DNA of 64,000 bases from Symmachiella macrocystis. Lineage in GTDB: Bacteria > Planctomycetota > Planctomycetia > Planctomycetales > Planctomycetaceae. The stretch covers positions 558,001 through 622,000 of the forward strand of contig NZ_SJPP01000003.1 of the NCBI RefSeq assembly GCF_007860075.1, read 5' to 3'. This document shows, piece by piece, positions 1 through 64,000 of the stretch (the first letter of the stretch is position 1; each line of letters opens with the position of its first letter). Below the pieces are notes generated by a model. The model was not told where the DNA came from, did no database searches, and saw only the letters and a list, made by a program, of their open reading frames with translations. Both the position numbers and the translations under genes were made by a program.

Positions 1-68
1 GTCGGTCGTGGCGGCGCAAATGCCACCCTCCCCGCCTCCCTCCCTGCCGACATGAGGTTGACAGTATC

Positions 69-965
69 GTGGTGATGAATCAATCAACCAAACGATTAAC
101 CTTTCCCGAAAATGCGGTCGTCACCGGCGACACATTTCTGACACTTCAAGTCAGTCGTGGAAAGACGAATTTCCCCCACCGCCCGGTCACCGTTCCACAC
201 TTCGCCATTGGCGCAGGCAGTGGATGCGACATGGTATTGGGCGACTCCAACGTTCCAGCGATCCATACAATTCTCCTCGTGGACGGGGGATGCGTGATCG
301 CCGAAACCATCGCCCACTCGCCACTGTTGAAGGTCAACGGCAATGTGATCAAGACGGCGATTCTTGAAGATGGCGACGTGCTGACGATTGGTGGATTTCA
401 ATTTGCCATCCATCTCAATCACGAAGCCATCGCACAAACCTTAGAGTCGGATACGCAGACTCCCCTAGATCTACAGGATCTGGAAAGTGAATGCGAACTC
501 GACGATGGGGAACTCTCCGCCGCCGAACTCGTAGACCGTTTGGAATCCGAAATGGCCATGGTCGATCAATTTGAACGCCAAATCCAAACCGGCCAAGCGG
601 CGCTATTGCAATCAGCCATCAACCGCAACACGCACAGGGAATCAACTGCGGATCCCGTGCATTCCGCAATCGCACCGCGTCACATCATCCATAGCGGACA
701 TACATTGCGGGGACCACGTTCCCGTCGGCACAGTGAATCCGACGAACGCGTAGTCGACGAATTCGAACGGGTCCGTTTGGAGTTGGAAGACTTTTCCACC
801 GACCTCGAACAACGCATTCACCAGGTCAATCACCGCGAAGACAATATCGATGCGGCGACCAAAGAACTGGCTGAGGCGCAAAACAAACTGGTCGCCCAAC
901 TCGGCCTGTTACTCGAACAGATTGCCGCACAACAACCGGCGGACGCCCCACGGGCCATTGCCTAA
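69..965 (+). CDS. FHA domain protein with C-terminal coiled coil
   Basis: An FHA (phosphothreonine-binding) fold is readable at about residues 40-115: IGAGSGCDM, a hydrophobic strand ILLVDGG, then VNGN and LEDGDVLTIGGFQF, the usual last strands of an FHA domain. Residues 145-180 and 225-290 are charged and heptad-like, suggesting coiled coil. There is no signal peptide or membrane segment, so it is probably cytoplasmic. Two GTG codons (69, 72) precede ATG at 75; the GAGG at 54-57 favours the first. FHA proteins bind phosphorylated Ser/Thr-kinase targets, but no kinase gene is adjacent, so the partner is unknown. A strong terminator follows directly. Confidence 0.85.
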   Translation: MVMNQSTKRLTFPENAVVTGDTFLTLQVSRGKTNFPHRPVTVPHFAIGAGSGCDMVLGDSNVPAIHTILLVDGGCVIAETIAHSPLLKVNGNVIKTAILEDGDVLTIGGFQFAIHLNHEAIAQTLESDTQTPLDLQDLESECELDDGELSAAELVDRLESEMAMVDQFERQIQTGQAALLQSAINRNTHRESTADPVHSAIAPRHIIHSGHTLRGPRSRRHSESDERVVDEFERVRLELEDFSTDLEQRIHQVNHREDNIDAATKELAEAQNKLVAQLGLLLEQIAAQQPADAPRAIA

Positions 966-1003
966 TCCCCTTAGGCCCCGATTGGTTATCACGAAGTCAA
1001 ACG

Positions 1004-1041
1004 ACGCTCGCCCGCTGATTACAGCCGGCGAGCGTTTTTTT
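1004..1041 (+). terminator. Rho-independent terminator of the FHA gene
   Basis: A perfect 9-bp stem (ACGCTCGCC at 1004-1012 with GGCGAGCGT at 1027-1035) is followed by seven T residues (1035-1041). It starts 38 bases after the FHA stop codon and ends at the stop of the convergent serine acetyltransferase gene. Confidence 0.9.
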
Positions 1042-1993
1042 ATGATGACTTTTTCAGCGAGGCATCACGGAACCGCAGGTCCGGTTTATTGATCGTTACG
1101 ATCGTATGCGGCGGGATGCTCTCATACAGAGACACGCCGGCACCGATGACTGAATGCGCTCCGATCGTCGTATCACCACCCAAGACGGTCGCGCTGGCGT
1201 AGATCACGACCCCTTCTTCGATGGTCGGATGCCGCTTTGTGTCGCGAACCACATTCCCCTCGGAATCTTTGGGGAAACTCAGCGCGCCTAATGTCACGCC
1301 CTGGTAAATTTTAACATGCGAAGCGATTTCGCAAGTCTCGCCGATCACCACACCGGTTCCGTGATCGATGAAAAAACTCGGCCCAATCTTCGCGCCGGGA
1401 TGCAAATCGATCCCCGTGCGGCTATGCGACCATTCCGAGAGTATCCGAGGAATCAACGGCACGCCTAAGCGATACAATTCGTGCGCCATGCGATGAATCG
1501 TAATCGCTTCCAAGCCAGGATAGCAGAAAATGATCTCGTCAAAACTCTTTGCCGCCGGATCACCGTCGTAGGCCGCTTCGACATCCAAGGCCATCGATTC
1601 CCGCATTTGCGGAATCCGCTCCAAAAAACTGATCGCGGTTCGCTGTCCTTCGGCTTCGAAATCAATCGTCGGATCAGTTCCGCCGCACTCCAGCCGCATA
1701 TTCAGCGAAGCGTTGTGCCGCAATGCGCGAGCGATCTGTTCGGTCAACCTATCGTGCAGACCGTCGATCAAGTCGCCGATGTGGTACGTCACATTGCCGT
1801 GATGCAAATTCTGTCGGCGGCGGTAGCCCGGATAGATGACCTCTTTGACATCCTCGGCAATCGCCATCACTGCTTCGGTACTGGGCAACGGACAGTGACC
1901 AAGATGATTGATCCGATTGATGTCGTAGTAGCTGGCAATAATCCGGTCGGTCAGTTCCGGAAGTTCTTCTTTGCGGCTGAGGTCAGTCGCCAT
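1040..1993 (-). CDS. cysE: serine O-acetyltransferase
   Basis: Acetylates L-serine with acetyl-CoA, the first step of cysteine synthesis. The C-terminal half is a left-handed beta helix of hexapeptide repeats containing the family hallmark [14 protein letters not shown], then [11 protein letters not shown] and DTKRHPTI. The N-terminal half (about 170 residues) is helical. At 317 residues it matches the longer EpsC/SrpH-like form rather than the 270-residue E. coli enzyme. GGAG lies six bases before the ATG. An 11-bp perfect inverted repeat lies 103-148 bases upstream and could be regulatory. Confidence 0.93.
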
Positions 1994-2482
1994 TGTCGAT
2001 CTCCTGGGTCATCGTCATACGGAACGCGTCGGGGTTCAGTGACCACGGAACGTTGGGGATCCGTCCCGATTAGTCAAACTGTAACGATTTCGACGATTGT
2101 GCCGCTGGTTGCGCGAGTGGGATTGTAGGAAGCGGCACAATGCGAAATCAAGTAGTAATCAGCATCGACTGAAAAACCGTTGTAAGTTGAGTGGATATCA
2201 GAATCGACACGACCCGCCGTAGAAATGGCGCTCAGTGCTCTGATCGCGGCCATAGGCTAAAATCCCACACGTCTCGGCGGCCGCAAACCGCGGCACTCAT
2301 CCCGGATAGACACCTCTGAAAGGGTTCTTCGATTCACGCGTCTCCTGCCGTTGAACACGATCGCGCATGCTTCACCCCCCATCTTACAGGGGCGGCCTCG
2401 ACGCTGTCGATGATATCCCAGGGCCGGCACAGGATACAACGCTGACTCCGCGCGCCGTCCCACGCTAAACGAAGGACAGAAC
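1994..2482. other. divergent intergenic region
   Basis: 489 bases between cysE (minus) and the HD-like gene (plus). Apart from the inverted repeat at 2096-2141 no gene, tRNA or clear promoter was seen. It should hold both promoters. Confidence 0.6.
2096..2141. repeat. 11-bp perfect inverted repeat upstream of cysE
   Basis: ATTGTGCCGCT at 2096-2106 pairs perfectly with AGCGGCACAAT at 2131-2141 across 24 bases. No T-run follows on either strand, so it is not a standard terminator. The position in the cysE 5' region fits an operator or a leader hairpin. Function is inferred only. Confidence 0.6.
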
Positions 2483-3766
2483 ATGAATGCAATCCGCGAC
2501 CGCGCCTCCTCACCCCATCCACAACCGTCGGAAGTCCGCTTAGACGCCAAGCATGATCGCGCGGCGCACAACCCACATTCCGACGACACGACAACAATTC
2601 GCCGTCGCTACGATCAACTCATGAGTCGTTTGCGGCGGATCGCCACCGATCCGTTGCAGCGCGTGCCGCAGAACGATTACTTGCCCGCATTGCATCGCGG
2701 AGCATTGACGCTCGCCAAGCGGGTTTATCATGACATTCGCCAATCCGCTGCTGAAGGCAGCGACACGCCCAGCGACCAAATCTCACCCACTGCGCTATTG
2801 AAAGTCGGCGAATCGTTACTAGACCGTCACGATCGGCAACAACAACTTCTTGCCGAACTCAAGGAGCTATCGTTGGAGTTGTGCGGGCTCATTGCAGAAA
2901 TGCCTCGTGAACGGCCTCCCAAATATACAAAAATCGTCGAGTTAACCGACTGCATCATTGAACAGTCCGCTTCCAAAACCACGATCGAGGACATCCTCCC
3001 GCAACCCGGTCTCCCCATCACAGAGATCCTGGCAGGCGAACTACCGACAAGTCATACACGCGTCTACGTCGAAGCCGTAACCGCTGCGCAGCTCATCGCC
3101 TGGACGCCCAACGCGCACAAAGCCATGAAAACGCGCGAGCAATTGCAACACCTCATGATAGCCGCCTTGCTGCGGGATGTCGGCTGTCTGGTCATCGATC
3201 CCCATGTGATTCACAATCACGAACAGCTCAAGGAGACTCAACTCGGTTTGTATCGCCGGCATCCGCGATTGTCGGCGGCAATGATCGGTCGCATGCGACG
3301 CCCACCAATTTCCGTCGCCCGACTCGTCGCGCGGCATCACGAACGACTCAACGGGACCGGCTTCCCCGCGCAGTTGTCCGACCTGCAATTCAACGAAGCC
3401 TTGCGTCTCCTCACCGCTGCGACCGATTACGTTGCCATGTACCGCTCGACCGCCCCAGTGAATCATTTTGTCACGCACCCGGAGTCTCGTCGTCGCGAGA
3501 TGGCCCAAGAGTTTTCGTCCCGCGCCATGCGAGGACAACTGGACCATGACTGGGTCGAACGCATTCTCGGCGGAAGTGAGCGGACGACCGAATTGGCCAA
3601 GCCCACAAAAACCGACACACCACCGCAGCATTCAACACAGTTGTCAACGCAGCATCAACTGCACTCCGACCACGTTCGCCTCGCGGCTCCGCATCATCAA
3701 ACGCAACTGCCCAACGACGGTGCGTCAGTCCCCCAGCCCCAGTCGCTCGTATCGCAACCTCATTGA
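2483..3766 (+). CDS. HD-GYP-like domain protein lacking the metal-binding HD pair
   Basis: Residues about 185-345 align with HD-GYP cyclic-di-GMP phosphodiesterases: LLRDVGCLVID where active members read LLHDIGKI, then HPRLSAAMI, and HHERLNGTGFP (residues 285-295) where active members read HHERxDGxGYP. The His of the HD dyad is Arg231 here, and GYP is GFP. The N-terminal 180 residues are helical and of unknown function; the last 70 are Gln/His/Pro rich. No receiver or membrane segment is seen. It is probably a non-catalytic ligand-binding or scaffold protein. Its stop overlaps a TTG codon, and the CPBP protease starts 20 bases on, so the two are probably cotranscribed. Confidence 0.75.
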   Translation: MNAIRDRASSPHPQPSEVRLDAKHDRAAHNPHSDDTTTIRRRYDQLMSRLRRIATDPLQRVPQNDYLPALHRGALTLAKRVYHDIRQSAAEGSDTPSDQISPTALLKVGESLLDRHDRQQQLLAELKELSLELCGLIAEMPRERPPKYTKIVELTDCIIEQSASKTTIEDILPQPGLPITEILAGELPTSHTRVYVEAVTAAQLIAWTPNAHKAMKTREQLQHLMIAALLRDVGCLVIDPHVIHNHEQLKETQLGLYRRHPRLSAAMIGRMRRPPISVARLVARHHERLNGTGFPAQLSDLQFNEALRLLTAATDYVAMYRSTAPVNHFVTHPESRRREMAQEFSSRAMRGQLDHDWVERILGGSERTTELAKPTKTDTPPQHSTQLSTQHQLHSDHVRLAAPHHQTQLPNDGASVPQPQSLVSQPH

Positions 3767-3786
3767 ATTCACGCCGGAAGCCTCAC

Positions 3787-4578
3787 ATGTTTCGTTCAAA
3801 ACCAATCAACGACGCGCCGCCCCCGGAAGAACCGGGCGCGCTGACCGATGACGACTATTGGACCAGTTCCCGACGCCCGCTCTCCTGTTTGATTTTTCTA
3901 CTGCCGCTGTTGGGACTGTATGAAGTCGGCGTGCTCTGGTTGGGCGGCAGTGAGCCAGCGTCGTACCGCAACGGGGCCGATCATTGGATGCGCACCGCAC
4001 TGCACGAAGTTGGACTGGTACAAGTCCACGTGTTGCCGGCGATTGTGATTGGACTGTTATTGGCTTGGCATCTGGGCGGCCGGTATGCCTGGAAGGTGAA
4101 CCGCGAAACGTTGCTCGGCATGACCGCCGAATCGCTGTTGTTTGCGTTAATGCTGGTGGTCATCGGACAACTGCAAAGCTTAGCGTTTGCGGAAATCAAC
4201 GAATCCACGCTGCCGGCATCCACCGCACTGGCCTCTGCCGGCCTATCCAAAGTGGTCAGTTTTGTCGGCGCGGGCGTGTACGAAGAAGTCTTGTTTCGCC
4301 TGTGGATGCTACCGCTGTGCTACGCCGTGTTTTACGTGCTATTTCGCTCAGCGCGCTGGGCGGCCGGGACGGCGATTCTGGTAACCAGTGTCCTCTTTTC
4401 ACTAGCGCATTACGTCGGCCCTCACGGCGATGCGTTCTCCGCACTAACCTTCTCGTTTCGCGCCATGGCCGGCAGCTTCTTCGCCTTGCTGTTTTTACTG
4501 CGCGGCTTCGGCATCACCGTCGGTTGCCACGCCGCCTACGACCTACTCGTCGGCATCCTACTAGTCGACCACACCTAA
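3787..4578 (+). CDS. CPBP-family intramembrane metalloprotease (CAAX-like)
   Basis: A polytopic membrane protein of 263 residues with the three conserved CPBP/Abi motifs: EEVLFR (Glu166, Glu167, Arg171), FSLAH (His208) and HAAYD (His248, Asp252). These form the zinc site of prenyl-protein/CAAX-type proteases. I place the start at ATG 3787 because GGAAG lies six bases upstream; a TTG at 3763 would overlap the previous gene. Roughly six to eight hydrophobic helices are visible. The substrate is unknown; bacterial members act in membrane protein processing or peptide immunity. Confidence 0.88.
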   Translation: MFRSKPINDAPPPEEPGALTDDDYWTSSRRPLSCLIFLLPLLGLYEVGVLWLGGSEPASYRNGADHWMRTALHEVGLVQVHVLPAIVIGLLLAWHLGGRYAWKVNRETLLGMTAESLLFALMLVVIGQLQSLAFAEINESTLPASTALASAGLSKVVSFVGAGVYEEVLFRLWMLPLCYAVFYVLFRSARWAAGTAILVTSVLFSLAHYVGPHGDAFSALTFSFRAMAGSFFALLFLLRGFGITVGCHAAYDLLVGILLVDHT

Positions 4579-4589
4579 AACTCAATGGA

Positions 4590-4612
4590 CGTAGGGTGCG
4601 TCGCGACGCACC
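4590..4612. repeat. dispersed palindromic repeat, copy 1
   Basis: The sequence GTAGGG ends in an 18-bp perfect palindrome GGTGCGTCGCGACGCACC (4595-4612). A diverged inverted copy lies at 5835-5857. Both are intergenic, which suggests a REP-like family. Confidence 0.75.
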
Positions 4613-4682
4613 TTTCTCACGTAATACGGTCGATTCCCCAATCGAAACCAGCGCTGCATACTCATGCAGGTAAACCGCAACG

Positions 4683-4892
4683 ATGGACGAATCCAAACTG
4701 CAGATCTATCAAAACGACGAGAACTCAGCGGCGGCTAAACTGCAAAGCATCAGAGACCGCATGGGAGAGAAGTATGCCGCCCGCATCGCGGCTGCCGGTC
4801 CGCTCCGCCGCGCGTTTTTGCATTGGCGAATGCAGCACGAGATCGAAGCCGAAATTGCGAAAGCGGCGCAGTCCATCGCCGCGCGATTATGA
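4683..4892 (+). CDS. small hypothetical helical protein
   Basis: A 69-residue reading frame rich in Ala, Glu, Arg and Ile, likely all-helical, with no signal peptide or membrane segment. No family recognised. It fills the gap between the CPBP gene and the convergent isomerase gene. There is no convincing Shine-Dalgarno sequence, so expression is uncertain; composition is protein-like and there is no competing frame. Confidence 0.45.
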   Translation: MDESKLQIYQNDENSAAAKLQSIRDRMGEKYAARIAAAGPLRRAFLHWRMQHEIEAEIAKAAQSIAARL

Positions 4893-4923
4893 TTTATGCG
4901 AGAAATCCATCGCCGGAATCCGC

Positions 4924-5688
4924 TCAAGCGGTCAATTGCTCAAACAACGCTTTGTAATACCGCATGACTTTCAGCGGATCGGTGGTTGCCGGGCTTTCGG
5001 AGAGACAGTAGCCGTCGTAATCTTGTTGCTTGAGCAACAAGAACAATTCCTGATAAGGATACTGTTGGTCAAACAAATCGTGAATGTGGAGCGTTCCACC
5101 GAGTTTGTGTTTGAGCAGGTCGAAGTTCATCTTGATCGAACCATTGACCGTCTCACCCGGATTGGCATTCCAACACACGACCACTTGCGGGTGATCGGCC
5201 GCGTCCATAATTTTGCGGATCACCGCCGGATCTTTCGTCCCGCGCCCGTGAACTTCGACACGAATTTCCTGGCCATGGTCGGCCGCAAATTTTCCGCACT
5301 CCCGCAATGCTTCTCCGATTCGGGCGATGGTCACTTGCGGGTCTTCCCCTTTGACCAAACGATTCGGACGGACCTTCACCCCCGTCCCGCCGATATCCGC
5401 TGACAGTTTCACGAACTCGTTGGTCAACTCGATGTTGCGCTGCACGATCCCATGGTCGGGATCGTGATATTCGCAAGCGGACCCAGGTCCCACGAATTCG
5501 ACCGGTGAGTCATCAAACTTTTGCTTAACCTCAGCCCGCTGCGCTGGTGAGAGTTCGACCTCGACTCCATGCTTGTGAGTGGAACGCAATTCCACGCCCG
5601 CGAAACCGGTGTCGCCACAATTCTTGATAACTGTATCTAGGTCCCAATCCTTGCCCCACAGATACGTCACCATGCCCAGCTTCAACAT
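4924..5688 (-). CDS. sugar phosphate isomerase/epimerase family TIM barrel protein
   Basis: 254 residues in the xylose-isomerase-like TIM-barrel superfamily (AP endonuclease 2 type). Readable strands: LGMVTYLW, FAGVELRSTH, VEFVGPGSACEYH, IRVEVHG, VVVCWNAN, LHIHDLFD, and the typical end DYDGYCLSESPAT. Metal ligands are probably Glu in VELR and VEVHG, Asp/His in IHDL, and Glu in LSES. Start at 5688 is fixed by GGGGAG eight bases upstream. Planctomycetes carry many paralogues; the substrate is probably a sugar or keto sugar but cannot be named. It lies downstream of fabH with a 194-base gap. Confidence 0.85.
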   Translation of the reverse strand: MLKLGMVTYLWGKDWDLDTVIKNCGDTGFAGVELRSTHKHGVEVELSPAQRAEVKQKFDDSPVEFVGPGSACEYHDPDHGIVQRNIELTNEFVKLSADIGGTGVKVRPNRLVKGEDPQVTIARIGEALRECGKFAADHGQEIRVEVHGRGTKDPAVIRKIMDAADHPQVVVCWNANPGETVNGSIKMNFDLLKHKLGGTLHIHDLFDQQYPYQELFLLLKQQDYDGYCLSESPATTDPLKVMRYYKALFEQLTA

Positions 5689-5834
5689 TGTTGCTCCCCT
5701 CGAATTCCAATAGCCACCCCACCAAAACCGACTTCCTCTCCCTCTCGGAAAGGGACCGAGGTGAGAGGTTTCGCTTATCAATTGTTCGTCATCGCTGCAG
5801 GTCGTTGGGGCAATCTCTCAATCCTACATCGATA

Positions 5835-5857
5835 GGTGCATCGCGGCACACCCTACG
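5835..5857. repeat. dispersed palindromic repeat, copy 2 (inverted)
   Basis: Reverse complement resembles 4590-4612 (GTAGGGTG then a near-palindrome) with a few substitutions. It lies in the 194-base gap between fabH and the isomerase gene. Confidence 0.7.
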
Positions 5858-5882
5858 AATGAGGGGAAAGCCGTCTCTCTGC

Positions 5883-6935
5883 CTACCAGCGTAGTAGCCC
5901 GGTGCCCCAGGAAAGTCCGGCGCCGAAACCGCTCATTAAGATCGTGTCGCCCCGATTGATACGGCCTGCTTGGAAAGCTTCGTCCAGGGCGATGGGAATC
6001 GACCCGCCTGAGGTGTTCCCCAATTTTTGTAGATTCACAAAGACTTTGTCGTCCGGGATGCCCAACTGTTCCATCGCATAATTGATGATCCGAATGTTCG
6101 CCTGATGCAAAATGAACAAGTCGACATCGTGCACGCTCATGCCGGTTTTTTCCAGCATCAGTTCGATCGTATCGGTGACCACCCGGACCGCCCACTTGAA
6201 CACATTGCGACCATCCATTTTCAGGTAATGTTCGCTCTTGTCGATTTGTTCGTGGGTAATCGGTTGCCGCGATCCCCCCGCCGGACAATTCAACATCGGC
6301 CCGCCGCTACCATCGGCCCCGACTTGATAGCACATCAACCCTTGATGGGGATCTCCTTGGGCGAGCAAGACCGCCCCTGCACCGTCGCCGAATAAGGGCG
6401 CGGTCCGCTGATCGGTGGGATCAACAATCCGACTGTTACAATCGGCCCCGATCACCAAGGCAAGCTGGCTGTTACCGGTCGCGACGTATTGCGCGGCGGT
6501 GGTGAGTGCATACATGAAACCCGCACACGCTGCCTGCAAGTCCACAGCAGCCGCATCGAGTCCCAAAGCATCCTGCACCAAACAGGCCGTTGAGGGAAAT
6601 GCAAAGTCGGGTGTAAAGGTACCGACCAAGACCAAATCAATATCTTGCGGATCGACACCCGCGCGGCGGATCGCCTTGCGTGCCGCCGCGATACACATGT
6701 CGCTGGTCGCAAGATTACTGGGTAGATACCGTCGTTCTAGAATCCCCGACCGTTGTTCAATCCACTCCGGATCGAAACCAGCACTCTCTCGCAGATCTTC
6801 ATTGGTCACAATTTGATCGGGTACGTACGATCCGCACGAAACGACCTGCACGCCGAGCATCGAATTCGTACGGCGGCTGAACCGGTTGATCCGCGGCGAT
6901 GACGCCTGCGGTGCGGGAGAGCTTTGTGAAGACAT
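5883..6935 (-). CDS. fabH: 3-oxoacyl-ACP synthase III
   Basis: Condenses acyl-CoA with malonyl-ACP to start fatty acid synthesis. The thiolase-fold catalytic triad is visible: Cys137 in LQAACAGF, His277 in LHQANIR, Asn307 in GNTSGGS; the C-terminal motif GFGAGLSWG is also present. At 350 residues it is about 25 longer than E. coli FabH because of a Ser/Pro/Arg-rich N-terminal extension before MLGVQVVSCG. The longer start is favoured because AGGA lies about 12 bases before ATG 6935, whereas the internal ATG at 6860 lacks one. No other fab genes are adjacent, so it may serve a specialised lipid or secondary product. Confidence 0.9.
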   Translation of the reverse strand: MSSQSSPAPQASSPRINRFSRRTNSMLGVQVVSCGSYVPDQIVTNEDLRESAGFDPEWIEQRSGILERRYLPSNLATSDMCIAAARKAIRRAGVDPQDIDLVLVGTFTPDFAFPSTACLVQDALGLDAAAVDLQAACAGFMYALTTAAQYVATGNSQLALVIGADCNSRIVDPTDQRTAPLFGDGAGAVLLAQGDPHQGLMCYQVGADGSGGPMLNCPAGGSRQPITHEQIDKSEHYLKMDGRNVFKWAVRVVTDTIELMLEKTGMSVHDVDLFILHQANIRIINYAMEQLGIPDDKVFVNLQKLGNTSGGSIPIALDEAFQAGRINRGDTILMSGFGAGLSWGTGLLRW

Positions 6936-7428
6936 ATACCAATTTTCCTTAGACGATGGGTGTTTTCCAAAACCTGCGGAATCGATATAACAACAGTTGG
7001 CGAGTTATCCTGACAACACACTCAATGTTGCATTCCGCAAACTGGTTTGAGCACCGATACGACTTCCGTCTTAGTGAACGTTCAATTTCGTGAGTGGTTC
7101 GCAATCTGCGTGCGCACACTGCGTGTTCGATGAATTCAAAACCAGTCGCTGCGACCACAAACCGGCCGCGCGGAAAATCGCAAAATGGAATGGCCCAAGA
7201 GGATTTCTCTGGCATCCATGCCTTTCGTAATCTGCTATTCGCAGTTGACGGTCCAATATTCGGGGCAAGCAATCATCCGTCGACGAGCTGTACTGGGCAG
7301 TGTAACTGGTTTTAAGTCTTGAAACCAGCGAGGTTTCACACCGACACCGACCCGGCCCTCTCATTCACCCCAAAACACGCATCTTGCCCGCGAGGGACAT
7401 TTTTGAGTACGGACTGGGAAGAAAACTC
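6936..7428. other. divergent intergenic region, no gene seen
   Basis: 493 bases between fabH (minus) and the NRDE gene (plus). Short open frames exist on both strands but none has both a Shine-Dalgarno sequence and protein-like composition. Presumably holds both promoters. Confidence 0.5.
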
Positions 7429-8166
7429 ATGTGTTTGCTCGGTGTCGCCTTCAAAACTATACCTCAACATCCAGTTTTTCTCATCGCCAACCGTGAAGAG
7501 AGTCCCCTGCGGCAGAGTACGGGACCGGCGATCATCAAGGAGCCGCCAGGAAAATCGAACTGGCTGGGCGGTACTGACTTGCAAGCCGGTGGGACTTGGT
7601 TGGGCGTCAATCAGCAGCAAATGATCGTGGCGGTCACAAACCGCCAAAAGCAGCAACTCCCTCAATCCCCGCGATCGCGCGGCTTATTATGCCGCGATTT
7701 GTTGGGATTTTCCGATATCGCAACGGCTATCGCACACGCTCGACAACAACTGCTCACAGGGAATTATGCCGGTTGCAATTTCCTGCTGGCTGCCCCCGAT
7801 ACGGCGGTGAGCATCGAGGCAGGCGATGAATTCCTCATCACACACTTACCGCCGGGGATTCACTTGATGGCCAATAGCGACCTCAACGACCCGCTGGACC
7901 CCCGCATTGGTCGCGTGCGCCTCCTGCTGGAAGGCATCGACAGTGAGCTCGCCGAAGACTGGATTCCTGCAGCAAAAAAGATCTGTGGACTGTCCGGTGA
8001 GGGCAGCGAACCGGCGATTTGCCGCACCGGTAGCGATTGGGGGACTGTTTCTTCGTCGATTATCGTACTTGCGGACGCCGCAGCTCAGTCAACATACCTG
8101 CATGCCGCCGGTCCCCCTTCATCGACTCCCTACAACGATTTTAGCAATATGTTCCAACAACTTTAG
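7429..8166 (+). CDS. NRDE family protein (TANGO2-like)
   Basis: Begins MCLLGVAFK and continues IANREESPLRQSTGPA, matching the family start MCxxxxA...ANRDE with the Asp replaced by Glu. Then LGGTDLQAGGTWLGVN, also diagnostic. 245 residues, typical family length. Cys2 at the N terminus suggests an Ntn-hydrolase-like processed start, but no activity is established; eukaryotic TANGO2 is implicated in membrane or haem trafficking. Start at ATG 7429 is set by GGGAAG seven bases upstream and by conservation of Met-Cys. Confidence 0.88.
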   Translation: MCLLGVAFKTIPQHPVFLIANREESPLRQSTGPAIIKEPPGKSNWLGGTDLQAGGTWLGVNQQQMIVAVTNRQKQQLPQSPRSRGLLCRDLLGFSDIATAIAHARQQLLTGNYAGCNFLLAAPDTAVSIEAGDEFLITHLPPGIHLMANSDLNDPLDPRIGRVRLLLEGIDSELAEDWIPAAKKICGLSGEGSEPAICRTGSDWGTVSSSIIVLADAAAQSTYLHAAGPPSSTPYNDFSNMFQQL

Positions 8167-8382
8167 CTGCGACTGCCTGAGATTGAATCCCTGGACAGCG
8201 ACGGTATATACTGTCCGGTCTACGAGTCTGGGCAAACCCCAGGAGTAAGATCATACAGCGGCAGCCAGTAGCTGCGGTACTCAGAGAGCGCCCGCCTCCC
8301 CCTTGCCTGTACCTCTACCGGCAAACGTTCCAGCAAACACTTACCGTCGCTCGGTTTCCAACGTTTTCGGTGGTACTTTTTG

Positions 8383-9384
8383 ATGCGTCCAAACCCAGAC
8401 CATGGGCCGTTTTATTTGGGAGTCGATGTTGGCGGAACCAACATTAAAGTGGGTGTCGTTGACTCCCAGGCGTATTCGTTGTCACACGTTAGTCGGCCCA
8501 CGAAACCCAAACTTGGCCCTGAAGTCGGTCTGCAAACCATTTGTGAAGCTTCGCGAATGGCCATCGAACAAAGTCAGCTCGAAATCAGCGAGATTCATGC
8601 TGTCGGATTAGCAACGCCGGGCACCATGGATATTCCCAACGGATTGCTGCTCGATCCTCCCAATCTTCCCGGTTGGACGAATCTGCCGTTGCGGGATCAG
8701 TTGTCCGAGGAGTTGGGACTGCCAACCACACTGCAGAACGACGCCAACGCTGCTGCCTACGGGGAATTTTGGGGCGGCATGGCGCGGGACGCGTCGAGTT
8801 TGGTGTTTTTCACGCTTGGCACGGGAATCGGTTGCGGCATTATCATTGGTGACACAATTGTCGAAGGCGCGCATTCCCACGGAGCCGAATGCGGGCATAT
8901 CATCATCGAAATGAACAACGGCCGGCTCTGCCCGACAGGTCAATTTGGCACGCTGGAAGCCTATGCCAGCGCCAAATCTGTGGTCAAACGCTGTCGCGAA
9001 GCGTTGGATGACGGACGTGAATCACCGATTACCGCCGAATTAGAAAAAGGCGAGAAACTCACGCCGCTACTGATCAGTCGCATGTGCGACAATGGAGATG
9101 AGTTGGCTGAGGAATTGATCATGCAAACCGCCCGCTATCTGGGTGTTGGTACGACGACGTTAATGCATACAATCAATCCGGAAATGGTCCTCTTCGGCGG
9201 CGCCATGACGTTCGGCCGTAACGAGACGGAACTGGGACGTAGGTTTCTGCAGGAAATTCGTAATGAAGTCAAGAAACGTGCTTTTCCGGTCCCGGCCGAA
9301 AAGACGCAGATTGAATACGCGAGTTTGGGCGGAGACGCGGGCTATATTGGAGCCGCCGGCTGCGCGAGGTTGAAGTTTCCCTAG
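8383..9384 (+). CDS. ROK family sugar kinase (glucokinase-like)
   Basis: Phosphorylates glucose or a related sugar with ATP. Shows the phosphate-binding GVDVGGTNIKVG (residues 13-24), GLATPG, NDANAAAYGEFWGG, TLGTGIGCG, and ECGHIIIE. The ROK zinc motif, normally CxCGxxGC after GH, is C183-P-T185-G-Q-F-G-T190-L-E: two of three cysteines are Thr. His172 and Cys170 remain. No DNA-binding N-terminal domain, so it is a kinase rather than a repressor. ATG 8383 is preferred to the TTG three bases earlier. Confidence 0.88.
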   Translation: MRPNPDHGPFYLGVDVGGTNIKVGVVDSQAYSLSHVSRPTKPKLGPEVGLQTICEASRMAIEQSQLEISEIHAVGLATPGTMDIPNGLLLDPPNLPGWTNLPLRDQLSEELGLPTTLQNDANAAAYGEFWGGMARDASSLVFFTLGTGIGCGIIIGDTIVEGAHSHGAECGHIIIEMNNGRLCPTGQFGTLEAYASAKSVVKRCREALDDGRESPITAELEKGEKLTPLLISRMCDNGDELAEELIMQTARYLGVGTTTLMHTINPEMVLFGGAMTFGRNETELGRRFLQEIRNEVKKRAFPVPAEKTQIEYASLGGDAGYIGAAGCARLKFP

Positions 9385-9553
9385 CCCAATATTTCAATGC
9401 TGGTGTTCCTGCCTACTGCCGCGCCGGAGAATTTGCACCAGAAAACCGTAGAGCACACGGCCGCTTAACGCCATCGATTCGGACGTCAATCATACCACCA
9501 CTGAGTTTATTCCATCACGCAAATCGTCTGTAGGATAGAGTTTTAAACCGCAC

Positions 9554-11356
9554 ATGGACACACAGTTCATCCGCAATTTTTCGATCGTCGCGCACATTGA
9601 CCATGGTAAGAGTACGTTGGCGGATCAACTGCTACTCAAATCGGGGGCCATCACCCAGCGCGAGTTTAAAGAACAAATCCTCGACGACCTGTCGATCGAA
9701 CGTGATCGTGGAATCACCGTCAAAGCGCGGACTGTTGCGATCAATTACACGTTCGAGGGTCAAGTGTATGAACTGAATTTGATCGATACACCGGGGCACG
9801 TCGATTTTCACTACGAAGTTTCCCGCTCACTCGCTGCCTGTGAGGGCGCCCTCCTGTTGGTCGACGCGTTTCAGGGCGTTCAGGCCCAGACCGTTGCCAA
9901 CGCCTACGCTGCCATCGACGTTGATCTCTCCATCATTCCGGTTGTCAACAAAATTGACCTGCCGGTGACCCGTATTGACGAGGTCTTAGAAGAAATCGAA
10001 ACCGTCTTGGGACTGGAACCAGACGACGCGTTGATGATCAGTGCCCGCGATGGAATCGGCGTGGATGCGGTGTTTGAAGCCATCATCAAACGCGTGCCGC
10101 CGCCGCAAGGCAAATCAGACGCTCCGCTGCAGGCGCTGGTGTTCGACAGCAAATACGACTCGTTTCGCGGCGTCATGACTTACGTCCGCATCATGGAAGG
10201 GACGATCGAAAAAGGCCAACGCATCAAGTTTATGCGTGAAGGGACCACCTACGACGTGTTGGACATTGGCCAATTCCGACCGGAGATGAGGGTCTGCGAC
10301 AGTTTGGGACCGGGACAGGTCGGTTACATTCTCACCGGCATCAAAGACCTCGGGCAAGTCCATGTCGGCGACACCGTGACCGACGCGCGGCAGCCGGCCG
10401 AGAAATCCTTGCCCGGATATCAATTGCCGCAGCAAATGGTCTTCGCCGGACTGTATCCCACCGATTCCAGCGATTTCGAAAAACTCCGCGATTCTCTGCA
10501 AAAACTCAGCCTCAATGACTCCAGTTTTTCATATATGGCCGAAACGAGCGATGCGCTCGGTTTTGGTTTTCGCTGCGGGTTTTTAGGCCTGCTGCATATG
10601 GAGATCATCCAGCAACGACTGGAACGCGAAGCAGATGTCGATCTCATCCAAACTGCACCGAACGTGACCTACGAACTGTTGCTCCGCAATGGTGAGGTCA
10701 AAAAGATTGACAACCCGCAAGAGGTGCCCGATGCCGGTTCCATCCAGGAATTCCGCGAGCCGATTGCGCGGGTCAATTTCATTCTGCCCACCACGGGTAT
10801 CGGCCCGATTATGCAACTGGCCGCTGATCGTCGCGGTACTTACATCAGCACCGAATATCTCGGCACCAATCGCGCGCTGATGATCTATGAACTTCCGTTG
10901 GCGGAAGTCATTTACGACATGCACGACAAACTCAAGTCGGCAACGCGCGGTTATGGCACATTGGACTACGACGTCATTGGTTTTCGCGCAGCTGATTTGG
11001 TCAAAGTCGATGTCCTGGTCAAAGGCAATCGCGTCGACGCTCTTTCCACAATCATGCACCGTGCCGATGCGGAGCGTCGCGGACGCAATTTGGTCAAGCG
11101 ACTCAAGAAAGAAATCTCAAAACATCAATTTGAGATTGCCATCCAGGCCGCCATCGGTGGAAAAGTCATCGCCCGCGAAACCATTTCGGCGTTGCGCAAA
11201 AACGTCACCGCAAAATGCTATGGCGGCGACATCACCCGAAAGCGTAAACTGTGGGCCAAACAGCGCGAGGGTAAAAAACGGATGCGGCAATTCGGTCAGG
11301 TCGAAATCCCACAAAAAGCCTTCCTCTCCGTACTCGAAGCGGGCGAGGATCAGTAA
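9554..11356 (+). CDS. lepA: elongation factor 4 (LepA) GTPase
   Basis: Ribosome back-translocase/biogenesis GTPase. G1 HIDHGKST, G2 RGITVKA, G3 DTPGHVDF, G4 NKID and the LepA-specific C-terminal domain with basic end (RKLWAKQREGKKRMR) are all present. 600 residues, the usual length. The next gene, 83 bases downstream on the same strand, is a signal peptidase I, the same pairing as the lepA-lepB operon of E. coli. Confidence 0.97.
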   Translation: MDTQFIRNFSIVAHIDHGKSTLADQLLLKSGAITQREFKEQILDDLSIERDRGITVKARTVAINYTFEGQVYELNLIDTPGHVDFHYEVSRSLAACEGALLLVDAFQGVQAQTVANAYAAIDVDLSIIPVVNKIDLPVTRIDEVLEEIETVLGLEPDDALMISARDGIGVDAVFEAIIKRVPPPQGKSDAPLQALVFDSKYDSFRGVMTYVRIMEGTIEKGQRIKFMREGTTYDVLDIGQFRPEMRVCDSLGPGQVGYILTGIKDLGQVHVGDTVTDARQPAEKSLPGYQLPQQMVFAGLYPTDSSDFEKLRDSLQKLSLNDSSFSYMAETSDALGFGFRCGFLGLLHMEIIQQRLEREADVDLIQTAPNVTYELLLRNGEVKKIDNPQEVPDAGSIQEFREPIARVNFILPTTGIGPIMQLAADRRGTYISTEYLGTNRALMIYELPLAEVIYDMHDKLKSATRGYGTLDYDVIGFRAADLVKVDVLVKGNRVDALSTIMHRADAERRGRNLVKRLKKEISKHQFEIAIQAAIGGKVIARETISALRKNVTAKCYGGDITRKRKLWAKQREGKKRMRQFGQVEIPQKAFLSVLEAGEDQ

Positions 11357-11439
11357 AGTCGCCGCGGCGGGTTTCGGCACCAACGACTGCCCCGGCTACA
11401 CCGGCGTGCAATTCGACGACGAGAACGGCACCCAGCGAC

Positions 11440-13074
11440 ATGCTTTCCACATCCGAAAATGTTGAGTCGCAGCCCAATGCGCGTAGCCACCGTGGTTACG
11501 GCGCCGTGCGACAGTGTGTGGAGTTTCTCGTCTGCCTCGGCATCGCCGTCTCACTGTGCAAAACCTTTGCCGTCGAGACCTACATGATCGAAACCGGGTC
11601 GATGGCGCCGGGATTTTATGGCTGGCATCGCGAGGTCACCTGCCCCCAATGCCGCTGGCATTTCGCCTTTGGTGTCGAGCAGGACCAAGGGGATGACGAA
11701 GCGATCTGTCCCAACTGCGACTTTCGCGAAATCCCTGTGCCCGCTGTTGAGGCCGATTCCGGTGACTCGCAAAACGTTGCCGGCGATCGCGTAATGGTCC
11801 ACAAACACCTCTTCGATCTCCGCCCGCCGCGCCGCTGGGAAATCGCCATGTTTCGAAACCCCGGCCAGCCGACCGAAAACTACGTCAAACGCATCGTGGG
11901 ACTCCCTGGTGAGACCATCCAACTCCGCGAGGGCGACGTCTATATCAACGGAGAGATCCAACGCAAAACACTCGCACAGCAACGCCAGATGCGGATTGCC
12001 GTTTACGACAACGATTATCAACCGCACGACACAGATCGCAACTGGCACCCACGCTGGCGCGCTCAGGCCGAGCAGAGCCCTTGGCTGGTAGACGGCGGAG
12101 ACTTTGACATCTTTATCAAACACTCCCAGGCAACACTCAGCGATCAGTTGCACTGGATCGACTATCAGCATTGGATCCGCCAAGGAGGCTTGCGTACGAC
12201 GACCGTACCACTTACTCAATGGCCACCTGAAGCCGACCCACCCAATCCCTTTTTCAGCAATGTGACTCATGATGCGGCAAAAAAACAGCTCGTCTGCCGC
12301 GGTGCCATGCCTCTTGCCGCACGAGAACATCTCGCGGGGCTGAGCAAAGATTTCGCATTTCAACAAGCGGTGGACCTGCTATTTGAACGATCGCATCGCG
12401 CTCCGATTTCCGACGGATACGGCTACAATCCCTCAGCTGGCGAAACCCCAGTTCGGGACCTGATGCTGGAATTGCAGTTGACCTACAGTGGAGGGACGGG
12501 CGAATTCACGGTGCGGATGTCCGATGGTCGAGAGATCATGGATTGCCGGTTGGATTTCGGCCGGAAAATGATCGAGCTGTTCTCCTCGCAAGAGACAACC
12601 CCGATTTTTAAGCATCCGCTGCCCGAGTCACTTCTCACCGGCACAGCCAAGTTGGAAATGTCGCTGATGGACCGGCAATGCTTGGTGGCGGTCGATAGTG
12701 TTCTGATCGGCCAATCTTGGACTTATCCCGCGGAATCGGCGCCCAGCCCCCCGCCTCAAAAGCCGGTGCAATTCGGCGCTGCGGGTATCAATTTGCGAGT
12801 GAGCGCCATCAAGCTGTTCCGAGACGTGCAATACCTCTCAAAATCAAACGAAGCGGCGTTCCTGCCGTACACATTGGGGGACGACGAATACTTCGCGCTG
12901 GGAGACAACAGCCCGATTTCCGAGGATAGCCGCGTCTGGCTGGCTCAGCCGACGGCACGAAAGCTCACGAGCCGGCATTTTATCGGCCGGCCGTTTCTCG
13001 TCCACTTGCCGTCAAAAACATGGCGATCCTCGATCAGCATTCCAGATTTCTCTCGAATTCGCTATATTCGCTAA
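11440..13074 (+). CDS. lepB: giant signal peptidase I, paralogue 1 (zinc ribbon and beta-sandwich insertions)
   Basis: Membrane-anchored S26 protease that cleaves exported preproteins. One TM helix (about residues 24-42) is followed by box B TGSMAPG with Ser54 as nucleophile, box D GDRVMVHK with Lys122 as general base, NYVKRIVGLPGE, and box E ALGDNSPISEDSR near residue 490. E. coli LepB is 324 residues; this is 544. Between Ser54 and Lys122 lies CPQC...CPNC (Cys68, 71, 90, 93), a zinc-ribbon-like insert. Between the GLPGE strand and box E lie about 330 extra residues, whose second half (about 360-475) reads as a LamG/DUF1080-like beta sandwich ending GINLRVSAIKLFRDVQY. Both insertions recur in the next gene. 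Confidence 0.9.
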   Translation: MLSTSENVESQPNARSHRGYGAVRQCVEFLVCLGIAVSLCKTFAVETYMIETGSMAPGFYGWHREVTCPQCRWHFAFGVEQDQGDDEAICPNCDFREIPVPAVEADSGDSQNVAGDRVMVHKHLFDLRPPRRWEIAMFRNPGQPTENYVKRIVGLPGETIQLREGDVYINGEIQRKTLAQQRQMRIAVYDNDYQPHDTDRNWHPRWRAQAEQSPWLVDGGDFDIFIKHSQATLSDQLHWIDYQHWIRQGGLRTTTVPLTQWPPEADPPNPFFSNVTHDAAKKQLVCRGAMPLAAREHLAGLSKDFAFQQAVDLLFERSHRAPISDGYGYNPSAGETPVRDLMLELQLTYSGGTGEFTVRMSDGREIMDCRLDFGRKMIELFSSQETTPIFKHPLPESLLTGTAKLEMSLMDRQCLVAVDSVLIGQSWTYPAESAPSPPPQKPVQFGAAGINLRVSAIKLFRDVQYLSKSNEAAFLPYTLGDDEYFALGDNSPISEDSRVWLAQPTARKLTSRHFIGRPFLVHLPSKTWRSSISIPDFSRIRYIR

Positions 13075-13319
13075 CAGTGACATCGTAGTAAGTTACGACA
13101 AATCAGCGGCGGAACATTCTCGTCCAAGATCGACCATTGAGTCGTGTTGCGTTAAGGTTTTGTCGGCAAGACCGAATTGTCATTGCCAACCAATATTTGC
13201 AAGTTGCCGAAGGTGCGGATTGAGGGAACGGACTGGGTTCCAGAAAGCAACTCCGCAACTCCGACGAATCGAATCAACGCCTAAGCGCGCATCGACAATA
13301 ACAGCGAACGAAAATAGCC

Positions 13320-15338
13320 ATGGGTCCACGTAAAAAAGCAGCCACCGCAAAACCGACCAAAGCATCTCCGCCTCCCAAGGTCGAACCGGCTAAGGATGCG
13401 GACGTCCAACCGACTGGCGGAAAACGACGGCAGGATGGATTTCGAGAAACGGTGGAATCGATCGTGATCGCCTTTGTGCTGGCGTTTCTATTTCGCACCT
13501 TTGAAGCAGAAGCCTTCGTCATCCCCACCGGTTCGATGGCTGAAACGCTCTACGGTCGGCATAAGGATGTCACGTGCGAAAAATGTGACACACTGTTCCG
13601 CGTGAGTGCCAGCGACGAAATCGAAGAAAACGGAATCATCGCCGTCGACTGGTCCACGGGCGAAACACCGAATATTGTCAACTACGCGCTCTGCCCCAAC
13701 TGCCGCTATCCCAACAATGTCTTAGACAATCAGGCATTCGTTGGCGACCGCATTTTGGTCAATAAGTTTCCCTATGAATTCGGCGACCCGGAGCGCTTCG
13801 ATGTCGTGGTTTTCAAATACCCCGAAGAACCCAAGACCAACTACATCAAACGACTGGTTGGATTGCCGGGGGAAACAATCAAGATCGATTGGGGGAATCT
13901 CTACGCTCGCAAATCGGATACAGAAGAGTTTCAGATTCTGCGGAAATCTCCGGAAAAACAAAAGAAGTTGCAAATCCCCGTGTTTGACAACGACAAGCCG
14001 GCTCAGCAACTTCTCGATGCGGGTTGGCCCGAGCGTTGGGCATCTGTTGCCACTGTGGACGGAAAATGGTCGGTCGTCAAAAATGGCTGGTCGGAAGACG
14101 CGATAAAACGCAGTTTTCAATTCTCGGCAGCGGCCCCACCGAGCGACGACTGGCAATGGTTGCGGTATCGGCACATCGTACCGTTCGCCGACGACTGGCG
14201 GCGCGTGTTGAGCGGCGAGCGCGTTGACGAACCGCAACCTCCGCCGCAATTGATCACTGATTTTTCGTCGTACAATTCGGGAATCTCCCAGGGCATCGCG
14301 CAGCGGACGACACCGACTGGCGATCTGTTTCCACAACCGCCGACTGATACGTGGGGCGTGCACTGGGTCGGCGACTTGACCCTCAATTGCGAAGTGAACC
14401 TGTTACAACCTCAGGGCGAATTGCTGTTGGAGTTGGTCGAAGGGGACCGTTGGTATCGCTGCCGCATCGACCTCACCACCGGCACAGCGGCGTTGGAATA
14501 TGTCGACACCAGCTTTAATCTCGATCCCGTTCCGCTCAAAGGGGCGACCGACGCCAACACCCCGCTCAATCAAGCCGGATCGTATGACGTCGAATTCGCA
14601 AATGTCGACGATCGGTTGTTACTGTGGATCGACGGAGACCTGATTGATTTTGGTGAAGGTGGCGGAATCGTTCCGCCGATCACCTTGTCGCAGCGCAAAC
14701 CGACGAACCGCGACTTGGCCCCGGTGGGCATCGCTGCTCGCGATGCTTCGCTGTCGATCTCACACTTGAACGTCTCCCGCGACGTCTATTACCTCAGTTG
14801 CTCTAAGGATAATCTCGGCAACGGCACACATGCACAGGTCGACTTTAGAGCACCGACCAGATTATCGGAGTTACGCACCTTTCTGGCCAATCCGGAAACA
14901 GCATTCTCAGGCAAAGGGCATAGCCAAGGCTATGTCGACATGCAGTCGAACGAATTCGAGTTAGGCGAAGACGAGTTCTTCGTACTGGGCGACAACAGTG
15001 CCCGCAGCAAGGACAGCCGACTGTGGGATTCTGGACGCATCCCCAATCGCATTGGTGACAACAACGAATCGCTACACAATCATGCAGTTCCCCGCGATTT
15101 GTTGATTGGCAAGGCATTTTTCATCTACTGGCCACACGGCATTCCGTTTTTGAACAATGGACACGGGATTCCCGTTTGGTATTACAACCAGCCCGAGGTT
15201 GTTGAAGTCGGGCCTGGTGATTATCGCCCTGTTCAGCCGTTGGGGCCCAACGGGCCGATGGAATTAGAGAAATCCAAGTACCCCAGCTTGTCGGTCCCCT
15301 TCTATCCGCAATGGCGACGTTGGCAGCGTATTGAGTAA
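13320..15338 (+). CDS. lepB: giant signal peptidase I, paralogue 2 (zinc ribbon and beta-sandwich insertions)
   Basis: 672-residue paralogue of the preceding gene. N-terminal basic Ala/Pro-rich tail (about 40 residues), TM helix at about 44-60, Ser72 in PTGSMAETLYG, Lys149 in GDRILVNK, NYIKRLVGLPGE, and box E VLGDNSARSKDSRLW. The zinc-ribbon-like insert uses Cys86, 89, 125 and 128 with a longer spacer. A large insert before box E contains a beta-sandwich-like region (about 355-505: DRLLLWIDGDLIDFG, VGIAARDASLSISHLNVSRDVYYL). The C terminus adds FFIYWPHG and a Pro-rich end. Domain order matches paralogue 1, so this is a tandem duplication followed by divergence. Confidence 0.92.
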   Translation: MGPRKKAATAKPTKASPPPKVEPAKDADVQPTGGKRRQDGFRETVESIVIAFVLAFLFRTFEAEAFVIPTGSMAETLYGRHKDVTCEKCDTLFRVSASDEIEENGIIAVDWSTGETPNIVNYALCPNCRYPNNVLDNQAFVGDRILVNKFPYEFGDPERFDVVVFKYPEEPKTNYIKRLVGLPGETIKIDWGNLYARKSDTEEFQILRKSPEKQKKLQIPVFDNDKPAQQLLDAGWPERWASVATVDGKWSVVKNGWSEDAIKRSFQFSAAAPPSDDWQWLRYRHIVPFADDWRRVLSGERVDEPQPPPQLITDFSSYNSGISQGIAQRTTPTGDLFPQPPTDTWGVHWVGDLTLNCEVNLLQPQGELLLELVEGDRWYRCRIDLTTGTAALEYVDTSFNLDPVPLKGATDANTPLNQAGSYDVEFANVDDRLLLWIDGDLIDFGEGGGIVPPITLSQRKPTNRDLAPVGIAARDASLSISHLNVSRDVYYLSCSKDNLGNGTHAQVDFRAPTRLSELRTFLANPETAFSGKGHSQGYVDMQSNEFELGEDEFFVLGDNSARSKDSRLWDSGRIPNRIGDNNESLHNHAVPRDLLIGKAFFIYWPHGIPFLNNGHGIPVWYYNQPEVVEVGPGDYRPVQPLGPNGPMELEKSKYPSLSVPFYPQWRRWQRIE

Positions 15339-15391
15339 CCGGCGGTTTTCATATTTGATGATCTCACACGTCACGGAGGATGAGTGAACTC

Positions 15392-16282
15392 ATGTCTATT
15401 TTGCAAGCACAAGGCCTGGCCAAGGTTTACGGTGGACGCCGCGTCGTCAACGGTGTCGACCTGAATGTCGAACGCGGGGAAATAGTAGGATTGCTCGGCC
15501 CCAACGGTGCCGGCAAGACCACCACCTTTCGCATGACCTGCGGCATGATCGCTCCCGCCGAAGGTCAGGTGCTACTCGACGGCGTCGACGTGACCAATTG
15601 GCCGATGTACAAACGGGCCCAATATGGCATGGGGTACCTGGCCCAGGAATCGAGTGTCTTCGTCAAGTTGACGGTCGAACAAAACATCATTGCCATTTTG
15701 GAAATGCTACACGTGAAGCGCCGCGAGCGCCGCAAAATCACGGATGAACTGTTGGAGCAATTTGGGCTAACACGTCTGCGCAAATCGGTTGCATCGCACC
15801 TCTCCGGGGGGGAACGTCGCCGCTTGGAAATTGCGCGCTGCTTGGCCAGTGAACCGGCGTTGATTCTGCTCGACGAACCATTCACCGGTATCGACCCGGT
15901 CACGATTCACAGCATCCAAGACATCATCCGCGAACTGCGCGACACCGGCATCGCCATTTTGCTGACCGACCACCGCGAACGGGAAACGCTCACGATCACC
16001 GATCGCGCTTATGTGATCTGTGCTGGTCAAGTGCTCGTCTCGGGCGACGCGGAAACCGTTTTGAAAAACGAATCCGCCCAGGAAATGTACTTCGGCAAAC
16101 GCTTCGACGCCGATTCGATCATCAGCGGCAAAGAGGCCATGCTGGCCGAAGAACAGGCCAACCGCGAAGAAGCGGCTCACAGAAAACTTACCGCTGACAA
16201 TGCTGCGGCCGCCGAAGCCCAAGCCGCTGCTGACGACGCGGCCGAGAAGGAAGCATCCGACGAGGACAAGAGCGCCGCCTGA
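15392..16282 (+). CDS. lptB: ABC transporter ATPase, LptB-like
   Basis: Walker A GPNGAGKTTT, Q-loop YLAQESS, signature LSGGERRRLEIARC, Walker B LILLDEPF and switch HRE. The sequence GIDPVTIHSIQDIIRELRDTGIAILLTDHRERETL closely follows LptB, the motor that extracts lipopolysaccharide to the outer membrane. A C-terminal extension of about 60 Ala/Glu/Asp-rich residues is unusual. No lptA, C, F or G is adjacent. An ATG at 15380 directly abuts GGAGG with no spacing, so ATG 15392 (12-base spacing) is preferred. It follows the signal peptidase pair by 53 bases. Confidence 0.87.
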   Translation: MSILQAQGLAKVYGGRRVVNGVDLNVERGEIVGLLGPNGAGKTTTFRMTCGMIAPAEGQVLLDGVDVTNWPMYKRAQYGMGYLAQESSVFVKLTVEQNIIAILEMLHVKRRERRKITDELLEQFGLTRLRKSVASHLSGGERRRLEIARCLASEPALILLDEPFTGIDPVTIHSIQDIIRELRDTGIAILLTDHRERETLTITDRAYVICAGQVLVSGDAETVLKNESAQEMYFGKRFDADSIISGKEAMLAEEQANREEAAHRKLTADNAAAAEAQAAADDAAEKEASDEDKSAA

Positions 16283-16305
16283 CACAAAGGAAAAACCGTC
16301 AACGG

Positions 16306-17481
16306 TCATTCACAAAACCCGACCACCGTTGCCGCATAGACCACCGCCACGCGGACCAGATCGTCGATGTTCACCCACTCGCTCGTCGTGTGCGCGCCCC
16401 CCGCCTCCGGCCCGTGCGTAATTGCTGCGATCCCTTTTTTCTGCCAGAAGCAACTCCCATCGTCGGCAAACGGCTTGGCCCCGATCGGCAGTTTCTCGCC
16501 CGTTACGTGCGCATAAACATTCTGAAACGTAGCTGCTAGGTCGCTTTGCTCATCGAGTTCGAACGCGTCACGAATCAGCAAAAACTCGGCATCGATCGTT
16601 GCCCCTGTCTTTGCGGCTACATCTGCAACCAGCGTTTGATAGTCGCGGCGAACTTCTTCCCAAGCATGCCCCGGCAACCATCGCAGCGTTCCCTGCAACT
16701 CGCAGGTTTGCGGATATTGGTTGTACATTTCGCCACAATTCAGCATCCCCACAAATGCGCTCGCGCAGCCCGCCATTGGATGACTGTTCTTTTCCAATTC
16801 CACGTTCCAGTCCAACAATCGTTGCGTCAGCTTTGCTCCGACTTCTAAAACGTTCGGTTCTTCGCGCGGGCGAAAGACTTCGTGCACCGGCTGTCCCGGG
16901 CGGCTGATTTTGATTTTTAGATGCGCATTTCCGCGACCGATCACCGGCAAGACGTCGTGCGTGTATTCGGGAATCAAGACGCCGTCCCCCACATACCCGT
17001 CGTCGATCAACTGATTCAACTGCCGGCAATCTCCCCACGGCGCTTCATGCAGATCGTGAGCGGTCAGCAAAACTCCGCCGCCATCCAAAACCTCCGAATC
17101 GCGCACGACACGCAGCGCTTCGACCATGGCGGCCACACCCGCTTTCATGTCGCTCGCTCCACTCCCGGTTAGGCGGTTTCCCTCGACAGCTGATGGAGCG
17201 AACGGCAAGTGCACCGTGTCCAAATGTCCGTTGAATTGCAAGGTCCGCCCCGGTTTCCCTGAGTCCCACCGCACCACGACCGCCGGCGATGTCGGCCACG
17301 CCGCCTGCGGACGCTCCACCTGGAAGTCCTCCTCCGCCAGAAAAGCAGCCAGTGCATCGGCCACGGCACCGGCGTCGCAGGTGGGGCTAGGAATATCAAT
17401 CAATCGCCGAGCCGTCGCCAACAGGCGGTCGCGAGTCACCGTTTGACGAATGGCTTGCAACTTTTCGGCGGAAATCGGCAT
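16306..17481 (-). CDS. M20 family zinc peptidase/deacylase
   Basis: ArgE/DapE/carboxypeptidase G2-type hydrolase. The metal site is readable: FNGHLDTVH, GASDMKAGVAAMVEAL, HEAPWG, and THGPEAGGAHTTSEW at the C terminus. 391 residues, typical. No signal peptide. It lies alone between convergent and divergent neighbours without amino acid biosynthesis genes, so the substrate (acetylornithine, N-succinyl-DAP or another N-acyl amino acid) cannot be assigned. Confidence 0.88.
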   Translation of the reverse strand: MPISAEKLQAIRQTVTRDRLLATARRLIDIPSPTCDAGAVADALAAFLAEEDFQVERPQAAWPTSPAVVVRWDSGKPGRTLQFNGHLDTVHLPFAPSAVEGNRLTGSGASDMKAGVAAMVEALRVVRDSEVLDGGGVLLTAHDLHEAPWGDCRQLNQLIDDGYVGDGVLIPEYTHDVLPVIGRGNAHLKIKISRPGQPVHEVFRPREEPNVLEVGAKLTQRLLDWNVELEKNSHPMAGCASAFVGMLNCGEMYNQYPQTCELQGTLRWLPGHAWEEVRRDYQTLVADVAAKTGATIDAEFLLIRDAFELDEQSDLAATFQNVYAHVTGEKLPIGAKPFADDGSCFWQKKGIAAITHGPEAGGAHTTSEWVNIDDLVRVAVVYAATVVGFCE

Positions 17482-17728
17482 TTCTTCTCTCGTCTTTGTA
17501 ATTCATCCAGATAAAACGTACGAATAATATCAGCACCGCCTGAACACCATAGCAGTCCGTCCCCAGTCGGCAAGAACATCGCCCTTTGCAGGATGAAAGG
17601 CCGGGCTGTTTTGTTGGCAAGGTCGACCCCGTTTCATCAGGCAGCTATGATAGTCGGTGATATTCATTTCTCTAGTTTCCGCCCACTCCGGTCGAGTGGA
17701 TTCTCCTGCATCAGCCAAGGTCAATTGT

Positions 17729-18613
17729 ATGACTATTCCTCCCTGTACAGACTCCATGCTCAAAGACGGCACGTTCGATGGAAAAACAATCATCGTTACC
17801 GGCGGTGGCACCGGCTTGGGACGTTCGATGGGCCAATACATCGCGCAACTGGGTGGAAACCTGGTTATCTGTGGTCGCCGGGCAGATGTGATTGCCGAAT
17901 CGGCCGCCGAAATGGCCGAGGCCACCGGGGCGAAGGTTTTTGGACAAGCCTGCGACGTCCGCGACCCGGAACAGGTCGAGGCACTCATTGATGCGGCAAT
18001 CGAGAAGTTTGGCGCGGTCGATGGTCTGATCAATAACGCGGCGGGCAATTTCATCTGCCCCACCGAACGGCTGTCCTACAACGCCTTCAACACGATTGTC
18101 GATATTGTATTACGCGGAACCAGCAACTGCACTTTGGCAATGGGAAAGCGTTGGATTGATGCCGGGCAACGAGGAAGCTTTTTAAACATCGTCACCACGT
18201 ACGCCTGGACCGGATCGGGATATGTCGTCCCCTCGGCCGTTTCCAAGGCTGGAGTCTTGGCACTCACACGTTCGCTGGCATCGGAATGGGGCAAGTACGG
18301 CATTCGCTTAAACGCCGTCGCACCCGGCCCATTTCCCACCGAAGGGGCCTGGTCGCGATTGATGCCGGATGCTCTTAAGGAGACGTTTGACGCATCGCAC
18401 CGCATCCCCGTTGGCCGCGTCGGTGAACATCAGGAATTGGCCAACCTGGCTGCCTATTTGATGTCCGACTTCAGCGCTTACATCAACGGCGATTGCATCA
18501 CCATCGACGGCGGAGAATGGGTCCGCGCCGCTGGACAGTTCAACGGCCTCGAAGCGGTCTCGTCCGAACAATGGGACCAACTGCAAGCAGCTATGAAACC
18601 CAAGAAGGGTTAA
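17729..18613 (+). CDS. SDR oxidoreductase, 2,4-dienoyl-CoA reductase-like
   Basis: Rossmann dehydrogenase with TGGGTGLG for NADP(H) and NNAAGNF. The segment FLNIVTTYAWTGSGYVVPSA-xSKAG and EWGKYGIRLNAVAPGPF corresponds closely to eukaryotic-type 2,4-dienoyl-CoA reductase, in which Ser and Lys of PSAxxKAG and an upstream Tyr are catalytic. It would reduce dienoyl-CoA during breakdown of unsaturated fatty acids. Start ATG 17729 has AAGG nine bases upstream. The acylase gene begins 32 bases downstream, so they probably share a transcript. Confidence 0.85.
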   Translation: MTIPPCTDSMLKDGTFDGKTIIVTGGGTGLGRSMGQYIAQLGGNLVICGRRADVIAESAAEMAEATGAKVFGQACDVRDPEQVEALIDAAIEKFGAVDGLINNAAGNFICPTERLSYNAFNTIVDIVLRGTSNCTLAMGKRWIDAGQRGSFLNIVTTYAWTGSGYVVPSAVSKAGVLALTRSLASEWGKYGIRLNAVAPGPFPTEGAWSRLMPDALKETFDASHRIPVGRVGEHQELANLAAYLMSDFSAYINGDCITIDGGEWVRAAGQFNGLEAVSSEQWDQLQAAMKPKKG

Positions 18614-18645
18614 TCCCAGGCGCACCACAGATTAAGGAAGGCTCC

Positions 18646-21027
18646 ATGCAATTCTCAACGGAAGATTTGCTACGTCGTTTGGGTTCCGGTGAAACGATTG
18701 AAGCGCTTTGCCGCGACCTCCAGATCGAAAGTGGCCAATTCCAAGAGTGGTGGACGAATGAAACCAGGCGGCGGTTATCGCCGAACTCCAACGCAATACC
18801 GGCGCCGATTTCCGCGACGACAAAGATCCACCGCGACGATCGTGGCATTCCGCACATTGTTGCCGAAAACGATGTGGATCTATTCGTAGGCTACGGCTAC
18901 GCGATGGCGGCCGACCGGTTGTTTCAACTCGACAACCTTCGCCGTAAAAGTTCAGGGCGATTAGCGGAAGTTGTCGGTGAAGCCGCCGTTGATCTTGACC
19001 TGACCGCACGCACCATCGGCTTTCGTGCCATTGCGGAGGCACAATGGCAACAGCTTCCCAGCCAAACCCGGACCCTGCTTACCGCCTTTACCGCCGGGAT
19101 CAATGCACATATCGAAGCCGTGGGAGATTTACTGCCGATTGAGTTTGCTCTGCTCGATTACCAGCCCGAGCCTTGGACCGAAGTCGATTCGCTGGCAATC
19201 GAAATCGAATTGCAGTGGTACCTCACCGGACGCTTCCGCGTGATTGCCATTCCGGAATTGGTCAAACGACAATTAGGCAACGGCCCGTTGTATCGCGACT
19301 TTCTGTTGGGTGAAGCGGACGACGAAGCCATGCTGCCCCCCGGCGCTTACCCGACCACAGCAGCGGGAGATGTGGAGCCGGTCGGTGTCGTGCAAGGGTC
19401 CCCCTTTGAAGCACATGGCAGCAACAATTGGGTTTTGGCCGGAAACAAAACCGTCTCAGGAAAACCGCTGTTGGCCAGTGACCCACATATTGCGTTTGCG
19501 GCAGTCTCTTGTTGGTACGAAGCGCATTTGTGCGGCGGTTCATTCAACGTGGCCGGCATGACCTATATTGGCATGCCGGCAATGATGTTCGGTCAAAACG
19601 AACACGTCGCCTGGGGTTGCACGAACAACCTCTGCTCGCAGCGGGACCTATATCAGGAACAAACCGATCCCGAGCATCCCGGCGCATTTCTCTACGATGG
19701 AAAATGGGAACCGGCGCAGGAATTGACAGAAACGATCGTTGTCAAAAATGCACAGCCGATCCACACGACAATCCAGTTTAGTCGCAACGGGCCAATCGTG
19801 AATGACATTCTGCCGGCTGCCGCCAGGAATACCGGTGCGGTCTCCTTGCGCTGGTTGGGACGGCATAGCAGTGGTTGGCTAACCGCATTGTTGCAAATGA
19901 ACCAAGCGAAAAGCGTGGAAGGATTATTCGCCGCTTCGCAACCGTGGCATGTCCCGACATTCGCCGTCGTGGCGGCCGACGAACAGGGGCACATCGGCTT
20001 TAAAGCCACCGGGCGGATTCCTCAACGAAAACTCAACGAACGAGGATATCGTCCCGGCTGGGACCCAGACCACCAATGGACCGGCCTGATTCCGTTTGAG
20101 CAGATGCCGCATTGGTCCGATCCCGAGCGAGGTTGGATCTGCACCGCCAACAACCGCGTTGCTGATGACGACTTTCCCTACCCGCTGTACGGAACGTGGA
20201 GTAGTTGCCAGCGTGCGCGTCGCATCCGCCAAATGATCGAATCCAAACCGCAGCTCTCACGGGATGACATGGCTGCCATGCAGGTCGACTCGCTGTCGCT
20301 GCGGGCGGTCGAATGCGTTCCGTCGTTAGTCGCAATTCTCGAATCACACTCCACACCCCCATTAGCACAAGCCATCGACGCGCTGAGCGGATGGAATTGT
20401 CGCTGCGACCCGCACGAAGTCGCCCCCACTTTGTTCAACGCCTTTTTCGTCAATTGGTGCCAGACGGTCGCAAACGAACGCTTTGACGGAGAGGTTGCTG
20501 ATTTTGTCGCCGGCGCAGCGGCCGGCATCGCATCGCGACTATTGGCCGCCGACAGCAACGGCTGGTTTCATCGCCGTAATCGGATTGACGCCGTCGTGGA
20601 CACGTTCAAATTGACGATCGCCGAACTTACTGAACGGATGGGACCGGAATTGGCGACGTGGCGGTGGGAACGTTGGCACCGCATGCCGCTGCGGCATGTC
20701 CTCAGCCGGATCGGCGACTTGGGAGCGTTGCTCAATCATGGCGATGCCCCGGTGCCCGGTGATATGACGACTGTGGGCAACACCGGGTACAGCCCCGATG
20801 GCCGCGCAGTGACCGGCAGCGGCTATCGAATGATTGCCGACTTTAACCAATCGGCACCCGTGCTATTTGCACAAGACGCGCAAAGCCAATCAGGCCAACC
20901 GGGCAGCCCGCATTACGACGATCAACTCGCCGACTGGTTGGATAAAAAATACCACAGCCTGCATTTGTCGCCCGCAGCGGTGGAACAGGCGGCCTGCTCG
21001 ACCCTGACTTTGAGTGTACAAAAATAG
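18646..21027 (+). CDS. penicillin acylase family Ntn hydrolase without signal peptide
   Basis: 793 residues of the penicillin G acylase/AHL acylase family, amide hydrolases made as a precursor and cut before an N-terminal Ser. The predicted nucleophile is Ser259 in HGSNNWVLAG, followed by GKPLLASDPH. The alpha-chain start reads DDRGIPHIVAENDVDLFVGYGYAMAADRLFQLD. Most members are exported, yet here residues 1-35 form two helices resembling a small helix-turn-helix with no hydrophobic signal. AAGGAAG eight bases upstream fixes ATG 18646. Substrate unknown; candidates are N-acyl amino acids or quorum-sensing lactones. Confidence 0.9.
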   Translation: MQFSTEDLLRRLGSGETIEALCRDLQIESGQFQEWWTNETRRRLSPNSNAIPAPISATTKIHRDDRGIPHIVAENDVDLFVGYGYAMAADRLFQLDNLRRKSSGRLAEVVGEAAVDLDLTARTIGFRAIAEAQWQQLPSQTRTLLTAFTAGINAHIEAVGDLLPIEFALLDYQPEPWTEVDSLAIEIELQWYLTGRFRVIAIPELVKRQLGNGPLYRDFLLGEADDEAMLPPGAYPTTAAGDVEPVGVVQGSPFEAHGSNNWVLAGNKTVSGKPLLASDPHIAFAAVSCWYEAHLCGGSFNVAGMTYIGMPAMMFGQNEHVAWGCTNNLCSQRDLYQEQTDPEHPGAFLYDGKWEPAQELTETIVVKNAQPIHTTIQFSRNGPIVNDILPAAARNTGAVSLRWLGRHSSGWLTALLQMNQAKSVEGLFAASQPWHVPTFAVVAADEQGHIGFKATGRIPQRKLNERGYRPGWDPDHQWTGLIPFEQMPHWSDPERGWICTANNRVADDDFPYPLYGTWSSCQRARRIRQMIESKPQLSRDDMAAMQVDSLSLRAVECVPSLVAILESHSTPPLAQAIDALSGWNCRCDPHEVAPTLFNAFFVNWCQTVANERFDGEVADFVAGAAAGIASRLLAADSNGWFHRRNRIDAVVDTFKLTIAELTERMGPELATWRWERWHRMPLRHVLSRIGDLGALLNHGDAPVPGDMTTVGNTGYSPDGRAVTGSGYRMIADFNQSAPVLFAQDAQSQSGQPGSPHYDDQLADWLDKKYHSLHLSPAAVEQAACSTLTLSVQK

Positions 21028-21052
21028 TCGCCAGCGCATATTGCCATGCATC

Positions 21053-21104
21053 AAAAAAAAGAAGCGACCGCGCGTCACTGTGACACACTGCCGCTCATTT
21101 TTTT
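21053..21104. terminator. possible bidirectional terminator between convergent genes
   Basis: A run of eight A (21053-21060), a GC-rich stretch with AGCG/CGCT arms (21063-21066, 21092-21095) around GTCACTGTGAC, and a run of seven T (21098-21104). The layout suits both the acylase gene and the convergent DUF309 gene, although the stem is imperfect. Confidence 0.5.
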
Positions 21105-21126
21105 CAGGACGCTCTGACTTCTTGTA

Positions 21127-21687
21127 TTACGAAAACGGGAAGGGTTGTGGTTCGAGCAAAAACGGAAAGACCCGCAACGGCACCCCGGCCGGCAGATCGC
21201 TTTTGTAAACCAATTGGGCGGCGCGATCGGCTGCGTATTGCAATACGGTGAATTCCAGTCCGCAGAAATAATCCTCACCGACTTCGGCGGCCACATCGGC
21301 AAAAACTTCGCCGGCCGAGGCCGCGTGCCGACGGACACCATGCAGGCTGTTTTCGCGGACTTTAACGCCGGCGGCAGAAAGCTTGATCAACCCTTTGAGA
21401 AAACGACCGACCAGCGTATCAGGGCCGGTGGCTCGCCACAGACGCTCCCACTCCTCGTGGGCTTCCCAATAATATCCAATGTTAAACAGATCGATGGCCA
21501 CCAGGTAATTGCGACTATCAGCCCAGCCCTCGGCCTTCAACGGTGGCGGGGGGGGACCTTTTTTACCATGGCTATGTCCGCGGGGATCACGAATGGGATG
21601 CGGGGTCACAGTTCCCGGTATATACGTATATCCCGGCAAATCTGCCGCGGGCAACATCCGCGGAATCGAAGTGTCAATTTGGGGCAT
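21127..21687 (-). CDS. DUF309 domain protein
   Basis: The helical DUF309 core is clear at about residues 60-140: ALDLFN-like strand, [31 protein letters not shown] and GVRRHA. The first 55 residues are Pro/Gly/His rich. DUF309 proteins are small, uncharacterised cytoplasmic proteins. Start ATG 21687 is preferred over upstream in-frame ATGs because GGAG lies nine bases before it. Confidence 0.82.
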
Positions 21688-21947
21688 CAATGGTTTCTCC
21701 GTCATATCAATTAATACAGCATCTGTGAGCATGCGGATAACCGCATGGGTTTTTTGTTCAGCTCAGTCGGCGGCCAATATGGATTGGCTGCGTCCTTTTA
21801 TAAAACGACACTCAAACTGGCAGATGCCAATTTCTTGGCCTCACCTCTTTAGAAAACTCCTGAGAGGCAGCCAAGTCAAGAAAAAAATCACAAACTCTCG
21901 TTGGTCTTGTCCAGATATTTCCCGATGGGAAACAGCTATGACGCAAC

Positions 21948-22448
21948 TCAGGTGGAAAAGTTCTTGCCGTCGGCCTGCTCCGCGACTTCTCGCTTGATCC
22001 TTCGCATTAGACCCGTAAAACCGCGACGGCGCGTCATTCCCAAAGTCTCCGCCAAGCCCAACTGGCCTAACAAATCCTCCGGAACGGTAGCCACATCCGT
22101 AGCTGGCGCGCCTGAGAGTCCTTCCACTAACATCGAGACGTAACCACGAACGGTGGGAGACCGCTCCGTGACATACGCCTCCAACTGAGCTTGGCCGTCC
22201 ACGACGTCGACCCACAAATAAACCGGGGTTTGGCACTCTTTGACCAATCGTCGGGTATCTTCCCGCTCCGCCGCCCGCTCGGGCGATAACTCCGGCAGAT
22301 CGAGGGACATTTCAATCAACGTCTGCAAAGATTCTTCAGGATCCAGGCCGTCGAACTCCTCTAATAATTCGCCTAACTTCAATCGTCCGAACCCCCGCAC
22401 AATTTTGTCGTCTATTTCCGCACCACGGTGCACGGTCCATTTCGTCAA
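21948..22448 (-). CDS. sufE: SufE-like cysteine desulfurase activator
   Basis: SufE accepts persulfide sulfur from SufS/IscS for Fe-S cluster assembly. The core LKLGELLEEFDGLD, LPELSPE, VKECQTPVYLWV with the acceptor Cys (family GCQSxVW), and LGLAETLGMTRRRGFTGLM are diagnostic. The start is a TTG that overlaps the stop of the upstream DUF1569 gene (TTGA), indicating translational coupling; no ATG is available near the domain start. No sufS, sufB, C or D is in the window. Confidence 0.9.
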   Translation of the reverse strand: MTKWTVHRGAEIDDKIVRGFGRLKLGELLEEFDGLDPEESLQTLIEMSLDLPELSPERAAEREDTRRLVKECQTPVYLWVDVVDGQAQLEAYVTERSPTVRGYVSMLVEGLSGAPATDVATVPEDLLGQLGLAETLGMTRRRGFTGLMRRIKREVAEQADGKNFST

Positions 22449-22921
22449 TCGCCGAAAGGCACCACAAAACTCATATGCAACTCAGCATGCCGCAGCCCGA
22501 GCGACACCCATTCCTGCCGGGCCATTCTGCCAAAGACCGGATGGTGGACGTTCGGCGTTTCCGTTTCATAACGTGCGACTGCCTTTTTCAAATGCGACAA
22601 TCCCTCCTCGACCGAAACGTCTCCCGGCGACAATGCTCCTGCATTGGCCGGTAGTTTGAAGCCTGCCCGCATCGGTTTTGTGATGAAACCGTTTTTGATA
22701 AACGGCGCCACCAACGTTCGCAAAAACCAAGGTGCCTGAAATGGAAAGCCGTCAAACGAACAATCCAAAGACACCGCTAAATGCTCTAGGATTTGTCCGA
22801 ACGACCACTCACCCAACGTCTGGTATTCCCCCGCTGCCAGGCTTTCCGCATCCGTGACAATGTCGTTGAGATTGCCATAATGCAATTCGCGGCGACCGTT
22901 GGCTTGTAGAGTGGCCGTCAT
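22445..22921 (-). CDS. DUF1569 (DinB-like) protein
   Basis: 158 residues of a four-helix DinB-like fold. Diagnostic: LGEWSFGQILEHLA with metal-ligand-like His, and GLRHAELHMSF at the C terminus. The DinB superfamily includes thiol-dependent transferases, but DUF1569 itself is uncharacterised. The gene is the first of a two-gene unit with sufE, overlapping it by four bases, which suggests a role in thiol or sulfur metabolism (inference). AGGAG lies 12 bases before the ATG. Confidence 0.82.
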   Translation of the reverse strand: MTATLQANGRRELHYGNLNDIVTDAESLAAGEYQTLGEWSFGQILEHLAVSLDCSFDGFPFQAPWFLRTLVAPFIKNGFITKPMRAGFKLPANAGALSPGDVSVEEGLSHLKKAVARYETETPNVHHPVFGRMARQEWVSLGLRHAELHMSFVVPFGD

Positions 22922-23478
22922 ATTTGAGTATCGCTCCTGGTTTTACGTCACAGTCCGTTGATTTCGACTAATCTCGTAACAATCTGTCAAACGCCAAACA
23001 CTATTGGAATTCTAATCCGGACGAACCATTTCCGTGCCGCGATCACAATAAAATCCGCGCGAGTCCTCTTGAGGGAGGTCTAATCTTAGTTGTTTTTCCA
23101 GGGGTATTTTCTTCGTGCTGGTTGGCAGCAACGGTGCGGTCTTAGGCGGGACGTTCATGTGAGGACTCGTGCACGTCAGTCAACCAAGCTTGTAAATTTT
23201 CCCGGCAATTGGCGAGCATACGTATACTCAAGCAACGCCACGCGAAGAACTCACAAAGTCGAAGCGATTCCGGCACTAGCACCGGTCCTCAGCAATGGGG
23301 TGAGTCCGGTCAGGACATTACTCCATTCTCCGCCTTAACACGAACTTTACAAGAGGAGTTTTGAGGTTACGAGGACGATTTCTTGGAAATGATAGGTAAG
23401 GTCCACGAACTTTGCCTACCATTCCTGGAATTGGTAATCCGCACCGTCACCGGCGGAAATGGCTAAGGTTTATTACGC
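22922..23478. other. intergenic region, no gene seen
   Basis: 557 bases between rdgB and the DUF1569 gene. A weak hairpin (TAGGTAAGG near 23391 with CTTTGCCTA near 23411, with G-U pairs) is visible. A TTG-initiated frame at 23090-23338 has GGGAGG upstream but Arg/Ser-rich non-protein-like composition, so it is not called. Confidence 0.45.
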
Positions 23479-24096
23479 TTAGCAATCACGACTGAAGAGT
23501 GCCACCAGTCGCGGGATGAACCGGGCAAAAGCCCGTGCACGATGACTGAGGCGTTGTTTGACGACCGCGTCCAATTCGCCGAACGTCCGATGATATTCGG
23601 GAATCATGAACAGCGGATCGTAACCAAAGCCATTGGTCCCGCGCGGACTGTCGATGATCCGTCCGCGACAGCTCGCTTCGGCGGTCAGGCGAATCTGCCC
23701 ATCAGGATCGGACAAAGCGATGCTACACACATAACCGGCAGAGCGCTGAGCTGGCGGCACGTCGGCCAACTCCGTTAACAACTTGTCGTTGTTTTGTTGG
23801 TCGCTCGCATTTTCTCCCGCATAACGAGCCGAGTAAATCCCTGGACGGCCGTCCAAGGCATCGACCATCAACCCGCTATCTTCGGCCAACACCCACCGTG
23901 ATAATTCCAACGCCGGTTCCCGGGCCTTCTTGGCGGCGTTTTCAGCAAACGACGCTCCATCCTCGACGACCTCCGCAAGATCAGCCACTTCGGCAACGCT
24001 GATGACATCGATACCGTGTGGCGCCAAAAGATCCTTGATCTCGCTGCTCTTCTTGAGATTTCGGCTGCCGAGAACAATCTGTGGTTTGTCAGTCAT
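23479..24096 (-). CDS. rdgB: XTP/dITP pyrophosphatase (RdgB/HAM1)
   Basis: Hydrolyses non-canonical purine nucleoside triphosphates. Shows the family start VLGSRNLKKSSEIKDLL, ASFAENAAKKA, LAEDSGLMVDALDGRPGIYSARYAG and GTNGFGYDPLF. 205 residues, full length. It begins 24 bases after the typA stop on the same strand, so the two form an operon. Confidence 0.95.
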   Translation of the reverse strand: MTDKPQIVLGSRNLKKSSEIKDLLAPHGIDVISVAEVADLAEVVEDGASFAENAAKKAREPALELSRWVLAEDSGLMVDALDGRPGIYSARYAGENASDQQNNDKLLTELADVPPAQRSAGYVCSIALSDPDGQIRLTAEASCRGRIIDSPRGTNGFGYDPLFMIPEYHRTFGELDAVVKQRLSHRARAFARFIPRLVALFSRDC

Positions 24097-24120
24097 GGTG
24101 TTGTCGGGAACGGCGGCCGG

Positions 24121-25941
24121 TTAGGCCGTCTTGCTGCGTCCTTGTCGTTTACGGCCGTTCTCGGTGAGTACGATCTTACGCAGGCGAATGCAGCCCGGCG
24201 TAATTTCTACGAACTCATCTTCTTCAATGTATTCAAGCGCCATTTCCAATGACATTTTCCGCGGTGGCCGCAACAAGATTGCGTCGTCGGCGCCTGATGA
24301 CCGGACATTGGACAGTTTCTTTTCGCGAATCGGATTGACGACCATGTCGCAATCGCGGGAGTTTTCTCCAATGACCATGCCTTCGTAACAATCATCGCCG
24401 GGCGATACGAACATGTCAGCCCGTTCCTGTAGTTTCCACAAGGCGTATCCGACGACTTTTCCGTTTTCCTGTGAAACCAACACGCCGTTGGGACGCCGTG
24501 GAATCTCCCCTTCGCAGCGTTTGAAGCTTTCAAAGCGGTGGTGCATGATGGCTTCGCCTTTGGTGGCGTTCAGCACGCGTGTCCGCAGTCCGATGAGTCC
24601 GCGTGCCGGGATCGAAAATCGCACGTGCGTCATTCCGGTCGATCCGCCCGACATCTCCTCCATTTGACCGCGACGGGCACCGACCATTTCCATCACCGAA
24701 CCAACCACGTTGGCAGGCACGTCCACTTCCAGGCTTTCAAACGGTTCGTGCCATTTGCCGTCGATCTCTTTGCGAATCACCTGAGGCTTGCCAACCGACA
24801 ATTCGTATCCTTCGCGCCGCATCTGCTCGATCAAAATCGAAAGGTGCAACAATCCCCGACCGGAGACCATAAAGGCGTCGTTCTGATCCGCTTCTTCGAC
24901 GCGCAAGGCAACGTTTGATTCCAATTCCTTCATCAATCGCGCCCGCAAATGGCGGCTGGTGACGAATTTTCCTTCGCGTCCAGCCAACGGCGACGAATTG
25001 ATAGTAAACAGCATCGAGAGCGTCGGCTCGTCGACGGCGACACGTTCCAGCGGGTTGGGATGTTCGGGATGACAAACGGTATCGCCGATTTCAGGATCGG
25101 GGAGACCGGTCAAAGCAACAATATCCCCAGCGGTCGCCGTTTCAGCATCGGTGCGACCGAGTTTGTCGAACAGTTGCAGGTTCACGACCTCACCGGCAAC
25201 TTGGCTGCCGCCCCCTTTGAGGACGGCCACTTTGTCACCGTTTGAAACTTCGCCGCAATTGATACGGCCAATGGCGACGCGTCCCACGTACTCCGACCAA
25301 GCGATCGTGGTGACCATCATCTGAAACGGCGCTTCGGCGTCGACTTTGGGTCCCGGAATATTGTCGATCACCATGTCTAACACGGGGTGAATCGATTCGG
25401 TCTTCTCGTTGGGATCGTGCGTGGCGTAACCTTCGCGGGCACTGGCGTAAACGTAGGGGAAATCCAACGTTTCGTCGTCCGCCCCAAGCTCCACCAGCAA
25501 GTCGAACACCTGCGACAACACCTCGTCGGGCCGGCAGTCGGCACGGTCGATTTTGTTGATGACCACAACCGGCTTCAATCCACATTCCAAGGCTTTGCTG
25601 AGCACAAAACGTGTCTGCGGTCGCGGCCCCTCGAAGGAGTCGACCAACAGAATCGCCCCATCAGCCATCTTCAACACCCGCTCGACCTCGCCGCCAAAGT
25701 CAGCGTGTCCCGGGGTATCAATGATGTTGATCTTCACGCCTTCGTAGTTGATGGCGATGTTTTTGGCCAGAATCGTGATGCCCCGTTCGCGTTCCAAATC
25801 GTTGGAATCGAGAATGCAATCTTCCTGAAGTTGCGCATCACGAAATTGTCCGCTTTGGCGCAATAGAGCGTCGACGAGGGTTGTTTTCCCATGATCAACG
25901 TGCGCAATAATGGCGATGTTACGAAGGTCGGTGCGTCGCAT
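24121..25941 (-). CDS. typA: ribosome-associated GTPase TypA/BipA
   Basis: Translation-factor GTPase with G1 HVDHGKTT, G2 RGITI, G3 DTPGHADF, G4 NKIDR and the BipA C-terminal domain ([24 protein letters not shown]). From ATG 25941 the protein is 606 residues, the family length; a GTG at 25986 would add 15 atypical residues. Acts in 50S assembly and stress adaptation in other bacteria. First gene of the typA-rdgB unit. With lepA, it is the second EF-G-like GTPase here. Confidence 0.96.
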
Positions 25942-26473
25942 GGGAATCGGATTTTCCACGTTAATTGTGAGTTCAATAAGAAACACGAAGCCGTTTCCGC
26001 GAATCGCTGGTCAAAACAAGCGAAAACCAGTCAAAAACTCCAGAAACGCTACGCAGCGGAATGATAAGTGGGGCGTGTAATCTTCAATGGAAATAGAAGG
26101 ACCGAGAGAGCAATCCGCTCGATCCGAGCATCCGCATCGCGCTGGACGTTCCATCAAATGCGGAAAACACAACCGAAAGGCTTGCCCAAGGTGCCCTCCA
26201 CCCATGGAAATTCGGCCGAATCACCGCCGTAGTTTAACAGCCAACCGACCATCCCTAAAGGGCAAGCCTGTTAAGAACGCGTGAGTTCGTTGCGAATCGG
26301 CAGAATTTCGATAAATTTGAGCCATCCTAGCAAACAGTACTTGAACAAATCGTCTCACGACCCCACGCCCACTGGACTGACGCAAAGTATTACCCTCAAG
26401 TCAATTACGGCACGACGACCAACCACAGCGTCCCACAACAGCCCCACTCCCTCCTGCAGAAAGCCACTCCAGT
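25942..26473. other. divergent intergenic region with structured segment
   Basis: 532 bases between typA and mfnB. A 10-bp perfect inverted repeat (AGGCTTGCCC 26178-26187, GGGCAAGCCT 26260-26269) encloses a near-central 12-bp palindrome ATTCGGCCGAAT (26210-26221). No convincing gene. Could be a structured RNA or a dispersed element; see findings. Confidence 0.55.
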
Positions 26474-27202
26474 ATGCCGCCGCAATTATTGGTCAGTGTT
26501 CGCAACGAAATTGAGGCAGAAGCGGCGCTTCAGGGCGGATGTGACATCCTAGATATCAAAGAACCGGCACGAGGCTCGCTGGGAATGGCCGATATCGAGG
26601 CGATTTCGGCGGTTGCCGATGTGATTCAGCAGCAGCAGGTCGATGTGGAGGTCAGCACGGCCTTGGGGGAGACCACAGATTGGTACGCGGCAGCCCCCCC
26701 TGCTCTGCCGGCCGGAATCAGCTATGCAAAACTAGGCACCGCCGGCTTGCGTCCGGATTTGGATTGGCAGCAGCGTTGGACCGGGGTGCGTCGCCAGTTC
26801 GAATTGGCCGCCAATCGGAATATCTCCTGGATCGCAGTTGCCTATATTGACTGGGAACTGGCTGACAGCCCCCCGCCGCTCGAGATCGTCGCTGCGGCTG
26901 CCGAAGCTGGCTGCGCCGGTGTATTGTTTGACACCTTCGCAAAAACAGGTCGCGGACTGTTCGATTGGCTTTCAAAGCCCCAGCTGCGAGCTTTGGTGAA
27001 CGATATCCACTCAGCCGATCAACTGGTGGCGGTCGCGGGACAAATCGCGGCTGAGAACGTACCGACGCTGATCGACTTTGCCCCCGACATCATTGCCATC
27101 CGCTCCGCTGCCTGCGCCGAGGGACAACGCACGAATGCCATTCATGCAGAGGCCATTCGGTACTTCAAAACAGCAATGCACAACGCCGCAATCGCAAACT
27201 AA
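26474..27202 (+). CDS. mfnB: (5-formylfuran-3-yl)methyl phosphate synthase (DUF556)
   Basis: Makes the furan precursor of methanofuran from two glyceraldehyde-3-phosphates. TIM barrel with LLVSVRN, CDILDIKEPARGSLG (Lys29, matching the Schiff-base Lys of the archaeal enzyme), YAKLG (Lys86), VLFDTFAKTGRGLFDW (Asp153, Lys157) and IAIRSAACAEGQRTNAI. 242 residues, as in archaeal MfnB. Planctomycetes are known to carry H4MPT/methanofuran-linked C1 genes, so this probably supports formaldehyde/formate oxidation. The rest of the pathway is outside the window. Its stop overlaps that of the convergent regulator. Confidence 0.88.
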   Translation: MPPQLLVSVRNEIEAEAALQGGCDILDIKEPARGSLGMADIEAISAVADVIQQQQVDVEVSTALGETTDWYAAAPPALPAGISYAKLGTAGLRPDLDWQQRWTGVRRQFELAANRNISWIAVAYIDWELADSPPPLEIVAAAAEAGCAGVLFDTFAKTGRGLFDWLSKPQLRALVNDIHSADQLVAVAGQIAAENVPTLIDFAPDIIAIRSAACAEGQRTNAIHAEAIRYFKTAMHNAAIAN

Positions 27203-29172
27203 TCCTCAGCATCCTCGGCTTCGCCCATTTCGAGCTGTCGCATCTTGCGGTACAGGTTCGAGCGATGCAGTCCCAACATGCGAGCCGCTTCGCTCATGTT
27301 GCCTTGCACCCGTTTCACAGCGCCGCGTATGAAGCGTTGTTGAAAGTGCTTGGTGGCATCAGCCAGCGTTCCATCCGAAGGGTCCTCTTCCTGCCCCATC
27401 GACGAACGATCGGGGCTGAGGATGAATGCTAAATCGGAGACTTCGACCTTCTCGCCCGGCGCTAAAAAAGCGACCCGCTCCATCAGATTGCGAAGTTCAC
27501 GGATGTTGCCGGGCCAGGAGTGTGCCTGCAGTCGCCGTCGCGCATCGGCGCTGATCTTCAGCCGTTTGCGTCCCGCTTGCACGGAGAACTGTGACAGAAA
27601 ATACTCCGCCAACAGGAGCACGTCCTCGGGACGATCGCGCAGTGGTGGCAGATCCAACGTCACCACCCCCAACCGATAATACAAATCCTCGCGAAACTTC
27701 TTGGTCCGCACTGCTTCGGAAAGGTTGGCGTTCGTGGCTGCCACCACGCGAACGTTGATCGGAATGGTTTGCGATCCGCCCACGCGGGTAATGACTTTTT
27801 GCTCCAGCACACGCAGCAACTTAGCTTGTCCGCCCAGGGTCATATCACCAATTTCGTCGAGAAACAGCGTTCCCCCCTCGGCCAATTCAAATTTGCCCTG
27901 CCGCGCTTCGTGTGCGTCGGTGAAGGCGCCTTTCTCATGGCCGAACAATTCGCTTTCCAGCAACGTCTCCGCCAAAGCGGCGCAGTTGACAGCGACAAAC
28001 GGGTGATCGCGGCGCGGGCCGTGATAGTGCAGGGATTGGCTGACGACCTCTTTCCCGGTTCCACTCTCACCCAAAATGAGCACCGGCAATTCCGTGGCGG
28101 CCAGCCGCTGAATCGTATCTTTGAGCACGGTGATTGCCGGGCTTTCGCCCACAATTCGTACGCCTTCAGTCACCTGTTCGGTCAGTTGTTTTTGCGTTCT
28201 GACCAACTGCTCGCGGTCTTGCGTGGACTGCAGGGCCGTTGCCGCTTGTATACCCAGTTGCGTTAGACTTTCTTCGTCTTCCTCAGTGAACGCGCCGGCG
28301 AGTTTATTGATCACCTCAAAAGCGCCGATCCGCTCGCCGTCGCCGTTGAGCAACGGCACGCACAGCAGGTTTTCCGTTTTGTATCCGCTTTTGACATCGA
28401 CCTTTTTGTCAAACCGCGCATCGCGATACGCATCGTCGACCTGTATGGACGTGCCGGTTTGAATGACTTCGCCGACGATTCCCGCACTATCGGAAAGCCG
28501 CAGCGTGCCCCCTTCGACTCCCAATGCGGGGCAGGCAATGACCTGCCGGTGATCCTGGTCCCAGATGAAGATGCTAGCGCGATCGGCTTCCAATAACCGT
28601 GTCGCCTCATTGGCGATCAGTTCTAACAGGGGAACGGTTTCTCGTTCGTGGCTGAGTTGCGAGGCGATTTTCAGGATCGCTTCCAGACGTTCACTCCGCC
28701 GCTGACTGGTCTGATAACGGCGAACAGCAGCAATGGCCGAACCAAGCCCCCAACCAAGCATCAACGCCGACCCGACTTGTTCAGGCTGGAGATCGCGGCC
28801 GGAAAAGAGCAACAACTCGCCCGAGAGGTCGGGCTGTGTAAAGGGAACACCAATCAGCGGCCAAAACTCGTCGCCATCGGGCGGCGCAATGAACATGGCC
28901 ACCCCGCCGTCCAGCGCGTTGTCCAACTCATTAAACGGCAATTCGGTGAGATTGATATGGCCAAATTGCGCCGACAGTTCCCATTGTGGAGTTTTGCGGA
29001 CCAGCCCCACCCACTGTGCCTGCAATTCGCTGGCCACATCGGGCAATTGGTTTTGCAGCAACTCGTCTTCATGGTTTGCCCGAAGAGCTGATTCCAACAA
29101 ACGCAGCGTAAATTGCCACTCGGTACTGCCGGCATCTTTACGGTCAAACCAAGGAGTCTGTTGCAGCTTCAT
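27199..29172 (-). CDS. sigma-54-dependent activator with GAF domain
   Basis: 657 residues. N-terminal 150 residues are of unknown type, then a GAF sensor domain (about 190-330: EADRASIFIWDQ, CVPLLNGDGERIGAFEVINK), AAA+ domain (GESGTGKEVV, ESELFGHEKGAFTDA, GGTLFLDEIGDM), and a Fis-type helix-turn-helix at the end (MSEAARMLGLHRSNLYRKMRQL). The sigma-54 contact loop is GAFTDA rather than GAFTGA, keeping the key Thr. No receiver domain, so a ligand or redox signal sensed by GAF probably controls it. Targets unknown; the divergent methyltransferase gene is a candidate. Confidence 0.9.
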   Translation of the reverse strand: MKLQQTPWFDRKDAGSTEWQFTLRLLESALRANHEDELLQNQLPDVASELQAQWVGLVRKTPQWELSAQFGHINLTELPFNELDNALDGGVAMFIAPPDGDEFWPLIGVPFTQPDLSGELLLFSGRDLQPEQVGSALMLGWGLGSAIAAVRRYQTSQRRSERLEAILKIASQLSHERETVPLLELIANEATRLLEADRASIFIWDQDHRQVIACPALGVEGGTLRLSDSAGIVGEVIQTGTSIQVDDAYRDARFDKKVDVKSGYKTENLLCVPLLNGDGERIGAFEVINKLAGAFTEEDEESLTQLGIQAATALQSTQDREQLVRTQKQLTEQVTEGVRIVGESPAITVLKDTIQRLAATELPVLILGESGTGKEVVSQSLHYHGPRRDHPFVAVNCAALAETLLESELFGHEKGAFTDAHEARQGKFELAEGGTLFLDEIGDMTLGGQAKLLRVLEQKVITRVGGSQTIPINVRVVAATNANLSEAVRTKKFREDLYYRLGVVTLDLPPLRDRPEDVLLLAEYFLSQFSVQAGRKRLKISADARRRLQAHSWPGNIRELRNLMERVAFLAPGEKVEVSDLAFILSPDRSSMGQEEDPSDGTLADATKHFQQRFIRGAVKRVQGNMSEAARMLGLHRSNLYRKMRQLEMGEAEDAED

Positions 29173-29497
29173 GGCGTTATTCGTGTCCAAGTTTGGGAAC
29201 GAGCGGCATAAAAAGGATGTCACCGACCATGCGTCGACCTGTCATCGCAACGATACCGGTGTATCAATCCGATTGCAACAAGTCTCCCGTCCGATGGCCG
29301 GCGGACTGGTTTTTCCAGGGGAGTCCGCCGTCAAAGTTCCCCAAGGCTTGAGGAAACAGACCTGAGGAGCGGTGTGGCGTGCGGACCAGTCAGTGAAGTC
29401 GAATTGTGTGGCTTTGGTGTTTTTGGTAACGTTTCGGCCGGTTCTTCGAGAGCGACCGAGAAATGCTAACGATCACTTCATGGAAGGGGGAAATCGG
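29173..29497. other. divergent intergenic region
   Basis: 325 bases between the sigma-54 activator and the methyltransferase gene. No -24/-12 element of good quality was found by eye. Confidence 0.4.
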
Positions 29498-30100
29498 ATG
29501 GAACAGTCAGGTACTGTCAAAATGACCGGCAAGGAAAAGGATGCTCACTGGTACAGTGAAAAGTTCCGGGGCAATGCGCATAAGCCGGAGCACTACACGG
29601 CATTTCGATATTACTTCTTGTTCGCCGCTTTGGTGACACGATTGGCCCCAGATGGGGACGAATCGGTCCTCGATATTGGTTGCGGACCGGGGCATTTGGC
29701 GGGCTTGTTGCGCGACGTGGGCGTGACACGGTACTGCGGTTTTGACTTCAGTGAAGCCCGCATCGAATTTGCAAGGGCTACCTATCCCGATCGCGAGTTT
29801 CATGTCGCGGACATTTTTGAAACCGATTTATTCGAAACCGTCGACTACAATACCGTCGTTTGCACTGAAGTCTTGGAGCACATCGAACGCGATCACGAAG
29901 TCTTGAGCAAGATCAAGCCCGGCACCCGGTTCTTGGGTTCGGTTCCCAGTTATGACTCAGCTGCGCACGTCCGCTACTTTACCAGCAAGTCGGACGTGGA
30001 AGACCGTTACCGTGAGCATTTCGCCCGCCTGCGTATCGACACGCTCCCTCACGGAGTGAAGGGAGAACGGATCTACGTCATCGACGGCATCATCATGTAA
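29498..30100 (+). CDS. class I SAM-dependent methyltransferase
   Basis: 200 residues with SAM-binding motif I VLDIGCGPGHLAGLL, an acidic strand end CGFDFS, and motif IV-like VVCTEVLEHIERDHEVL. This is the UbiE/UbiG-like Methyltransf_11/23 group. ATG 29498 is chosen because AGGGGG lies seven bases upstream. The substrate cannot be inferred. Followed 81 bases later by a HAD phosphatase on the same strand. Confidence 0.85.
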   Translation: MEQSGTVKMTGKEKDAHWYSEKFRGNAHKPEHYTAFRYYFLFAALVTRLAPDGDESVLDIGCGPGHLAGLLRDVGVTRYCGFDFSEARIEFARATYPDREFHVADIFETDLFETVDYNTVVCTEVLEHIERDHEVLSKIKPGTRFLGSVPSYDSAAHVRYFTSKSDVEDRYREHFARLRIDTLPHGVKGERIYVIDGIIM

Positions 30101-30181
30101 CAGCAACTCGATGAGACGACCAAACTGTGAGTGTCGCGTCTGCTCTGAAATAACGTACCCCACGATAGGCTTCTCTTACGC

Positions 30182-30856
30182 ATGAGCGAATTTCCCGCAG
30201 TGATTTTTGACATGGACGGCGTCCTGGTTGATTCCTACAACGCGCACTATGAAAGTTGGCAACGCTTAGCGGCTGAACGGGGTTTTAAGTTCACCCGGGC
30301 GCAATTCTTGACCACTTTTGGACGCGTTAGCCGTGAGGTGATTGTCGAGTGCGGTCTGCTGGACGCCCCCACGCCCGAGGCGATCGCCGAGATCGATGAT
30401 GCCAAGGAATTGCATTTTCGCGACATTCTGCGCGAGGACTTTCGGGCGATGGACGGAGCCCGCGAATTGATCGATGCCCTCGCTGCTGAGGGAATTCCGA
30501 TAGCCGTGGGGTCGTCCGGTCCGCTGGAAAATGTCGATTTGGTGATTGACTTACTTAGCAAAAGAGATCACCTTAAAGCCGTGGTGACTGCCCGCGACGT
30601 GACGCGAGGCAAGCCGCATCCAGAGGTGTTTCTCAAAGCGGCTGCCGGTTTGGAAGTCGAACCACGCAATTGCGTCGTCATCGAGGACGCACAGGCAGGG
30701 ATCGCCGCCGCACACGCCGCTTCAATGGTCTGCATCGCCTTGGTCAGTGCCGGGCATACGGACGAGGAATTGTCAGCCGCCGATCAGGTGGTGCATTCGT
30801 TGCGGGACCTTTCGCCGGCAAGCATTCGCGACACATTTCAACAACTGATCCCATGA
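30182..30856 (+). CDS. HAD superfamily phosphatase, beta-phosphoglucomutase-like
   Basis: Motif I FDMDGVLVDS (nucleophile Asp, acid-base Asp), an alpha-helical cap, motif II VGSSGP, motif III Lys in RGKPHPEVFLKAA, and motif IV VIEDAQAGIAAAHAA. 224 residues, typical of the PgmB/CbbY/GPH subgroup acting on sugar phosphates or phosphoglycolate. Precedes the SDR gene by 33 bases, so probably cotranscribed. Confidence 0.9.
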   Translation: MSEFPAVIFDMDGVLVDSYNAHYESWQRLAAERGFKFTRAQFLTTFGRVSREVIVECGLLDAPTPEAIAEIDDAKELHFRDILREDFRAMDGARELIDALAAEGIPIAVGSSGPLENVDLVIDLLSKRDHLKAVVTARDVTRGKPHPEVFLKAAAGLEVEPRNCVVIEDAQAGIAAAHAASMVCIALVSAGHTDEELSAADQVVHSLRDLSPASIRDTFQQLIP

Positions 30857-30889
30857 TGTTCTCAGACGAACAATCGAAAGCAACACGCC

Positions 30890-31663
30890 ATGACCGAACC
30901 GACCAACAATCTATTTGATTTGACCGACAAGGTGGCCCTGATCACCGGTTCCAGCCGGGGTATCGGATTGGCAATGGCCAGTGGCTTGGCACAGTCCGGC
31001 GCCAAAGTAGTGCTCTGCGGCCGGAAACAAGAGGGGATCGACGAGGCGGTCAAAACCATTCGCGTCAACGGCGGCGAAGCGACCGGCATTCCCGCGCATA
31101 TGGGCCGCGACGAAGATCTACAGGCATTGGTCAACCATGCGGTCGAGACGTTTGGTGGCGTCGATATTCTTGTCAACAACGCGGCGACGAATCCGGTCTT
31201 TGGCCCGTTGTTGGACAACGATGACGCCGCCTTTGACAAGATCATGGAGGTCAACGTCAAGGGGCCGCTGAATCTCGCCAAACTCGTGCACCCGATTATG
31301 GTCTCGCGCGGCGGCGGGTCGATCATCAATGTCAGCAGCATTGGCGGACTTCGCCCCGAACCGATGCTGGGGCTGTACAGCATGAGCAAAGCGGCCCTGA
31401 TCAGTTTGACCAAAGTGATGGCGGCCGAATGGGGTGGCGATTCGGTCCGCGTCAATGTGCTCTGCCCGGGTCTGATTAAAACGCAGTTCAGCCAGGCGCT
31501 GTGGTCGAACGAAAAGATTCTCAACAGTGTCGTCGGCAAACTGCCGCTCAAGCGGATTGCCCAACCGGAGGAACTGGTGGGAATGACGGTTTACTTAGCG
31601 TCAGCGGCCTCGAGCTACTGCACCGGTTCGGTGATGACCGTCGACGGTGGGCACACGATTTAA
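30890..31663 (+). CDS. SDR family oxidoreductase
   Basis: Classical short-chain dehydrogenase of 257 residues: TGSSRGIG cofactor loop, NNAATNP, NVSSIGG with catalytic Ser, YSMSK with catalytic Tyr/Lys, and CPGLIKT. Resembles DHRS4/gluconate-5-dehydrogenase-like members. Substrate undetermined. Second gene after the HAD phosphatase. Confidence 0.9.
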   Translation: MTEPTNNLFDLTDKVALITGSSRGIGLAMASGLAQSGAKVVLCGRKQEGIDEAVKTIRVNGGEATGIPAHMGRDEDLQALVNHAVETFGGVDILVNNAATNPVFGPLLDNDDAAFDKIMEVNVKGPLNLAKLVHPIMVSRGGGSIINVSSIGGLRPEPMLGLYSMSKAALISLTKVMAAEWGGDSVRVNVLCPGLIKTQFSQALWSNEKILNSVVGKLPLKRIAQPEELVGMTVYLASAASSYCTGSVMTVDGGHTI

Positions 31664-31690
31664 ACGCTCGGTTCGTTTGCGGCATGACAA

Positions 31691-32518
31691 TTAGCGCCGC
31701 GCGAAATCCGCTTCCGGGCTGGAGGCGGTTGCATACAGTTTCCGTGGGATGCGTCCCGCGCGATACGACCAACGCCCGGCACGCGTTGCCTCTCGCATGG
31801 CATGCGCCATCATCAGTGGATCGTTGGCGCCGGCGATTGCCGTATTCAGTAAGACGCCGTCACAGCCCAGCTCCATGGCCCCGCTGACGTCGCTCGCGGC
31901 GCCGACACCGGCGTCGACGATCACCGGATAATCGGGGTCGCCATCTTTGAGGTACTCCAAGCAAATCCGAATGTTGTTGGGATTCAAAACCCCTTGCCCG
32001 CTGCCGATGGGGCTGCCGGCCGGCATGACCGAAGTCGCTCCCGCTTCCTTCAAACGCCGCGCGGTTATGGGATCGTCCGTCGTGTAGACGAGCACCTGAA
32101 ACCCCTCGCTCACCAACTGCTCGGTGGCGGCCAAAGTCGCCATCGGATCGGGCAACAAGGTTTTTGCGTCGCCCAAGACTTCAAGCTTCACCCAATCTGC
32201 ACCAGGATTTTCCAGGCCGGTGAGAATCTCCCGCCCCATCCGCGCGGTCCGCACAGCATCTTCGGCATTAAAGCACCCGGCGGTATTCGGCAGGATTGTA
32301 TAGCGTTCTAGGTCGATGAAATCCAAAATGTTCCGGCCTTCGGCATCCACCAGCCGTTCGCGCCGCACAGCCACGGTGATCACGTCCGCCGCGCTGGCTT
32401 CCAGGCATTCCCGCATCAATTCAAAAGTGGCGTACTTCCCCGTCCCGACGATTAACCGCGACGTGAATTCGTGGGAGCCTAGGACGAGCGGAGAGTCGCT
32501 TAGAAGTTCGGTAGACAT
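31691..32518 (-). CDS. thiG: thiazole synthase
   Basis: Builds the thiazole ring of thiamine from DXP, dehydroglycine and ThiS thiocarboxylate. TIM barrel with [30 protein letters not shown] (Schiff-base Lys), [14 protein letters not shown] and [30 protein letters not shown]. 275 residues. It follows thiS on the minus strand with a 122-base gap that contains a dispersed hairpin repeat. Confidence 0.96.
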
Positions 32519-32563
32519 GTTTTGTTTCTAGTAGGCGGTGGGCAGTAGGCAGAAAAATGGGTG

Positions 32564-32588
32564 CCACTGGCGGCTTGTCCGCCAGTGG
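32564..32588. repeat. dispersed hairpin repeat between thiS and thiG
   Basis: Perfect 10-bp stem CCACTGGCGG / CCGCCAGTGG with loop CTTGT. It sits in the thiS-thiG gap, where a stable hairpin could affect thiG mRNA. Looks like an intergenic repeat rather than a terminator, since no T-run follows on the minus strand. Confidence 0.75.
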
Positions 32589-32640
32589 GGTTGCTAACAG
32601 GTAAGAAGTGTGATGTCAGCGTTTTATATCAACGACCGGT

Positions 32641-32841
32641 TCATCCTCCGCCGACGAGGGTGACGATTTCTAGTTGATCGTTCGGCTCTAGTGTGCAGGT
32701 TGCGTGATCGCCGCGCGGAATGAGCTGCAGGTTGCGTTCCACAGCCAGGTACTTCGGCTGTAATTCCAATTCGCGTAACAGGTCCGCAACCGAGATCCCA
32801 GCCGCGATTTCACGCGTTTCGCCATTGATGCTAATTTCCAC
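32641..32841 (-). CDS. thiS: sulfur carrier protein ThiS
   Basis: 66 residues with a ubiquitin-like fold (MEISINGETREI, VADLLRELEL, VTLVGGG) ending in the Gly-Gly needed for adenylation and thiocarboxylation. Carries sulfur to ThiG. No TPP riboswitch could be recognised upstream on the minus strand. Confidence 0.95.
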   Translation of the reverse strand: MEISINGETREIAAGISVADLLRELELQPKYLAVERNLQLIPRGDHATCTLEPNDQLEIVTLVGGG

Positions 32842-32888
32842 TGTTGCAAATTCCCACGGGACTTTTCTACTTCAATCGATAATCAACG

Positions 32889-32911
32889 AACGGGGCTGCA
32901 AGGCCCGTTTT
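32889..32911 (+). terminator. weak terminator-like hairpin upstream of thiS
   Basis: AACGGG (32889-32894) pairs with CCCGTT (32904-32909) and is followed by TTTT in plus-strand sense. No plus-strand gene lies directly upstream, so its role is unclear. Confidence 0.35.
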
Positions 32912-33023
32912 CGCTTGCGGCAGCGTTTGCAGATGGGCCGACAAGCGCAGTTTAGAGACCGATGCCTCAAAGCGTCAACCAATTCGCGATCCACGTCCTG
33001 CTTGGCCTCTCAGGACTCGTGAC

Positions 33024-33200
33024 TCAACCTTCATGACGGCCCCGACACCCAGCCGCACTTTCCAACGATTCCGGAGGCCAAAGAGGACCATCCTCTCGGT
33101 GTCCCCTGGGAACCCTGTGGCTAATTGTTTTCAGAAGCTTGGTAGCGGACCAACCGCGCTGGGTAACAGATTTATCCGCGATCACCTCCTTTCTGACTGA
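33024..33200 (-). other. intergenic element with 16S rRNA 3'-end match and 53-codon frame
   Basis: GATCACCTCCTTTCT at 33180-33194 equals the conserved 16S rRNA 3' terminus; its complement is an extended Shine-Dalgarno. On the minus strand, GTG 33185 opens a 53-codon frame to 33024 containing VPRGHREDGPLWPP. Hairpins TTGGT/ACCAA (33139-33154) and AGAGGA/TCCTCT are inside. Not called as a gene because the SD overlaps the only start. It lies in the 456-base gap 32842-33297. Confidence 0.4.
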
Positions 33201-33297
33201 GCACGATTATTTTTCCTTCGTCGCACAGAGCTTTCCATTGCTGTTTCATCTGAGGGTTTGGGAATTGTGAGCCTTACCAAATTCGGCGGAGCGAAAT

Positions 33298-34503
33298 TTA
33301 CGGTGACGAGGGTTTCTGCATCTCGTTCAGCAATCCGGCAACAGCAGCATCCAGTTGTTCTCCAACGAGATGCTTGTGGCGAATGATCCCTTTGTGATCA
33401 AGGACGATGATTGTCGGCCATTGGTTGATCGACCATTTTTCTGAAATGGGATGGCCGCTATCGCCTCCGTCCCACCAGTTCTGCCACCTGATCCCTTGCG
33501 ATTTGACGGTCTTATCGATTTTTTCACGGTCTTTATCAGTGGCGACTCCGAGAAAAGCGAAGGTATCATCTTGATGCTTCGCGACGAGTTCATTGTGGTG
33601 TGGCAGCATTTTTATGCACGGTTTGCACCACGTGCCCCAAAAGCAAAGCACGACGACTTTTCCACGATAGCTGCTGAGTGTCATTCGCTTACCGTCAAGA
33701 TCCTCACCGTCGATTTCGGGAGCGACTTTGCCGATCGCGAGTTTTGATATGGCGAAGTAATCCGGTTTAACGGCCTGTGCAAGGTTTTGTCCGCGGGACT
33801 TCACATCGGCAAATTCAGTCATCAGTCGTTCAAACAGCAGTTCTGCTTCGGCATTTGTTTTGGCGACATCAAGCTTCTTCAGATGCTTTAGCAGATCTAT
33901 GTCGAGTTGACTTTCCATCGCTTCCGCGAATCGCGGATTCTGAAGCAATTGTGCATAGCGCACCAATCCCATTTTGAACTTGGCAAGTAACACGCAAGCG
34001 AGAGCCTGAGTCTGTCGTGAACTGCCGTGATCCACAAAGACGCGCGTCCAGGTCTCCGCGTCATGGGGCGGAAGATTGCCAGTCACGGCTACGGCGGCCT
34101 GAAAAAATCGCTCACTGTCGAGGTCGAGATGATCCTTCACCAAGAGAGCGGCGGCGCGCATTGCTGGCTCCGTCTTGCCACCATGAACAACGATCAGTAC
34201 CAAGAGGTCGGCCGCAAGCTGGTCTTTCGAATTTCTTTCCGCCCAATCGACGAAGCGAATCGCGCCTGGAACGGGCTTAGGGCGCAGTGTTTCCTTGACG
34301 TTTGTGCGTTCCTCGGGAGTCTTGCTCTTTGCAAGCGTCTCCTCGAATCTCTGTTGCGAGATGGCATATTGATCGATCAGAGATTTGAGTTCCGATCGCG
34401 TGACGGGCGTATGGGTCTTGGGTTGGCCTGAGTCAGCGATTAACGGCCCTGCCGAGATGCCGATGATGATCATCGAGCACAGACACAAAATGCGTCGAAA
34501 CAT
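33298..34503 (-). CDS. secreted TlpA/ResA-like thioredoxin-fold protein
   Basis: 401 residues. Signal peptide at 1-23 (hydrophobic CLCSMIIIGISAGPLIA). Residues about 30-250 are helical and of unknown function. The C-terminal redoxin domain (about 260-395) has the active site FWGTWCKPCIKML and cis-Pro in QWPTIIVLD. Such proteins reduce disulfides or cytochrome c apo-Cys outside the cytoplasm. It contains more Lys and fewer GC-rich codons than its neighbours. No ccm/dsb genes are adjacent. Confidence 0.87.
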   Translation of the reverse strand: MFRRILCLCSMIIIGISAGPLIADSGQPKTHTPVTRSELKSLIDQYAISQQRFEETLAKSKTPEERTNVKETLRPKPVPGAIRFVDWAERNSKDQLAADLLVLIVVHGGKTEPAMRAAALLVKDHLDLDSERFFQAAVAVTGNLPPHDAETWTRVFVDHGSSRQTQALACVLLAKFKMGLVRYAQLLQNPRFAEAMESQLDIDLLKHLKKLDVAKTNAEAELLFERLMTEFADVKSRGQNLAQAVKPDYFAISKLAIGKVAPEIDGEDLDGKRMTLSSYRGKVVVLCFWGTWCKPCIKMLPHHNELVAKHQDDTFAFLGVATDKDREKIDKTVKSQGIRWQNWWDGGDSGHPISEKWSINQWPTIIVLDHKGIIRHKHLVGEQLDAAVAGLLNEMQKPSSP

Positions 34504-34846
34504 GGCGAACTCCTCAAATTGGGTTGCGAATAGAGAGCCCCAATCTCATCAAAAGGGGTCGCAACCGAGCGGAGCGCACTGAGCGTGAACCGATTGCACG
34601 GCGGCCATGTGATAATATATTAGCACAACTATTGGCCAAGTGACAAGAAGATTCATCCGACATTTCGAATGTGCATTTATTGCCAAACATGGGATCGATC
34701 CAGCAGATTTCGCATTATGGAAGTTCAGGCCGACTTCCGCTGTCACATCATTTCATGCAGTTCCTGGAATCACCGCTGCGGATTCGCTAATTTGTGTTTC
34801 GCACACAGCATACTTTTCGGCCTCATTCGTGAAGGAGTCACGCCGC
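34504..34846. other. AT-richer divergent intergenic region
   Basis: 343 bases between the TlpA-like and Nudix-like genes. AT-rich stretch GATAATATATTAG near 34610-34622 may hold a -10 element. An in-frame GTG at 34640 would extend the Nudix-like protein by 69 residues without support. Confidence 0.4.
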
Positions 34847-35446
34847 ATGACCAGTACAACTGTCGAACAAATTCTGGTGGTTCCCACGTCGTTGTTTCGC
34901 GAAATCGGATATTTCGAGGGACTCTCCACCAACGTTCAGCCGTATTTGGAAACGTTGCTCGACCCGATTCACACCAGCTATCAGCCGCGGGATGTGATGG
35001 AGGCGGACCCGGAATTTAAGCAGTTGATTCCGTACTGCATTTTCCAGCATGCGGGGGAGATTTTTTACTACACCCGCGGCGGCGGACAGGGAGAGAAGCG
35101 GTTGCACGCCAAACGCTCCATCGGTGTCGGCGGGCATGTTTCCTCTGTGGATGAAAACCAAGCGGATTCGCCTTACCTCGAAGGGATGCGGCGGGAGATT
35201 GACGAAGAGGTTCATGTCGAGTCATCCTATACGGATCGTTGTGTGGGCATGCTCAACGACGACAGCAACGATGTCGGCAAGGTTCACCTGGGAATCGTGC
35301 ACGTTTTTGACCTCGAAGAACCAAAAATCCGCCCGCGTGAAAAAGACATGCTGGAAACCGGTTTCGCCCCGCCCGAACAATTGTTGGCGGAGATTGATCA
35401 ATTCGAGACTTGGTCCCAAATCTGTCTTAAAGCTCTGTTTTCGTAG
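34847..35446 (+). CDS. Nudix-like phosphohydrolase (COG4112-type)
   Basis: 199 residues. The Nudix region reads GGHVSS...[19 protein letters not shown] matches the REUXEE catalytic core, but the first Glu of the box is displaced and the usual Gly is His. Upstream strands [31 protein letters not shown] match predicted phosphoesterases of COG4112. Substrate unknown. ATG 34847 is supported by GGAG nine bases upstream. Followed 32 bases later by an uncharacterised gene on the same strand. Confidence 0.75.
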
Positions 35447-35478
35447 TTCCACCTGCTGGATCTCTGCAAAGTCACCCC

Positions 35479-36075
35479 ATGCTTCACGCCAGCCAAACTC
35501 CTACACGCTGCGAAATCTCAACCGAGCAAATACGCTTGGTGTGCGAACTGACTGCCGACCGGTGGCAACACACGATATCGGTCTCCACAGGGGAGAAATG
35601 GGTGGACGTTTTGACCTCCCTCGAAGGTTCGCCAGAGGACGAATCGCCGGCCAGTCCGGTGTTTCAGGAGCTTTTGCTGGATGAGAAACACGCGCAGCTG
35701 ACCGAAGTCCAACTGTTCGGCCGCTCCGGCAAATGCCTGTATGCCGTTGCTGTGGGTATGAATACCGAGACAAAAATTCTCGATTTCGATGTCTCGGCGC
35801 GGTTTGTGGGAGCCGAGTTGCCCGCGCGGGTCACCAGTTCCTACGCAGGAGGAGACTGGGCCGTTGCGGAGAAGTCACCTCCCATCGCGACCGAGGCACA
35901 ATCCGGCTTGCGGCTAGCAATTCTTGACGTGCCGGGAATGCCGCCTTGCGAAGCCCATTGGTTCACAACAGCAGGCCTGAAAATAGGTTATGGGGACCTT
36001 TCCGGTGTTCCGACAACAACGGGTGGAACAACGATCCGCTGGCAATACCAGGTTTCCTGGGCCGCGCTCTCTTGA
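35479..36075 (+). CDS. hypothetical protein
   Basis: 198 residues, no signal peptide or TM segment, beta-rich composition with repeated strand-like segments (HTISVST, LDFDVSARFVG, GLKIGYGDLSG, IRWQYQVSW). No family recognised. It probably belongs to the Nudix-like gene's transcript given the 32-base gap. Confidence 0.6.
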   Translation: MLHASQTPTRCEISTEQIRLVCELTADRWQHTISVSTGEKWVDVLTSLEGSPEDESPASPVFQELLLDEKHAQLTEVQLFGRSGKCLYAVAVGMNTETKILDFDVSARFVGAELPARVTSSYAGGDWAVAEKSPPIATEAQSGLRLAILDVPGMPPCEAHWFTTAGLKIGYGDLSGVPTTTGGTTIRWQYQVSWAALS

Positions 36076-36204
36076 TTTCAGGCGGCCGATGCTTCAAAAT
36101 TCCCGCACGCGTGTTGAAAACCTAATATCGCGACACAGATTTCGACTGATCGCCGCCATTGGGCAGCGCCACATCAGTCCGACAGAACATATTGAAGGCA
36201 GACA

Positions 36205-36981
36205 ATGACTATTGAAGCGGCCGAACAACTCAAACGGGAATTCACCGACAAGTACGTTGTTGTCGAGTCGGGCGTGCCGGAATTATTGCGGTTCGCGTCA
36301 CGCACGGGAATCGTGAAAACGGTCAACATGAGTGGCCGAGCACTGGTCGAATTCGACGGTGGCGAGGACATCACCTGGTACGACATCGACCCCAGCTATC
36401 TGAAGGTTGTAGACAAGCCCGAACCCAAAAAAGCCGCTGCCCCTGCTAAAAAGGCCGCTCCGGCCGGGAAAGCCGCTGCTGCGAAACCGGCCGCCAAAAA
36501 GGGCATGAGCCCCTTGGAAATGGCTCGCGCCCAAGGCGCCGGCGGAAAAGATGCTGCCCCGGCGGGAGACAAACCGCTCTCGCCGCTGGAACGCGCACGC
36601 ATGGAAGGTGCCGCTGGCGGGGGAAGCAAGACGGCCGAGAAAAAACCTGCTGCAAAACCCGCAGCCGCTGGAGGCGACAAACCGCTCTCCCCATTGGAAC
36701 GTGCCCGCATGGAAGGGGCAGCTGGTTCGGGTGCAAAAGCCGCTCCCGCCAAAAAACCGGCCCCGACTGGCGACGGTGGGAAACCGCTCTCTCCGTTGGA
36801 ACGGGCTCGGATGGAAGGTGCCGCCGGATCGAAATCCAGCGAACCAGTCGCTGAGGAAGCCCCAGCCGCTGAAGCAGAAGAAGTCAAAGCCCCCGCCGCC
36901 AAAGCCTCTACGACGGGTGCGGACGGCAAACCGCTCTCCAAAATCGAACTCGCCCGCCAACAAGGCGCGTTTAAGGGCTAG
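36205..36981 (+). CDS. small-barrel protein with five SPLERARMEGA-type peptide repeats
   Basis: 258 residues. Residues 1-70 form a compact beta domain resembling an SH3/KOW-like barrel (KYVVVES, GIVKTVNMSGRALVEFDG, ITWYDIDPSYLKVV). Residues 71-258 are Lys/Ala/Pro/Gly-rich linker with five short motifs: MSPLEMARAQGAG (101), KPLSPLERARMEGAAG (123, 159, 193) and KPLSKIELARQQGAFK (242). Each looks like a Ser/Pro-capped amphipathic helix. No signal or TM. The layout suggests a multivalent scaffold or adaptor (inference). No family recognised. Flanked by hypothetical and thioredoxin-like genes. Confidence 0.8.
   Translation: MTIEAAEQLKREFTDKYVVVESGVPELLRFASRTGIVKTVNMSGRALVEFDGGEDITWYDIDPSYLKVVDKPEPKKAAAPAKKAAPAGKAAAAKPAAKKGMSPLEMARAQGAGGKDAAPAGDKPLSPLERARMEGAAGGGSKTAEKKPAAKPAAAGGDKPLSPLERARMEGAAGSGAKAAPAKKPAPTGDGGKPLSPLERARMEGAAGSKSSEPVAEEAPAAEAEEVKAPAAKASTTGADGKPLSKIELARQQGAFKG
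36502..36975 (+). repeat. five coding repeats with diverged codons
   Basis: Repeat units start at 36502, 36571, 36679, 36781 and 36928. The three central copies encode the same 16 residues yet differ at many third codon positions, so the peptide has been kept by selection rather than by recent duplication. Confidence 0.85.
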
Positions 36982-37131
36982 GTCGCCCCGATTGGCAAGC
37001 GGCGAGCGCATACGCATCCAATGCACGCAGCGCTCCACAGACACTCCCTTCGCCCTCCGGAAAAGTGGCCGGGGGGGTGGGCCCGCTAACCCAAACGGGT
37101 CCCCACGAATAGCACGTGACGCACGAAACAA

Positions 37132-37614
37132 CTATTTCGTCGTCGTCGCTTTTTCGCCGGAGACCTGTCGCAACTCTTGGTGCACACGCAAGGCGTTCCG
37201 CAAGTTTTTCGCATAGCTGCCTGATTTTTGGTAGCCGACGATGTTGGCCAGCATATCGGCGTCGGAATTGACGACGATCGTCGCCGGGAGCGATTTTACC
37301 TTGAGGATTTTGGCAACCTTCTCGTCTTTTTCCAGATCCAGCTTCACAGCGATAAAGTTGTTGTTGATGAACTTCGCCATATTCGCTTCGTTCAGCGTCT
37401 CTCGTTCCAACTTGTGGCAGAAGAAACACCAATCGGCACCGAAGACCAACAGGATCGGTTTCCCGGTTTTGAGAGATAGCTTGTGCGCTGCCGTGAGGTT
37501 GGGTTGCCAATCCACTTTTTTGACCGCCGTCTTTTCAGCGGCTGTGACGGCTGTGGTCGCGGTAAAGCAGACGAGTAGTGCCAAACAGAATTTGGCCAGT
37601 GGGCGTCGATCCAT
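37132..37614 (-). CDS. secreted thioredoxin-like protein
   Basis: 160 residues with a signal peptide (1-25, KFCLALLVCFTATTAVTA). Thioredoxin fold with active site ADWCFFCHKLERET and cis-Pro in SLPATIVV. Similar to DUF255/DsbD-gamma-like periplasmic reductases. Start ATG 37614 has AGGGG about nine bases upstream; ATG 37623 directly abuts that sequence and is less likely. Acts outside the cytoplasm on protein disulfides (family knowledge). Confidence 0.85.
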   Translation of the reverse strand: MDRRPLAKFCLALLVCFTATTAVTAAEKTAVKKVDWQPNLTAAHKLSLKTGKPILLVFGADWCFFCHKLERETLNEANMAKFINNNFIAVKLDLEKDEKVAKILKVKSLPATIVVNSDADMLANIVGYQKSGSYAKNLRNALRVHQELRQVSGEKATTTK

Positions 37615-37976
37615 GACAGTCATCCCCTGGGTAGGTCTCAACGAAGAGTAAATATCGGTAAACGCCCCTCGGCCCGCGCGGCATCTCATTTCGCGACAGT
37701 ATTGGGGACATGCATTCCGGTTATGCACTCTATATCGGTGCGCACGGTGGCAAGGCTGTGTGCGAATCTTCACCAAGAGGGTGGGAAATGCGGAAACAGT
37801 GCGAAAAAGCTGGTGATCTTTGGAGAAATCACCTCTGTTGCCGCCGTTTTAGGAGGAAGCGGCGATCGCGTTCGCTTATCCCAATTTGTGGGGGTGCATG
37901 CGCAACTGTCCTCTAGCGGAGCAGGAAGTTGCGAGAGTAGGCGCGGGGCAGCGTTTGCCCGACGGAATGTGCAGGC
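37615..37976. other. intergenic region, no gene seen
   Basis: 362 bases between the response regulator stop and the thioredoxin-like start, both minus strand. Short plus-strand frames are not protein-like. No terminator recognised. Confidence 0.4.
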
Positions 37977-39329
37977 CTAAACCTCAATCCCTAAATCCTC
38001 AATCTTACGATACAGACTCGATAGGCCCAGCCGCAGGCGTTTGGCGGCTTCGCGTTTGTCGGGGCATTGGCGTAGGACTCTGGAGATGTGGAGTCGTTCG
38101 TAGTGTTCGCGGGCTGAGCGGAGGTCGTCGGTCGCTGGCAATAGTTGGCCGACGCCCAAGAGATCCGGCGGCAGGTCCTGGGGGCGGATTTGGGTGCCTT
38201 CGCACATGATCACAGCTCGTTCGATGGCGTTGTCGAGTTGCCGGACATTGCCTTTCCAGCGGGCCGACATCAATAGCCGCATGGTTTCGCTGTCGACGCC
38301 GCTGACCCGTTTGCCCATTTTAGCCGTATGTTTGCCGAGAAACGAATCAACCAGTTCGGGGATATCGTCTAGGCGTTCGTGGAGCGGCGGGATTCGCATT
38401 TTTACGCCATTGAGCCGGTAGAACAAATCCTCCTGAAAGCGCCCCTCGGAAACTTCCTGGGCCAAGTCGCGCGTGGTGGATGCAACAATGCGGGCGGAGA
38501 TGGATTGCGGTTCGACGCCGCCGAGCGGAACGACTTCCTGATGTTCGATCACGCGTAACAATTTGGCCTGCGTCCCTAAAGGGAGTTGGGCGACATCATC
38601 CAGAAAAACGGTCCCTTCGCCAGCGTGATGGAACACGCCTTGTTGATCGGACTCCGCTCCGGCAAAGGCTCCTTTGCGATGGCCGAAGAGTTGGCTTTCC
38701 AACAACTCGACCGGCATGGTTGCGCAGTTGGCGGCTAGGAAACGTTCCGAAGCATTGGGCCCGGCGCGATGGATGGCGCGGGCAAAGAGTTCCTTACCCG
38801 TACCGCTCTCTCCCTCCAACAACACGTTGGATCGCGTGACCGCAATTTTGCGAATCGACGCCTGGGCTTCGCGGATAGGGATGCTGCTGCCGACGATTTC
38901 GCCAAAGGAATCCTGCCGTGTCAATTCGCGGCGCAAGGCTTGATTCTCGACGTACAACTGTCGAAACCGAAACAGCCGGTCGATTTTGTGCCGCAAGTCC
39001 TCGAATAACACCGGTTTGACCAGGTAGTCTGCTGCTCCGGCGTGAAACGCCTCGACCGCGTTTTCGACGGTGGCGTAGGAGGTGATCACCAGTACAAACA
39101 GGTTGGGATCGAGTTGTTGCAACCGCCTGAGCAGCGCGATACCGTCGCCGTCGGGGAGCTGCACATCGCAGAGCGCAACTTGAAAGTCGCGTTGCTGCGC
39201 CAGAGCGAGTGCCTCGCCGACGTTGGCCGCCTCGGCAACGTCGAACCCTTCGCTGGTGAGAAACTCGCTGAGCGTCGTGCGAATCACGACCTCGTCTTCG
39301 ACAATCAAAACTGCGGGTAATTTTTTCAC
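37977..39329 (-). CDS. sigma-54-dependent NtrC-family response regulator
   Basis: 450 residues: receiver domain (1-120) with phosphorylatable Asp55 in LCDVQLPDGDG and Lys105; AAA+ domain with Walker A GESGTGKE (173-180) and Walker B VFLDDV (DD instead of DE, 241-246); Fis-type HTH at the end (KREAAKRLRLGLSSLYRKIEDL). The sigma-54 loop reads GAFAGA (220-225), replacing the normally critical Thr with Ala. Its start overlaps the histidine kinase stop by four bases (ATGA), so the kinase is its cognate partner. Confidence 0.92.
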   Translation of the reverse strand: MKKLPAVLIVEDEVVIRTTLSEFLTSEGFDVAEAANVGEALALAQQRDFQVALCDVQLPDGDGIALLRRLQQLDPNLFVLVITSYATVENAVEAFHAGAADYLVKPVLFEDLRHKIDRLFRFRQLYVENQALRRELTRQDSFGEIVGSSIPIREAQASIRKIAVTRSNVLLEGESGTGKELFARAIHRAGPNASERFLAANCATMPVELLESQLFGHRKGAFAGAESDQQGVFHHAGEGTVFLDDVAQLPLGTQAKLLRVIEHQEVVPLGGVEPQSISARIVASTTRDLAQEVSEGRFQEDLFYRLNGVKMRIPPLHERLDDIPELVDSFLGKHTAKMGKRVSGVDSETMRLLMSARWKGNVRQLDNAIERAVIMCEGTQIRPQDLPPDLLGVGQLLPATDDLRSAREHYERLHISRVLRQCPDKREAAKRLRLGLSSLYRKIEDLGIEV

Positions 39330-40726
39330 GGTGTTGTCATTTCCGTTCTAACTGCTTCCGATTCCAGGACATCAGGATGAATGCGTACGACTTCGCAGGT
39401 CACATACACGACGAATGTCGTCCCAGCCGAGGAACTCTCGCGCAATTCGATCCGCCCTTCGCCGGCCTGCTCAATGATTCCGCGGCAAACAAATAGCCCC
39501 AAACCGGTGCCGGTCTCTTTGGTCGTAAAATACGGTTGAAAAATCCGCTGTTGGTTCTCTGCGGAAATCCCATGCCCGTCGTCGCTGATGGCGACTTCGA
39601 TTGTGCCATCCTTGAGTTGTGTGGAGATTTCGATCGTCCCACCTTCATCGGTGGCATCCATCGCGTTGAGAATCAAATTCAACAGGATTTGCACCAATTG
39701 ATCCCGCGCCGCTCGCAACAAGGGGATCCCCTCAGCATAGCGGGTGACGATCTTTTTTCCTTTTTTGCGTTTGTAATATTTAGCGATATTCAAAGCGGCA
39801 TCAATGATTTCGTGAATATCGCATTTTGATTTTTGTGTGGTGGCCGGGCGGCTGAAATCGACTAACTCCCGCAATGTCCGTTGGATCCGTCGCAATTGAT
39901 CATCGACCAGGCTCAGTTTTTCTCGGGTGTATTCATCGGTCGGACGACGATTGAGCATTTGCACCAACGAACTGATGGCGGCTAACGGGTTGCCGACTTC
40001 GTGCGCGATTCCCGCTGCCAACAGGCCGAAAGCGGCATGCTTCTCCTGCTGCACTAACTGGGCTTGCGACTCCTGGAGTTCCTGTGTCCGCTCGGCGATC
40101 CGCTGTTCCAATAACAATTGATTTTGCGTCAATTTGTCGTTCATTTGGCGGAGCCGTCCGCCGGCATTTTGCAACAATCCACCCAACGACGTTCCCGCCC
40201 AGGTCACCCACCCCATGAAGATCAACATCAACAACAACGTTTCCCCGGACCCTGCCACCAGATGCAAACCCCCATCGGGGCCGGGAACGCGATTGACCAA
40301 AACCAGCGTAGCAAAACTCAAACTGTGTAGCGTGAAGGTCGAATAGGTCAGCCAGCGAGAATAGCGCAGGGCGAATACCAACAACGACAAAAAGTAGTAA
40401 TACCGGAAGGGACTTTCGGCCCCTTGATCGAAGTAGCACAGCAAGCCAATGAACACGGCTTCCATCACCGCCACGATCAACGGCGCTCTGCTGAGAAAGA
40501 CTTTTCCGCGAATGCTCCAGACCGTGTCCAACAGCGCATACACGGCCCCCAGCGTGAGGATGGCGTTCATGACCGCATGATTGTGGATATCCCGTTCCAG
40601 CACGTTTACCAGCGCGTACCCCACACACAAACCGAACCAGCGAATGCGGACGGTGATGGTCTCGGCGGCTAGATCCCACCGGGGTGTCTCGTTGGATGTG
40701 CGGCTCAAGGCCTCGTCGTGACTCAA
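39326..40726 (-). CDS. membrane sensor histidine kinase
   Basis: Five to six TM helices in the first 180 residues, a coiled coil, DHp domain with phosphoacceptor His in AAGIAHEVGNPLAAISS, and HATPase_c motifs (LILNAMDAT, ISDDGHGIS, GTGLGLFVCRGI). NtrB/AtoS-like class. No ATG is available. A TTG at 40726 has GGAG five bases upstream; a TTG at 40756 abuts AGGA. I favour 40726, about 35 bases after the TSS predicted from a TATAAT at 40773-40768. Signal unknown; the sensing region is membrane-embedded. Confidence 0.9.
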   Translation of the reverse strand: MSHDEALSRTSNETPRWDLAAETITVRIRWFGLCVGYALVNVLERDIHNHAVMNAILTLGAVYALLDTVWSIRGKVFLSRAPLIVAVMEAVFIGLLCYFDQGAESPFRYYYFLSLLVFALRYSRWLTYSTFTLHSLSFATLVLVNRVPGPDGGLHLVAGSGETLLLMLIFMGWVTWAGTSLGGLLQNAGGRLRQMNDKLTQNQLLLEQRIAERTQELQESQAQLVQQEKHAAFGLLAAGIAHEVGNPLAAISSLVQMLNRRPTDEYTREKLSLVDDQLRRIQRTLRELVDFSRPATTQKSKCDIHEIIDAALNIAKYYKRKKGKKIVTRYAEGIPLLRAARDQLVQILLNLILNAMDATDEGGTIEISTQLKDGTIEVAISDDGHGISAENQQRIFQPYFTTKETGTGLGLFVCRGIIEQAGEGRIELRESSSAGTTFVVYVTCEVVRIHPDVLESEAVRTEMTTP

Positions 40727-40767
40727 AACAGCTCCAGATTTTTTACAATCATTCAATCCTAATTATC

Positions 40768-40773
40768 ATTATA
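40768..40773 (-). promoter_or_regulatory. candidate -10 element of the kinase-regulator operon
   Basis: TATAAT on the minus strand in an AT-rich patch. The -35 side is not clear. Distance fits the TTG start at 40726. Confidence 0.45.
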
Positions 40774-40916
40774 GATGAGTCGCCATCGGTTGGTAGCGTC
40801 AAAAGAGGGTAGTTTTCGCCTCCGGCGAGGGGGCGGCAGAATAGTCGGCGCCGCGACGTTCTGGTAAACTCCCGCTCGCACGATGCCACCGTTTCACATG
40901 TCCGAGAAATTGATCG

Positions 40917-42422
40917 ATGAATATCGTAATCGCTACGTCAGAGGCCGTTCCCTTTGCCAAAACGGGCGGATTGGCCGATGTCACCACGGCACTGGCCAAG
41001 GCCTTGCAGGAATTGGGGCATGATGTCTCGCTGTTCTTGCCCTATTATCAACAAAAACAATCCACCGGCGCCGCTGCGGAATTCCCGCTGACGTCGACAG
41101 GATTTGACTTGTCGATCCCGATTGGCGGAAAAACACGGGGCGGACGGGTGCTCCGCACAGAGTTGCCCGACTCAGACGTCGGAGTGTACCTCATCGATCA
41201 ACCGCTGTACTTCGACCGCCCCGAACTGTACACCGAAAACAACGTCGACTATCAGGACAACTGTGAACGGTTCGTCTTCTTTTCTCGTGCGGTCCTGGAA
41301 GCAGCACGCATGCTCGATTTGCGACCCGATGTCGTGCATGCCAACGATTGGCAGACGGGACTGATTCCGGCGCTGCTGAAATTGGAATACTCCAAAACGG
41401 CGGAGTTCGCACAAACCGGCTCGGTGCTCACGATACACAACTTGGCCTTTCAAGGACAGTTTTGGCACTGGGATATGCTGCTGACCGGATTGGACTGGAA
41501 GCATTTCAATTGGAAGGAAATGGAATTCTACGGGCACCTGAATCTGCTGAAAACCGGCATCGCCTTTAGCGACTACATCACCACTGTCAGTCCCACGTAC
41601 GCGCAGGAGATTCAAGGGGAAGCCAACGGCGCCGGGTTGGATTCGGTCCTCACGCATTGCGCCGACCGATTGGTGGGGATCCTCAACGGGGTAGATATGT
41701 CGCAATGGAATCCCAAAATCGATCCGCATCTTGCGCAGAATTACGATTCCGCAACCGCCGCAGACGGGAAACCCGCCTGCAAAGCTGCTTTGCAAGAACG
41801 AATGGGACTGCCGCAGCGGGCCGAGACACCGGTCTTGGGCATGGTGTCGCGGATGGCGGATCAAAAGGGATTCGACATCATCGCCGGCTGTATCGATGAC
41901 ATCTTGGCCCAGGATCTGCAACTGGTATTTTTAGGCACTGGCGATGCGAAATACGAGGACTATCTCACACAACTTGCCGCGAAGTATCCTGACAAGGTTG
42001 CCGTGACAGTCGGCTTTAACGAAGCTCTAGCGCACCAGATCGAAGCGGGCAGCGATATGTACCTGATGCCGAGTCGGTTTGAGCCGTGTGGGCTGAATCA
42101 GATGTATAGCTTAGTCTACGGCACGGTCCCGATTGTTCGGGCAGTGGGGGGGTTAGCCGATTCGGTTGTGGATGCGACGCCGGAGAATTTGCGGTCCGGG
42201 ACTGCCAACGGGTTTTCGTTTGTGGACTATCGCCCGGAGGCGCTCGCATCGGCGCTGCAGCGCGCATTAGACGCCTACAAGGATCGACAACAATGGCGGC
42301 AATTGGTCACCAATGGGATGTCGGCCGATTGGTCTTGGCAAAACAGCGCCCGCCGCTATGTCGACGTCTATCGACAAGCAATCCAACGTCAGGGGCTCAT
42401 GACTGCGACAACGGCTGAATAG
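40917..42422 (+). CDS. glgA: glycogen (starch) synthase
   Basis: GT5 enzyme extending alpha-1,4-glucan from ADP-glucose. Shows the N-terminal ADP-glucose loop KTGGLADV, HANDWQTGLIP, HNLAFQGQF, NGVDMSQWNP and the C-terminal MPSRFEPCGLNQMYSLVYGTVPIVRAVGGLADSV. 501 residues, full length. No other glg gene is adjacent. Confidence 0.96.
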   Translation: MNIVIATSEAVPFAKTGGLADVTTALAKALQELGHDVSLFLPYYQQKQSTGAAAEFPLTSTGFDLSIPIGGKTRGGRVLRTELPDSDVGVYLIDQPLYFDRPELYTENNVDYQDNCERFVFFSRAVLEAARMLDLRPDVVHANDWQTGLIPALLKLEYSKTAEFAQTGSVLTIHNLAFQGQFWHWDMLLTGLDWKHFNWKEMEFYGHLNLLKTGIAFSDYITTVSPTYAQEIQGEANGAGLDSVLTHCADRLVGILNGVDMSQWNPKIDPHLAQNYDSATAADGKPACKAALQERMGLPQRAETPVLGMVSRMADQKGFDIIAGCIDDILAQDLQLVFLGTGDAKYEDYLTQLAAKYPDKVAVTVGFNEALAHQIEAGSDMYLMPSRFEPCGLNQMYSLVYGTVPIVRAVGGLADSVVDATPENLRSGTANGFSFVDYRPEALASALQRALDAYKDRQQWRQLVTNGMSADWSWQNSARRYVDVYRQAIQRQGLMTATTAE

Positions 42423-42519
42423 TCGACAGGCCCCATCGATTCGGGTATCGTGATATATTGATTCGCCCCGAAAGGCCTCTACGGCCCTCGACACGATATT
42501 TCCCCAATTGAGGACTCCT

Positions 42520-43818
42520 ATGAGACACCGCCAAACCTCGCGCCGCGATTTTCTGAAAACTTCTGCTCTGGGAACCGCCCTGTGGGTCAGCGGGACTCAA
42601 AGTCTGCGAGCTGCGAAGTCTCCGAACGAAAAACTCAACATCGGCGCCATCGGCGTCGGCGGTCGTGGCCGAGCGGATTTGAACGCTGTAGCCACCGAAA
42701 ACATTGTCGCCTTGTGCGACGTCGACGACACACGGTTGGGACAAGCGGCCGAAGGTCATAAATCGGCCAAGACATATGCCGACTACCGGGAATTGTTGCA
42801 GCAAGACGATCTGGATGCCGTTGTGATCGGCACGCCGGACCATCACCACGCTCCGGCCGCTATTCGCGCGTTGCGGCGGGGTTTGCCGGTCTATTGCGAA
42901 AAACCACTGACGCACACCGTTCGCGAAGCCCGCTTGCTGACCGAAACCGCACGCAAAATGGGTGTCGCCACTCAAATGGGGACGCAAAATCACGAACATC
43001 CCGGCTACGTAAAGATGATCGATTTGGTGAAGCAAGGCACCATCGGCCCGGTCCGCGAAGCCCACGTCATCACCGACCGTCCCGGCCGGTGGTGGAAGCA
43101 AGGACAAACGGTCCCGCAAGACCAGCCGGCGGTTCCCAAGGACCTGCATTGGGATCTGTGGTTGGGACCGGCAGCGGAACGGGCATACAGTCCCGCCTAC
43201 GTCCCCTTCGCTTGGCGGGGTTGGTGGGATTTTGGTTGTGGTGCGATCGGCGATATGGCCATCCATCTGATGGATCCGGTCTTCATGGCACTCAATTTGG
43301 GCGGACCGGTCAAGGTGACGTCGACGGGTCCAGCGGTATTGCCCGCCAGCGGTCCAACGGAAATGATCACCAAGTTTGAATTTGCCGCCCGGGGCGATCT
43401 GCCGCCCTGCACCGTCTATTGGTACGAAGGCGAAGCCCGGCCGACTGGTGAGGTCGCCGAACGCTTGCCGATGAACGGCAGCTTGCTGATCGGCGACGAC
43501 GGACAAATCGCCTGCCCGCATGCGAAATATCCAACGTTGTTCACAGGGGATGAGACGAAAGATCTCACACCGGAGAATGCCGAGGAATTCTCCCAAACGC
43601 ACCACCATCAACAATGGATCACCGCCTGCAAAACCGGCAGCCCGACCGGCAGCAACTTTGACTACGCCGGCCCCTTCACCGAAATCGTACTGTTGGGCAA
43701 CGTGGCCTACCGCACCGGTGAAATGGTGCACTATGATCCGCAGAGCATGAAGATCACCAACAACGCGCAAGCGAACGATTTGTTGGACAAGGAATACCGC
43801 GTGGGTTGGGAAGTGTGA
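42520..43818 (+). CDS. Tat-exported Gfo/Idh/MocA family oxidoreductase
   Basis: 432 residues. Twin-arginine signal TSRRDFLKTSALGTALWVSG. Rossmann domain with IGVGGRG, VALCDVDD, VVIGTPDHHH, and EKPLTHTVREAR (Lys typical of the family), followed by the large beta-sheet domain. NAD(P)-dependent sugar or inositol oxidoreduction is the family role. ATG 42520 has AGGA five bases upstream. It precedes the ThuA gene by 55 bases; such pairs are common in planctomycete carbohydrate clusters. Confidence 0.92.
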   Translation: MRHRQTSRRDFLKTSALGTALWVSGTQSLRAAKSPNEKLNIGAIGVGGRGRADLNAVATENIVALCDVDDTRLGQAAEGHKSAKTYADYRELLQQDDLDAVVIGTPDHHHAPAAIRALRRGLPVYCEKPLTHTVREARLLTETARKMGVATQMGTQNHEHPGYVKMIDLVKQGTIGPVREAHVITDRPGRWWKQGQTVPQDQPAVPKDLHWDLWLGPAAERAYSPAYVPFAWRGWWDFGCGAIGDMAIHLMDPVFMALNLGGPVKVTSTGPAVLPASGPTEMITKFEFAARGDLPPCTVYWYEGEARPTGEVAERLPMNGSLLIGDDGQIACPHAKYPTLFTGDETKDLTPENAEEFSQTHHHQQWITACKTGSPTGSNFDYAGPFTEIVLLGNVAYRTGEMVHYDPQSMKITNNAQANDLLDKEYRVGWEV

Positions 43819-43873
43819 TCCAGTAGGCAGTAGATTATTGCTTTTATTATCGAATACCTGGGGATGATTAATT

Positions 43874-44803
43874 ATGTTCAATCGCCGTGAAATGTTGGCT
43901 GCTACGGTGGCTGCTGCTTCGACTTATGGGTTGGGATCGTTTCCCGCTGGCTGGGCGGATGACAAAACGGGCAAGCGCCGCAAAGTCCTGATGTACACCC
44001 GTAGTGAGGGTTACCAACATGCATCGGTCAGCCGTGACAAAGCGGAGTATGGACCGGCGGAATTGGTGTTGATGGATCTGGGCCAGAAACATGGTTTCGA
44101 AGTTTACGCCACCAAGGATGGCTCGGTTTTTACTCCCGAGAACATCGCCAAATACGACGCGTTTTTCTTCTACACGCAAGGGGACTTGAGCAAATCCAAA
44201 AGCCGCGACGATGCCCCGCCCGTTTCGGCGGAAGGCAAAGCGGCGTTTCTACAAGCGATCAAGGATGGCAAAGGCTTTGTTGCCACGCATAGCGCTTCCG
44301 ACACGTATCATTCGCCGGAGCACTACGGCAAAAACCAGTTCGTCAACCAGCCAAATCGCGATCCGTATATCGAGATGATCGGCGGCGAATTCATCAAGCA
44401 TGGTCCACAACAAGTTGCCAAAATGGTCATCGCCGATCCCAAATTCCCGGGACTGGAAGACCGCGGCCAATCGTTTGAGATACGTGATGAATGGTATAGC
44501 CTCAAGAATTTCGCTGATGACCTGCACGTGGTCTTAGTCCAGGAAACGGCAGGCATGAAGGGGAGCGATTACGACCGACCAAACTTCCCCGCCACCTGGG
44601 CACGGAAACATGGCAAAGGCCGCGTGTTTTATTCTTCGATGGGACACCGCGCCGACGTCTGGACGAATCCGATCTTTCAGAATTTGATCCTCGGCGCACT
44701 CTCCTGGGCCACCGGGAACGTCAATGCGGACATCACCCCGAATCTCCGCGAAGTCACGCCGCAATTCGCCACCATGCCTCCCGCACCGGCGAAAAAATCG
44801 TAA
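43874..44803 (+). CDS. ThuA-like protein, probably exported
   Basis: 309 residues. N-terminal NRREMLAATVAAAS looks like a Tat signal. ThuA class I glutamine-amidotransferase-like fold: VLMYTRSEGYQHAS, YDAFFFYTQGDLS, GFVATHSASDTYHS, and GKGRVFYSSMGHRADVW. ThuA proteins are linked to trehalose/disaccharide use via 3-keto sugars. The Gfo/Idh neighbour fits 3-keto-glycoside metabolism (inference). Confidence 0.9.
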   Translation: MFNRREMLAATVAAASTYGLGSFPAGWADDKTGKRRKVLMYTRSEGYQHASVSRDKAEYGPAELVLMDLGQKHGFEVYATKDGSVFTPENIAKYDAFFFYTQGDLSKSKSRDDAPPVSAEGKAAFLQAIKDGKGFVATHSASDTYHSPEHYGKNQFVNQPNRDPYIEMIGGEFIKHGPQQVAKMVIADPKFPGLEDRGQSFEIRDEWYSLKNFADDLHVVLVQETAGMKGSDYDRPNFPATWARKHGKGRVFYSSMGHRADVWTNPIFQNLILGALSWATGNVNADITPNLREVTPQFATMPPAPAKKS

Positions 44804-44844
44804 CGCCGGCACAACTGTCGCTGCCGAGAATACAATCGCACTCC

Positions 44845-44876
44845 AAGCCGATGGTGACAGCCGTCGGCTTTTTTTT
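44845..44876 (+). terminator. Rho-independent terminator after the ThuA gene
   Basis: AAGCCGATGG (44845-44854) pairs with CCGTCGGCTT (44861-44870), one G-U pair, loop TGACAG, then eight T (44869-44876). It ends three bases before the Shine-Dalgarno of the next gene. Confidence 0.88.
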
Positions 44877-44890
44877 CATGAGGTCACTCA

Positions 44891-46093
44891 GTGGGCATTT
44901 ATGAAGACTTTGGGGTCACCCCCGTCATCAACGCCACAGGCGCTGTCACGCGACTGGGAGGCGCCCCCATGCCGCAACCGGTGCTTGACGCGTTCGTCGC
45001 GGCCGCCGGTGATTGTGTGTCGTTGGAGGAACTGCAAGCGGCCGCTTCCCGGCGGATTGCCGCTGCCACCGGCGCAGAGGCGGGGATCGTTACGGCCGGC
45101 GCTGCAGCAGCGCTGACGTTGGGCAGCGCTGCCATGATCACCGGTGACGATTTGGGCAAAATGGAACGCCTGCCGCACTGTGATGATTTTGCCTGTGACG
45201 TTCTCATTGCCCGCGAACAGCGCAGCGGCTACGACCACGCTGTCCGTGCTTCGGGGGCGCGCTTGGTAGAAGTGGGCTTTAACGAAATCGTCGCCAACGC
45301 CGGTGTACGACGAACTGAGGTTTGGGAATACGAAGCGGCGATCACTCCGCAAACGGTGGGGATCATCTATAGTTTTTCGCCGACGTCACGGCCCGATTTG
45401 AGCGAACTGGCTGCGATGGCGCATCGCCACAAATTATCGGTACTCGTCGATGCTGCCGGTGAATTGCCGCCGCGGGCACATCTGACGGCGTTGATTGCTG
45501 CCGGCGCGGATTTGGTCGCCTTTAGCGGCGGCAAGGCGATTCGCGGCCCACAGTCGACGGGCATTCTGGCTGGACGCGGTGATTTGATTCGTGCAGCGGC
45601 GCTGCAGTTTCTCGACATGGACGACCATCCCGAATTGTGGGAACCGCCGCCGGAGTTGATCGACCGCGACAAACTTCCCGGCGTACCGCGGCATGGATTC
45701 GGCCGCGGGTACAAAGTCTCTAAAGAGGAAATCGTCGCCCTGCTCACCGCCCTGGAACTCTTCACCAGCGGTGCCTACGACCGATTGCTGGAAGATGACC
45801 ACCGCCGCTTACAAATCATCGCCGACGCACTGGCCACCGCACCTTGCACCTGCCAGCTGCTTGCGAGCAGTTACGGCGAATCCGCACCGCAGTTGGAAAT
45901 CGAAATCAACGAATCAGCGCTCGGCAAAACCGCCTTCGATGTTTGCCGCGAATTGCGCACTGGCAGCCCACGGGTCTATGTGGGGCATGGGAAACTGCGC
46001 GAGGGGGTGTTGGTGATTCAGCCGTTGCATTTGACAGATGAAACAGCAACGGCGGTTGGAGTGGCAATCGTAAAATGTCTGGGCAGAGATTAG
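44891..46093 (+). CDS. SelA-like PLP-dependent enzyme (aminotransferase V fold)
   Basis: 400 residues. VINATGAVTRLGGAPMP is the hallmark N terminus of SelA/DgaE-type enzymes; PLP Lys215 lies in FSGGKAIRGPQSTG and Asp in VLVDAAGELPP. True SelA makes selenocysteinyl-tRNA, but no selenium genes are near and length is short, so a D-glucosaminate-6-phosphate ammonia-lyase (DgaE)-like role is likelier. GTG start with GAGG about seven bases upstream. A terminator immediately precedes the SD. Confidence 0.82.
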   Translation: MGIYEDFGVTPVINATGAVTRLGGAPMPQPVLDAFVAAAGDCVSLEELQAAASRRIAAATGAEAGIVTAGAAAALTLGSAAMITGDDLGKMERLPHCDDFACDVLIAREQRSGYDHAVRASGARLVEVGFNEIVANAGVRRTEVWEYEAAITPQTVGIIYSFSPTSRPDLSELAAMAHRHKLSVLVDAAGELPPRAHLTALIAAGADLVAFSGGKAIRGPQSTGILAGRGDLIRAAALQFLDMDDHPELWEPPPELIDRDKLPGVPRHGFGRGYKVSKEEIVALLTALELFTSGAYDRLLEDDHRRLQIIADALATAPCTCQLLASSYGESAPQLEIEINESALGKTAFDVCRELRTGSPRVYVGHGKLREGVLVIQPLHLTDETATAVGVAIVKCLGRD

Positions 46094-46094
46094 A

Positions 46095-46126
46095 TTTTCC
46101 GCAGAGTTCGCAGAGGGCCGCAGAGA
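46095..46126. repeat. dispersed repeat flanking the 46.1 kb gene, left copy
   Basis: TTTTCCGCAGAGTTCGCAGAGG-type sequence (CGCAGAG repeated) directly before ATG 46127. A diverged inverted copy lies at 46827-46864. Confidence 0.65.
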
Positions 46127-46807
46127 ATGATTTCAGCGCGTAATCTGTCCAAACTACCAGATATCGCGGGACTGCGGCGACTGTTTCAATCGCTCGCAAT
46201 GCTAGATGCGATACTCAGTCCGGAATGGGAACATCGATATTATTCGTTCAATTGCCATTGGGCTCCAGAAGAGGAATTGGGTTCGATGCGCAACGGCTGT
46301 GGGGACGAACTCTTTGCATTATTCAACCAACACGGTTGTTTCATTAAGGGATTCTCACACGAAGCGATAATGACACCATCCCGCGACAATCCGCCTAAAC
46401 TCTGGCCGGGATTATTCTCGAAGGTCCCACAGGAGTTCTCGGAATTCTTGAATGAACCTGCTATTGATATTGAAAATTCCACGTTCTGTTTCTGGAGACA
46501 CAACGACACCGTGGAATGGCAACTTGGCGACTTGAAGTTCCCCGCTGGCAACGATCCCGATGGTTCGGGATATTTACTTACCCTTCTCGATGGTGCTCCC
46601 GAGACATACTGTGTGTGGGCGGAAGAATATTACCAAGAGACGTGGAATGACTCGTCCGACCTGACCCGCGACGCGGTAGCGGCGGTCTATGGCCATCAAC
46701 CGTTATCAAATGAATTGGTTTCGGCGATCAATTCAAACTTGAGGCTCGAAGATTTGACTGATGACTTGCTCGTCATCGGATACCCAATTCAAAATAAGCC
46801 AGCGTAG
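46127..46807 (+). CDS. hypothetical protein, uncharacterised family
   Basis: 226 residues, soluble, acidic, Trp/Tyr/Phe rich. Readable features: SLAMLDAILSPEWEHRYYSFNCHW, SMRNGCGDELFALFNQHGCFIKGFSHEA, and a C-terminal acidic end. I recognise this only as a protein of unknown function; compact acidic proteins of this style are sometimes immunity proteins, but no toxin gene is present. The gene is flanked by inverted dispersed repeats and is AT-richer than its neighbours, suggesting transfer. Confidence 0.75.
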   Translation: MISARNLSKLPDIAGLRRLFQSLAMLDAILSPEWEHRYYSFNCHWAPEEELGSMRNGCGDELFALFNQHGCFIKGFSHEAIMTPSRDNPPKLWPGLFSKVPQEFSEFLNEPAIDIENSTFCFWRHNDTVEWQLGDLKFPAGNDPDGSGYLLTLLDGAPETYCVWAEEYYQETWNDSSDLTRDAVAAVYGHQPLSNELVSAINSNLRLEDLTDDLLVIGYPIQNKPA

Positions 46808-46826
46808 GGTCAGTTTTACCGGGTGT

Positions 46827-46864
46827 TTTTCCTCTGCGATTCTTCGCGTTCGCTGCGGTAAAAA
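46827..46864. repeat. dispersed repeat flanking the 46.1 kb gene, right inverted copy
   Basis: Reverse complement reads TTTTACCGCAGCGAACGCGAAG then AATCGCAGAGG, resembling the left copy in inverted orientation. Confidence 0.6.
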
Positions 46865-46931
46865 TATGACAACGCGCAATTGGAGACAGATGTTCGCGTC
46901 GTCATGCACAGCATGACCTACGAGCTTCAGC

Positions 46932-49900
46932 TTATTTTTTCGAGTTTCGCTTCGCAGGTTTCACATTCGCATCTTTCGATAGGCTGCGGGTGTAGGCTCT
47001 TAGTCGCTGGCGATAGGTCAGTGGGACTTTTTTGCGGGCCTTGGCATCGAATTGTTCAATGCGTTGTTCGTTATTGGTGGTGCTCGATCGCTTCTTGATT
47101 TGCGTTTCTGGATTTAAGTCCTTGAGCATCTCCTCGAATTGCCGTCGTTCGGCAATCGCAGCGGGGGTGTCGCTCGGTTTTTCTTCCAGCCGCTGCAATT
47201 TGTTTTGCATCCGATCAGAGAATTCTTGTAACTGTTCTTCGGTCCAGCCGAGTTCTTCCAACAGTTTTTCGTCCACTTCGCCCCGCTCGATATCTCCTTG
47301 GATTTTATCGAGCACCAATTCGGTGGCCTTTTTGGTGTAATCCAAATTCGCCTGTTCGGCGGAGGCGGGTGGCTTGGATTCTTTTCCTTCGCCTTCGCCT
47401 TTTTCGGCGGCTTGTTTCCCGTCAGCATCGCCGTCCGCTTCGGCACCGGCGTTGGCCGCGTCTTCGTCCGATGCGTTGTCTCCCTGGGGCGCAGATGAGG
47501 CACCGCCGCCGGTGCTATCGGACGATGAATCGCCTGCTTTTCCTGGTTTGGAACCACTTTCTTGACCCGATTGTTCCGATTGACTGTCACCCTTCTCCCC
47601 CTCTGCCCCTTCACCCGGTTCAGAACCGGGTTGGCCTTGACTGTCGGAGGATTCACCCGGTTTGTCTCCCGGTTTGTCTCCCGGTTTGTCTCCCGACTTA
47701 TCTCCTGAATCGCCCTCTGGACTCTCTCCCGATTCCCCTCCCGGTTGATCACCACCCTGTCCTTCGGGTTTATCGCTTGGTGGGGTCTCGGATGTTTCGG
47801 CTGGAGGTTCTTGAGATTTTTCACCCGGCTGGGGTTGGGATTCGTTAGGTTGCCCCTGTTTTTGCGGATCCTTATCGCTGTTCGGTTGCGGTTTTTCGGG
47901 GGCCTTGTCGTTCGGTGCGGTGGGCTCGCCTTTTTTCCCGGTGTTTCCGTTTTCGGCTTCGGGCACATGCTCTTTCTTCTCACCTTCGCCGTTGGGTTCT
48001 TCTCCTATGGCGTCCGATTTTTGTTCCGGTGGTGACTTCGTGCCTTCGCCAGGCTTGGCCTCCGGTTCATCATTTTTGTTCTTTGGCTCTGATGGTTTGG
48101 GCGTGGCCTTTTTGGCATCAGGGTCGTTGGGATCGCCTTTTTCATTAGCCTGGGGTTTGGCGTCGGGATCGCCCGGTTTGCGGCCGGCTTCGTTTTTGTC
48201 TCCCTCGCGGTCGAGTTTTTTCTGGGCCTCTTCGGCATCTTGATCGTCGACCGCTTTCCCTTTCCCGGTTTCTTCGCCGGTGGCGTCGGTTTTCCTGGCA
48301 TTTTCGTCGTCGGCAGCAGGTTCTTCGGTCCCCTGGACGTTGTTATCTGGTTGGCCGGGGTCCTTTGCATCGGGCTCGTCGTCGGTTTGATTTCCGTCGC
48401 CCGAAGCCGTATCCGGTTTAGGCTGATCGGTCTTATTGCCCGGAGAGGAGTTGTTGGAATTCGGATCGTTCTCGGGTTGATTATTGTCGCCGGGATTCGA
48501 GTCAGTGTCGCCGTTTTCTCCACCAGGATCGCTTTGTTGTGGCTGTTCCCCTTTCGGCTTGCCTTGGTTCTGCTGGGAGTCGGAGTTTTGGTCCGGGTCA
48601 CCCGTCTGCGTGGAATCCCCATCCTGCTGATTCGTTTGGTCGCCCTCAGACTGTTCGCCTGGTTGCGGCTGATTTTCACTCTCTTGTTTTTCGCCCTTCT
48701 CGTTGGGTTTTGGGTCCGGCTGCTTTTCTTGTTGTTCTTTTTCCTTTTGGCGATCAAGGATCCTTTTCAGGGCTTCTTCTTGGTCTTGTTGATTTTCCGG
48801 ATCCAAGGAACGTTTCTGTTGCTGTTCCCCTTCTCCCGAGTCTCCGGAATCTCCAGATTGCGTTTCTGAGGATTGATCCCCTGAGTCCTCGCCGTCCGAC
48901 GTGTCGTCTCCCCCCTTGCCCGATTCGGATGGCTTGTCCGAGGGTGTCCCGTCTTCGCTCTCTTCATCGCCCGGTTCGCCTTCTCCCGAATCACCCTCCT
49001 CCGGTTCCCCTTGTTTCGATGCGCCCTGGCCCTGTTCTCCCTCTTCGGGCTGCCCCTCTTCGTTGGGCTGGTCTTCTTGTTGTTGGTCTTGCTGTTGTTC
49101 CGCTTGCTCCTGCTGTTTTTGTTTTTCTTCTTCGAGTTGCTGTTGCGCTTCTTCCACGGTGACCGGCTCGATAATTTCGATGTTCAGTTTCGCGGTCTGC
49201 TTGGTGTTCGCCAATGGCGTGCGGTTGTCTTTAGCCTGCAGATAAAACGTCAACCGCTCACCGGGCGTGAGCTTGAGCGGCTCCAGTTTCCAATCATATC
49301 GGCCTTGCAGAGTCTTACGGGGGCTGTCTTCGTCCAGCAGTGGATCAGAGACGATCACGCTGCCATCTTTCATAGCGATCAGTCGGACCGAACGGAGGCG
49401 AAAATCGGGATCGGCGGCGCGAAATGCGAGCGGAATGATCCCATTGGCCGGCATCTGCAAGTCGCGTTGCGGCGCCAACAATTCCACCATCGGGGCGAGG
49501 TCGGGTTTGATGACGACGTTGTAGCGCGTTGGATCGGGATCGGAGCGGCCATCTTCGGTTTTGCATTCAATCCAATAATGGGGGGCGAAGGTACCGTCGT
49601 CGCGGATCACTAATTTCCAGTCCGCCGACAATTGCGTGCCGTCGGTGATCGTCATGCGGACTTCTTCACCGGTCGGCTGGTCGCCCTCGACGAAGACAAC
49701 TTTCGCGGTCGACACGGGGATGGTGGCCTCAGCATTGATGCGTACCAGTGTCCCCTCATGTGCGCTGATGTGCCCTGTTGGTTCGGTGCGGTTTTCCATT
49801 TCCATATAGGAGGGGAATTCATAGGCAACCGAATTGACCGTTGCCGAGGGTGGTTTGACCACCGTGATTTGAAAATCCTCGGTTTCCGCGTCGCCGGCGA

Positions 49901-50765
49901 CGATGCGGTAGGTCATGTTCTCCAGTAATCCGCGCCCGTTCTCGCCGGACAATTCAGCGACAAATGCAGTCAGCTCCGCGTCGGGTTGCTCCATCGGCAC
50001 CGGTTCATCGACGTACTTGCGGTCACTCGTCGAATAATAGAGCGTCACGTGCTCGGGCATGCGGCCGCCGATATTGGCTTTTACCGTCACGTTTTCGCGA
50101 GCGACGACGGTGACGTTCCCCGGCTCGACATCCGTAATGCGTGTTTGCGTGGGTGGAGCCGTCGCCGAGGTCGGTAGCAGCGCCCGCTTCACTGAGGCGA
50201 GGATATCCTTGGGAGAGAGCAAGGCATACAAACAGCATGCGGTCACGATCACCAGCAACAGGTAGGAGACTCGCATCAATGGGCGACGGTCGACCGCCTG
50301 ATCGACGTCGACATGCGACAATTCCAAGGCCGCATGTTTTTCGATGGCAATTCGCACATGTTCGGGAATCGGCTTGTTGGTATTTTGTAGATCGACCAGA
50401 TTCACGAGCCCCCCTTTGAGCGACGGTGTGGACTGTTCGATCTGTCGGGCTGCGTAGAGCGAATTGATGCTCCGCATGTACGGAACGACAACCCGCCACA
50501 CAAACCAGCCGACTCCCAGTGCCACTGCGGAGAGCAAGAGGCTCAGGCGGGCGAATCGGCTGAATCCGCCATCGATGAACCAATGGTCCAGGACGGTAAA
50601 GATCAGCAGATAGGCCAGTCCCAGAGTCCCAATCCAACCCAGCGTCGTGAGAATTTCTGTGGATTTGATCCCGGATTGCGTACGCGACAGGTGGAATCCG
50701 ACATATTCGTCAAAATCGACGTATTGTTGGGGTTTGTCGACCGTTGAATGTTCTGTTGTCGCCAT
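46932..50765 (-). CDS. large membrane protein with 600-residue acidic disordered region
   Basis: 1277 residues. Two TM helices in the first 100 residues and a third at about 165-185; then a folded, probably beta-rich extracytoplasmic part to about 530 (VEPGNVTVVARENVTVKANI, APMVELLAPQRDLQMPANG, LTFYLQAKDN). Residues about 540-1145 are almost only Gln, Glu, Asp, Pro, Gly, Ser, Lys and Asn. The last 130 residues are helical (GWTEEQLQEFSDRMQNKLQRLEE) and end in a basic tail. The layout is like DUF4175-type proteins. Function unknown; a cell-envelope or secretion scaffold is possible. Antisense frames here are composition artefacts. Confidence 0.85.
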   Translation of the reverse strand: MATTEHSTVDKPQQYVDFDEYVGFHLSRTQSGIKSTEILTTLGWIGTLGLAYLLIFTVLDHWFIDGGFSRFARLSLLLSAVALGVGWFVWRVVVPYMRSINSLYAARQIEQSTPSLKGGLVNLVDLQNTNKPIPEHVRIAIEKHAALELSHVDVDQAVDRRPLMRVSYLLLVIVTACCLYALLSPKDILASVKRALLPTSATAPPTQTRITDVEPGNVTVVARENVTVKANIGGRMPEHVTLYYSTSDRKYVDEPVPMEQPDAELTAFVAELSGENGRGLLENMTYRIVAGDAETEDFQITVVKPPSATVNSVAYEFPSYMEMENRTEPTGHISAHEGTLVRINAEATIPVSTAKVVFVEGDQPTGEEVRMTITDGTQLSADWKLVIRDDGTFAPHYWIECKTEDGRSDPDPTRYNVVIKPDLAPMVELLAPQRDLQMPANGIIPLAFRAADPDFRLRSVRLIAMKDGSVIVSDPLLDEDSPRKTLQGRYDWKLEPLKLTPGERLTFYLQAKDNRTPLANTKQTAKLNIEIIEPVTVEEAQQQLEEEKQKQQEQAEQQQDQQQEDQPNEEGQPEEGEQGQGASKQGEPEEGDSGEGEPGDEESEDGTPSDKPSESGKGGDDTSDGEDSGDQSSETQSGDSGDSGEGEQQQKRSLDPENQQDQEEALKRILDRQKEKEQQEKQPDPKPNEKGEKQESENQPQPGEQSEGDQTNQQDGDSTQTGDPDQNSDSQQNQGKPKGEQPQQSDPGGENGDTDSNPGDNNQPENDPNSNNSSPGNKTDQPKPDTASGDGNQTDDEPDAKDPGQPDNNVQGTEEPAADDENARKTDATGEETGKGKAVDDQDAEEAQKKLDREGDKNEAGRKPGDPDAKPQANEKGDPNDPDAKKATPKPSEPKNKNDEPEAKPGEGTKSPPEQKSDAIGEEPNGEGEKKEHVPEAENGNTGKKGEPTAPNDKAPEKPQPNSDKDPQKQGQPNESQPQPGEKSQEPPAETSETPPSDKPEGQGGDQPGGESGESPEGDSGDKSGDKPGDKPGDKPGESSDSQGQPGSEPGEGAEGEKGDSQSEQSGQESGSKPGKAGDSSSDSTGGGASSAPQGDNASDEDAANAGAEADGDADGKQAAEKGEGEGKESKPPASAEQANLDYTKKATELVLDKIQGDIERGEVDEKLLEELGWTEEQLQEFSDRMQNKLQRLEEKPSDTPAAIAERRQFEEMLKDLNPETQIKKRSSTTNNEQRIEQFDAKARKKVPLTYRQRLRAYTRSLSKDANVKPAKRNSKK
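47657..47704 (-). repeat. 12-bp tandem repeat inside the disordered region
   Basis: CCGGTTTGTCTC is repeated three times exactly (47657-47692) with a diverged fourth unit, encoding the peptide GDKP in tandem. A likely slippage site. Confidence 0.8.
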
Positions 50766-50980
50766 AGTTCACCCGGTTGAGATGTGCGAGCGTGGCCCAG
50801 GTCACATTACGGGAGCCCCGTGATGTGCCTCACAATATACTATATCGTACCTGATTGGACGACAATCAAGCCCAGAGAGTTCCCGCCGTCTCAATCGTTA
50901 CCGGGAATCCTTAATATTGGCACCGGAAGGCCCATTCCGAAATCGGCCCAAATTGCTGCCAATCGCACTCATGCCTGCGC

Positions 50981-53110
50981 TCAATCCTGGCCGGGAATCC
51001 ACAGTTTTGACTTTTCCTCACCCGACTGGGCACCGGGCGTCCAGACCTCTCCGCCAGCCGCAGCACTGCCATCGGGGGATTGAATGATGCCGCTCTCCCA
51101 GGGCGGTTGAATTCCGGTCGTTTCGACCAGTGTCTGCAGGACATTCTTCAAGTAGGGCAACTTGACGGATGTTTCTTCCCACAAACGCTTGAGGATTTGC
51201 GGGCCTCGGGGATCTTCGAGATCCCACAATCGCACCGTGGCTTCCCGCAGGTCCCACATGGCGACGGTCTCGATCGATTCGTTGCGGTTTCGATCGTAGT
51301 CCCGTCCTTTTTCGATCCATTCCAGCGCTTCTTCACGGTTGAATTTTGTGCGTGCCAAACCAACCAACTCAGAATAGACAGCACTGGTGTCGGCTTCACT
51401 GAGTAATTCGGGGCGGGTAAGTATTTCCGTGAAGACCTTGTACGACAGCGAGCAGAGTTTGGTCACAATGGCCCGCCGCAATACGTGGGTCAATTGCGTG
51501 TCGGTCAATCCAGAAATCGTCAGTCGCCGCAATTCGGCGAGAGTGAGTGTCGACAACACAGTCTCTTCACCGATCACCAACGGCGTCGGTTCGGAAACTT
51601 GCAGTCGTTCCCGCAATATTTGCGGGTCAAAAAAGTATTCTTGTTGATCGCAAATGGCTTCGAGCGAATTGATAGCCGCCGTCAATTCGAGCTTCGATTC
51701 GTCATCGCCGACAGTTTCCAGTGGTGTTTTTCCATCCAACGCAGACAACGGCAGATTCGGCCATACCTCTGCCAGAATGCGTTCCCAGCGTTCACGCGAC
51801 AAGCGGTGCAATGCATGCAATGGGGTGGCCGGGGCAACGTACCAGTTGTGGTGCAGGTCATGGATTTCCGTCGGCATCGTGGCGACGATTTCCGTTTTCC
51901 CATCAAGCTCCAATTCGCCCTGAGCCGCTTCGGTCAATAGCGAGATCTGGGAATCGAGCTTAGCCTTGCCGTAGTATTCAAACAGCACTTGGGCCGGGTT
52001 GTCGGCATCGGCGTCGATCACGGTAATGTCGCCAATCAAGTTGGGTACATCCTCGACACTCATAGTCTCCAACTCATCCTGCGGTATTTGCGGGCGGTCG
52101 ATGAGTTGTAGTTTGGCTGCGTAGTTCTCTTTCTCCTCGGGAGATGATTCGCCCGGAACGATGCAGGGAGTCTCTTGCCAATGGGTGAGCAATTTGGAGA
52201 CGGACTTCACTTGAAACAGCGTCCGCGAAACCTCGATCCCTTCTTCGGGATCAAGCAACTCCAACATCTGGCAGAGGGTTTCGCAGGCGACCGCGTCGTC
52301 GAAATTCGTTTCCGTGCGGGCAGCTTCGCCGAAGGCTTCGATCGCTCCCGGTTCATCGCCGGACCAGGCCAAACAGAGAGCGGTGTTGTACCACAGACCG
52401 GAATTTTCCGGATCCTTGTTGGCGATCACCTCAAACGCAGCAGCGGCCAACTGATAGCAACCACAGCTCTCCAGCGCCGCCGCGGCTTGGTAGTCCTCTT
52501 TCAATTCTTCTGCGACATCGACCGATTTCATAAAGTAATCGGAACGGAACCAAAAAGGCAGCGACTGGTTGCCGTCAAATGCTGAGAGTTGTTCGACGAC
52601 CGGCGCGGGATCGACTGACATTCTCAGCGACAAGGTCAAGTGCTGCCGGGCCGCCATGACTTTGTTGGATTCCATGAAATGCTGGGCCAACAAGGATCCC
52701 AAATTGGCGATGAGATTTCGTTGTTCGGCGGCTGACTGTTGCAGGGCGCGGTTCACGATGTCCTGGGAGGCCTGGTATCCGTCGGCCAAGACTGAGGTGA
52801 TCGCCGAGAGCGCCAATAATTGTGGATTGTCCGGCAACGACTCGAGCGCTTCGGCGACGGCAGTTTTGGCCAGATCCAACTGATTGTCTTCCAGCAGGAT
52901 GGTGGCCTCGGTCGTGCGGACCCAGACTTCGCCCGGATGCCCCGCCTTGAGTGACTTCCGCAACCGGCTGAGTGATTGCAGCGCCATGTGCAATTGGTTG
53001 TTTTGCCGCATGGACAAGATTTTTTGCATGTCCTCGACAATGTCGTTGCAGCAAAACTTAATTTTCTTGCCGCTGCCGCAAGGACAGAGTGCATAAGGGT
53101 CAATGGCCAT
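50981..53110 (-). CDS. SEC-C motif protein with TPR-like helices
   Basis: 709 residues. The N terminus DPYALCPCGSGKKIKFCC is a SEC-C zinc motif (CxCGSGxxxxxCC), as in the C-terminal SecA tail. Residues about 25-300 contain TPR-like helical pairs (AEATIL, AAAAFEVIANKDPENSGLWYNTALCLAWSGDEPGAIEAFGEA). The rest is helical. Cytoplasmic. ATG 53110 is preferred because AAGG lies nine bases upstream; ATG 53119 abuts it. Role unknown; SEC-C modules bind zinc and sometimes SecB or ribosomes. Confidence 0.87.
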   Translation of the reverse strand: MAIDPYALCPCGSGKKIKFCCNDIVEDMQKILSMRQNNQLHMALQSLSRLRKSLKAGHPGEVWVRTTEATILLEDNQLDLAKTAVAEALESLPDNPQLLALSAITSVLADGYQASQDIVNRALQQSAAEQRNLIANLGSLLAQHFMESNKVMAARQHLTLSLRMSVDPAPVVEQLSAFDGNQSLPFWFRSDYFMKSVDVAEELKEDYQAAAALESCGCYQLAAAAFEVIANKDPENSGLWYNTALCLAWSGDEPGAIEAFGEAARTETNFDDAVACETLCQMLELLDPEEGIEVSRTLFQVKSVSKLLTHWQETPCIVPGESSPEEKENYAAKLQLIDRPQIPQDELETMSVEDVPNLIGDITVIDADADNPAQVLFEYYGKAKLDSQISLLTEAAQGELELDGKTEIVATMPTEIHDLHHNWYVAPATPLHALHRLSRERWERILAEVWPNLPLSALDGKTPLETVGDDESKLELTAAINSLEAICDQQEYFFDPQILRERLQVSEPTPLVIGEETVLSTLTLAELRRLTISGLTDTQLTHVLRRAIVTKLCSLSYKVFTEILTRPELLSEADTSAVYSELVGLARTKFNREEALEWIEKGRDYDRNRNESIETVAMWDLREATVRLWDLEDPRGPQILKRLWEETSVKLPYLKNVLQTLVETTGIQPPWESGIIQSPDGSAAAGGEVWTPGAQSGEEKSKLWIPGQD

Positions 53111-53473
53111 GTGAGACATCCTTTTCGCCGGCGGTGACCGGCGTGTATTCCGTGCGGGATCGCTTTCCCGCGCTAACGACGGCATAAACGCTCAAACCAA
53201 GATCGTCGATCTCGATTCGCTAAGGTTTCAGAGAATCTGTGCTATGGATATTAGCAAAACCGTGCGCATTTGGCAGGCAACCTGAGTAATCGCTGGCAAA
53301 AATGACCTCGTCGTCAAATTGTCCCAAACTTTCCTACGTGTCACAGACAGCACAAATCGGAGATTGACTGCTTGCCGGAAAATCCGACTCGGACCAGTCG
53401 ATAACGAATGAGCACAGGCAAGCGCCTGAATGCGCGCTGTCCCCGCCCCTCTAATCCCCTTGAGTACCCCCCG
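53111..53473. other. divergent intergenic region
   Basis: 363 bases between the SEC-C gene and asnB. Nothing specific identified. Confidence 0.4.
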
Positions 53474-55387
53474 ATGTGCGGAATCCTGGGAATCGTTGCC
53501 CAGCCGGGTGAACAGGTCGACATCGACCGCAGCGCATTGACAGCGATGCGGGACGAAATGTTGTCCCGCGGTCCCGACGGCGCGGGCATTTTTGAAAACC
53601 GCAATCTGGCATTTGCGCACCGCCGCTTGGCAATTCGCGATTTGACCGGCGGCCACCAACCCTGGGTCTCCGACGACGGCAACTGCGTGTTGGTTTACAA
53701 CGGCGAAATCTACAACGACGACGCGTTACGAGATGAATTGACAGCTGCCGGGCATCGCTTCAAGTCGCGCTGTGACACCGAAGTGGTTATGGAGGCGTAT
53801 CGTCGCTGGGGGACGCAGTGCGTGCAGCATCTTCGCGGGATGTTTGCCTTGGGAATCTATGATTTTCAGACGGACCGTTTGTTTTTAGCTCGCGACCGAT
53901 TCGGCATCAAGCCGCTCTATTTTTCCATGGTCGGACGAGACTTGGTTTTCGCCAGCAGTGTCGCCGCGATTCTCCGGCACCCCCGCGTCTCGCCGATGCC
54001 CAATCTCAAGGTCGCCAGTCACTACCTCACGACATTTCGCGTGACATTGGGCCGCGAAACGATGTACGACGGCATCCAGCAATTACAGCCGGCAGAGTAT
54101 TTGATTGCAGAAGAGGGACGGAAGGAGATTGTTCGGTATTGGCAGCCGCCACAAAAATCGAACGAGCCGATCGACTACGAGTCAGCCGCCGCGGAATTAG
54201 ACACCACGCTGCAGGAATCAGTACGCTGCCACTTGGCGAGCGATGTGCCGGTGGGTGCATTTGTCAGCGGCGGCGTTGATTCCAATACCATCCTGTCAAT
54301 GATGCAAACGTCGCAAACGAGCGGCCTCAAAGCATTTTGCGGGGGAGGCGATGAGGCTTCGCCTGATTTCACCTATGCCCGCCGCTGCGCCAGCCATTTC
54401 GATTGTGATTACGACGAAGTCCATGTGGACGCGGGGGACTACTTAGAGAGTTGGCAACATCTCGTCGCACAACAACGCCTGCCCCTCTCGACCCCCACGG
54501 ACGTGATCATCTATCGTCTCGCCGAGCGTATGAAACAACATGTCGGTGTCGCCCTGGGGGGTGAAGGCGCCGATGAACTGCTCTGCGGCTATGCCGTGCA
54601 ACATTGGTCGGGCCGTGATTTCACAGCAGGACAATCGCTGCAGGCGGGACGCTACAAAGGGACGCCGCTTGAGGCGGACCAGGCCCGTGAGTCGTTATTG
54701 CAGCAGTACGGACGATTGCAGTTTGGTTCAGAAGGGGACCATTATTTGGCGCTCAATAGCCTGATCCCCACCACGGTCAAACCGCAACTCCTGCAACCCT
54801 GGGCCTGGCAACTCGCCGAAGACGATCACTGTATGCGTGGCCATTACGACCGGATGTTCGGTGATCGTGATGGAGAACATTCGCACCGCAAACAAGCGGC
54901 GGTGATTCATCAGGTCAATCTGGAAGCCCTGCTCTCGCGGCTGGACCGTTCGACGATGGCGGCCGGCTTGGAGGCGCGTGTCCCGTACGCCGATCACGTC
55001 TTGGTGGACAAAATGTTCCGGCTGCCGATGCGCTACAAAATCGATGTTGCCGAACACGAACTCGCGCCGCATCTCTCCTCAGCGTCGCTGCAACAACGCG
55101 GAAGCCTACGCTCGAAACGCCTACTACGGACGATCGCGCAGCGCCGCTTGCCGTCGGAACTGGCCAGCCGCAAAAAAGCGAGTTTCCCCACGCCCGTGGC
55201 CAGCTGGTTCGCAGGAGCGTGGCAACCATGGGTGCAACAAACGCTCATGACCAGCCCCTTTGCGCGGAACCTGTTTCAGGCCGAACCGCTGGCCGAATTG
55301 GCCGCAAACCCGGCAGCAGCGGGAATGTGGTTGTGGCCGATTGTCAATCTCGCAGTGTGGGGCGATCAGGAATTCGCCGCTGCATAA
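53474..55387 (+). CDS. asnB: asparagine synthetase (glutamine-hydrolysing)
   Basis: 637 residues. N-terminal class II glutaminase begins MCGILGIV with Cys2 nucleophile, which fixes the start; then RGPDGAG, NGEIYN, and FGIKPLYF. ATP pyrophosphatase domain with SGGVDS (265-270), GGEGADELLCGY and LEARVPYADH. Makes Asn from Asp, or amidates another carboxylate; the group also includes exopolysaccharide-associated amidotransferases, so the acceptor is not certain. Confidence 0.93.
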   Translation: MCGILGIVAQPGEQVDIDRSALTAMRDEMLSRGPDGAGIFENRNLAFAHRRLAIRDLTGGHQPWVSDDGNCVLVYNGEIYNDDALRDELTAAGHRFKSRCDTEVVMEAYRRWGTQCVQHLRGMFALGIYDFQTDRLFLARDRFGIKPLYFSMVGRDLVFASSVAAILRHPRVSPMPNLKVASHYLTTFRVTLGRETMYDGIQQLQPAEYLIAEEGRKEIVRYWQPPQKSNEPIDYESAAAELDTTLQESVRCHLASDVPVGAFVSGGVDSNTILSMMQTSQTSGLKAFCGGGDEASPDFTYARRCASHFDCDYDEVHVDAGDYLESWQHLVAQQRLPLSTPTDVIIYRLAERMKQHVGVALGGEGADELLCGYAVQHWSGRDFTAGQSLQAGRYKGTPLEADQARESLLQQYGRLQFGSEGDHYLALNSLIPTTVKPQLLQPWAWQLAEDDHCMRGHYDRMFGDRDGEHSHRKQAAVIHQVNLEALLSRLDRSTMAAGLEARVPYADHVLVDKMFRLPMRYKIDVAEHELAPHLSSASLQQRGSLRSKRLLRTIAQRRLPSELASRKKASFPTPVASWFAGAWQPWVQQTLMTSPFARNLFQAEPLAELAANPAAAGMWLWPIVNLAVWGDQEFAAA

Positions 55388-55823
55388 CGCGGGGGGCAAT
55401 CCCCTAGACATTCCGCCGCCGCACCTTGGATTTTCCCGATCCATGGTTGAACAATCGCCCGACGGTCTATAATCGACTGTCCCCGCTCATAATCCGATGT
55501 CCATGGTGACACACATTGGAAAAAAAGCCTCACGTAAAGTCGCAAAGACGGCAAAGGGGGTACCTGGATGAATAAATTGATGAATGATGGCGGATTGTTG
55601 GGGATATCTTTCTAAAGTAAGTTTTCTTAAGTTCCATTCGACGTAACATACGTAGGTCGATGTCTCTTTGAATTGACGTTGCAAACTCCTTGGCGAACTT
55701 AGCGACTTCGCGTGAGGTTTTTAAACAACGTTAGACGGAATTCCCCGAGTTGCAGAAAAGCTGTGGGTGGATACGCCTTGAGCAACTGACAACGGTCAAT
55801 ACTTAGCAAGGAAACAGTCCCTC
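55388..55823. other. intergenic region containing a MITE-like element
   Basis: 436 bases between asnB and the ferrochelatase gene. Holds the inverted-repeat element at 55521-55722. No gene recognised. Confidence 0.55.
55521..55722. repeat. MITE-like element with 30-bp imperfect terminal inverted repeats
   Basis: Left end CCTCACGTAAAGTCGCAAAG... (55528-55557) and right end (55688-55717), inverted, agree at about 23 of 30 positions, with A-runs at left and T-runs at right extending the match. The internal 130 bases have no gene. Confidence 0.6.
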
Positions 55824-56852
55824 GTGACGGATGAATACCAAGCCATTTTAGTCGTGTCGTTCGGCGGTCCCGAGAAAATGGAGGATGTGATTCCGTTTCT
55901 CGAGAATGTGTTGCGGGGCCGCAATGTGCCGCGTGAACGTTTGCTGGAGGTCGCCGAGCATTACGCACATTTTGATGGGTACAGCCCGATCAACGACCAG
56001 TGCCGCGCTTTGATTGCCTCTCTGGATGAAGAATTGCAACGTCACGAAATTGAGTTGCCGATCTTTTGGGGCAATCGCAATTGGCATCCGATGTTGGCCG
56101 ATACGATGCAAAAAATTGCCGATGCGGGAATCGAACGAGTGTTGGCCTATGTCACAGCGGGATACGGCGGGTACTCCGGCTGTCGGCAATATTTGGACGA
56201 CATCGAACAAGCACGCCAAACCGTGGGAGAGGCAGCGCCAGTCGTCGATAAAATCCGGCTGTTTTATAACCATCCATTGTTCGTCGCAGCCAATGCCGAA
56301 AATCTGCGCGCCGCCTTAGCCGAGATTCCGGCCGCGGATCGTGACGTCTGCCCCATTGCATTCACCGCACACAGTATTCCGCAAACGATGGCTGATACAT
56401 CGAATTATGTGCAGCAACTGGAGGAGAACTGCCGGTTGGTGGCGGAAGAATGCGGTGTTGATGCGGCGCGGTGGCAATTGGTCTATCAAAGCCGTAGCGG
56501 CCGGCCGCAAGACCCGTGGTTAGAGCCGGACATTTGCGATCATCTGCGCACACTCCATGCAGACGGCGCGAAACAAGTCGTCGTGATGCCGCTAGGGTTT
56601 TTGTCCGATCACATGGAAGTGATTTACGACCTGGATGACGAAGCGGCCGGTGTGTGTGCGGAGATCGGATTGAACATGGTGCGTGCCAAAACAGCGGGCA
56701 CACATCCGTTGTTTGTCCAGATGATCCGCGAACTAATCGAGGAGCGGATCAATCCCCACAGCGAACGTCGCGCGGTGGGGCAATTCGGCCCAGCAGTCGA
56801 TTTGTGCCCGGCAGATTGTTGTCCCCAACCGCAGCGGCGTCCGGCGAGTTAG
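55824..56852 (+). CDS. hemH: ferrochelatase
   Basis: Inserts iron into protoporphyrin or coproporphyrin. LVVSFGGPEKMEDVIPFLENVLRGR start, YGGYSGCRQY, His183 in FTAHSIP and Glu265 in DHMEVIYDLD (metal-site residues). 342 residues, similar to actinobacterial coproporphyrin ferrochelatases. GTG start with AAGGA about 11 bases upstream. The C terminus has a Cys-containing tail (CPADCCPQ) of unknown role. Its stop overlaps the convergent gene. Confidence 0.9.
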   Translation: MTDEYQAILVVSFGGPEKMEDVIPFLENVLRGRNVPRERLLEVAEHYAHFDGYSPINDQCRALIASLDEELQRHEIELPIFWGNRNWHPMLADTMQKIADAGIERVLAYVTAGYGGYSGCRQYLDDIEQARQTVGEAAPVVDKIRLFYNHPLFVAANAENLRAALAEIPAADRDVCPIAFTAHSIPQTMADTSNYVQQLEENCRLVAEECGVDAARWQLVYQSRSGRPQDPWLEPDICDHLRTLHADGAKQVVVMPLGFLSDHMEVIYDLDDEAAGVCAEIGLNMVRAKTAGTHPLFVQMIRELIEERINPHSERRAVGQFGPAVDLCPADCCPQPQRRPAS

Positions 56853-57118
56853 CTGTTCGCAATCCCCGCGCCGATACCCAGCACCATCATCAAGACACCG
56901 CCTAAGATGCCGATGATCAAAAATACAGTGGCAATAATTCCACAGATCCGCCCCCCGACTGCGGAGCCTTCCGGTTCGACACCGGCGGCGCGGCATTTTT
57001 CCAAGTACGAATTCCCTTGCAACCAGGCCAGGGTTCCCAGCGGTGCGCATAGGACGAGTCCTAGAATTCCTAGAACCAGGATTGTCCCCGCGCCTTCTGG
57101 TTTTTGTGTTTCACTCAC
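56849..57118 (-). CDS. small two-TM membrane protein (DUF4190-like)
   Basis: 89 residues. TM1 at about 10-32 (GTILVLGILGLVLCAPLGTLAWL) and TM2 at about 58-85, with LGxxxYLEKCRAAG between. The motif LGILGLVLCAPLGTLAW resembles DUF4190. GTG start 57118 has a perfect GGAGG six bases upstream. Confidence 0.72.
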   Translation of the reverse strand: MSETQKPEGAGTILVLGILGLVLCAPLGTLAWLQGNSYLEKCRAAGVEPEGSAVGGRICGIIATVFLIIGILGGVLMMVLGIGAGIANS

Positions 57119-57302
57119 GATGCGCCTCCAATACGATCTGTCGTGTGGATTGAATAATACGGGAACGACCGTCCGCTGAATCCGATATGATCCCGTCACA
57201 GTGTCGCTGTGATGTCATTCGACCAAGTGTGAGTCAACAACGCAAGCACTTTTTCCGTGGAACAGGTGTTTGCTGCATAATATTACGCCAATGCATTCTG
57301 AC

Positions 57303-57974
57303 TCAAACACGCCACCACTGCGTCATGCCGGCCCAGAGTTGACCAAACCAACCCAAGCAGACGTGCGTGGACCCGCTGATTGTATATCGCCAGAGGGTCT
57401 CTTCATCGTCGACCCATCGCGCCCGCCCCTTTTCAATCAATCGCTCGGCGCGTTCGCGCTGAATATTCAGTGCTGCCTCATCACCGGTTGATTCATCAAA
57501 GGGTAGGACCATATCAATTTGGGTGTCCAGTCGCTTGCGATGCGCCGCGATCAGCTTTGCTAACCTGACTTTGACGACCCGTTTGGTCCTATACAAACCG
57601 GATGGGTCTCCCTCGTCAAATCCGTCAGTCGTGACGAGCACGTCGCCGTTTTGCAAACGGGAGTAAATCCACGTCTGTTTGGTTGTGTTTCCGGCGACTT
57701 TGCCTTGTCCGCAGGAAACGAGAAAATCGCGTTCCTGTGAAAACCAAAATAAGACCAGAATATTGAAACGGGTATGCTTGTGGATACTCAATTCCCGCAA
57801 ACCGCACTCCACGGCATCGGTTCTGGCTGCCACCAAATAGCTGTTGCCTTGCGGGAATTTTCCTTCGAGCGGTGGACTGTAGGCGATGAGTGGATGTTTC
57901 TCCCACATGGACACGCTAAACAGCAGCAACATCACACCGGATATCCACGCGAGCGCTATCCACGGATCAAACAT
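57303..57974 (-). CDS. hypothetical membrane-anchored protein
   Basis: 223 residues. One TM helix at 6-23, then a soluble domain with strands (RFNILVLFW, VLVTTDGFDEGD) and a helical C-terminal half. No family recognised. Same strand as the DUF4190-like gene, 184 bases upstream. Confidence 0.6.
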   Translation of the reverse strand: MFDPWIALAWISGVMLLLFSVSMWEKHPLIAYSPPLEGKFPQGNSYLVAARTDAVECGLRELSIHKHTRFNILVLFWFSQERDFLVSCGQGKVAGNTTKQTWIYSRLQNGDVLVTTDGFDEGDPSGLYRTKRVVKVRLAKLIAAHRKRLDTQIDMVLPFDESTGDEAALNIQRERAERLIEKGRARWVDDEETLWRYTISGSTHVCLGWFGQLWAGMTQWWRV

Positions 57975-58018
57975 TCTTTGCGAGCCCTTTTTGCTGTGAT
58001 GTCATTACAGGTGCCAAC

Positions 58019-59362
58019 CTAAAACAACTCCCGCACAGCCGCCCCGGTGCTCAACGGCAGCGGGCGACCTTGTGCGTCGTACATCAGTTGTTGTGGATTT
58101 AAGCCTAAAGCGTGATAGATCGTCGCCACGACATCGGGCGGGCTGGTGGGGCGTTGTGTGGGGTAAGCGCCGATTTTGTCCGAAGCGCCAACGATGTTTC
58201 CTCCGCGGACGCCGCCACCGGCAAATAACACCGAGCCGCAATGCCCCCAGTGATCGCGTCCGCCGTTGCTATTCACCTTCGGCGTGCGGCCGAATTCGCC
58301 CATCGTGACCACCAGCGTTTCGTCCAGCATGCCGCGCTGTGCAAGGTCGGCCAATAACGCCGCCAGTCCACGATCCAGCGTGGGAAGCAATTCATCCTTC
58401 AAACAGCCGAAGTTGTTTTTGTGCGTATCCCAACCATCGCATTTCGTCATGTGATTGAAGTGGACTCCCACGAACGACACGCCCCGTTCGACCATCCGTC
58501 GCGCTAACAGCAGACTTTGCCCGAAGCGGTCGCGGCCGTAGGCATCGCGCAAGGCGGCGGGTTCAGCTTCCAGGTCGGTGAGACTGCCCCCCGCGGATGT
58601 GCGGCTCATTTGGAAAGCGGTTTCGCGGCTGGTCAAGTATTCCCGGGTGCGCAGCGATTGGGGAGGTTGGCCGTCAAGAATCGCTAACAGTTGCTGACGT
58701 TGCTGGGAACGTGATGCGGAGACTCCTTGTGGAAGATCCAATCCCGGCAATGGTTGTCGGGGATCGTCGTTGATCGCCAGCGGATCGAATCGCGGCCCTA
58801 GAAATCCCGAGCGGCCGCCGCCGGAGACCAAGGCGGGCGCCATACGGACTTGGACTTCGGGAATCGCCACATAAGCCGGAATGTGCGGCGCGGTGTGTTT
58901 GAACTTAGCGACAACCGCTCCCATATGAGGATAATCGCTGCGGGACGGGGGCAAGACGGTATTGGCTCCCAATGGCACCGGCGAAATGCGACCGGTCAGC
59001 GTGTGGTAGATCATGTATGGATGATCGTGATTGGGAAAGGTCAGCGACCGCAGGACCGCCAATTTGTCCGCCTGCTGGGCCAAGCGGGGGAGGTGTTCGC
59101 ACAATGTCAGGCCGGGCACGTTGCTGTCGATGCCGGTAAACGGCCCGCGCACCTCAGCAGGGGCTTGCGGTTTCAGGTCGCACATATCCTGATGCGGTGG
59201 CCCGCCGAGCAGATAGACCAGGATGCAGTTTTTCGCGCGGCCGGCCAAGGAAGTCACACCGGTCGACTCACCCCGCGCCAGGGCAGCGCCGCTGAATAGC
59301 GACATCGTCCCCGCTTGCAGCATCGCTCTGCGAGAAACGCGCGACGGATGAGAAATCGTCAT
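58019..59362 (-). CDS. DUF1501 protein, probably Tat-exported
   Basis: 447 residues. N-terminal SRRAMLQAGTMSLFSGAALA is a Tat-like signal. DUF1501 core: CILVYLLGGPPHQDMCDLKP, VLRSLTFPNHDHPYMIYHTLTG, VTMGEFGRTPKVNSNGGRDHWG and a C terminus PPDVVATIYHALGL. A planctomycete-typical family related to alkaline phosphatase-like hydrolases; activity unestablished. Usually paired with DUF1553/DUF1549 genes, absent here. Confidence 0.93.
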   Translation of the reverse strand: MTISHPSRVSRRAMLQAGTMSLFSGAALARGESTGVTSLAGRAKNCILVYLLGGPPHQDMCDLKPQAPAEVRGPFTGIDSNVPGLTLCEHLPRLAQQADKLAVLRSLTFPNHDHPYMIYHTLTGRISPVPLGANTVLPPSRSDYPHMGAVVAKFKHTAPHIPAYVAIPEVQVRMAPALVSGGGRSGFLGPRFDPLAINDDPRQPLPGLDLPQGVSASRSQQRQQLLAILDGQPPQSLRTREYLTSRETAFQMSRTSAGGSLTDLEAEPAALRDAYGRDRFGQSLLLARRMVERGVSFVGVHFNHMTKCDGWDTHKNNFGCLKDELLPTLDRGLAALLADLAQRGMLDETLVVTMGEFGRTPKVNSNGGRDHWGHCGSVLFAGGGVRGGNIVGASDKIGAYPTQRPTSPPDVVATIYHALGLNPQQLMYDAQGRPLPLSTGAAVRELF

Positions 59363-59487
59363 AGCCGGACACCGGTGGTTTGCGAAATGGGCAGTCCCCC
59401 CTATGATCCTCAGAGAGCCGGCGCAGTTCAAGGAGGAATTGCGAAATTCGGCCGTCGCGAGTTGAAGCGTATTCTAGCGAGGCGGGG

Positions 59488-60366
59488 ATGAGTTTTTCGA
59501 TTTGGGATTTGGCCATCGTGACCACCGCGGCAGCGGCGATTGGAGGCGTGTCCGGTTTCTTTGGAGTCGGAGGCGCGTTTCTATTAGTGCCGGTGCTGAA
59601 CATCGCATTGGGTATCCCGGTGGAACTGGCCGTGGGGGTGTGCGCGTGTCAGATTCTGGGATTGGCAACCACCTCGATCTTGGCGCGACGAATCGACGTC
59701 TCGCAATTGAAATTGCCTTTGATCCTCTCCGGAGGATTGTTCTGCGGTGTTTTAGCGGGCGCCCGTGGATTGCGCTGGGCCAATTCGTTGGGGCAAACGA
59801 CGTGGTGGGGGCGCGATTTTGAGGTTTCCGCTGCGCTGGTCCTGTCGCTGTATTGTCTGTTACTGACTAGTTTAGGATTTTTGTGTCTGAAGTTGAGCCG
59901 CCGCACCGACCTCTCCCCGCGGACCGGGAACCGAGTCTTCTGGTTGTCGATTCCTCCCTATACGGAAATCGACAAATCCGGACCGGTCTCGATTGTGGGA
60001 TTGACTTGGTTGGGATTGGTAATCGGCGGACTTTCGGGATTGCTAGGGATCAGCGGCGGATTGATCCTGTTACCCACCTTGACCTATCTCGTGGGGATGA
60101 GGACACACGAAGCGGTGGTTGCCTCGCTGGTGATCGTGTGGATCACGACCGCCCAAGCGACGGCGGTTCACGCGTGGAATGGAAATGTCGACCTGGCGCT
60201 GGCGGGTGCGTTGTTGTTGGGGGGAACGTTCGGCGCACGAATCGGGTCGGAAGTCGGACTGCGCGCGCGAGGCGCGCAGTTTCGTCGCTGGTTTGCCTAC
60301 CTGTTGTTATTGACGGCGGCTTTGTGTGCATCGCGACTGGTGTGGATGTTCCGGGCGGACACCTAA
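59488..60366 (+). CDS. TSUP (TauE/SafE) family permease
   Basis: 292 residues with about eight TM helices in two homologous halves: IGGVSGFFGVGGAFLLVPVLN and GLSGLLGISGGLILLPTLTYLVGM share the diagnostic GxxGxxGGxxLxP. Family members export sulfite, sulfoacetate or take up taurine. ATG with GAGGCGGGG upstream. Substrate uncertain. Confidence 0.92.
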   Translation: MSFSIWDLAIVTTAAAAIGGVSGFFGVGGAFLLVPVLNIALGIPVELAVGVCACQILGLATTSILARRIDVSQLKLPLILSGGLFCGVLAGARGLRWANSLGQTTWWGRDFEVSAALVLSLYCLLLTSLGFLCLKLSRRTDLSPRTGNRVFWLSIPPYTEIDKSGPVSIVGLTWLGLVIGGLSGLLGISGGLILLPTLTYLVGMRTHEAVVASLVIVWITTAQATAVHAWNGNVDLALAGALLLGGTFGARIGSEVGLRARGAQFRRWFAYLLLLTAALCASRLVWMFRADT

Positions 60367-60943
60367 ACAGTCCGTTGAAAACGGGGGAGACTGGTTTTGC
60401 CGGTGCAACACCCAATGCAACTTTTCGATGTGTACGATTCTTGCGAAACATTGGCAGAGCCAGTGGCACCCTCGTGCTTAAAATTTACGATGCACTCGAA
60501 CACCGTATTGTCAAAATACGTTCGTGCAATCGCCTTTTCGCGGTTCGAGAGGGCGCCTCGTTTGAAAGCCGGATTCAGGAACCGCGGCTGACCAACAGCC
60601 AGCAACACTCGGCAATTCGCGTGAAAACAGCTACCACGGCGACCATCGATGCTGTTTGAGGGGGACATTCTTCGTGGATCGAGTTCGCAGCGGCATCCTG
60701 CTCGGCGCGAACGCAGACCTCTTCCATGACAGCGGGGTCGGGAATGTCGAATACCATGTCGCAAATCCGGTCGCGAGAACTGCTAAATGTGCGAAGTATT
60801 CAGCACGGACACTATCATTTCCCGCAGGGTTCGCTACAAATCCGACGAATTCGAGGTGAAATTGGCTGAGTATTTGCGTTCTAGGAGCAGGGAATACATA
60901 ATCGCCTCTCACATTGAACTCTGCGGAATTGGGATACAACTGC
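60367..60943. other. intergenic region, no gene seen
   Basis: 577 bases. Several short frames on both strands change frame without any recognisable domain. Could contain a decayed gene; nothing firm. Confidence 0.4.
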
Positions 60944-61771
60944 ATGAAATTGTCGCTATCGGTCCGGATTGCTGAAGCGCCCTGTAAAACGAAACTAAAC
61001 GTTCCTTTTGCTGACGTCGTGGGATTGGCCCGTGAATTGGGCTATCGCGCTGTCTGTTTGCGAGCCAGCGCCGGAGGGGTACAAAGCCCGCCTACGCAAC
61101 TAGTGGCCATGCGCAAAGAGGTTCAGGACGCTGGGTTGACCGTTTCGATGGTCACGGCTGATTTTGATGTCCCGCTCAATAACGAGCAAGGACCCAACAG
61201 CCTCCGCGACATCAGGCCAAGCCTCGACGTGGCTGAGGCATTCGAGTGCGATCTCATTCGCGTCTGCATGAAAAAGCCCGAAGATATTCGGCACGCCCGG
61301 ATCGCGGCCGACTTAGCGGCCGAGCGCGGCATCCGTTTGGCGCATCAATGTCATACCACATCGATCTTCGAGCAAGTCGAACCGATGCTGTCGGTGTTGC
61401 GCGAAATCGACCGTGAGAATTTCGGTTTGATCTACGAGCCGGCCAATCTGTTGCTCAACGGAGAACCATACGGGACAGAGACGCTGCAAAAATTGAAGCC
61501 GCACCTGTTCAACGTCTATGTGCAAAACCACAAATTGGATCCCAACGGTCCGGTGGAATTAGAAACTTGGTGTCGCGGGATGCAGCGGTTTCATCACATT
61601 CCGATTTGGGAAACCGGTGGGGTGGACTTTGCGGAGGTCATGGCGGGATTGCAGACAGTTGGCTATGACGGATATTTCACGGTCCACCAAGCCTATGCGG
61701 AAATCATGGGGCCTCGCGAAGCGGCGGTGGAAAGCTACAACTATCTCACCAGCATCGCCGATTTCAAATAG
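60944..61771 (+). CDS. sugar phosphate isomerase/epimerase-like TIM barrel
   Basis: 275 residues: LSVRIAEAP, ELGYRAVCLR, SMVTADFD, CDLIRVCM, IRLAHQCHTTSIFE, FGLIYEPANL (metal Glu), FNVYVQNH and the end VGYDGYFTVHQAYAE. Unrelated in detail to the 4.9 kb paralogue. Start ATG 60944 is followed by MKLSLSV. The next gene starts four bases after its stop, so translation is coupled. Confidence 0.82.
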   Translation: MKLSLSVRIAEAPCKTKLNVPFADVVGLARELGYRAVCLRASAGGVQSPPTQLVAMRKEVQDAGLTVSMVTADFDVPLNNEQGPNSLRDIRPSLDVAEAFECDLIRVCMKKPEDIRHARIAADLAAERGIRLAHQCHTTSIFEQVEPMLSVLREIDRENFGLIYEPANLLLNGEPYGTETLQKLKPHLFNVYVQNHKLDPNGPVELETWCRGMQRFHHIPIWETGGVDFAEVMAGLQTVGYDGYFTVHQAYAEIMGPREAAVESYNYLTSIADFK

Positions 61772-61774
61772 TCT

Positions 61775-62770
61775 ATGAATGCCGTTATCGTCAGCTTTGA
61801 GCGTTTGCCGTTGGGATTGCTGGGTTGTTATGGCAGTCAGTGGGTTCAAACGCCGAGTTTCGATCAATTGGCGACTGAGTCGATCGTATTCGACCAGCAT
61901 TTTGGGGAAAACTTTGATCCCCAAGCAGCTCAGCAGGCGTGGTGGACAGGACAATATCAATTTCCCCGCACCCACGACCAGCAGGCAACATCGACAACTA
62001 TTTTTGAAACGTTTCGCAGCCGCGACATCGAAATGCAGTTGCTTGATTTCGATGCGAGCGAATCGGGCGATGACGGACTCCGCGCGGCGCAGACAATTTT
62101 CGACAATTGGAACGCCTCGAAAGATGCGCAGCACCTACTGTGGATACAATGCGCAGGTACGCAACTTGCGGCATCCACCGCGTGGGACGTGGGCGTCGAG
62201 CGGTGCGCCGCACAAGTGGTCGCCTGTGATGCTGTATTGCAAGCAATCCTCGCCCAGGTCGCTGGATTGGGTGGCGAGCCGCCGTTACTGATCGTAACGG
62301 CTGCCGCAGGGGAAATTCTTTTCACGCGCGATTCCGCAACCGATGCCGACCATGAGTCTCCGTTGCACGAAGAACGCGTCCACGTTCCGCTGATTGTCCA
62401 CTTACCAGGCTCAGACCAACAGGGCAGCCGACGGCAGACGTTGACGCAAGCGGTCGATATCGCTCCCACCCTGGCCGATTGGTTCGACATTGAATTCGAC
62501 GAGTCGGAACGTACAGGAAAAATCCTGCTGCCGTTGATCGATGGCCGTACCACGGCGCTGCGCGAGCGGGTCTATATGGGAGATGCGGCGACGCAGGCGG
62601 TCCGCGACGTCGATTTTTGTTTGATTCGCTCCGAGACGGCACCGCTGCAGTTGTTTCTTAAGCCGGAAGACCGCTACGAGCAGGCGGATGCTGCGCGGGA
62701 ATATCCCGATGTTGTCGACGCGATGGAGTCGGCATTGGATGAATTCCTAACCGGTTTCGGGTCCGCGTAA
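61775..62770 (+). CDS. sulfatase-like protein lacking the catalytic motif
   Basis: 331 residues in the alkaline phosphatase/sulfatase fold: GLLGCYGSQWVQTPSFDQLATESIVFDQHF and, at the C-terminal side, HVPLIVHLPG and AVDIAPTLADW. Where active sulfatases read CxPSRxxxxTGxYP it has FDPQAAQQAWWTGQYQFP: the formylglycine Cys and the Arg are missing, and the N-terminal DD dyad is absent. Real sulfatases are usually 450-550 residues, so it is short. No signal peptide. Probably a pseudoenzyme, coupled to the isomerase. Confidence 0.8.
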   Translation: MNAVIVSFERLPLGLLGCYGSQWVQTPSFDQLATESIVFDQHFGENFDPQAAQQAWWTGQYQFPRTHDQQATSTTIFETFRSRDIEMQLLDFDASESGDDGLRAAQTIFDNWNASKDAQHLLWIQCAGTQLAASTAWDVGVERCAAQVVACDAVLQAILAQVAGLGGEPPLLIVTAAAGEILFTRDSATDADHESPLHEERVHVPLIVHLPGSDQQGSRRQTLTQAVDIAPTLADWFDIEFDESERTGKILLPLIDGRTTALRERVYMGDAATQAVRDVDFCLIRSETAPLQLFLKPEDRYEQADAAREYPDVVDAMESALDEFLTGFGSA

Positions 62771-63122
62771 GAGCGTTCCGTGAAAATTCTGGGGGACGGA
62801 AAACAAAATCCGACTTGCGTAAACCCATGCGCTATAATAGTTTTTGTTCTACCAGTCAGGGATGTACGGTCGAACGGACTCGAGGCTTGGGGAGAAGTGA
62901 AGATCTGATGAACCCACCAACGCTTGGCAATCCGCGCTGCCGACAGACCTGCGAACATCGTAATCCCGGTCGACTTTGTCAAGATTTCCGGTCGCTCCCA
63001 CCTTACCGGCTGCGTAAGATGGTAAGAGGCGTGACGCAGTTTGTCATTCCGACGCTCGGGTTGTCCGTCCGACAATTTCGACAAACCTCAACACTTACCG
63101 ACTTCGAAAGAACGGCGCAATA
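62771..63122. other. leader/intergenic region before moxR
   Basis: 352 bases holding a TATAAT and a long leader. No gene called; an Arg-rich frame ending at 63123 (TAATG overlap) was rejected. Confidence 0.45.
62833..62838 (+). promoter_or_regulatory. candidate -10 element upstream of moxR
   Basis: Exact TATAAT; no good -35 at 16-18 bases. It would give a leader of about 280 bases. Confidence 0.4.
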
Positions 63123-64000
63123 ATGGCAGAACCCACCTCGGGCGGCGATGGATCCGCCGCGGTCGCCCAGATTCAGGCGGCCTACCAGCGAATACGCGAA
63201 CAGATGTCGCAAGTCATCGTGGGGCAGGAGCATGTGATTGACCAACTGCTCATCGCCCTGTTCAGTCGCGGACACTGCATTTTGGAAGGTGTCCCCGGTC
63301 TGGCCAAGACATTGATGATCAGCACGCTGTCGCGTTGTTTGTCCATGAGTTTCAGCCGCATCCAATTCACCCCCGACTTGATGCCAGCCGACATCACCGG
63401 CACCGAAGTTTTGGAAGAAAACCGCTCGACCGGTAAACGGGAGTTCCGGTTTTTGGAAGGTCCGCTGTTTTACAACGTGGTCCTGGCTGACGAAATCAAC
63501 CGGACGCCTCCCAAAACACAAGCGGCGTTGTTGGAAGCAATGCAGGAACGGCAAGTGACCGTTGGTCGCGTGCGGCATCAATTGAGCGATCCGTTTTTTG
63601 TGTTGGCAACGCAAAACCCGATTGAACAGGAAGGGACCTACGCGCTTCCCGAAGCGCAACAGGACCGGTTCATGTTTAAGGTGAATGTCGATTATCCGAA
63701 CTTTCGCGATGAGTTTTCGATTGCCAAGCAAACGACCGCTCTGCAGACCGATAGCATTCAACCGGTGCTCAGCAGCGAAGAGATTATCGCACTACAAAAG
63801 GTTGTGCGTGAAGTCCCGGCCTCGGATCACGTGATCGAATATGCGTTGGCACTCGTCCGGCAAACGCGCGTTGGCGAAGAAGGTGTTCCGGATTTTGTGA
63901 CCGACTGGCTCAGTTGGGGCGCGGGACCGCGGGCTGTGCAGTATCTGTTGTTGGGAGGCAAGGCTCGTGCGCTGCTTAATGACCGCAGCTACGTTGCCAC
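63123..64000 (+). CDS. moxR: MoxR family AAA+ ATPase, 5' part (truncated by window end)
   Basis: 292 codons to the window edge, no stop. Walker [19 protein letters not shown], Walker [29 protein letters not shown], sensor [23 protein letters not shown], and the start of the lid domain ([12 protein letters not shown]-like). MoxR ATPases act as chaperones for VWA-protein complexes, usually followed by DUF58 and VWA genes, which would lie beyond 64000. Start ATG 63123 follows CGCAATA; SD weak. Confidence 0.93.

Follow-up and report, generated by a model that had tools for sequence, protein, structure and literature searches.

A planctomycete family of SH3-like barrel proteins whose repeated tail motif has counterparts on Rieske protein arms

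The 64,000-nucleotide stretch of Symmachiella macrocystis DNA analyzed here (the window) carries on its forward strand an open reading frame (36205 to 36981) that encodes, from an ATG start, a protein of 258 amino acids. The reading frame, homolog searches, and a structure model describe it as an SH3-like barrel followed by a disordered multivalent tail. The barrel covers residues 1 to 72 approximately (36205 to 36420, + strand), as delimited by alignment, model confidence, and fold matches, and its residues L9, V18, R29, F30, G35, N41, V48, F50, W58, and D60 are invariant in an alignment of 18 diverse homologs. The tail, rich in lysine, alanine, and proline, contains five copies of a short motif on the same strand, each identified by pattern and modeled as a helix: SPLEMARAQGA (motif 1, 36508 to 36540; helix 103 to 109), SPLERARMEGA in motifs 2 (36580 to 36612; helix 127 to 136), 3 (36688 to 36720; helix 163 to 173), and 4 (36790 to 36822; helix 197 to 200), and the C-terminal SKIELARQQGA (motif 5, 36937 to 36969; helix 246 to 252, pLDDT of about 86). 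The copies start at residues 102, 126, 162, 196, and 245, with spacings of 24, 36, 34, and 49 residues, and their consensus is S-P/K-L/I-E-x-A-R-x-Q/E-G-A. Shuffling the tail 100,000 times did not yield a single match to the pattern. The preliminary description of this locus had announced a barrel of about 70 residues and five near-identical motifs. The reading frame, the motif pattern, and the model confirm the layout, but near-identity is limited to the three central copies, because motif 5 and also motif 1 deviate.

The central KPLSPLERARMEGAAG units encode the same 16 residues, yet 7, 8, and 9 of the 16 codons differ in the pairwise comparisons, as had been claimed from the sequence of the locus. 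The accompanying claim that the peptide is under selection also stands: relative to G001, the 97%-identical sister of the window's genome (G000), the 70 codons of the motif segments have accumulated 11 synonymous changes and no amino-acid change, a sign of purifying selection. The corresponding amino-acid and synonymous changes number 6 and 28 in the 116 codons of the linkers, and 2 and 12 in the 72 codons of the barrel. In the window protein, a conserved short motif recurs along a disordered linker. A rival view takes the repeats for a neutral, easily expanded stretch of low complexity. Such a linker could account for the Ala/Pro/Lys-rich spacers and for the copy number, which varies freely between homologs (0 to 7), but it agrees poorly with the absence of amino-acid changes in the motifs and with the different codons used by identical units.

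At the level of sequence, the window protein matches no Pfam, NCBIfam, or PDB entry at threshold. This includes the KOW family (PF00467), the commonest weak Pfam match among its relatives, with a best E value of 0.19 and weak matches in 4 of 34. The AlphaFold2 model, based on a 34-row alignment, shows a confident five-strand barrel (pLDDT of about 80 to 93), one short helix per motif, and a disordered tail (pLDDT of about 50). The five strands match KOW barrels with a probability of 1.00 and a Z of about 7, values that speak for the fold class only. Foldseek placed NusG, Spt5, and ribosomal KOW barrels at the top, along with NdhS, none of them with an E value below 0.001. VIA-align ranked NdhS first (Z of 8.3 for 6khi_S and 7.9 for 6hum_S), followed by the variable chain of FTR (7.7), KOW domains, and PetP (7.0, 2n5u), but differences in Z under 1 are ties, a Z below 8 may reflect no more than a similar arrangement, and most FTR, KOW, and PetP entries differ from NdhS by about 1 or less. 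The modeled fold is thus SH3-like, of the KOW/NdhS/PetP sort, and the fold does not choose a function. The preliminary statement that no known family comes to mind therefore holds for the sequence, but the fold is a known one, shared by NdhS, FTR, PetP, and KOW domains.

Of 99 relatives searched with the window protein as the query, 78 encode a barrel homolog. When the barrel profile was run against 148 sampled genomes of the phylum, all matches fell within the window's class, so that the family seems confined to Planctomycetia. Named homologs occur in Blastopirellula marina DSM 3645 and in many Pirellulales MAGs. The barrels of the window's own family group (f1) and of a Blastopirellula-like group (f5, an affiliation deduced from near-identical barrel sequences) carry a tail with motifs, usually 3 to 7 of them, while those of groups f3, f4, f6, and f7 consist of the barrel alone or nearly so. 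The f3 proteins end in a conserved tail of their own, YDPTxNSAQxxPxRQ; this end is found in the barrel-only relatives at loci L070, L071, L072, L076, and L077, mostly directly upstream of a trpG-like gene. The profile search found no barrel in the twelve f2 genomes and in G095 (f8). Two paralogs (L058, 3463 to 4938; L060, from about 5428 on the + strand) combine the barrel with many SPLDxIR motifs and an appended C-terminal domain of the DDLKIVEGIGPKIEELF type, which looks like a helix-hairpin-helix.

The gene upstream of the barrel gene in the window (35479 to 36075, + strand) encodes a conserved 198-amino-acid protein, all-beta in its model, which weakly resembles a super-beta-sandwich and has no significant fold match. 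In about 20 other loci, from three family groups, a homolog of it immediately precedes the barrel gene. Downstream, the window has a thioredoxin-like gene, which is not conserved at this position. In parts of the family the barrel gene is flanked by prfB, trpG, moeA, or lnt (names given by sequence recognition). These have the look of housekeeping genes; respiratory genes were not seen next to the barrel gene in the family neighborhoods. The presence of prfB upstream in part of the family, the Foldseek ranking, and the weak Pfam KOW matches would fit a KOW-type binder of nucleic acid, of the ribosome, or of RNA polymerase, with a basic helical tail that also contacts nucleic acid. NdhS and FTR score slightly higher than KOW domains by alignment Z, although the scores are tied. 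Under such a function, the resemblance of the tail to the Rieske arms described below would be a convergence of Ala-rich helix linkers.

The preliminary description had proposed a search for the motif elsewhere in the proteome, and it is indeed present on a Rieske protein, in the arm at the N terminus, and in the loops of other proteins. The Rieske carrier was reached through pattern searches. Its arm contains about 2 to 5 copies of [ST]TxDILAAARAxx ahead of an RRxFL-like twin-arginine motif and a membrane anchor, and the motif is repeated in this way in nearly all the f1 genomes encoding such a Rieske protein, including G000. In the latter, the copies are MTTADILAFCRAEA, STKDILAAARAAA, STKDILAAARAQKA, and SVKEMLAAFRNEK; the arm reads MTTADILAFCR, STKDILAAAR (twice), and SVKEMLAAFR, and the genes downstream encode cytochrome b6-like, subunit-IV-like, and multiheme c proteins. 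The Rieske domain (PF00355) scores 32.8 bits, above its cut-off, whereas the best NCBIfam model, PetC, stays below its own. The sequences have a Rieske [2Fe-2S] domain, an RRSFL-type twin arginine, and a hydrophobic segment as membrane anchor. Judged by its sequence, the motif-bearing protein is a subunit of a cytochrome bc/b6f-type complex, with an arm that would be located in the cytosol.

The motifs of the two proteins resemble each other across groups. The f1 genomes G006 and G029 carry STADILAAARAQ on the Rieske arm; STADILAAARAKK is the form present in the barrel proteins of f5, and some barrels of f1 have STAEILALARQQG or SPAEIMAAIRANK at their C-terminal end. The Rieske arm of G006, used as a lone query, retrieved the barrel tail of an f5 genome (G064) with an E value of 4e-7. 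Within f1, the likeness between the barrel motif (SPLELARQQGA) and that of the Rieske arm (STADILAAARAQ) falls short of identity. At L228, L231, L257, and similar f5-like loci, the last barrel motif contains a cysteine (DIVAYCRxxDG), matching the N-terminal copy of the Rieske arm (SVEEMLAACRKQDG, TTADILAFCR); this cysteine may be functional.

The search with the window protein also matched large open reading frames that lack the barrel and encode polytopic membrane proteins, which by eye are cytochrome-b-like; they had no Pfam cytochrome-b match. In some relatives, the soluble linker or loop of these proteins contains up to 13 SPLExAR/SPLDxIK units, and the operon includes genes for a cNMP-binding ferredoxin and a multiheme cytochrome c. 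At L164 (+ strand, from about 2998), a protein of this kind has 13 SPLDxIK/IR units in its loop, mostly as near-perfect tandem repeats of SPLDAIKAAGAKKPGG. Single copies were also observed. A nitrite/sulfite reductase fused with Rieske ferredoxin and FNR-type domains (L160, 882 to 3767) has one STADILAAARAG in a linker, and a 310-amino-acid protein of G000 (L221, 3557 to 4489) starts with MAKKRTTAEIIAAARNSD, while G001 shows no match to the same pattern; the latter protein may be a tagged client or a chance match. The TTEEMLAAC matches in f5 genomes were discarded as chance, lying within a protein that has the appearance of CoaB. In G000, the strict SPLE-form pattern matches only the barrel gene, and scans for further carriers with degenerate patterns yielded about as many matches as controls; therefore, only the Rieske and barrel proteins are secure carriers in this genome. 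A literature search returned no description of the motif.

The presence of the tail follows that of the Rieske arm among the groups with a barrel: both are present in f1, f5, and f9, and both are absent in f4, f6, and f7, in which tail-less barrels coexist with Rieske proteins without the arm. Group f3 has no such Rieske protein. Within f1, the barrel is absent or tail-less in 5 of the 12 genomes without the motif-type Rieske protein and in 2 of the 48 with it (P = 0.002, kinship ignored). Most of the twelve f2 genomes, which have no barrel, have a Rieske arm with another repeat (KEKLAAARAGG). In the f2 Rieske proteins of L201 to L209 this repeat reads LTLKEKLAAARAGG or SVKDKLAAARSGG, and in the nine genomes scanned the exact pattern occurs only in the Rieske gene. 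This different repeat is a further point that a neutral linker would accommodate. A barrel with a motif-bearing tail is kept without an ortholog of this Rieske protein in G003, G015, and G034, and in G064, G073, G081, and G084 of f5; therefore, the Rieske protein is not the sole partner and the tail has another use too.

The persistence of tailed barrels in genomes lacking the motif-type Rieske protein would also be accounted for if the motif were a cargo or anchor tag for another assembly (a scaffold, condensate, coiled-coil, or shell) that recruits the barrel protein, the Rieske complex, and other enzymes, with respiration as one client. The single copies in the nitrite-reductase/FNR fusion and at the N terminus of the 310-amino-acid protein point the same way, but they could be due to chance, given that pattern controls match about as often. 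Together with the restriction of the strict pattern to the barrel gene in G000, and with a search that found no scaffold, this leaves a cargo tag as a conceivable, rather unlikely explanation.

The closest link between the two proteins is at one position of the motif. We scored, in the 44 genomes encoding both, the fraction of motifs with Ile as opposed to Ala before the Arg, excluding the membrane-proximal SVxEML copy of the Rieske arm from the count. The Ile fractions of barrel and Rieske proteins were strongly correlated (Spearman 0.976; Fisher P = 1.6e-9): Ile-type barrels occurred with Ile-type arms in 11 of 12 cases, and Ala-type barrels with Ala-type arms in 32 of 32. A tree built from the Rieske catalytic domain shows six changes of the trait, made by barrel and Rieske together, at least 3 of which are forced by supported branches. 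Barrel and Rieske were concordant in the three independent well-supported pairs (3/3), a number too small for a significant sign test, so that phylogeny may still contribute to the correlation. A second position (D or G at motif position +3) was also correlated (Spearman 0.71), but without support from the independent pairs. The loops of the cytochrome-b-like proteins agree in part: those of G008 and G044 are of the Ile type and those of G012, G014, and G051 of the Ala type, in line with the other carriers, but some copies have Met, and G032 and G045 disagree. It had been suggested beforehand that freely varying repeats would count against a functional motif. The copy number does range from 0 to 7, and the motif has drifted from one lineage to another. 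Within one genome, however, the copies are largely alike and match those of its Rieske protein.

Two trivial causes were considered and rejected. A bias in G+C content does not underlie the switch between Ala and Ile, since there is no G+C difference (P = 0.38). Gene conversion does not underlie the sharing of the motif: the codon identity between barrel and Rieske motifs (0.346) does not exceed the background of 0.364 measured with an unrelated domain, and this speaks against recent conversion. Drift in composition across a lineage, by which a neutral linker could make both proteins alike without a common partner, would not be expected to produce co-variation at a defined motif position that tracks neither G+C content nor codon sharing, and we regard it as improbable. 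Convergence of helix linkers, as assumed for a nucleic-acid-binding KOW protein, would not predict position-specific co-variation with the Rieske arm either, and the Rieske arms are not basic but rich in Ala, Pro, and Glu, which makes that function distinctly unlikely. The co-variation instead supports a common partner surface for the motifs of the two proteins.

This surface might be the barrel itself. SH3-like domains are classic peptide binders, and the barrel could bind the motifs of its own tail, of other molecules of the protein, and of the Rieske arm, forming a self-contained network without a third protein. The C-terminal motif helix is modeled with a confidence (pLDDT of about 86) well over that of the surrounding tail, and residue 44 of the barrel is Cys in 15 of 16 I-type proteins versus 12 of 42 A-type proteins (P = 1e-5), both of which fit such a receptor. 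Nevertheless, neither this position nor positions 17, 36, and 67 follow the A/I switch in the independent pairs, and there are barrels without motifs (f3, f4, f6, and f7) as well as motif arms without barrels (f2), making a receptor role of the barrel unlikely.

Overall, we consider the barrel with its motif tail a real, previously undescribed protein family with an unusual shared motif, and its mechanism can be plausibly drawn. In the reading that we favor, with a probability of roughly 0.45, it would serve the respiratory chain of Pirellulales-type planctomycetes as a soluble, multivalent docking protein, with a motif class common to the barrel tail, the Rieske arm, and some cytochrome-b-like loops. 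The SH3-like barrel would be akin to the small cytosolic accessory subunits of electron-transport complexes (NdhS, PetP, and the variable chain of FTR), and its tail would present several copies of a short amphipathic helix, related to those on the arm that the Rieske protein of a cytochrome bc/b6f-type complex would extend into the cytosol, and to those that some genomes place on the large loop of the cytochrome-b-like membrane protein. One common binding surface, either a putative receptor or the pairing of motifs with one another, would read all of them, which is the most economical account of the data; our searches found no receptor for the motif. The Rieske arm would then display the motif at the membrane, with the barrel protein as a multivalent adaptor in solution, and the binding of the motif to the common partner, through many weak contacts, could hold together or cluster the barrel protein and the membrane complexes, possibly as condensates or supercomplexes.

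A broader and more tentative proposal is that the respiratory complexes of Pirellulales are organized from the cytosolic side by a dedicated genome-wide peptide code, in which one docking helix on the Rieske arm, the cytochrome-b-like protein, and the SH3-barrel adaptor would be read by a common receptor and would have been re-coded jointly, from Ala to Ile, in separate lineages. If true, the code would be a bacterial multivalent scaffold for an electron-transport chain. Eukaryotes offer well-known cases of short linear motifs that several unrelated proteins share and that co-evolve across species; to our knowledge, such motifs have rarely been documented in bacteria, and none was described on respiratory complexes in the literature that we found. 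If this is right, the motif would give a handle on the arrangement of the planctomycete electron-transport chain and could serve as bait for the receptor and for other clients.

Among known systems, PetP, the SH3-fold accessory subunit of cyanobacterial cytochrome b6f, has a barrel like that of the window protein. PetP, NdhS, FTR, and PsaE have a common SH3-like fold, and PetP binds to the cytoplasmic face of cytochrome b6f (PMC9342900). The modeled barrel of the window protein has the same fold and size as PetP (2n5u, Z of 7.0, rmsd of 2.8, 66 residues). The complex to which PetP attaches also contains the Rieske protein, and the tail of the window protein carries a motif related to that of a Rieske arm, with which it co-varies across genomes. 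However, with an identity of about 15%, the two show no relation at the sequence level, and PetP shows no sign of such a tail. NdhS, on the ferredoxin side of cyanobacterial NDH-1, is the best structural match (6hum_S, rmsd of 1.5 over 55 residues, 24% identity), but the barrel has no profile match to the NdhS family, the lead in Z over KOW domains is below 1, and no nuo or ndh genes were seen beside the barrel gene in the neighborhoods inspected. The KOW domains of NusG, Spt5, and ribosomal proteins are the top Foldseek matches, and weak Pfam KOW hits occur in 4 of 34 members. On the other side, no Pfam match of the family reaches the threshold, its gene context hints at transcription or translation only through the adjacency of prfB in part of its members, and its tail motif is shared with a Rieske protein. 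CsoS2 and EPYC1 are multivalent intrinsically disordered scaffolds, and the window protein resembles them in the way it would work, with short, evenly conserved helical motifs spaced along a disordered linker. The multivalent scaffold envisaged in the preliminary description, in which each helix would bind one copy of a partner, is retained in its architecture, but without the shell or encapsulation context, none being seen. Unlike in CsoS2 and EPYC1, there is no shell, Rubisco, or encapsulated cargo, the motifs are unrelated to theirs, and membrane proteins of the respiratory chain bear the motif of the window protein as well.
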